A DNA stretch of 23,432 nucleotides from a virus, in IMG/VR virus record IMGVR_UViG_3300020463_000138, positions 1 through 23,432 of that record, one strand, 5' to 3'. Of this stretch, positions 1 to 23,432 are shown piece by piece. The notes beneath the pieces are model-generated. The model saw only the letters and a list, made by a program, of their open reading frames with translations. It did not search any database and was not told the DNA's origin. Position numbers and translations under genes: made by a program. Numbering within the stretch: position 1 is the stretch's first letter; every line of letters starts with the position of its first letter.

Positions 1-618
1 TCAAAATTAGATTGGAATAAAATCTTTGATACTTTACATATGATTCGTGATGAGCTCACAGAATATTTCCCATACAAAGTTTTAGAAGTAGAAAATGCAG
101 AAGCAGATGATATTATTGCATCTGTAGTTTTTCATGTTGCAAAAGAACCAAAGAATTACGAAAAGGTTTTGATACTATCAAGTGATAAAGATTTTATTCA
201 GTTACAAAAATATAATTTTGTATCTCAATATAGTCCTATACAAAAACAGTTTGTAAACGGTAAATGTCCAGAATCTTACATTAAAGAGCATATATTAAAA
301 GGTGATAGAAGTGATGGTGTTCCAAACTTTTTATCACCAGACAATACATTTTCTGATGAATTAAGACAAAGACCAATATCAAAAAGAAAACTTGAAGCTT
401 GGATAGAATTAGAACCAGAAGATTTTTGTGATGAAAATATGTTAAGAAATTATCAGAGAAATAGAACATTAATAGACCTATCATATATTCCAGATAATAT
501 ACGAGAGACTTGTATTAATACTTTTCTTAACAATAAAAATAATAGTCGCAAACATTTACTAAATTATTTTATAAAGAATAAACTAAAGACCTTAATGGAA
601 AACATAGGAGATTTCTAA
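1..618 (+). CDS. rnh: T4 RNase H-like 5'-3' exonuclease (5' partial)
   Basis: The frame is open to the first base, so the gene starts before the window; the 205 codons present compare with about 305 residues in T4 RNase H. This FEN-like nuclease removes RNA primers and flaps during lagging-strand synthesis. Visible landmarks are EADDIIA (the metal-binding Asp pair), SSDKDFIQL, and KGDRSDGVPNF in the helix-hairpin-helix region. The C-terminal part (YIPDNI, then a terminus resembling the T4 ending) also follows T4 RNase H. The stop overlaps the next start (TAATG at 616-620), so translation is coupled. In T4 rnh lies close to 33-59-32; here that block is 7 kb downstream. Assignment is secure. 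The N-terminal catalytic acidic residues are outside the window. Confidence 0.9.
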   Translation, partial: SKLDWNKIFDTLHMIRDELTEYFPYKVLEVENAEADDIIASVVFHVAKEPKNYEKVLILSSDKDFIQLQKYNFVSQYSPIQKQFVNGKCPESYIKEHILKGDRSDGVPNFLSPDNTFSDELRQRPISKRKLEAWIELEPEDFCDENMLRNYQRNRTLIDLSYIPDNIRETCINTFLNNKNNSRKHLLNYFIKNKLKTLMENIGDF

Positions 619-1082
619 TGGCAGTAAAAACATATACACCACTTATTTCGGAAGTATTATCGAAGGTGCATAAAGCGAAAACGAAAGCACAAAAGATTGG
701 TATTCTGAAAGAAAATGATAGTGAAGCACTAAGAATGATTATCAAATCATCTTTCGACCCAAAAATTGTTTGGGCATTACCAGAGGGTGCAGTTCCTTAT
801 AAACCTAATGATGTTCCAGAAGGAACTGAACATACGTTGCTTTCTCAAGAATCAAGACGTTTGTATCATTTTATTAAGGGTGCAGATAATGTTACACCCA
901 GAGCTCAGAAAGAAAATATGTATATCCAAATGTTAGAGGGTTTACACGAAGATGAAGCAGAAATACTTGTTTATGCAAAAGATAAAAGATTGCATCAAAA
1001 GATTAAAGGTCTTTCCCATGAAGTTGTTAAAACAGCATTTAATTGGAATTCAGACTATGTGAGACTTGACTCTGTAAAATAA
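618..1082 (+). CDS. Conserved T4-like phage protein (DUF6433-like), unknown function
   Basis: A 154-aa soluble protein with no membrane segment. The pattern 'ENDSEALRMIIKSSFDP' followed by 'LPEGAVPY' recalls a family of unknown function common in marine T4-like phages (DUF6433 from memory; not checked). The N-terminus is helical and Lys-rich, and the middle (QESRRLYHFIKGAD) is well formed. It is translationally coupled to rnh by a one-base TAATG overlap, which suggests co-expression with replication genes but does not give a function. A promoter -35 for the next gene lies inside its last codons. Confidence 0.7.
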   Translation: MAVKTYTPLISEVLSKVHKAKTKAQKIGILKENDSEALRMIIKSSFDPKIVWALPEGAVPYKPNDVPEGTEHTLLSQESRRLYHFIKGADNVTPRAQKENMYIQMLEGLHEDEAEILVYAKDKRLHQKIKGLSHEVVKTAFNWNSDYVRLDSVK

Positions 1083-1094
1083 TTATGGTATAAC
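1066..1094 (+). promoter_or_regulatory. Sigma70-like early promoter
   Basis: TTGACT at 1066-1071, a 17-base spacer, TATAAC at 1089-1094. It lies 34 bases before the ATG of the small membrane protein at 1128. It belongs to the CTTGAC(T/A) promoter set that recurs in this window at 1382, 2078, 7652, 9096, 10139 and 21496. Confidence 0.6.
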
Positions 1095-1127
1095 ATAATA
1101 GTGAAATGAATTGATTCGAGGTATATT

Positions 1128-1283
1128 ATGATTAGTTTTGTTATTGGTATGATGTTTGCAATGCTAGCAGCTGGATGTGATGGAATAGACTCCTCCTTCT
1201 CTCAACTATTCCTTTTTGCATCTCTTAGTATTGCTTTCATGACTCGTGGAGTGTATGTAATGAACAGAAATGCTACATTATAA
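1128..1283 (+). CDS. Small membrane protein, 51 aa
   Basis: ATG at 1128 preceded by a GAGG Shine-Dalgarno-like site at 1118-1121. The 51-residue product opens with a hydrophobic stretch (MISFVIGMMFAMLAAG) and has a second one (LFLFASLSIAF), so it looks like a two-helix inner-membrane peptide with a short Cys/Asp-containing turn. It is a single-gene unit: its own promoter (1066-1094) lies before it and a strong terminator (1307-1334) after it. Function unknown; small early phage membrane peptides of this kind can act on host envelope proteins, but nothing here shows that. Confidence 0.6.
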   Translation: MISFVIGMMFAMLAAGCDGIDSSFSQLFLFASLSIAFMTRGVYVMNRNATL

Positions 1284-1306
1284 ACATGATGCGAATCGTG
1301 GGAAAC

Positions 1307-1334
1307 TGGGGGGTTATGACCCCCCATTTTTTTT
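1307..1334 (+). terminator. Rho-independent terminator
   Basis: Perfect 7-bp stem TGGGGGG (1307-1313) / CCCCCCA (1320-1326) with a TTATGA loop, followed by eight T (1327-1334). It separates the 1128 gene from the promoter at 1382 and ends the upstream transcription unit. The run of G/C stands out in this AT-rich genome. Confidence 0.92.
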
Positions 1335-1381
1335 ATATTCACTTAAAAAAATCCAACAAAAACAACCACTTAAAAATTGAC

Positions 1382-1411
1382 TTGACATTGTTATAAAAAC
1401 AATGGTATATT
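1382..1411 (+). promoter_or_regulatory. Sigma70-like early promoter with palindromic spacer
   Basis: TTGACA (1382-1387), 18-base spacer, TATATT (1406-1411). The spacer holds an inverted repeat, TTGTT-5 nt-AACAA. Spacer, -10 region and the transcribed leader (ATCAAGAGA...GAGAGAAAAA) are almost the same as at 21496-21555, so the two control regions are paralogous. Confidence 0.75.
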
Positions 1412-1440
1412 GTATATGTAATCAAGAGAAGAGAGAAAAA

Positions 1441-1650
1441 ATGTCAAATCCAATTAGTACTGCAAGTTTGAAGAAGTTAATTCTAAAATCAAACAATCCT
1501 AAAGAAAAGATTGAATTGTTACTTAGAACACTTCCATTTACTATTGAAGTAGAATCAAAAAGACCTACTACTTTTTATAGTGAGAAAGTTATAAAAGGTC
1601 TTACAAAAAAATTAGAAATGGTTAAAGAATTAAAGGGAGTTATTCAGTAA
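1441..1650 (+). CDS. Small hypothetical protein, 69 aa
   Basis: The frame is open further upstream, to an ATG at 1402, but that codon overlaps the -10 box (1406-1411) and would lie ahead of the transcript. ATG 1441 follows a purine-rich GAGAAGAGAGAAAAA leader and is the likely start. The product is a basic, helical soluble protein (LKKLILKSNNPKEKIELLLRT, with the repeat of Lys/Glu continuing to the C-terminus). No family recognised. The stop overlaps the next ATG by one base (TAATG at 1648-1652), so it is coupled to the metallopeptidase that follows. Confidence 0.6.
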   Translation: MSNPISTASLKKLILKSNNPKEKIELLLRTLPFTIEVESKRPTTFYSEKVIKGLTKKLEMVKELKGVIQ

Positions 1651-2081
1651 TGGATGACCAAGGACATTTTATTTTAATTAATGGTGGAACTAAAAAACAA
1701 CGAAATCAAATTCATGATATTGCTTGGTGGTTCTGTGACAAGTATTTTAGTAAATTCAAGTATTTTAATATTGAGATTGACCTTACTAAAATAAAAGGTG
1801 ATGTCCAAGGCTGGTGTATGGAAATTGATAAAAATTGTTCTCACATTGAAATAGATAAAAGACTTAAAGATGATGACTTTATCACTTGTGTACTACATGA
1901 GTTAGTTCATGTAAAACAACAATTCAAAGGAGAACTCAAGGAAATGAATGGTATTGAAAAAATGTGGAAAGGTGAAGTTCACATTTGTATTGACTATATG
2001 AATTTGCCTTGGGAAAAAGAAGCTTATCATATGCAAGAGGTTTTACTTGAAGAATACAAAAAAAGATTTGTATCGCCTTGA
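1650..2081 (+). CDS. Putative zinc metallopeptidase (HExxH)
   Basis: A 143-aa protein with the zincin motif HELVH at residues 83-87, in the helix 'CVLHELVHVKQQ'. A Glu in 'LPWEKEAYHMQE' (about residues 119-130) is well placed to be the third zinc ligand; the PWE-EA pattern is seen in other short phage and bacterial metallopeptidases of the SprT/minimal-gluzincin type. No signal peptide or membrane segment is visible, so it would act in the cytoplasm. Whether it is an active protease and what it cuts cannot be told. Coupled to the upstream 69-aa gene. A second, unrelated HExxH protein sits at 22466-23140. Confidence 0.7.
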   Translation: MDDQGHFILINGGTKKQRNQIHDIAWWFCDKYFSKFKYFNIEIDLTKIKGDVQGWCMEIDKNCSHIEIDKRLKDDDFITCVLHELVHVKQQFKGELKEMNGIEKMWKGEVHICIDYMNLPWEKEAYHMQEVLLEEYKKRFVSP

Positions 2082-2106
2082 CTTTGTTATGATAACATGG
2101 TAGTAT
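2078..2106 (+). promoter_or_regulatory. Sigma70-like early promoter with palindromic spacer
   Basis: TTGACT (2078-2083), 17-base spacer, TAGTAT (2101-2106). The spacer contains the perfect 11-base palindrome GTTATGATAAC, related to the inverted repeats at 1382 and 21496. It overlaps the end of the metallopeptidase gene and serves the gene at 2135. Confidence 0.65.
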
Positions 2107-2134
2107 TAAGAGAATCAAAAAAGAGAGGTATATT

Positions 2135-2311
2135 ATGAAATTAGAAGATTTAACAGTTGAGTCAATTGCACAAATGGATATGGGTCAAAGGGAAACATTT
2201 GTTTCGACCTTGGTTAAGAAGTGGCCACATCTTGCAACTGACATCACAATAATGATTGAGTCTCAATTGCAAGATATGGAAAAAACTAATAGTCAAATGG
2301 GGAGTATATAA
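2135..2311 (+). CDS. Small hypothetical protein, 58 aa
   Basis: ATG 2135 has a strong AGAGAGG Shine-Dalgarno region just upstream (about 2122-2128). It is the first gene after the promoter at 2078. The 58-aa acidic helical product (MKLEDLTVESIAQMDMG...) has a central KKWPHL segment and no Cys. Its stop shares one base with the next ATG (TAATG at 2309-2313). Not recognised; probably a small early regulator or accessory protein, which is only an inference from position. Confidence 0.6.
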   Translation: MKLEDLTVESIAQMDMGQRETFVSTLVKKWPHLATDITIMIESQLQDMEKTNSQMGSI

Positions 2312-2580
2312 TGGAAAAAATTATTAGTGAATTAAAAAAACTTGATATTAAAGATTTCTCTAAGATTGAAAAGATAATTAGTCAAATCAAGTTAGATAAA
2401 GTAAAGTCTATTGTCAAAGTTGGTGATAGGGTTTATGTCGTTCAAAAGACAAAAAAAAGAGCAGGAACAGTTATGAAGATTAATAATTCTAAAGCAATTG
2501 TTAATATGGTTGTTTCACCGATTACTGGCGAAACTGCTGATTATTCAGTTCCATTTTCAATGTTACAAAAGGTTAGTTAA
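2311..2580 (+). CDS. Hypothetical protein with KOW/SH3-like segment
   Basis: An 89-aa protein with two parts: a Lys-rich helical N-terminus (residues 1-35) and a C-terminal beta-rich segment, 'VKVGDRVYVVQKTKKRAGTV', which reads like an SH3/KOW-type barrel as found in small nucleic-acid or ribosome-associated proteins. The similarity is a pattern impression, not a confirmed domain. It is translationally coupled to the 58-aa gene before it and directly abuts the membrane protein at 2581. Confidence 0.6.
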   Translation: MEKIISELKKLDIKDFSKIEKIISQIKLDKVKSIVKVGDRVYVVQKTKKRAGTVMKINNSKAIVNMVVSPITGETADYSVPFSMLQKVS

Positions 2581-2748
2581 ATGGAATGGCAACTTGCATG
2601 GGATATTTTATATCCTCTTATTATTCTTGGTTTCATCATAGGTACTGTATTCATGGTGATTACAGGCGCTGTGAGACTAGGTTGGATGTTAGCACCGTAT
2701 GTTTTTATCGGTGCATTATTATTATGGTTTTTTAATTTGGGAGTTTAA
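2581..2748 (+). CDS. Small two-helix membrane protein, 55 aa
   Basis: ATG 2581 follows the preceding TAA with no gap; GGTTAG may serve as a weak Shine-Dalgarno. The 55-residue product is almost all hydrophobic: one helix at about residues 10-30 (LYPLIILGFIIGTVFMVITG) and another at about 38-53. The loop carries a single Arg (VRLGW). This is a holin-like size and layout, but the neighbours are not lysis genes, so no lysis role is claimed. Confidence 0.55.
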   Translation: MEWQLAWDILYPLIILGFIIGTVFMVITGAVRLGWMLAPYVFIGALLLWFFNLGV

Positions 2749-2749
2749 T

Positions 2750-3067
2750 ATGAGTAATTTAGTCGCAGTAATACATACAAAATTTGAAGGTGAACCATCA
2801 ACGGTTGCATTTGTTAAAGTGCCAGATGATGCAGAAACTTTAACAGATAAGTTGGAGTATGCTTACAAATGGACAAACAACATTCATGGTAGTTGGTCAT
2901 TAAAGATTGGTAATGATGCAAATCCAAATGTTACAGTTATCGGTGATACAAAAGATGGTACTCTTGGTATTAGGTCTACTTCAGTTGGTGACCAAATGTT
3001 AATTGGTACTGAAAAGTATGTAGTCGGTAGAATAGGTTTTGAAACTTTAAATGGAGAGACAATATGA
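2750..3067 (+). CDS. Hypothetical protein, 105 aa
   Basis: The open frame extends back to 2699, but ATG 2750, just after the previous TAA and with a GGGAG site at 2740-2744, is the likely start. The product is a small soluble, beta-rich protein: MSNLVAVIHTKFEGEP, a central tryptophan segment (WTNNIHGSWSLKIG) and a C-terminal 'GRIGFETLNG'. Similar short proteins occur in marine T4-like phages; no function is known to me. The end overlaps the next gene by four bases (ATGA at 3064). Confidence 0.6.
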   Translation: MSNLVAVIHTKFEGEPSTVAFVKVPDDAETLTDKLEYAYKWTNNIHGSWSLKIGNDANPNVTVIGDTKDGTLGIRSTSVGDQMLIGTEKYVVGRIGFETLNGETI

Positions 3068-3327
3068 TAGAAAAAACACCTACTAATGATAAGATTATTA
3101 TCAATATAGATGGAGAAAAAGGTAATGCATTTTTTCTTCTAGGAACAGCTAGGACTTATGCAAAAGACCTAAGTTTAGATTACAATAAAATTCTTGATGA
3201 AATGCAAGGTGGTAATTATATAAATCTTCTTAAAATATTCGACAAATATTTTGGTGAATATGTAACACTTCAAACTTCAAATGCAGAATATCTTGATGCA
3301 TTTGAGTCTATGTGGACAGTAAAATGA
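3064..3327 (+). CDS. Conserved phage hypothetical protein, 87 aa
   Basis: ATG 3064 overlaps the upstream stop (ATGA). The product combines an N-terminal 'IIINIDGEKGNAFFLLGTA' segment with a helical middle and 'LLKIFDKYFGEYVTL'. I recognise this as a pattern repeatedly seen in short unannotated marine phage proteins, without a known role. It is followed by an ATGA-coupled cell-wall hydrolase gene, so it is made from the same message. Confidence 0.65.
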   Translation: MIEKTPTNDKIIINIDGEKGNAFFLLGTARTYAKDLSLDYNKILDEMQGGNYINLLKIFDKYFGEYVTLQTSNAEYLDAFESMWTVK

Positions 3328-3833
3328 TTAAAGAAATTATAATGTCATTTATGGTTGCAACAACCTCTGTGGAAATGCCAGAGGTTCATGCATTTAGACA
3401 AAGTGAAGCAACTTGTCTTGCAAAGAATATGTATTTTGAAGCAAGGAATCAAGGACTTGCTGGACAAATTGCAGTTTCACTTGTAGTTATGAATCGTGTT
3501 AAAGATGAAAGATATCCCAATACTATATGTGGAGTCATAGAACAAGGGCCGACAAGAGAATCTTGGAAAAAGAACGGTGTGTTTTATCCAATAAAAAACA
3601 GATGTCAGTTCAGTTGGTTTTGTGATGGTAAAAGTGATGACCCAAAAGAACCAACTACTTATGGTAGATTACTTGACATTGCTTTAGATTTAGTGTATGG
3701 TAATTTAGAAGTTGTAGATATAACTGAAGGTGCAACACACTATCATGCAGATTATGTTTTCCCTGCTTGGAGAAAAACTAAAACTAAAACGATTGAGGTT
3801 GCAGACCACATATTTTACAGATGGGAGAAGTAA
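3324..3833 (+). CDS. SleB/CwlJ-type cell-wall hydrolase
   Basis: A 169-aa protein of the Hydrolase_2 (SleB/CwlJ) family of peptidoglycan-cleaving enzymes. Key segments: 'AKNMYFEARNQGLAGQ' with the probable catalytic Glu39, 'VVMNRVKDERYP', 'CQFSWFCDG' (94-102) and 'ATHYHADYVFPAW' (137-149). The first 24 residues are moderately hydrophobic and may be a weak signal sequence. ATG 3324 is preferred over ATG 3312 because it forms an ATGA overlap with the gene before. It may act as a lysin, help virion entry, or remodel the wall; a second lysin (GH108) lies at 5769. Confidence 0.85.
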   Translation: MIKEIIMSFMVATTSVEMPEVHAFRQSEATCLAKNMYFEARNQGLAGQIAVSLVVMNRVKDERYPNTICGVIEQGPTRESWKKNGVFYPIKNRCQFSWFCDGKSDDPKEPTTYGRLLDIALDLVYGNLEVVDITEGATHYHADYVFPAWRKTKTKTIEVADHIFYRWEK

Positions 3834-4456
3834 TGAATTTTTTCTACTTAGATGAAAACCCTTTCAAGTCGATTGAGTATCATTGTGATAAACATATTGT
3901 CAAGATGCCTACAGAGTACAAACAGATGTTATGTACTGCACATAGAGTTCTTGATGGTGAAATGTTTTATGATAAAACTGCAAAGGGCCATAAGATTAAA
4001 CGGTGGAAACTTGCAGATAGAAAGATGAATAAACATTTATATCTTGCTGGTCATGTGAATCACCCAACTAACATATGGGTACGAATGTGTCGTGAAAATT
4101 ATGGATTAATGTTCACTTACTATAAACTCATTTGTGAGGAATATACATATAGGTATGGGAAAGAACATGGTGCAAAGGATTATTGGTGGTTGTTAAGAGA
4201 ACCACCTAAGAATATGCCTTCGTCTGTAATGGGTCATACTCCAGTTCCACAAGCTATGTTAGAATTTCCAGAATGTAAAGTTGAGGGTGATTCTGTTCAA
4301 GCATACAGAAACTTCTATAGTGTAGCAAAAAGGAGATTCGCAACATGGAAAGAAAGACCGATACCAGAGTGGTTCAAGACCCAGAGCCAGAAAGATACTA
4401 TGATTGGATGTTATGGAAGTTTAGACAAAATAGAATTCACGGAGTTAACAATTTGA
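3833..4456 (+). CDS. Conserved phage protein with YHCDKHIVKM motif
   Basis: A 207-aa soluble protein. ATG 3833 (TAATG overlap with the previous stop) is preferred to ATG 3821. The N-terminal pattern 'LDENPFKSIEYHCDKHIVKM' is shared by a family found widely in T4-like and other phages that has no established function. His, Cys and Asp residues in that motif and later 'HPTNIWVR' and 'GHTPVPQAM' could form a metal or active site, which is inference. Its last 112 bases are also read in another frame by the next gene. Confidence 0.7.
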   Translation: MNFFYLDENPFKSIEYHCDKHIVKMPTEYKQMLCTAHRVLDGEMFYDKTAKGHKIKRWKLADRKMNKHLYLAGHVNHPTNIWVRMCRENYGLMFTYYKLICEEYTYRYGKEHGAKDYWWLLREPPKNMPSSVMGHTPVPQAMLEFPECKVEGDSVQAYRNFYSVAKRRFATWKERPIPEWFKTQSQKDTMIGCYGSLDKIEFTELTI

Positions 4457-4641
4457 CAGAAGAACAAAGTAGAGAAGAAACATGGAAAAGAACAGTTGCA
4501 GATATGCAGAAAGAAGTCCATGAACTACAAATGATGGTAGTTAGACTACAAAAACAATTAAATGAAATGCAACAACCAGATAATAATGATTCTAATGATT
4601 CATCATACGGTGTTGGATATAGACAAAGGTATCATACATAA
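4345..4641 (+). CDS. Coiled-coil hypothetical protein overlapping upstream gene
   Basis: A 98-aa product. ATG 4345 has the best Shine-Dalgarno in the neighbourhood (AAGGAG at 4329-4334, 10-base spacing), which implies a long 112-base overlap with the gene before. Alternatives are ATG 4408 and TTG 4453; the last would remove nearly all the overlap. Residues 35-80 are a clear amphipathic coiled coil (TEEQSREETW... then HELQMMVVRLQKQLNEM), followed by an Asn/Asp/Ser-rich linker and a 'GVGYRQRYHT' tail. Role unknown. The stop overlaps the next ATG (TAATG). Confidence 0.6.
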   Translation: MERKTDTRVVQDPEPERYYDWMLWKFRQNRIHGVNNLTEEQSREETWKRTVADMQKEVHELQMMVVRLQKQLNEMQQPDNNDSNDSSYGVGYRQRYHT

Positions 4642-4934
4642 TGCCGACTTATAATTTTAAAAATAATAAAACTGGAGAAGAGTGGGAAGAGTTTTTTACA
4701 ATTAGTGGTAAAGAAGAGTTTCTCAAAGATAATCCAGATATATCCCAAACACCATCTATGTTTCATATGGTAGGTGGAACTGGTGATAGAATTAAGAATG
4801 ACGCTGGTTGGAAAGAAAACCTTTCAAGAATTGCAGAAGCACACCCTAGTTCTCCTCTTGCAGAACGACATGGTAAGAGTTCGACAAAGAGTATAAATAC
4901 TAAGAGAGTATTAAAGAAACATGGGGTTATATGA
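4641..4934 (+). CDS. FmdB-like small protein without zinc cysteines
   Basis: A 97-aa protein starting MPTYNFKNNKTGEEWEEF, which resembles the start of FmdB-type zinc-ribbon proteins (MPTYEY..) common in phages, but no Cys is present, so the zinc ribbon is missing. The following 'EFLKDNPDISQTP' is typical of versions in marine T4-like phages, where it often sits beside phoH as here. The C-terminus is basic (KSINTKRVLKKHG). A late promoter box lies inside its 3' end and the stop overlaps the phoH start. Confidence 0.65.
   Translation: MPTYNFKNNKTGEEWEEFFTISGKEEFLKDNPDISQTPSMFHMVGGTGDRIKNDAGWKENLSRIAEAHPSSPLAERHGKSSTKSINTKRVLKKHGVI
4892..4899 (+). promoter_or_regulatory. T4-type late promoter box
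   Basis: Exact TATAAATA, followed by CTAAGAG, located 31 bases upstream of the phoH ATG inside the preceding gene. T4-like late promoters consist of this octamer and are read by RNA polymerase carrying gp55/gp33; gp33 is encoded at 8332. The site overlaps codons, so chance cannot be excluded. Confidence 0.6.
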
Positions 4935-5635
4935 TGAACAAGAAAAAAGATTTAAAACTTGAAGATTTAGTAAAAGTTAAACCTATCACAGACAATCAAG
5001 AAGTCGTTTTCACAGAATACAAAAAAGAACAGAACTTATTTTTACATGGTGCAGCTGGAACTGGAAAAACATTTATTTCATTGTATCTTGCATTACAAAA
5101 TGTATTAGATGATAAAAGTCCATATGAAACAGTTTATATTGTTAGGAGTGCAGTACCAACAAGAGAGATAGGATTCTTGCCTGGGGATGAAGAAGATAAA
5201 ACTGCATTATATCAAGTACCATATCAGAATATGGTTCAGTTTATGTTTGAACAACCATCTGACCAAGCATTTAGTATGTTATATGATAGATTAAAATCAC
5301 AAGGTTCTATCATGTTCTTGACAACTTCGTATCTTCGTGGTATAACATTAGATAACTGTATTATTATAGTTGATGAATGTCAAAACTTAAACTTTCATGA
5401 ACTAGATACAATTATGACTCGTGTAGGTCAAGATGCAAAGATTATTTTTTCTGGAGATTTTTTCCAGACAGATTTACAAAAGAATGGTGAAAAAGAAGGA
5501 ATGGTTCACTTTATGGAAATATTAAATGATATGGAAGAAATTTCATCTATTGAATTTAACATTGGTGATATTGTACGTTCTGGATTAGTTCGTAGTTATT
5601 TAATTGCAAAAACTAAAAAAGGGATTGATACATAA
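4931..5635 (+). CDS. phoH: PhoH-like P-loop ATPase
   Basis: A 234-aa single-domain PhoH protein. Walker A GAAGTGKT is at residues 40-47, 'VRSAVPTREIGFLPGD' at 71-86 is the PhoH signature, Walker B 'CIIIVDECQN' at 143-152, and 'IIFSGDFFQTDL' is the sensor-like motif. phoH is very common in marine phages of cyanobacteria and SAR11; its role (proposed in RNA metabolism or phosphate stress) is not settled. The start is ATG 4931 (overlapping the upstream TGA) or ATG 4934. The stop overlaps the small basic gene at 5635. A late box (4892) lies just upstream. Confidence 0.92.
   Translation: MMNKKKDLKLEDLVKVKPITDNQEVVFTEYKKEQNLFLHGAAGTGKTFISLYLALQNVLDDKSPYETVYIVRSAVPTREIGFLPGDEEDKTALYQVPYQNMVQFMFEQPSDQAFSMLYDRLKSQGSIMFLTTSYLRGITLDNCIIIVDECQNLNFHELDTIMTRVGQDAKIIFSGDFFQTDLQKNGEKEGMVHFMEILNDMEEISSIEFNIGDIVRSGLVRSYLIAKTKKGIDT
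5318..5346 (+). promoter_or_regulatory. Possible sigma70-like promoter inside phoH
   Basis: TTGACA (5318-5323), exactly 17 bases, TATAAC (5341-5346), the same -10 as at 1089. It would drive the small basic gene and the endolysin. It lies within codons for the conserved 'FLTTSYLRGITL' segment, so coding constraint could account for it. Confidence 0.3.
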
Positions 5636-5772
5636 TGGCAAAGTTATTTAGAACTGTATCTGCACATGAGCCTGTAAAAAAGGGAACTTCATTAGGAAGA
5701 AAACCAATAACTTCTACTATGAATAAAAACAAAAGAAAAAGTTTTAAAAAATATAGAGGACAAGGTAAATGA
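5635..5772 (+). CDS. Small highly basic protein, 45 aa
   Basis: Start ATG 5635 overlaps the phoH stop (TAATG), and the stop overlaps the endolysin start (ATGA at 5769), so it is embedded in a tightly coupled trio. Of 45 residues about 15 are Lys/Arg; the C-terminal 'KNKRKSFKKYRGQGK' is strongly cationic. I recall comparable small basic proteins ending in a YRGQG-like motif in marine T4-like phages. It probably binds nucleic acid, which is inference from charge alone. Confidence 0.65.
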   Translation: MAKLFRTVSAHEPVKKGTSLGRKPITSTMNKNKRKSFKKYRGQGK

Positions 5773-6311
5773 AAGAAAATTATGACAAATGTCTAGAAAT
5801 GATTTTGCATCACGAGGGTGGTTATGTAAACCATCCAAAAGACCCTGGCGGTGAAACAAACTTAGGTGTCACTAAAAGAGTATATGAAGTGTGGTGTATA
5901 GAACAAGACCTTTTTCAGAAAGATATGAAAGACTTACAGTTTAGTGATGTTGCACCGATTTATAGACAAAATTATTGGGATAGATGCAAATGTGATTCGT
6001 TACCAGATGGTGTTGATTTGTGTGTTTTCGATATGGGTGTTAACGCTGGTACTGGGCGAGGTGCAAGGTTTCTACAGAAGTGTGTCGGTGCTGTTAGTGA
6101 TGGTGCTATTGGCCCTAATACACTTAGACAAGTAGATGAGTGGATTGCTATGCGAGGCGAAGAAGATTTGATTATAGAATATTCTGAAAGACGTAGAAAT
6201 TACTACAAGAGATTGAAAACCTTTTCTACCTTTGGGAAGGGTTGGTTAAGGAGAGTTGAAGAGACAGAAATCGCAGCTTTCAAATTAGCAGGGGTTTATT
6301 TACAAAACTAA
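5769..6311 (+). CDS. Endolysin, GH108 N-acetylmuramidase
   Basis: A 180-aa lysozyme-like enzyme that hydrolyses peptidoglycan at the end of infection. The GH108 signature is at the N-terminus: 'ILHHEGGYVNHPKDPGGETN' with the probable catalytic Glu16, then 'LGVTKRVY'. The second part, 'CVFDMGVNAGTGRGARFLQK' and 'DGAIGPNTLRQVD', is the C-terminal peptidoglycan-binding module (PG_binding_3-like). No signal peptide is visible, so it would need a holin; candidate small membrane proteins are at 2581 and 7961 but none is proven. It is coupled to the basic gene before it. Confidence 0.9.
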   Translation: MKENYDKCLEMILHHEGGYVNHPKDPGGETNLGVTKRVYEVWCIEQDLFQKDMKDLQFSDVAPIYRQNYWDRCKCDSLPDGVDLCVFDMGVNAGTGRGARFLQKCVGAVSDGAIGPNTLRQVDEWIAMRGEEDLIIEYSERRRNYYKRLKTFSTFGKGWLRRVEETEIAAFKLAGVYLQN

Positions 6312-6325
6312 AATGAGGTTATATA

Positions 6326-7006
6326 ATGCAATTTATACATAATGATTTACCGATTGAAATTCCAGAGTTGAAAACTAAAAATATTAATCGCAAAAGATTT
6401 TACGAAACACCAGATGGTAAACTTTATCCATCCATTACTACTGTATTGAATAAAAAAAAGATGCAAGGTATTAGTGAATGGAGAAAAAAAGTCGGTGAGG
6501 ATGTTGCAAACTATATTGCAAGAACTGCCGCAAATCGTGGTACTAAAGTCCACCATATGTGTGAGGATTTTTTAAATAATAATTTTGATGAAGAAGTGCA
6601 TAAAAAGAACTTTTTACCATTTACACTTTTTAATCAAATGAAACCTATCCTTATGCAAAAAGTGAATAACATCCTTGCACAAGAGGTATCACTTTTTACT
6701 AATAAATATAAGGTAGCAGGCCGAGTCGATTGTATTGCAAAATATGATGGCGTTCCATCCATTATAGATTTCAAAACTTCTACAAAAGAAAGAAATGATG
6801 ACTGGAATGAGTCCTACTATATTCAAGCGTCTGCATATTCAGAGATGTTTGAAGAACGAACTAGTATTTCAATTCCACAAATTGTAATTCTAGTTGTAAC
6901 TGAAGATGGAGTTGTTCAAGAGTTTGTTAAAAACAAAGGAGATTACATTCCCAAGTTGATAGAGGCAATTGATGATTTCACAGAAGATTGGGAAAAAGAA
7001 AAATGA
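6326..7006 (+). CDS. RecB-like PD-(D/E)XK nuclease
   Basis: A 226-aa protein with the full RecB/Cas4-type nuclease motif set: 'RGTKVHHMCEDF' (H76/H77), E120 in 'LAQEVSL', 'GRVDCIAKY' with D135, 'IIDFKTS' with D148 and K150, and 'YIQASAYSEMF' (the Q-x3-Y helix). Such nucleases are frequent in marine T4-like phages, where they probably process DNA ends or degrade host DNA. ATG 6326 has a GAGGT site 10 bases upstream. The stop overlaps the next gene (ATGA at 7003). No Fe-S cluster cysteines of the AddB/Cas4 type are present. Confidence 0.85.
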   Translation: MQFIHNDLPIEIPELKTKNINRKRFYETPDGKLYPSITTVLNKKKMQGISEWRKKVGEDVANYIARTAANRGTKVHHMCEDFLNNNFDEEVHKKNFLPFTLFNQMKPILMQKVNNILAQEVSLFTNKYKVAGRVDCIAKYDGVPSIIDFKTSTKERNDDWNESYYIQASAYSEMFEERTSISIPQIVILVVTEDGVVQEFVKNKGDYIPKLIEAIDDFTEDWEKEK

Positions 7007-7257
7007 AATGGTTCGTAGTAGTAATAATGATGTGGCAAACTGACGGTACTACACCACTATGGATACCATACGATACATTTGAAACCAAAGATGAGTGTAT
7101 TAGTTTTGTACAGATAAACCAATTTGGATTGTTTGAAAAGGCTATAGAACAATATGAGGGAAGAATACCACCACAACAAATATCTTGTGTTGATGGAAAA
7201 GATTTAAAAGAATTTATTGGTATGCCAACCCCCACAGAGGGAAAAACTGGTGTTTGA
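7003..7257 (+). CDS. Hypothetical protein, 84 aa
   Basis: ATG 7003 (ATGA overlap with the nuclease stop) is preferred to TTG 6988. The product begins MKWFVVVIMMWQTDG, a short hydrophobic stretch that may be a buried strand rather than a signal, then 'DTFETKDECISFVQINQFG' and 'CVDGKDLKEF'. Two Cys (in DECIS and ISCVD) might form a disulfide. Similar short proteins next to nuclease genes occur in marine phages, but I cannot name a family. It overlaps the start of the SNase gene by eight bases. Confidence 0.55.
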   Translation: MKWFVVVIMMWQTDGTTPLWIPYDTFETKDECISFVQINQFGLFEKAIEQYEGRIPPQQISCVDGKDLKEFIGMPTPTEGKTGV

Positions 7258-7669
7258 ATATAAATGTAACTTGGTAAAAGTTGTAGATGGTGATACGGTT
7301 GATGTTGATATTGACTTAGGTTTTGGAGTGTGGTTAAGAAAACAAAGAATTAGATTGTATGGTATCGACACTCCAGAATCTAGAACGAGAGATAAAGTTG
7401 AAAAAGTTTATGGATTAGCTGCAAAGGGATTTTTAGTTGATATGTTATCGACTGGTGATATGTCAATAAAAACTCATAAAGATGCAAAAGGTAAGTTTGG
7501 TAGAATACTTGGAGAACTTTTTGTTAAAGCTTCTGTAGGCGAATTAAATATCAATCAATCTTTAGTAGAGAACAATCATGCAGTTCGTTATTATGGTCAA
7601 TCAAAAGATGATATGTTAGCAGAACATCTTAAAAACCGTAAGATACTTGCCTTGACAACTGATGAGTAA
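7250..7669 (+). CDS. Thermonuclease-like protein (SNase fold)
   Basis: A 139-aa SNase-domain protein. The start is taken as GTG 7250, nine bases after an AGAGG site; the open frame continues to TTG 7217 but without a better ribosome site. The staphylococcal nuclease active site is fully present: 'VVDGDTVDVDIDLGF', R35 and E43 in 'RIRLYGIDTPES', and R85 in 'GKFGRILGEL', matching the classical R35/E43/R87 trio. No signal peptide is visible, so it would act inside the cell, perhaps on host DNA or RNA. Its 3' end contains the -35 of the tmRNA promoter. Confidence 0.85.
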   Translation: MFEYKCNLVKVVDGDTVDVDIDLGFGVWLRKQRIRLYGIDTPESRTRDKVEKVYGLAAKGFLVDMLSTGDMSIKTHKDAKGKFGRILGELFVKASVGELNINQSLVENNHAVRYYGQSKDDMLAEHLKNRKILALTTDE

Positions 7670-7682
7670 TCTGATATAAATA
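7652..7682 (+). promoter_or_regulatory. Overlapping early and late promoters for the tmRNA
   Basis: TTGACA (7652-7657), 17 bases, then TATAAA (7675-7680), which is the first part of a perfect T4 late box TATAAATA (7675-7682). Both would start transcription near 7688-7690, just ahead of the tmRNA acceptor piece. The same fused design is found before gp32 (10139-10169). Confidence 0.78.
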
Positions 7683-7687
7683 GAACA

Positions 7688-7940
7688 TAATTTGTTGATA
7701 CGATTCAACGCATGACTAGGACATGGGGGCAGTACCCATCACCTCCACCATAACTAAACCTCGATTGAGGGGGTGAAATAGGTTCGACTGGTATGTAGAG
7801 ATGAGAGTAGAATTATCGGTTGACTGCGTAATAGGTCAAAACTGTAAATGCAAACGATAATTTTGCATCTGAGGATTATGCACTAGCTGCTTAATTGCTC
7901 TGAGGTTCGGTGATGTCCTTGGAAACAGAAACATCACCAC
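7688..7940 (+). ncRNA. ssrA: Circularly permuted two-piece tmRNA
   Basis: Order is acceptor piece first, coding piece second, as in alphaproteobacterial ssrA. The acceptor piece ends with CACCTCC (7740-7746) and an encoded ACCA (7747-7750). After an 18-base intervening segment (7751-7768) the coding piece starts GGGGGTG (7769-7775), which pairs with CACCTCC over 7 bp with one G-U. Next is the conserved tmRNA D-arm GGTTCGAC (7781-7788). A P2 helix can form between CTGGTATG (7788-7795) and CATGACTAG (7711-7719; one bulged G). A T-arm-like stem ATGGG/CCCAT (7723-7727/7735-7739) has a 7-base loop GGCAGTA rather than a TTCRA-type loop. Hairpin TTGAC/GTCAA (7820-7824/7835-7839) sits where PK1 should be. 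The tag frame is 7850-7894. A perfect 8-bp hairpin GGTGATGT/ACATCACC (7909-7916/7931-7938) closes the coding piece. Exact ends are estimates. Confidence 0.9.
7850..7894 (+). other. tmRNA proteolysis-tag reading frame
   Basis: Resume codon GCA at 7850, stop TAA at 7892-7894. Encodes ANDNFASEDYALAA; with the charged alanine the tag is AANDNFASEDYALAA. The AANDNF start and the ALAA end match known alphaproteobacterial tags and the terminal residues read by ClpXP-type proteases. SmpB is not encoded in this window, so the host protein is presumably used. Confidence 0.9.
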
Positions 7941-7960
7941 TAATTAATTATGGAGAAAAG

Positions 7961-8332
7961 ATGAGAAAGTTTGTTTACGAATGTTGGAATGGTGTCATGA
8001 ACGCTGATGTCAATCCACTTAAAAAAATTCCACACACAAATACAAGACATATGATACTACAAGTCCTAGCATGGATGTGGTGTATTGTGTTTAGTAGTTA
8101 TTTTGGTAGTATGTGGATTTTTGGTATTACTACTATTGCTCATATATTTCTATTAGCAGCTATTGCAATAACAGTTGCTACCTTTGAAACTGCAAAAAGA
8201 AGACCAGAGTTCTTTTTAAGATTAGAAAAAGGAACAAATGGATATCATACACCAAGTCGTAGTAGATTTATGTATTACAATGGAAAAAGAATACCCTTAG
8301 ATGAAAATGATATGGGCGGAGAACACGAATAA
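7961..8332 (+). CDS. Conserved membrane protein, 123 aa
   Basis: ATG 7961 follows a GGAG site at 7952-7955. In-frame codons GTG 7910 and ATG 7913 lie inside the tmRNA 3' hairpin and are not used as start. The product has a polar N-terminus (YECWNGVMNADVNPLKKIP), two adjacent hydrophobic segments at about residues 31-52 ('ILQVLAWMWCIVFSSYFG') and 54-76, and a basic C-terminus. The sequence 'HMILQVLAWMWC' looks familiar from T4-like marine phages, function unknown. A holin role is conceivable from its topology but unproven. The stop overlaps gp33. Confidence 0.7.
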   Translation: MRKFVYECWNGVMNADVNPLKKIPHTNTRHMILQVLAWMWCIVFSSYFGSMWIFGITTIAHIFLLAAIAITVATFETAKRRPEFFLRLEKGTNGYHTPSRSRFMYYNGKRIPLDENDMGGEHE

Positions 8333-8565
8333 TGGACATAGAATTTGAAAAATTAATGACACCAAAAAAGTTTTCTATTATGATAGAAAGAATTGCAAAA
8401 GATAGTGGTTGTAATCATATGGATGCTGTCATTGATTATTGTGAAAAGAATAAAATTGAACCAGAACAAATCAAACCTCTTGTTACTAAATCTCTAAAAG
8501 AAAAATTAGAGGTAAATGCAAGGGAACTTAACTTCTTACCAAAAGTTGCAACATTACCTATATGA
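8332..8565 (+). CDS. 33: gp33-like late transcription coactivator
   Basis: A 77-aa protein corresponding to the core of T4 gp33 (112 aa), the adaptor joining RNA polymerase at late promoters to the sliding clamp. The helix 'HMDAVIDYCEKNKIEPEQI' followed by 'LKEKLEVNARELNFLPK' aligns with the T4 pattern of a helix, 'EEN.I', then '..IQSEAIDENLL'. The T4 C-terminal clamp-binding tail (ending LDFLL) is replaced by a short 'VATLPI'. Position directly before gp59 is the T4 order. Late boxes at 4892, 7675, 10162, 11193, 16652 and 21437 are the expected targets. Confidence 0.75.
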   Translation: MDIEFEKLMTPKKFSIMIERIAKDSGCNHMDAVIDYCEKNKIEPEQIKPLVTKSLKEKLEVNARELNFLPKVATLPI

Positions 8566-9167
8566 TGACTATGGAAGCTTATGATGCATACAAAATCTAT
8601 ATAGCACTTAAATCACATTTTAATGGTGACTATGATTTTGTAAAATATAATGGAAAGACAAATGTGAAAGTAGATACATTTCTAAAAAGAGGTGACAGAC
8701 CTTTTTTTGGTAGAGTTGCAAGAAAATATCTTACCACAGAAAATGTCAAAAGATTTTTCATATCTAATTTTTTAGTAAATACTAAGGGTTGGATAGGCGA
8801 CTTTAATGAACAAAACTTTGTTGATTATAAAAAAAGAGTTGAAAGTCTTTCGTACAATTATAAAACAGAATTACAAGAAATATTAAGAAAAGTAAAATTG
8901 TTAGATGAAATATTTTTAGTAAATGGTGGACAACATCCTTTGTTATTAAAACAATTTCTTGCAAAAAAGATTAGTGTAGAGACAATGTGTATATTAGAAT
9001 CACTTATGGAGTTCATACCTTATTGGGATAAGAATATAACAGAAACATATGTTTGGCCAGAGAAAAGAAAACTTATAAAAAATTATCAATCTGTCTTGAC
9101 TTTTGATAAAAGTTCGTATAAAATAGAAACAATCAACCTTGTAAAGGAGCATACAAATGAAGTCTGA
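8562..9167 (+). CDS. 59: gp59-like loader of replicative helicase
   Basis: A 201-aa protein similar throughout to T4 gp59 (217 aa), which loads gp41 helicase onto gp32-coated forks. Matches include 'AYKIYIALKSHFNGDYDFVK' with 'KYNGK' following, 'FFGRVARKY', 'FISNFLVNTKGWIGD', and the C-terminal half 'LKQFLAKKISVETMCILESL'. ATG 8562 overlaps the gp33 stop (ATGATG); ATG 8565 and 8571 are alternatives. A TTGACT-N17-TAAAAT promoter lies within its end. Neighbour gp33 before it and gp32 shortly after are as in T4, which supports the call. Confidence 0.88.
   Translation: MMTMEAYDAYKIYIALKSHFNGDYDFVKYNGKTNVKVDTFLKRGDRPFFGRVARKYLTTENVKRFFISNFLVNTKGWIGDFNEQNFVDYKKRVESLSYNYKTELQEILRKVKLLDEIFLVNGGQHPLLLKQFLAKKISVETMCILESLMEFIPYWDKNITETYVWPEKRKLIKNYQSVLTFDKSSYKIETINLVKEHTNEV
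9096..9124 (+). promoter_or_regulatory. Possible sigma70-like promoter inside gp59
   Basis: TTGACT (9096-9101), 17-base spacer, TAAAAT (9119-9124), in the CTTGACT context shared by the other promoters. It would serve the 9157 gene and thyX downstream. It lies within coding sequence. Confidence 0.45.
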
Positions 9168-9345
9168 AGTACTTTCAATCATGAGAGAAAGAGATTTTTT
9201 CAACGCTAAAGTTGAAGAACAAAAAAAGTATATTCGTAAGTTAGAATATGATAATGCAGAACTTGTCAAGAAAGACAAAGAGATGAACACAAGACTAAAA
9301 GAATTATCGACTTTTAGAAAACCAAGAAGGTTTAACCGTGGGTAA
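9157..9345 (+). CDS. Small coiled-coil protein, 62 aa
   Basis: ATG 9157 has an AAGGAG site at 9143-9148 and overlaps gp59 by 11 bases. The whole product is an amphipathic charged helix, with 'VEEQKKYIRKLEYDNAELVK' at residues 19-38 and a basic tail 'RKPRRFNRG'. It is probably a dimeric coiled coil with a nucleic-acid-binding tail, judged from composition only. Not recognised. It overlaps the next gene by eight bases. Confidence 0.6.
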   Translation: MKSEVLSIMRERDFFNAKVEEQKKYIRKLEYDNAELVKKDKEMNTRLKELSTFRKPRRFNRG

Positions 9346-9535
9346 GTCAGTAAAAATTATAAAGGCGAAATATACCACAATACCTAAAGATGGTAAACCG
9401 TCTATTACTGTCACCGTTAAACCAGAAAGATTTCATGTTATGTGTTATAGAGATGAAAAAATCGTGAGATTTTTAACAAGAAATAATTATTCAGATGCAA
9501 ATATAGAAGCGAGTTTATTTACTGATGGAAGTTAA
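9338..9535 (+). CDS. Small hypothetical protein, GTG start, 65 aa
   Basis: GTG 9338 follows AGAAGG (9325-9330) with a seven-base gap and overlaps the preceding gene. The product is basic and beta-rich (SVKIIKAKYTTIPKDGKP, then 'VTVKPERFHVMCYRDEKIVR'), ending acidic (FTDGS). It overlaps the thyX start by 11 bases. No family recognised; the tight packing between gp59 and thyX suggests co-translation. Confidence 0.6.
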   Translation: MGKSVKIIKAKYTTIPKDGKPSITVTVKPERFHVMCYRDEKIVRFLTRNNYSDANIEASLFTDGS

Positions 9536-10142
9536 AGTAATAGATGTTATGGGAACAGACCTAACTGTAGTAAATGCAGCTCGTGTTTCTTTTGCAAAAG
9601 AACATAGTGAATTTGATGGAATAAAAGATACTAAACTAATAAAGTATCTTGCAGAACATAATCATTGGAGTCCATTTGGACATTGCAGTATGCAGTTTCA
9701 TATTAAAGCACCAATTTTTGTTGCAAGACAATTAGTAAAACACCAAGTAGGTTTAGTATGGAATGAGGTGTCTAGACGATATGTAGATGATGACCCAGAG
9801 TTTTATATACCAGACACATGGAGAAGTAGACCAGAAAGTTCTAAACAAGGTTCTGGTGAAGAGATAATAATTTATAACATTGATTCTACATTACAATTTG
9901 TAAAACAAACCTACGATAATTTATTGAAAGCAAACGTAGCGCCAGAAATGGCAAGAATGATTTTACCACAAAACTTATACACGGAGTGGTATTGGTCTGG
10001 AACTTTAATGGCATTTGCAAGAGTGTGTAATTTAAGGTGTGCAAAAGATACACAATGGGAAACACAACAAATTGCAAATCTAATACATTATGAAGCCAGA
10101 CAACTATTTCCTACAAGTTGGAAATATTTAAGAGTGACTTGA
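9525..10142 (+). CDS. thyX: Flavin-dependent thymidylate synthase ThyX
   Basis: A 205-aa ThyX, which makes dTMP from dUMP using FAD and methylene-tetrahydrofolate, supporting phage DNA synthesis. Landmarks: 'NHWSPFGH' (46-53), the ThyX signature region 'RQLVKHQVGLVWNEVSRRY' (68-86), and 'PQNLYTEWYWSG' in the second half. The signature is atypical: KHQ replaces RHR, and one extra residue precedes NE-x-S-x-RY. Other phage ThyX proteins have similar variants as I recall. ATG 9525 overlaps the preceding gene. ThyX is typical of marine phages; in T4 the thymidylate synthase is ThyA-type and lies elsewhere. The gp32 promoter starts inside its last codons. Confidence 0.9.
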   Translation: MEVKVIDVMGTDLTVVNAARVSFAKEHSEFDGIKDTKLIKYLAEHNHWSPFGHCSMQFHIKAPIFVARQLVKHQVGLVWNEVSRRYVDDDPEFYIPDTWRSRPESSKQGSGEEIIIYNIDSTLQFVKQTYDNLLKANVAPEMARMILPQNLYTEWYWSGTLMAFARVCNLRCAKDTQWETQQIANLIHYEARQLFPTSWKYLRVT

Positions 10143-10169
10143 CTTTTGAGTTACAATAGTGTATAAATA
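10139..10169 (+). promoter_or_regulatory. Overlapping early and late promoters for gp32
   Basis: TTGACT (10139-10144), 17 bases, TATAAA as part of TATAAATA (10162-10169). This is the same fused arrangement as at 7652-7682. It would allow gp32 to be made both early, with replication, and late, when demand is highest. Confidence 0.75.
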
Positions 10170-10218
10170 CTTTAATATTATGAATAATGCGAAATACTTT
10201 AACATACGATAACATACG
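10165..10218 (+). repeat. Direct repeats in the gp32 leader
   Basis: AAATACTTTAA occurs at 10165-10175 and 10192-10202; AACATACG occurs at 10201-10208 and 10211-10218, exactly ten bases apart and just before the GGAGA ribosome site. T4 gp32 represses its own mRNA by binding an unstructured leader next to a pseudoknot; these repeats are possible counterparts, by analogy only. Confidence 0.5.
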
Positions 10219-10227
10219 GAGAAAATT

Positions 10228-11112
10228 ATGTCTATATCGACTTTAAGAAAGTCCAATACTTTGGACAAACTTCTTGCATCTGTGCAAGAAGAAAATGCAC
10301 CCCAAGAAAAGAAATCTTATGTAGATGAAAGATTGTGGAAACCAGAACTAGATAAATCTGGAACTGGTCAAGCAGTAATTCGTTTTCTACCAGCAAAAAC
10401 TGGTGAGGAACTACCTTGGGTAAAAGTGTGGAAACACGCATTTCAAGGGCCAACTGGAAAGTGGTTCATTGAAAACTCATTAACTACCTTAAATCAGAAA
10501 GACCCAGTTTCAGAACATAACTCACAGTTATGGAACTCTGGACTTGAGTCTGATAAAGAGATTGCAAGGAAACAGAAGAGAAAGTTAGAATACTATTCTA
10601 ATATCTATGTTGTTAATGATTCAAAACACCCAGAGAATAATGGAAAGGTATTTCTTTTTAGATATGGAAAGAAAATCTTTGATAAGATTATGGCTGCAAT
10701 GCAACCAGAATTTGAAGATGAAAAACCTATCAACCCATTTGACTTTTGGGAAGGTGCGAACTTCAAACTGAAGATTCGTAAAGTAGACGGATTTTGGAAT
10801 TATGATAAATCCGAATTTGATAGTGTATCAACATTATCAGATGATGATGGTGAGTTAGACTCTATTTGGAATAAACAGTATCCCCTTGCTGACTTTCATG
10901 CACCATCAAACTTCAAGTCTTATGATGAAATCAAGAAGAGACTTGATGATGTACTTTCTGGTACAATAACTGCAAGTGCATCTTCAATTGTAGATGAAGA
11001 TATTGTGGAAACTCCTATATTCAAGGAAGAACCACAACCAACTATACCGACTACATCTACTGAAGATGATGAAGATACCATGTCTTATTTTCAAAAACTT
11101 GCAAAGGAATAG
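10228..11112 (+). CDS. 32: gp32-like single-stranded DNA-binding protein
   Basis: A 294-aa protein matching T4 gp32 (301 aa): basic N-terminal segment 'STLRKSNTLDKLL' for cooperative binding, OB-fold core with 'AVIRFLPAK', 'DPVSEHNSQLWNSG', 'YYSNIYVVNDSKHPENNGKV' and 'VFLFRYGKKIFDKI', and an acidic C-terminal tail ending 'EDDEDTMSYFQKLAKE' that contacts other replication proteins. T4 gp32 binds zinc through His and three Cys; this version has no Cys at all, so the zinc site is absent. Preceded by a dual promoter and repeat-bearing leader, followed by a structured 3' UTR and a terminator, so it can be expressed alone. Confidence 0.92.
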   Translation: MSISTLRKSNTLDKLLASVQEENAPQEKKSYVDERLWKPELDKSGTGQAVIRFLPAKTGEELPWVKVWKHAFQGPTGKWFIENSLTTLNQKDPVSEHNSQLWNSGLESDKEIARKQKRKLEYYSNIYVVNDSKHPENNGKVFLFRYGKKIFDKIMAAMQPEFEDEKPINPFDFWEGANFKLKIRKVDGFWNYDKSEFDSVSTLSDDDGELDSIWNKQYPLADFHAPSNFKSYDEIKKRLDDVLSGTITASASSIVDEDIVETPIFKEEPQPTIPTTSTEDDEDTMSYFQKLAKE

Positions 11113-11150
11113 TAAACTGGGAAAGTACTAGTGGCGTGCTAGGGTTTACT
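11111..11150 (+). other. Structured 3' UTR of gp32
   Basis: Outer stem AGTAAAC (11111-11117) / GTTTACT (11144-11150), inner stem CTAG (11128-11131) / CTAG (11139-11142) around loop TGGCGTG. It begins inside the stop codon and precedes the terminator by four bases. It could stabilise the mRNA or yield a small 3'-derived RNA; no function is known. Confidence 0.5.
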
Positions 11151-11154
11151 ACTA

Positions 11155-11192
11155 GGGAGATGTGAGAAATTGCATCTCCCTTTCTCTTTTCT
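11155..11192 (+). terminator. Rho-independent terminator after gp32
   Basis: Perfect 8-bp stem GGGAGATG (11155-11162) / CATCTCCC (11173-11180) with a 10-base loop, then a T-rich tract TTTCTCTTTTCTT. The next late promoter starts directly at the end of the tract. Confidence 0.85.
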
Positions 11193-11200
11193 TATAAATA
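11193..11200 (+). promoter_or_regulatory. T4-type late promoter box
   Basis: Exact TATAAATA in non-coding sequence, 19 bases before ATG 11220, with no TTGAC box upstream, so a purely late promoter. It sits right after the gp32 terminator, and the ribosome site AGGGAGAAGG follows. Confidence 0.85.
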
Positions 11201-11219
11201 TAAGTGAGGGAGAAGGCTA

Positions 11220-11702
11220 ATGATAGAAATAGTCGCTGCAGTTTCAGCTGCAACAAGCGCTTTCAATGCAATCAAAAAAGGATTTGAAGTCGGTAGAGAT
11301 GTCGAATCTATGAGCAAAGATTTGAGTCGTTGGATGGGCGCAGTTTCAGATATTAATAAAGCAGATGAATATGCAAAGAAACCACCACTTTTTAAAAAGT
11401 TATTTGCATCTGGGTCAGTAGAAGAGGAAGCAATGGAATGTTTCATGGCGAAGAAAAAAGCAGAGGATATGAGATATCAACTTAAACAATTAATCTCTTT
11501 AACAAGAGGGCCAGCTGCTTGGGAAGAATTATTAGCAACTGAGGGTGCAATAAGAAAAAAACGTCAGAAGATGATTTATGAACAAAAAGAAAGACAAAGA
11601 AAAATTGGTGAAATAATAGGGTGGACTATTGCAGTTGCAATCCTTGGTGGTTTTATAATGTGGTTACTTGGTTTAGCAATGAAAGCACAAGGTGTCATTT
11701 AA
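11220..11702 (+). CDS. Conserved membrane-anchored protein, 160 aa
   Basis: A late gene from its promoter. The N-terminus is Ala-rich and helical (MIEIVAAVSAATSAFNAIKK), the middle is a charged helical region (residues 65-130, coiled-coil-like), and one membrane segment lies at 132-154 (EIIGWTIAVAILGGFIMWLL). Single C-terminal anchor with a large cytoplasmic part is the simplest topology. I recall similar proteins in T4-like marine phages without a known function. The following secreted protein gene starts directly after its stop, so the pair may work together at the envelope. Confidence 0.7.
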   Translation: MIEIVAAVSAATSAFNAIKKGFEVGRDVESMSKDLSRWMGAVSDINKADEYAKKPPLFKKLFASGSVEEEAMECFMAKKKAEDMRYQLKQLISLTRGPAAWEELLATEGAIRKKRQKMIYEQKERQRKIGEIIGWTIAVAILGGFIMWLLGLAMKAQGVI

Positions 11703-12074
11703 TTGAAAATATGGTTGGGAACATTTGTTGTTTTATTTTTGATTTTTGCAATAACAATTATTGCACACGCTGGTGGTAAAATCTATGAACCAAAAGACCC
11801 TAAATATGGAACTAAAAAACCTTACACATATCAACAAAAAGAACATAGAGGTATTAATAGTAAAAAGAAAAAGTATACTACTTGTAGATTAGCGAAGAGA
11901 ATTAAATCAAGAACTACTGGTAGACAAGCTTGTATTTATCGTGGTGGTAATAAAACTTTTACTCTAATGTATGAAGATAATTGTCCAGCACAATATCAAT
12001 GTGTGTATAATCCTTGGGGCAAAGAACCAAGTATAGATGATGTTGTTGATAGTTTAAATTCAATAAAAAAATAA
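11703..12074 (+). CDS. Secreted Cys-containing protein, TTG start
   Basis: TTG 11703 directly follows the previous TAA; no ATG fits this frame, and the resulting N-terminus is a textbook signal peptide (MKIWLGTFVVLFLIFAIT, then AHA at 21-23, with cleavage before GG). The mature part of about 100 aa is basic and has four Cys (61, 77, 94, 100), which could make two disulfides in the periplasm. No family recognised. The gene ends flush against the end of the convergent tape-measure gene. Its late promoter and export signal suggest action on the envelope late in infection. Confidence 0.7.
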   Translation: MKIWLGTFVVLFLIFAITIIAHAGGKIYEPKDPKYGTKKPYTYQQKEHRGINSKKKKYTTCRLAKRIKSRTTGRQACIYRGGNKTFTLMYEDNCPAQYQCVYNPWGKEPSIDDVVDSLNSIKK

Positions 12075-13808
12075 TTATTCGTAAGCTAACATACCAGTAC
12101 CTTGGGGTCTATCTTTATTCTCGTGACTTAACGGTGTAACTACGGTCTGATTGTTATTGTTATTAGTAACACTTGCATCTGTTACAGTATTCATATTTGG
12201 TGGCCCACCTTGAAGTTGTGGTTCTTTCATATTGTTATTCATGTTTGCAAGTTGTTCTCGTAACTTTGCAATCTCATCACCAACAAATTCACCCCTCTTT
12301 AAATTTGCAACTCCTTTTGTATCAATACCCAAGTCTCTGAGTTTTTTCATTTCACGATTATTGACACCACCTTTTGCAATTGATTCTAATCTTGCAATTT
12401 GTTCTTGTATTTTATTTTTTCTCTTTTCAACTTCACTCAAACCTTTTTCTTCTTCATCATCAAATCCAAAGAAATTCATAAATCCTTTTTTTGCACTCTT
12501 AAACGAACTTTTTAATCCCTCGAAATCTTTGCTCAAAGTATTTTTTAATGCATCATATGATGAATTAAATTTATTACCTATACTTGTCAAACCTTTTGAA
12601 ATTGTATCTTGAGATACAAAACCAAAAGTTAATCCAGATGCAATACCAGCTAATGATTCTCTTGCAACTGACATTGCAGTAGAACCCTCTTTATTATACT
12701 CTGCAACACCAGCAGTAACACCATCTATTGCAGCCATTGTACCAGTTATTAATAAACCAACTGGGCCAGCAAACTTCGCTGCACCAGCAAGTAACTTTCC
12801 ACCACCTTTAACAACACTACCTAATTTACTAAAAATACTTGTTCCTGCTTTATTACCTAAAGAACCCATTTTACTTGCAGTATTTGTAAGATTACTACCG
12901 ACAGTACTAATACCATTCATAAGACTACTAATACCTTTTGATAGACCAGAAAATACTCTACTACCTAAACTTTTTCCCCTTGCACCTAATCGACTTCCAA
13001 CATTTTTAATACCATCAAATAATTTTGTTGTACCTTGACCTAAAAATTGAAACATTTTTGATAATGCTGGCCCAGCAAACTTTTTTGCTTGACTGAATAT
13101 TCCCATAACAAATGGACTACCTAATTTGAATATACCAGTCAATGCTTTGAAAGCAAGACCAATACCAGATGTAAGAATTGTTCTTATACCAAATGGATTA
13201 AACAATGCAATCAAAGCTGCAAGTCCACCGATAAGTAGACCATTATTACCAAATATATTAAGGAAACCCATAAAAGATGGATTCTCCATGAACGCACCAA
13301 CATCTTTGACAAGACTATCGAACATTGCACCAATCTTAGGTAACATATCTAACAACATATCAAAGTAAGGACTTTCTAAAAACGCAATAACACCAAGTAA
13401 TAATCCACCAATTGCAAGTCCTTTGAGTGCAGTTAGTCCAGTATCTTTTAGTCTTTTAGTTGAGTCTGAAAAAAATGTTGCAAAGTTTTTTGAATTTTCT
13501 TTTAGAAAACCACCAATCTTATTAAAGACACCCATTTGTTTTTGGTCTGCTTCTTTTTTTTCTGCTTTGCCTGGCAAGAAACTAGATATCTTTTGAAATG
13601 TTTTTCCTAAGAAACCAAGTTTTTCGTTAGATTCATTTTGTCCATCAATAACTTCATCATCATTTTTTACTATTTCAGTATTAGTTTGTACTTCTGTTTG
13701 TGTTGCAATTTCCGTATTATTATTAGTTGCAAGTATAGTAGAAGTTAGTTTATCTGTTTTTTCATTCAGAGTTTTTAATTGATTGGTTACTTGGATTAAA
13801 TCTGCCAT
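12075..13808 (-). CDS. Putative tail tape-measure protein (gp29-like)
   Basis: The longest protein here, 577 aa, close to T4 gp29 (590 aa), the tail-length determinant. It shows a helical, Asn/Thr-rich N-terminus, hydrophobic segments at about residues 127-145 and 188-206 and a Gly/Ala-rich stretch near 335-370, and a long Gly/Ser/Lys-rich middle; such membrane-active hydrophobic patches are usual in tape measures. It is the last gene of the tail operon and follows the gp26/gp51 frameshift pair, exactly where lambda-like phages place the tape measure. No direct sequence match to gp29 was recognised, so the call rests on size, composition and context. Confidence 0.6.
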   Translation of the reverse strand: MADLIQVTNQLKTLNEKTDKLTSTILATNNNTEIATQTEVQTNTEIVKNDDEVIDGQNESNEKLGFLGKTFQKISSFLPGKAEKKEADQKQMGVFNKIGGFLKENSKNFATFFSDSTKRLKDTGLTALKGLAIGGLLLGVIAFLESPYFDMLLDMLPKIGAMFDSLVKDVGAFMENPSFMGFLNIFGNNGLLIGGLAALIALFNPFGIRTILTSGIGLAFKALTGIFKLGSPFVMGIFSQAKKFAGPALSKMFQFLGQGTTKLFDGIKNVGSRLGARGKSLGSRVFSGLSKGISSLMNGISTVGSNLTNTASKMGSLGNKAGTSIFSKLGSVVKGGGKLLAGAAKFAGPVGLLITGTMAAIDGVTAGVAEYNKEGSTAMSVARESLAGIASGLTFGFVSQDTISKGLTSIGNKFNSSYDALKNTLSKDFEGLKSSFKSAKKGFMNFFGFDDEEEKGLSEVEKRKNKIQEQIARLESIAKGGVNNREMKKLRDLGIDTKGVANLKRGEFVGDEIAKLREQLANMNNNMKEPQLQGGPPNMNTVTDASVTNNNNNQTVVTPLSHENKDRPQGTGMLAYE

Positions 13809-13809
13809 T

Positions 13810-14145
13810 TTACTTCTTCTTATCTACATAAGCGTTTGCACCAAAGTAAGCTGCAACTAACGCTGATATGGCAACAAAATATGTAGGTGCAATATCACCA
13901 ATTATTGATGCTGCTTTCTCTTGTCCTAAAAATGACGTAATAAAAATCCCAGCAGGATACAATAACATTCCCATCAACGCAAACCATGTCATCTTACGCA
14001 TTGCATCTCTACGAGCATCTGCATCTTCTAGTTCTTTTCTTTTAAATTCCAAATCCATCTCCATTTCTTGTTTTGAAATGTGACCGTCACCATTTCTATC
14101 TTTAGCTGCGACTTCTGGGTCTACAGTTTTGATTTCTGCGTTCAT
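13810..14145 (-). CDS. EF-hand membrane protein
   Basis: A 111-aa protein with a perfect EF-hand calcium-binding loop, DRNGDGHISKQE at residues 16-27 (ligand positions D, N, D, H-backbone, S, E). A charged helix (residues 28-50) and two membrane helices (about 53-71 and 88-106) follow. The ATG at 14145 overlaps the stop of the gp51-like frame. Similar EF-hand membrane proteins occur in T4-like marine phages; role unknown. In the late tail operon it might be a calcium-responsive holin or a tail-associated membrane protein, but neither is shown. Confidence 0.75.
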   Translation of the reverse strand: MNAEIKTVDPEVAAKDRNGDGHISKQEMEMDLEFKRKELEDADARRDAMRKMTWFALMGMLLYPAGIFITSFLGQEKAASIIGDIAPTYFVAISALVAAYFGANAYVDKKK

Positions 14146-14288
14146 CAGTATCCCCTCTTTTCTGATTCCCTTCGCAATCTTTCATTCTCTTCTTTTATGT
14201 AGTTATCTAACATTCCTACATAAATTTCCCTTTCCCAAGGCATCATATTATCTAATTCACTCAAACTATAATTAAAATGTTGCATCAT
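14145..14288 (-). CDS. 51: gp51-like tail chaperone domain, likely made by -1 frameshift
   Basis: If begun at ATG 14288 this frame gives 47 aa, but no convincing Shine-Dalgarno is seen. The frame is open upstream through 14342, where it meets the slippery site in the gp26 gene; the frameshift route adds 65 residues (18 before this ATG) to gp26 and gives about 298 aa. The residues 'YSLSELDNMMPWEREIYVGM' followed by a charged helix (KEENERLRRE) resemble gp51 of marine T4-like phages and the T part of lambda-type GT chaperones. The stop overlaps the EF-hand gene. Confidence 0.7.
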   Translation of the reverse strand: MMQHFNYSLSELDNMMPWEREIYVGMLDNYIKEENERLRRESEKRGY

Positions 14289-14335
14289 AGTAAAGTTAGT
14301 CTGATAATAATTACCAAGACTGTCATGAGAAAGGG

Positions 14336-15040
14336 CTACTCTAAAAAACTTTGTAATCCTTCAATTTCAATTTCACTTTCAACATCAGTCTTTGGATTTT
14401 TTACCTTAACTGTATGTGCTAACTTTGGTGTACTCTCATAAAACTTTTGTATTTTTTCAAATTGTTCTGAATTCAAAGAATCAATAAAGTCTGATAATTC
14501 TTCTTTTGTAAAATCTTCATAAACATTATCTTTATCATATATATTTTTTGTTGTTGATGCGATAACATCAAAAGTAAGTGTAATTGCAGATTTTTCATTA
14601 TCAACTCCCATGAGGTCTTTTACCTTTGGGTAAGTTAATGTAATACCAATATCATCAGTCAATTGTATAACTTCTTCTTTTTTAGGTTTACCTTTTAATT
14701 TGACTTCATTCAAATCTACTTCGGTTTGTACTCTTGTTTTATTGTCATCTGGACAAAGTAAATTTAATGTTACTTTATCACCTACTGATTTACCTCTAAT
14801 CTTTAGAAAAAGATATTCCATATCATAAGTTGGTAAATCTTCTGGTTTTCTTATCGCACCAAAGGTACAAGTTTTAACAATATCACTTGACGCTTTTATC
14901 AAATCTACTGATTTGTTTGTTTCTTGTGCCATCATTAATATTTTTTGTTCCTTGACTAAAAAAGGTCTGTAAGAAATCTTTTGATTAGTCGAGGGTAAAT
15001 TCAACTCATACGTTGGATTATTGAGTTGTGGTAAAGCCAT
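14336..15040 (-). CDS. 26: gp26-like baseplate hub / tail assembly chaperone
   Basis: A 234-aa protein of the T4 gp26 family (208 aa in T4; PF12322-type by memory). Typical parts: 'MALPQLNNPTYELNLPST', 'YRPFLVKEQKILMMA', 'VKTCTFG', 'YDMEYLFLKIRGKSVGD', and a CPDD segment. It is assigned to baseplate hub assembly in T4. Here its last codons carry a slippery site, so a fraction of ribosomes should make a longer gp26-gp51 fusion, as with gpG/gpGT in lambda and E/E' in P2. The ATG at 15040 has an AGGAGA ribosome site. Confidence 0.75.
   Translation of the reverse strand: MALPQLNNPTYELNLPSTNQKISYRPFLVKEQKILMMAQETNKSVDLIKASSDIVKTCTFGAIRKPEDLPTYDMEYLFLKIRGKSVGDKVTLNLLCPDDNKTRVQTEVDLNEVKLKGKPKKEEVIQLTDDIGITLTYPKVKDLMGVDNEKSAITLTFDVIASTTKNIYDKDNVYEDFTKEELSDFIDSLNSEQFEKIQKFYESTPKLAHTVKVKNPKTDVESEIEIEGLQSFLE
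14342..14348 (-). promoter_or_regulatory. Predicted -1 ribosomal frameshift site
   Basis: On the minus strand the end of the gp26 gene reads AGT TTT TTA GAG TAG. T_TTT_TTA is a canonical X_XXY_YYZ slippery heptamer in the correct frame, two codons before the stop. Slipping back one base leads into AGA GTA GCC and the open gp51-like frame. A weak stem AGTCT (14321-14317) / AGACT (14302-14298) lies downstream. Confidence 0.75.
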
Positions 15041-15061
15041 ATTATAATCTCCTATCTAATA

Positions 15062-15808
15062 CTAAAATAATCGCCTAATTACTTGTGGAACTTTTATCTG
15101 TAATTGTCTTGCAACTGAATTCTTAATCAAGTCTGACAATGTACTTTCTGCTGGTGGTTTACTTGAAACTGACTCAGATGCTAAGTTCCTAAAATATCTA
15201 TATTTAAATCCTACTGTAAATGTGTTGACGGTAGACACTTTTTCGTGACTAAATGCAACTGCACCAATTGTATCTGGAAATGCCTCCTCTAGTCTAACAC
15301 CGAATGTTCTTTCATCTTGTTCATTTAAAGCAAATATATCAACACTTCCAATATATTCTTTATAATAATTTATATTATATGTCTCTGGATTGTATGTGCA
15401 TTTTTGCCATTCTTCAAAAAAGTATCTCTCACCTAAATCTGTTCCAAGATAAAATGTTGCTTGTACTGCACCGTAAGTTTGTCCTTGAACTATTTCATGA
15501 GTTGGGCCATAGATATTAGAATTAACAACACCCCTTAAACTTCTATCTGGAATAGATATGTTACTACAACGAAATGATATACGTCTTGCAACTTCAGAAC
15601 CTAAATTTGAAGTAACATTTGTTGCAGATTTTCCAGCACCATCATCTCCAGATGCAGACTCACCAGATGCACCAGATGGTAATCCTATGACAACTTCATA
15701 ACGATTACCTTTTTGAAAACCCTCATCAGATGCATTATGTCTTAAAAAAGAATTAAGACTACTAAATACTGAACTTCCAAGTAAACTATTGAAATCTAAT
15801 TTTGCCAT
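15062..15808 (-). CDS. Tail tube-like baseplate protein (gp54/gp19 type)
   Basis: A 248-aa protein with the tail-tube fold pattern of T4-like phages: a surface of 'RISFRCSNISIPDRSL', then 'IYGPTHEIVQGQTYGAVQA' and 'FYLGTDLGERYFFEEWQK'. The insert 'SGASGESASGDDGAGKSA' near residues 46-63 is a low-complexity loop. The protein is longer than gp19 (163 aa in T4), and it sits beside gp26/gp48/gp53 genes, which favours the tube initiator gp54 (320 aa in T4) over the main tube subunit. The exact paralogue cannot be fixed without structural comparison. ATG 15808 overlaps the previous stop. Confidence 0.6.
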   Translation of the reverse strand: MAKLDFNSLLGSSVFSSLNSFLRHNASDEGFQKGNRYEVVIGLPSGASGESASGDDGAGKSATNVTSNLGSEVARRISFRCSNISIPDRSLRGVVNSNIYGPTHEIVQGQTYGAVQATFYLGTDLGERYFFEEWQKCTYNPETYNINYYKEYIGSVDIFALNEQDERTFGVRLEEAFPDTIGAVAFSHEKVSTVNTFTVGFKYRYFRNLASESVSSKPPAESTLSDLIKNSVARQLQIKVPQVIRRLF

Positions 15809-16326
15809 TAAATCATTTTCCTTGAATCACCCCAAACTCTTGAATCTGATGCTTTCTTAAATCTTTGTACTGGTAACATAATCGCTGTTAAATTATCCTC
15901 ACTATCAATCTTTCTAAACATTGACCTTGTAAACCCATACAAATATCTTTTAATTGTCGGTTTAGTAAGTGGACTTTTCTCTACTGCACTAACACTTAAC
16001 TTATTTTGTCCAGCTGCATCAAGAAGTCTTGCTCTTAATGCATATGGTAAGTAGTGAAAGTTCAAACCATAAAATCCACCTTCTGCACCTTTCAAATACA
16101 TTATTAGAGGAAATGTATCGTAATATGGTAATTTCTTTGCAAACTTAGGCGAATACACAAACATATTTAGGTGTTTAGGGTGAGGTCTGTTATTGAGTTT
16201 ACCAGAACGTAATAGTTCTGGAACACTTGGTGTTCCAAGTTCTTTTATTCGATTACGATACCATGTGAAAGGTTCGTTACCAGTTTTTATCTGTGCAGAT
16301 ATTTGGTCAAAATAAGTTTCTGCCAT
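15808..16326 (-). CDS. Conserved structural-type protein of T4-like marine phages
   Basis: A 172-aa basic protein; ATG 16326 (TAATG with the stop of the gene before) is preferred to TTG 16335. Landmarks: 'WYRNRIKEL', 'MFVYSPKFAKKLPYYDTFPL', 'GFYGLNFHYLPYALRARLL', and C-terminal 'IKRYLYGFTRSMFRKI' and 'ALLPVQ'-like 'IMLPVQRFKKA'. I recognise the YYD-FPL / GLNFHYLP pattern as a widespread protein of T4-like phages without being sure of a role. The tail-operon position suggests a virion or assembly function. Confidence 0.6.
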   Translation of the reverse strand: MAETYFDQISAQIKTGNEPFTWYRNRIKELGTPSVPELLRSGKLNNRPHPKHLNMFVYSPKFAKKLPYYDTFPLIMYLKGAEGGFYGLNFHYLPYALRARLLDAAGQNKLSVSAVEKSPLTKPTIKRYLYGFTRSMFRKIDSEDNLTAIMLPVQRFKKASDSRVWGDSRKMI

Positions 16327-16646
16327 TATAACCAACCCATTGCCATCTTAGTTTCCTCCGGCACCATATCCATAGTAAATGGTGGTTGAAAAGTACAATT
16401 TGCGATACTTTCTTTTATACCATCAACAAGACCAGCCTTTTGTATTTCTTGATTTATTTCATCTGCCATTGGACAAAATGCACTTGTAAGAGTGTGTGTT
16501 ATTTTCACTACTGTATTATCCTCTAATATTTCTATGTCGTATATTAAACCTAAATGTATAACAGAAATACTAGGCATTTCTGGGTCATAAACTTGTTCTA
16601 AGTTTTTGACAACTTGTGCCATTATTTGATTTTTTATTTTATTCAT
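16326..16646 (-). CDS. DUF59/MIP18-like Fe-S maturation protein
   Basis: A PaaD/SufT/MIP18-type protein of 106 aa (98 aa if ATG 16622 is used). Signature: 'LEQVYDPEMPSISVIHLGLI' (16-35) and 'THTLTSAFCPMADEI' with Cys58, the conserved residue of the family, which helps deliver Fe-S clusters to target proteins. ATG 16646 lies only five bases from the late box at 16652-16659, which would make the mRNA leaderless; ATG 16622 is the alternative, though neither has a clear Shine-Dalgarno. It heads the tail operon, an odd place for a metabolic gene. A second Fe-S gene lies at 21106. Confidence 0.8.
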   Translation of the reverse strand: MNKIKNQIMAQVVKNLEQVYDPEMPSISVIHLGLIYDIEILEDNTVVKITHTLTSAFCPMADEINQEIQKAGLVDGIKESIANCTFQPPFTMDMVPEETKMAMGWL

Positions 16647-16651
16647 ATGGT

Positions 16652-16659
16652 TATTTATA
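16652..16659 (-). promoter_or_regulatory. T4-type late promoter box
   Basis: TATAAATA on the minus strand, within the last codons of the gp4 gene. It would drive the seven-gene tail operon ending with the tape measure. Confidence 0.75.
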
Positions 16660-17086
16660 CCTTCAGTTCATCTTCTGTTAAGATTATGAATTCCATGTTT
16701 CTATCTTTGCAAAACTCTATTGCATTTTTCCATTTTGCATCATTGATAGCCCAGTTTCTTACTTCGTTTAAATAACTTTTAGTTTTTCTTTTTGGTGTTT
16801 TAGGAGGTCTGGTTTGTACTTTAGGTTTTACTTCTACAACCCATTTCTTATTTCCAGTTGGTGTTTGTACTTTTACATAGAAGTCTGGAAAGTATCTATG
16901 TATCTTTCCATCTAATGGAGAACGATAGGGCACAAAAAACTCTTCAGAACCCCACTCTAATATTTTTTCATTTTTATCACAATAAACCATAAACTTTCTT
17001 TCCCACAAAGACCGATAAATAATATTAGAGGGGTCGCCTTTGTATTTTTTTGGGTTTGTTGGATAGTATCTACCACGATATGCCAT
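16655..17086 (-). CDS. 4: gp4-like head completion protein
   Basis: A 143-aa protein of the T4 gp4 (gp50/65) head-completion family, needed to finish filled heads before tail joining. It has an endonuclease-like PD-(D/E)XK core: E29 in 'RSLWERKFM', D68 in 'RYFPDFYVKV', and E85/K87 in 'WVVEVKPK'. The start MAYRGRYYPTNPKKY is characteristic of the family in marine T4-like phages. ATG 17086 is chosen because an AGGTG site lies six bases before it; ATG 17089 and GTG 17095 are alternatives. The gene is divergent from gp48, separated by 37 bases. Confidence 0.85.
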   Translation of the reverse strand: MAYRGRYYPTNPKKYKGDPSNIIYRSLWERKFMVYCDKNEKILEWGSEEFFVPYRSPLDGKIHRYFPDFYVKVQTPTGNKKWVVEVKPKVQTRPPKTPKRKTKSYLNEVRNWAINDAKWKNAIEFCKDRNMEFIILTEDELKV

Positions 17087-17094
17087 CATTATCA

Positions 17095-17112
17095 CCTATA
17101 TAACTATAAGGA
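17095..17112. promoter_or_regulatory. Candidate divergent late promoters
   Basis: Near-consensus late boxes between gp4 and gp48: TATATAGG on the minus strand (17102-17095), TATATAAC (17097-17104) and TATAAGGA (17105-17112) on the plus strand. None is exact, so this is a weak assignment based mainly on need: both genes begin here. Confidence 0.35.
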
Positions 17113-17123
17113 TATTTAGTAAG

Positions 17124-18248
17124 ATGCGTGGATTTCTAAAAGAGATTAAAAGTACTGCAATAAATCGTGTTACTGGAAAGTTAAGTGGCGCATTAGGTAA
17201 TTTAAGTACATTGACAAATAAACTACCTAATGGCATGGGTGGTGTTATTCAGTCAGGGTTTGCTGCAGCTCAACAAAATCCATTTCAAGGTGAAACTATT
17301 ATTTACCCAGAAGATTTGGGAAGTCAAAGTCAAGGACACTATATTCAGTTTTTTATAAATGAACAACAACACGCAAATGTAACATTTGGTGGTAATACAA
17401 AAATACAAAAACAAGAAATACCAGCACAAGACCCAACTGGAAATGTTGGTGGTGCATCAAGAACAATATTTAAAGAAGTTCCAAATCCAATTAATTTTGC
17501 AGAGGGTGGTGCCGCACCAGTAAATCAAAGAGGTGATTCGACAATAAGTGTTGCAAGAGCACCTACCAAAAGATTAAATAGTTCGATATGTATGTATATG
17601 CCTGCACAAGTAAATGTTGCTACTAAAGCAGATTATCAAGACCAAGACATTGGTGGTATTGCAAAAATATTAAGTGAGTTTGGTACAACATTCACTCAAG
17701 GTGGTTCATTTGAAGCTGCATTTAGTTCTATTAAAGGTACAGCAAAAGAGAGTTTAACACAAGTTGCAAAAGATGCTTTGAATACATTTGCTCCTGGCGC
17801 TAAAGCACTCGCAGAAATACAAGCAGGAAAAGTTTTTAGTAACAGAATGGAAACTGTATTCAGAGGTCTAAGTAAAAGAAGTTTCCAGTATCAATTTACA
17901 ATGATGCCAAAGTCAGAAGCAGAAGCACAGTCAATTAGAAAAATAGTAAATATGTTTAGATTCTATATGTCACCTAGTTTTGAAGGTGCAGCTAATACAT
18001 CAAGAGTTTTTGTTGTACCAGCGACATTTGATATTGAATATAGAATTACTGGAAAACAACAAGAAAATATGTTTCTAAATAAAATATCGACTTGTGTTTT
18101 AACAAGTTGTGATGTTAGTTATGGTGGTGAAAGAACCACATTCTTTAGACCAACTGATGATGGAGCTCCACCAGTTCAAACATCTATGACATTACAATTC
18201 CAAGAGTTAGAACTTATAACAAGAGAACGAATAGCAGCAGGATTCTAA
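17124..18248 (+). CDS. 48: gp48-like baseplate tail tube cap
   Basis: A 374-aa protein corresponding to T4 gp48 (364 aa), which caps the baseplate and starts tail tube growth. The N-terminus is Gly/Ala/Ser-rich; the middle has 'SSICMYMPAQVNVATKADYQ'; the C-terminal half 'RSFQYQFTMMPKSEAEAQ' with 'MFRFYMSP', 'LNKISTCVLTSCDVSYGG', 'GAPPVQTSMTLQFQELELI' and the ending 'ERIAAGF' follow the T4-like pattern. It is the first gene of a plus-strand baseplate operon with gp53 one base downstream. Confidence 0.75.
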   Translation: MRGFLKEIKSTAINRVTGKLSGALGNLSTLTNKLPNGMGGVIQSGFAAAQQNPFQGETIIYPEDLGSQSQGHYIQFFINEQQHANVTFGGNTKIQKQEIPAQDPTGNVGGASRTIFKEVPNPINFAEGGAAPVNQRGDSTISVARAPTKRLNSSICMYMPAQVNVATKADYQDQDIGGIAKILSEFGTTFTQGGSFEAAFSSIKGTAKESLTQVAKDALNTFAPGAKALAEIQAGKVFSNRMETVFRGLSKRSFQYQFTMMPKSEAEAQSIRKIVNMFRFYMSPSFEGAANTSRVFVVPATFDIEYRITGKQQENMFLNKISTCVLTSCDVSYGGERTTFFRPTDDGAPPVQTSMTLQFQELELITRERIAAGF

Positions 18249-18249
18249 T

Positions 18250-18804
18250 ATGTCTTATTTTGAAATACTACCAAAAATATATTACGATAGTAAAGGTGAT
18301 GGTAAGTTTGACTTACTAACAAACATCATGACTCGTGTAAAGTTAAGAGATGATGTTAAAAATGATATATTTGCATATGACTACTATGATATTCAAGATG
18401 GTGAAACACCAGAGATGATTGCTCATAAGTATTATAATGACCCAGAACTACATTGGACAATATTAATTGCAAACAATATAACTGATTATTATAGTGAATG
18501 GCCAATGAGTGTACAGAGGTTTGAAGAGTTTGTAAATGACAAATATCCAACAAGTGAAGTAATGGGGGGTGCTGGAGGAATACATCATTATGAAATCAAT
18601 GCAACATCTGGTGATACTACAAAAACTATAGATGTGGGTAGTGGTCTATTAAATAGGGCTTCACATCCAAGTGCAACTGTCGTATCAAATTACACATATG
18701 AAACTAGAATACAAGATAAACTTAGAAGAATAAGACTCATAAAACCAGAATTCATAGGTCAATTTGTAGATGAGTTTGAGGAAAAAGTAGATGAGGTCTT
18801 ATAA
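18250..18804 (+). CDS. 53: gp53-like baseplate wedge protein
   Basis: A 184-aa protein matching T4 gp53 (196 aa), a wedge subunit joining the wedges around the hub. 'SYFEILPKIYYD' opens it, and 'DIQDGETPEMIAHKYYNDPE' with 'LHWTILIANNI' is the LysM-like part known in gp53, followed by 'YYSEWPMS'. A Gly-rich segment (VMGGAGGIHHYE) precedes a beta-rich C-terminal part. One base separates it from gp48 and it overlaps the hub gene by one base (TAATG). Confidence 0.85.
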   Translation: MSYFEILPKIYYDSKGDGKFDLLTNIMTRVKLRDDVKNDIFAYDYYDIQDGETPEMIAHKYYNDPELHWTILIANNITDYYSEWPMSVQRFEEFVNDKYPTSEVMGGAGGIHHYEINATSGDTTKTIDVGSGLLNRASHPSATVVSNYTYETRIQDKLRRIRLIKPEFIGQFVDEFEEKVDEVL

Positions 18805-20177
18805 TGTCAGCTGGTAACCAGTATGCTGGTGAATATGATATCAAAAAATGTAGTATAATGTCAACAAAAGGTATAGAGTTTGACATTTTGGATGTTATAG
18901 AAAACATTAGTATATTTGAAAATATATTTACTGAAACTATTTCTGGTATTATTACTATAAACGATACTACAGACGTAGTTAATAACGCACCAATACTTGG
19001 TGAAGAGAAATTAAAACTTCTTATTCAAACACCACAAAAAAAGAAAAATGCAACCACTACAATTGATTTTACAAAAACACCACTAGATTTATACAAGTTA
19101 GGTAACTTTATAGGTGAGTCTGAAAACTCAACTGTAGTAACACTTCACTTTACTTCGCAAGAAGCTTATCGTAATGCAAGAGTAAAAATATCTAAAGCAT
19201 ATAGAGGTTCATGTTCAGATATTTTAGAAAAGATATTTAGAGATGAGTCTTATATTGGTTCTAAAAGACCAATTAATATAGAACAAACTGTTGGATTAAA
19301 AAAGTTTATATTTCCAAACATAACTCCATTTTCTTGTTTTAGTATGTTATCAAAACAATCTAATTCTAAGAATAATAAATTATCACCATCATATCTTTTT
19401 TATGAAACTACAAAAGGTTTTAATTATAGAACTATTGATGGTTTATGTTCACAAGAACCAGTACTTGATTACGAAGAAAATGTACCAGACCAAATAGAAA
19501 AAAGTGGTGCAAAAAATATAGTAAATAATTTACAAACGATTACAGAATTTAATGTTGTATCTCCTAGAGATACGATTAAGAATACAATAAATGGTGTATT
19601 TTCATCAAATATGACTGTACACGATATTTATAATAAATCAGTATACAATTACTCATATAATTATTTTAATAACTTTGATGAGGATACACACTTAAACAAA
19701 GCACCTATGGTATCTAAATCAAAAGATATACACAATAATAAAGGTATAGGAGATTTTCCTACATCTAAAAAGTATGTAACAATTTCATCATCTGGTCAGA
19801 ACTTTGAAGAACTTGGTAAATATAGTTACAAATATGACAATCTAGAGAATATTGTAATGAGAAGAAATTCGAGAATGAAACAGTTGCAAAACTCTTTTAC
19901 ACTAAATATGACTGTATACGGTAACACTTTTGTTAAGGCTGGTGATACCATAAATGTTACTATTGGAGCATCTTCATCTGTGACTAATAGAAAAAATGAC
20001 CCAAACTATAGTGGTAAATATCTTATCACAAAAATCAGACACGAATTCCAAAATTCTGGTGAGGAACAAACACATATGATGTATATGTCTTGCATCAAAG
20101 AAAGTGTGTCAACTGAAATACCTAGTGGTACAGTTGATTATTCAAACAAATTGAAACCAGAATCAATAGCACTTTAG
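18804..20177 (+). CDS. Baseplate hub protein, gp27-like
   Basis: A 457-aa protein whose start, 'AGEYDIKKCSIMSTKGIEFD' then 'VIENISIFENIF' and 'GIITINDTTDVVNNAPILGE', follows the pattern of hub proteins of T4-like phages (gp27-type barrel). T4 gp27 has 391 aa. The C-terminal part holds 'FTLNMTVYGNTFVKAGDTIN', which reads like the second tube-like beta domain common in hub proteins. Position after gp53 supports a baseplate role. A separate gp5 lysozyme is not in this window. Confidence 0.6.
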   Translation: MSAGNQYAGEYDIKKCSIMSTKGIEFDILDVIENISIFENIFTETISGIITINDTTDVVNNAPILGEEKLKLLIQTPQKKKNATTTIDFTKTPLDLYKLGNFIGESENSTVVTLHFTSQEAYRNARVKISKAYRGSCSDILEKIFRDESYIGSKRPINIEQTVGLKKFIFPNITPFSCFSMLSKQSNSKNNKLSPSYLFYETTKGFNYRTIDGLCSQEPVLDYEENVPDQIEKSGAKNIVNNLQTITEFNVVSPRDTIKNTINGVFSSNMTVHDIYNKSVYNYSYNYFNNFDEDTHLNKAPMVSKSKDIHNNKGIGDFPTSKKYVTISSSGQNFEELGKYSYKYDNLENIVMRRNSRMKQLQNSFTLNMTVYGNTFVKAGDTINVTIGASSSVTNRKNDPNYSGKYLITKIRHEFQNSGEEQTHMMYMSCIKESVSTEIPSGTVDYSNKLKPESIAL

Positions 20178-20229
20178 AAAGGAGCAACTCAAACTTCGTT
20201 ATGACAACAATCAATCAAGAGGAATGACT

Positions 20230-20403
20230 ATGACAAGTAAAACAAAAATCAAACTAAAGAAATTTATTAACTTACAAAGACAAGAGAGAACGATTGAACC
20301 AATGACTGAAGAAGAGATAAACACGATTAAAGAGTTGTATAGAGACAAATATGAAAACATTTTTAGAAATTCAAGAGGGAGTTTACGACCCCAACATATT
20401 TAA
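20230..20403 (+). CDS. Small basic protein, 57 aa
   Basis: ATG 20230 has AGAGGA (20218-20223) six bases upstream. The 57-aa product is Lys/Arg-rich (MTSKTKIKLKKFINLQRQ), then acidic (MTEEEINTIKEL), ending NSRGSLRPQHI. It overlaps the kinase gene at 20351 by 53 bases in another frame; its good ribosome site, against the weak one for the kinase, suggests coupled translation. Not recognised. Confidence 0.5.
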   Translation: MTSKTKIKLKKFINLQRQERTIEPMTEEEINTIKELYRDKYENIFRNSRGSLRPQHI

Positions 20404-21109
20404 CGCAATTTTCCTAGCAGGGGGGCCAGGGTCTGGTAAGTCTTACGTTGTAAAACGAAGTACTGGTGGTCTTGGTTTAAAGATACTTAACTCTGATGAT
20501 ATCTATGAAAAAGAGTTAGAGAAAGCAGGACTTGATATTGGTAAACCAGAAGACATCTTTTCTGATGAAGGTCAAGAACTGCGTGTAAAAGCAAAACGAT
20601 TAACTAAAGGTAGACAAATGAGTTGGGTTGCTGGTAGACTTGGTATTGTTATTGATGGTACTGGAAAAGACCTAAACAAGATTGGCGGGCAGAAAAAGTT
20701 ACTAGATGCACTTGGTTATGAAACCATGATGATATTTGTTAATACTTCACTTGATACTGCACAAGAACGTAACATGGAAAGAAAAAGAAAACTTCCACCT
20801 AAAGCAGTTGAATCAATGTGGAATAATGTACAAAAAAATATTGGTGGATTTCAGTCTATGTTTGGTTCTAAGAACTTTATCATTGTAGATAATAATGATG
20901 CTGGTGAAGATATTTTTGCAAAAGTCTATAAACGTATTCGTGGTATTGTTGTAAAGAAACCTACTAAGGTAACTGCTAAAAGATGGATTAAAAATGAACT
21001 TCTAAAGAAATCCAAAGCTGGTGGTGTATTTAAAGGTAGAATAAAAACTACTAGTCAAAAATTTAGACAAAAACGATTAGACGTTACTGATACTGGAAAT
21101 GTAAGTTAA
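20351..21109 (+). CDS. P-loop kinase (zeta-toxin/AAA_33-like)
   Basis: A 252-aa protein with Walker A GGPGSGKS at residues 24-31, 'ILNSDDIYE' (45-53) as the substrate-side Asp motif, 'IVIDGTGKDLNKI' (about 99-111) and 'NTSLDTAQERNMERKRK', where the Arg residues probably form the lid. This is the layout of small phage kinases related to zeta toxins and polynucleotide kinases; the substrate cannot be read. The C-terminal 50 residues are very basic and may bind nucleic acid. It converges with the Fe-S gene, their stops overlapping. Confidence 0.75.
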   Translation: MKTFLEIQEGVYDPNIFNAIFLAGGPGSGKSYVVKRSTGGLGLKILNSDDIYEKELEKAGLDIGKPEDIFSDEGQELRVKAKRLTKGRQMSWVAGRLGIVIDGTGKDLNKIGGQKKLLDALGYETMMIFVNTSLDTAQERNMERKRKLPPKAVESMWNNVQKNIGGFQSMFGSKNFIIVDNNDAGEDIFAKVYKRIRGIVVKKPTKVTAKRWIKNELLKKSKAGGVFKGRIKTTSQKFRQKRLDVTDTGNVS

Positions 21110-21411
21110 ACTGCAAAACTTTCGCCACAACCACATGATGCAGTTGCATTTGGGTTGACTACCTTTAAATATGAACCACCTAATTCTTTAACATAATCTA
21201 TTGTACAACCAGCTACAAACATCTCTGCCATTGGGTCTAATACTAGTAAATCATCTATAGGTTTACCCCAGTTTACGTTAGGCCAGTTCTTCTTATAATC
21301 CCAGACATATGTAAACCCAGAACAACCACCACCTTTAACACCAAGTGTAATATGGTCATCATTTGCAATACTGCTTAGATACTCTTTTGCGTTTTCTGTT
21401 AAACGAATCAC
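21106..21411 (-). CDS. A-type Fe-S carrier (HesB/IscA/ErpA family)
   Basis: A-type carrier that takes Fe-S clusters to target proteins. All three cluster ligands are there: 'GVKGGGCSGFTYVWDY' and C-terminal 'ASCGCGESF'. Start GTG 21411 is chosen: it has AAAGGTGA seven bases upstream and gives the family-typical 'MIRLTENAKEYL' start. ATG 21429, giving 107 aa, would lie seven bases from the late box at 21437-21444. From GTG the protein has 101 aa and the ligands are C30, C93 and C95. Such genes are known in marine phages as host-derived auxiliary genes. A DUF59 partner is at 16326. Confidence 0.88.
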   Translation of the reverse strand: MIRLTENAKEYLSSIANDDHITLGVKGGGCSGFTYVWDYKKNWPNVNWGKPIDDLLVLDPMAEMFVAGCTIDYVKELGGSYLKVVNPNATASCGCGESFAV

Positions 21412-21436
21412 TTGCGAATCACCTTTCATTTAGTAC

Positions 21437-21444
21437 TATTTATA
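21437..21444 (-). promoter_or_regulatory. T4-type late promoter box
   Basis: TATAAATA on the minus strand in the 21430-21555 intergenic region, directed at the Fe-S carrier gene. It diverges from the early promoter at 21496. Confidence 0.82.
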
Positions 21445-21495
21445 TCGAAAATACGTTAAAAAAAACGTAGTAATATCAAGGACTTACAAATTGCC

Positions 21496-21524
21496 TTGAC
21501 TTGTTATGAAAACAATGCTATAGT
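21496..21524 (+). promoter_or_regulatory. Sigma70-like early promoter with palindromic spacer
   Basis: TTGACT (21496-21501), 17 bases, TATAGT (21519-21524). Spacer inverted repeat TTGTT/AACAA and the transcribed leader match the region at 1382-1440 closely. It drives the seven-gene operon running to the window end. Confidence 0.78.
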
Positions 21525-21555
21525 ATATACATAATCAAGAGAAAGAGAGAAAAAT

Positions 21556-21831
21556 ATGAAATTCGCAAAAAACATCAAAGAAATCAAGTTCGACAAAATC
21601 AATAGTTACGGTGAGTGGATAGAAGTTTCAGAACCGATTGTAATGGCTTCTGCCGCTGGTTGGTATGTCGGTAAGGTCTGTAAAGACGAGGATTGTGGTG
21701 GTATGATTGTTCCTTATGATAGGTACACAGAATATATGACACAAGAGTCTGCACAGAGATGTCTAGATACACCTATTGAAGAAGGTGGATTTAATGAAAA
21801 TTATGGAGTAGTTGAAAGGGAGTTTGGTTAA
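21556..21831 (+). CDS. Hypothetical protein, 91 aa
   Basis: First gene of the early-type operon; ATG 21556 follows a GAAAGAGAGAAAAAT leader. The product has a basic N-terminus (MKFAKNIKEIKFDKIN) and an acidic C-terminus, with 'AAGWYVGKVCKDEDCGGMIV' in the middle; the two Cys five residues apart could be a metal or redox site but no known ribbon is complete. Tyr/Trp-rich segments (YDRYTEYM) follow. No family recognised. Confidence 0.6.
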   Translation: MKFAKNIKEIKFDKINSYGEWIEVSEPIVMASAAGWYVGKVCKDEDCGGMIVPYDRYTEYMTQESAQRCLDTPIEEGGFNENYGVVEREFG

Positions 21832-21832
21832 T

Positions 21833-22066
21833 ATGACATATAAATTAAATAATTTAGAAGTAACAGATGTTAAAGTTGATGGTATTGATTTAAAAGACCA
21901 TCCAGACTATGTTATGGCTTATATCGAGTCTGCAAAGTTTGTTTCGTCTGGAAAAGAACTTAATGATGAGGAGTTGATTCAACTTCAAGAAAAAAATCCA
22001 AATGATTTCTATGACGATATCATGGATGAAATTTATGATATGGTTGATTTACAAGTTAGAGGTTAA
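21833..22066 (+). CDS. Small acidic hypothetical protein, 77 aa
   Basis: The open frame goes back to 21812, but ATG 21833, one base after the previous TAA and preceded by AAAGGGAG, is the likely start. The product is strongly acidic (DVKVDGIDLKDHPDY near residue 20, then 'DFYDDIMDEIYDMVD' near the end). Acidic small phage proteins sometimes mimic DNA to block host enzymes; there is no direct sign of it here. Not recognised. Confidence 0.6.
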   Translation: MTYKLNNLEVTDVKVDGIDLKDHPDYVMAYIESAKFVSSGKELNDEELIQLQEKNPNDFYDDIMDEIYDMVDLQVRG

Positions 22067-22068
22067 TT

Positions 22069-22242
22069 ATGAGTAATTTACAAAATGATATAATTAAAGA
22101 AAACCTTTGTGAAGAGGTTGGGTCAATGACAGTTTATGAATTTCAAGATGCACTTGAGAAAGCTGGTCTTGAGGGTAATAGTGTAATTGACAGTTTAGTA
22201 GAAAATTTAGTTGAAAAAAAGTTTGAAGAGGTATCACATTAA
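22069..22242 (+). CDS. Small acidic hypothetical protein, 57 aa
   Basis: ATG 22069 is two bases after the preceding stop, with AGAGG at 22057-22062 upstream. The 57-aa product is a helical acidic protein (MSNLQNDIIKENLCEEV, then 'VYEFQDALEKAGLEGNSV'). The stop shares a base with the next ATG (TAATG at 22240-22244). No family recognised. Confidence 0.55.
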   Translation: MSNLQNDIIKENLCEEVGSMTVYEFQDALEKAGLEGNSVIDSLVENLVEKKFEEVSH

Positions 22243-22466
22243 TGTACCACGGTAGGATAGTACATTTTTTTGGATTTAGAGGTGACGAATACATTAGTGC
22301 TGTTCGTGTTTGGGGTCAACCAGACTTCATACACCTTACCCATGATAGACGTTCCTACGTTGAATATGACCCTAACAATGATATAGGGGTGTTCGCTGGT
22401 AAAGAGAGTGAAGATAAGATTGGTTCTTATCGTAGAGAATATGCTGATATGAAGAAAGGTAGATAA
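22242..22466 (+). CDS. Hypothetical protein, 74 aa
   Basis: Coupled on both sides by TAATG overlaps. The product is beta-rich at the start ('GRIVHFFGFRGDEYISAVRV' then 'WGQPDFIHLTHDRRSYVEYD') and charged at the end (ESEDKIGSYRREYADMKKGR). Many His/Tyr/Arg residues. No family recognised; an antisense frame over this region is a shadow. Confidence 0.55.
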   Translation: MYHGRIVHFFGFRGDEYISAVRVWGQPDFIHLTHDRRSYVEYDPNNDIGVFAGKESEDKIGSYRREYADMKKGR

Positions 22467-23140
22467 TGACAATAGTTCCTAAAATGATTAATGGTATAAG
22501 TGCAACAGATGCTTATCAAACTGCATTACCAATTATGGGTCATGATTATGCAAACAAGTATGCAAACTATTTTGCAAAAAAACAGAAAACAATTAAGTCT
22601 GGTAAAGCAAACTTCAAAGATAGTGGTAGACAAAAGACTTATGATGCAGAGTTTGAAGCACTTGCAAAATACAAAAAATTGTATCCCAATGATGTACGAT
22701 TCAAACGATTAGATTGGAAAGGTTCTGTAAAACTTTTCAAGAAGATTTCAAAGTCTGCTACTTACAAAAAGTTGTGTGCAAATGAGATTGGTTCAACTAA
22801 GAAAAATTATTATCCAACTATTGAAAAGAAAAAGTTTCGTGGTGCAACAGCTGGTCGTGCTACTTGGTATGGTGCAATGGAACTTCAAGAAAATAATTGT
22901 CCATATACAATCATACACGAGTTCGCACATTTGTGTGGTAATATGCACCATGATATTGGTTTTAGAAGAGATGTAATCAAACTGTCATCTATGTTCTTAG
23001 GTAAAGAGTTTGGTATGATACTCAAGAAGAGTTTTAAAGATGCAAAACTCAAGATTACTACTGGCTCACATATCATGTCGCCAGAACAATGGATTGCATC
23101 TGTAATGAGAATGGAAAAGATAAGAGAGAGTAAAACATAA
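22466..23140 (+). CDS. Putative metallopeptidase with metzincin zinc motif
   Basis: A 224-aa protein with HEFAHLCGNMHH at residues 151-162, which fits the metzincin consensus HExxHxxGxxH: H151, E152, H155, G158 and H161. A Met in 'SHIMSPEQW' (Met204) about 40 residues later could be the Met-turn of that clan. The N-terminal half is Lys-rich and helical, with 'YPNDVRFKRLDWKG' in the middle, and has no signal peptide, so the enzyme would stay in the cell unless released by lysis. Similar phage proteins exist without known substrates. Coupled to both neighbours. Confidence 0.7.
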   Translation: MTIVPKMINGISATDAYQTALPIMGHDYANKYANYFAKKQKTIKSGKANFKDSGRQKTYDAEFEALAKYKKLYPNDVRFKRLDWKGSVKLFKKISKSATYKKLCANEIGSTKKNYYPTIEKKKFRGATAGRATWYGAMELQENNCPYTIIHEFAHLCGNMHHDIGFRRDVIKLSSMFLGKEFGMILKKSFKDAKLKITTGSHIMSPEQWIASVMRMEKIRESKT

Positions 23141-23298
23141 TGTATTTAAATGATGAAGAAGTGAAGTTGTTAGAAAGTGTGCTAGATACCTTTGGTGATA
23201 TGGTTTTTAATGACAAAGATGATTATGGTGTTACAGTAGTAGAAGAGTTATCATCAATCTTAACGATAATTCAAGAGAAAAAGGGAGAGTCTATATGA
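23140..23298 (+). CDS. Small acidic hypothetical protein, 52 aa
   Basis: ATG 23140 overlaps the upstream TAA (TAATG), and the stop overlaps the next start (ATGA at 23295). The 52-aa product is acidic and helical (MYLNDEEVKLLESVLDTF, then NDKDDYG and 'VVEELSSILTIIQEK'). No family recognised; it reads as a small domain of the same class as the other acidic proteins of this operon. Confidence 0.55.
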   Translation: MYLNDEEVKLLESVLDTFGDMVFNDKDDYGVTVVEELSSILTIIQEKKGESI

Positions 23299-23432
23299 GA
23301 GGAACTAGTTTAAATGTGGGTCATAGAATTTGGGATAAGAATCCAAATATGTTGATACCATATTATTTGATGTTTTCTTACTTGTATTATGAGATGAATA
23401 TTTCTTTGATTGATGATGGTGAGTTTGACAAA
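23295..23432 (+). CDS. Hypothetical protein, 3' end outside window
   Basis: ATG 23295 has GGGAG (23283-23287) upstream. The 46 codons present give 'MRGTSLNVGHRIWDKNPNML' then 'PYYLMFSYLYYEMNISLIDD' and GEFDK. The YY...I-DD-EFD pattern resembles the Ia domain of NAD-dependent DNA ligases, where YY precedes 'P.ISDAEYD' and helps bind NMN. Only this short part is present, so the ligase link is tentative; small phage proteins with just this motif are also known to me. Confidence 0.5.
   Translation, partial: MRGTSLNVGHRIWDKNPNMLIPYYLMFSYLYYEMNISLIDDGEFDK

Follow-up and report, generated by a model that had tools for sequence, protein, structure and literature searches.

A circularly permuted tmRNA gene in a T4-like phage, and protein genes in the intervening sequences of its relatives

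The 23,432-nt viral DNA analyzed here (the window; IMG/VR record IMGVR_UViG_3300020463_000138) carries a complete circularly permuted (two-piece) tmRNA gene at positions 7687 to 7941 of the plus strand, as identified by Rfam models, ARAGORN, and direct reading. We consider it very probable that the gene works as a permuted, two-piece phage ssrA that rescues ribosomes through host factors. It is also probable, with slightly less assurance, that the gene belongs to an old, phage-specific tmRNA lineage in which one or two protein genes are nested in the intervening sequence (IVS) between the RNA halves, share the tmRNA promoter, and are freed by tRNA-processing enzymes. Protein genes in the IVS of a permuted tmRNA appear to be an undescribed arrangement: none is described in the literature searched, of which coverage was partial, and the IVS contents mentioned in a 2025 tmRNA database paper are limited to a tRNA-Ala and a repeat element, each in a single IVS.

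Anatomy of the tmRNA gene and its surroundings

Two Rfam models match the window over their whole lengths (cmscan). RF04321 aligns to 7687 to 7894 (116.6 bits, E 1.6e-22) and RF01849 to 7648 to 7941 (116.1 bits, E 2.1e-31), against gathering cut-offs of 47 and 50 bits, respectively. ARAGORN calls a permuted tmRNA (tmRNA*) at 7656 to 7985 with the tag ANDNFASEDYALAA*. An earlier note, made from the letters alone, had proposed a permuted two-piece tmRNA at 7688 to 7940; these coordinates were correct to within one base, and the Infernal search with the permuted models, both of them scoring well above cut-off, agrees with ARAGORN in supporting the assignment.

The acceptor (3′) piece comes first (7687 to 7750) and is supported by both Rfam alignments and by covariation in viral loci. 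It contains the 5′ strands of P2 (CAT, 7711 to 7713, and CTAG, 7716 to 7719), a GAC linker between the P2 strand and the T arm (7720 to 7722), the T arm itself (ATGGG-GGCAGTA-CCCAT, 7723 to 7739), the 3′ strand of the acceptor stem (CACCTCC, 7740 to 7746), A73 (7747), and CCA (7748 to 7750). Between CCA and GGGGG, the CM alignments leave an IVS of 18 nt without an ORF (7751 to 7768), which is predicted to be removed from the precursor; cleavage would yield two mature pieces. The coding piece (7769 to 7941, by direct reading, the Rfam models, and ARAGORN) opens with the acceptor 5′ strand GGGGGTG (7769 to 7775; GGGGG, 7769 to 7773) and the D-loop region, and continues with the 3′ strands of P2 (7788 to 7791 and 7793 to 7795), the tag reading frame, ANDNFASEDYALAA plus TAA (7850 to 7894, where the RF04321 match also ends), and a 3′ hairpin/pseudoknot element (7903 to 7941). 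The earlier note had read a CCA-ending acceptor piece ahead of a GGGGG-starting coding piece, a 7-bp acceptor pairing, a possible P2 helix across both pieces, and an intact tag frame; these are all present, with P2 further supported by covariation in 178 viral relatives. The acceptor stem pairs CACCTCC with GGGGGTG and includes G3-U70, the alanine identity pair. The tag has a stop codon, a hydrophobic degron end, and the canonical ALAA. Of 200 shuffled sequences, only one folded at least as well as the precursor (z −2.9).

A sigma70-type promoter, absent from the earlier note, was found by direct reading at 7652 to 7680 on the plus strand (TTGACA, 7652 to 7657; 17-nt spacer; TATAAA, 7675 to 7680). 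It overlaps the 3′ end of an SNase-like nuclease gene lying directly upstream of the tmRNA (7250 to 7669; Pfam PF00565), and its predicted transcript start, at about 7687, is where the RF04321 match begins. The conserved upstream neighbor is a PDDEXK nuclease gene (6326 to 7006; Pfam PF12705, synteny). Downstream, also on the plus strand, lie genes for a 123-aa predicted membrane protein (7961 to 8332; Shine–Dalgarno sequence GGAG at about 7951 to 7954), the late-transcription coactivator gp33 (8332 to 8565; PHROG 254, E 1.6e-21), which is the conserved downstream neighbor, and the helicase loader gp59 (8562 to 9167; Pfam PF08993/PF08994). With gp33, gp59, gp32 (PF08804), PhoH, and ThyX all within the window, the claim that a T4-like phage encodes this tmRNA is well founded; the locus is of a Kyanoviridae-like type, related to those of phages Melnitz and HTVC008M. 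A megablast search of phage records with the entire window gave no match, and neither PHROGs nor Pfam gave a curated or clear family for the 7961 to 8332 protein or for the IVS proteins tested.

The earlier note held that a permuted tmRNA would be notable in a phage of the T4-like group. It is not new there, for Melnitz, a T4-like Methylophilales phage of host OM43, was published in 2022 with a permuted two-piece tmRNA, and the same work counted 53 unique two-piece tmRNAs among phage genomes, of which 50 are marine or aquatic (PMC9004378). The SAR11/Pelagibacter phage HTVC008M has an unannotated copy (KC465899, 145120 to 145461; locus L405, 2621 to 2962), and the tmRNA of the window is therefore of an already known kind. 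Melnitz (MZ577095-98) resembles the window in its permuted alpha-type tmRNA (∼82% identity in the matched DNA), its placement between the PDDEXK nuclease and gp33, and its promoter, which is the same. It differs in its tag, in an IVS of 142 nt that holds an unannotated, Shine–Dalgarno-led 54-aa ORF, whereas the 18-nt IVS of the window is empty, and in a glutamine riboswitch after the tmRNA, for which (RF01739) the window has no match at the Rfam gathering cut-off. This riboswitch (locus L002, 10354 to 10402; 52.8 bits) is a separate element just 3′ of the tmRNA, and the GenBank SsrA feature of Melnitz covers most of it. The HTVC008M tmRNA is likewise matched by RF04321 (90.6 bits) and has the same syntenic position, between an exonuclease gene and gp33; unlike that of the window, it has a 10-aa tag, ANFNEYALAA, and an IVS of ∼48 nt with complementary ends. 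Because a sequenced SAR11 phage carries a copy, function is testable in culture. Bxz1-group mycobacteriophages, Bacillus phage G, and DS6A also encode tmRNAs, as the window does; those of the Bxz1 group and phage G are one-piece forms, and that of DS6A is the tRNA-like part only. These are listed as known phage ssrA genes (PMC4131195).

Viral relatives and their tags

IMG/VR was searched for relatives with two sequence patterns, one for the coding piece and one for the T arm, and by protein; the counts are samples among the matches listed, not censuses. The pattern searches yielded a main set of at least 177 unique viral permuted tmRNAs, and 142 of the 177 contigs (among the matches listed) encode relatives of window or Melnitz proteins. 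At 102 or more loci, the neighbors are T4-like, with the tmRNA between PhoH/PDDEXK and gp33/gp59; both flanking sides are present at 58 of 102 (among the matches listed). Upstream of the CCA end, a TTGAC[AT]-N17/18-TATAAA-type site occurs in 88 of 103 T4-like loci among the matches listed, at a promoter-to-CCA distance of 67 to 77 nt, mostly 70 to 71, while the spacer letters vary.

The RNA itself is conserved in its pairing. G3-U70 is present in 178 of 178 viral relatives among the matches listed, a figure that is conditional because the parser demanded at least six of seven acceptor pairs. P2 pairing played no part in locus selection; its position 3 is nevertheless paired in 176 of the 178 viral loci among the matches listed, compared with a mean of 83 with shuffled partners, and the pairs are A-U, U-A, C-G, and U-G.

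The tags of T4-like phages are mostly 14 aa long, a length seen in 0 of 102 bacteria (among the matches listed), whereas SAR11 tags have 9 aa (ANESYALAA or ANDKFALAA). Examples of the short SAR11 type are the Pelagibacteraceae loci L133, L140, L160, and L178, with IVSs of about 8 to 16 nt. Unusually long predicted tags of 28 to 29 aa, such as ANDNVSNVFSFVDFGSLKNYVNEDYALAA, occur at viral loci L103, L018, L052, L064, and L080. ALAA ends the tag in 73 of 95 T4-like loci among the matches listed. In at least 12 unique viral loci, compared with 1 of 102 bacterial tags, the end is AQAA instead (L328, L330, L331, L333, L264, L342, L344, L349, L351, L023, L041, and L280). This ending may weaken ClpX recognition; the variants point to a possible change in degradation in some relatives and suggest that degradation is not always the selected trait.

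A rival reading is that the phage RNA acts mainly against the host system, by competing for SmpB or AlaRS, or by adding an altered tag that stabilizes stalled products or reroutes them to another protease. The dissimilarity from SAR11 tags and the AQAA endings fit such a role, and the DS6A phage tmRNA, which has no CDS, inhibits host tmRNA (PMC11915505). However, ALAA is kept in the tag of the window and in most T4-like phage tags, and the window RNA retains every part needed for trans-translation. We regard a mainly anti-host role as possible but rather unlikely, and ribosome rescue as the preferred reading.

Protein genes in the intervening sequences

Viral and bacterial IVSs differ in length. 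Among the matches listed that share the same T-arm pattern, the IVS exceeds 100 nt in 58 of 124 viral tmRNAs and in 0 of 115 bacterial ones, where the maximum is 82 nt (for 15 of the 115 bacterial IVSs, the length was taken by eye). Of the 48 T4-like loci whose IVS is longer than 100 nt, 31 contain within it an ORF that is 25 codons or longer and has a Shine–Dalgarno-like site; overall, 31 of 102 T4-like relatives hold such a protein gene inside the IVS (both counts among the matches listed). Rfam still scores these split genes, with their nested ORFs, as whole permuted tmRNAs.

Two other origins were considered and rejected. Dinucleotide-shuffled IVSs gave 3.2 expected ORFs (maximum 7) compared with the 31 observed, so chance ORFs do not account for them. 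Assembly chimeras as the source of long IVSs are countered by the recurrence of each main architecture in contigs of different samples, by Melnitz being an isolate, and by the selection acting on the nested genes.

Several unrelated protein families occupy the IVS slot. Pooled dN/dS-like ratios are 0.18 for family A (16 sequences) and 0.21 for family B (6 sequences); those of families C, D, and E, with 3 sequences each, are 0.33, 0.29, and 0.09, and family F has a pN/pS of 0.28. These ratios indicate that the nested genes are under purifying selection, an argument carried by families A and B, the small families being weak alone. Family A is a membrane-like protein of 38 to 59 aa (83 aa in L105), MKNPLVREVSKWMFKAYIVWSICADITLLAGIIYLVFF, without a Pfam or PHROG match and with no match among isolated phages; examples are L088, L038, L059, L098, L017, L105, and relatives. 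When family A was sought by protein, the tmRNA playing no part in the search, 56 unique loci were kept of 274 relatives found, and at 56 of 56 the gene is nested in a permuted tmRNA, to the extent that the contigs could show: 44 were placed by the parser and 11 of the 12 others by sequence reading, the remaining contig (L428) being cut upstream. Its stop is usually the TGA of TGAT, which precedes GGGGG in at least 123 viral IVSs; other IVS families stop at the TAG of a conserved AAATAGG in the coding piece. A divergent permuted tmRNA at L462 has an intact acceptor and T arm, a family A gene in its IVS, and a different D-loop region; the stretch read, close to the contig end, holds no ordinary tag.

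The IVS ORF of Melnitz (MFKWLSKTRLVVITRDYF...) lies at 10052 to 10213 of L002, which is 46096 to 46257 of MZ577097, has a Shine–Dalgarno site, is within the SsrA feature, and extends into the coding piece; it is conserved in L266 and L306. In L015 (the same contig as L505), a 499-nt IVS at 2527 to 3025 (reverse complement) holds two genes, a 34-aa ORF (MFIIRKILEWFRNYDKKQQDKIPKYLSGRRGMME) and then a gene for a 120-aa membrane protein. The order on this contig is PhoH, PDDEXK, an ErpA-like gene, promoter, acceptor piece, the two IVS genes, coding piece, gp33, gp59, and gp32. The 120-aa protein is 56% identical (tblastn) to the product of the window's post-tmRNA gene (7961 to 8332). The arrangement of L015/L505 recurs in contigs L506 and L507, which come from other samples, so that three contigs nest the homolog of the window's downstream gene. 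A KIPKYLSG-type small protein, as in L015, fills the IVS in 4 of 4 Melnitz isolates, for which GenBank gives SsrA only.

A further rival reading is that the locus is kept mainly as a processed leader or spacer, with the promoter and RNase P cleavage controlling how downstream or nested genes are expressed and with rescue as a lesser function. The IVS genes in 31 of 102 T4-like loci (among the matches listed), the promoter directly preceding the tmRNA, and the co-directional genes that follow are in keeping with this idea. Nevertheless, the IVS is empty and 40 nt or shorter both in the window and at 23 of the 102 loci (among the matches listed), yet tmRNA and tag are intact, and we judge a leader function improbable as the main role of this tmRNA gene.

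Lineage and proposed function

A 264-sequence tree contains a branch (SH-aLRT 92) that separates 160 of the 162 viral tmRNAs from all 102 bacterial ones. With the tag removed, the window falls within a set of 42 rows, all viral (support 97/99). The bacterial sample (102, among the matches listed) was restricted to a single T-arm pattern and may therefore lack a closer bacterial relative. Within that sample, the window groups in purely viral sets rather than as a recent host-derived ssrA would. By this evidence, the phage tmRNA appears to be an old phage gene on a branch of its own relative to the sampled bacterial tmRNAs. A passively acquired host copy, brought in by transduction or imprecise excision and drifting without function, is very improbable and already largely refuted: host RNA genes do occur in phages and prophages often integrate in ssrA (PMC9004378), but here synteny and promoter are fixed over about 100 diverged contigs (among the matches listed), P2 covaries, G3-U70 is invariant, nearly all tag frames are intact, the branch is phage-specific, and no integrase was seen nearby.

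The permuted ssrA of alphaproteobacteria (RF01849; Caulobacter, SAR11) shares with the window its gene order, T-loop type, G3-U70, and ALAA-type end. The phage genes form a branch apart from it, and bacterial IVSs measure at most 82 nt (115, among the matches listed); SAR11 ssrA, in particular, has 9-aa tags and IVSs of 8 to 16 nt. In the comparison with SAR11 ssrA that the earlier note had proposed, G3-U70 and the ALAA-type end are shared, and the branch and the length and sequence of the tag differ. The note's inference of an alphaproteobacterial host is unsafe, given that Melnitz infects OM43 and that the phage tmRNAs branch apart from the sampled bacteria. Because the phage tmRNAs constitute a lineage of their own, an alpha-type copy is unfit for inferring a host or a host switch, and as an old phage gene it is weakened as evidence for host switching in Melnitz.

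From the anatomy of the gene we infer a course of timing, processing, charging, SmpB use, and degradation. Host RNA polymerase would read the tmRNA from its own sigma70-type promoter, probably early, judging by the promoter type, giving a transcript whose first base would be the 5′ end of the acceptor piece or close to it. Cleavage by host RNase P before G7769 and trimming by host 3′-end enzymes to the CCA ending at 7750 would remove the 18-nt IVS, and the acceptor stem and P2 would hold the two pieces together. Host AlaRS would charge the RNA via G3-U70, and host SmpB would load it onto ribosomes stalled on broken mRNAs, which are expected because phage nucleases degrade transcripts. The RNA would then add A-ANDNFASEDYALAA and free the ribosome, and the tagged fragment would pass to ClpXP. 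In sister phages, protein genes sharing the tmRNA promoter have come to occupy this discarded IVS.

The permuted tmRNA is widespread across a large group of T4-like marine phages and occupies a syntenic place in their genomes. Standard annotation hides the genes in its IVS, as in Melnitz, where no CDS is annotated inside SsrA, and these genes pose the question of whether tRNA-type processing liberates or destroys the nested mRNA. As these phages retain an RNA of their own, with a tag that differs from that of SAR11, the phage tmRNA probably supplements host rescue during takeover and may subtly redirect it.
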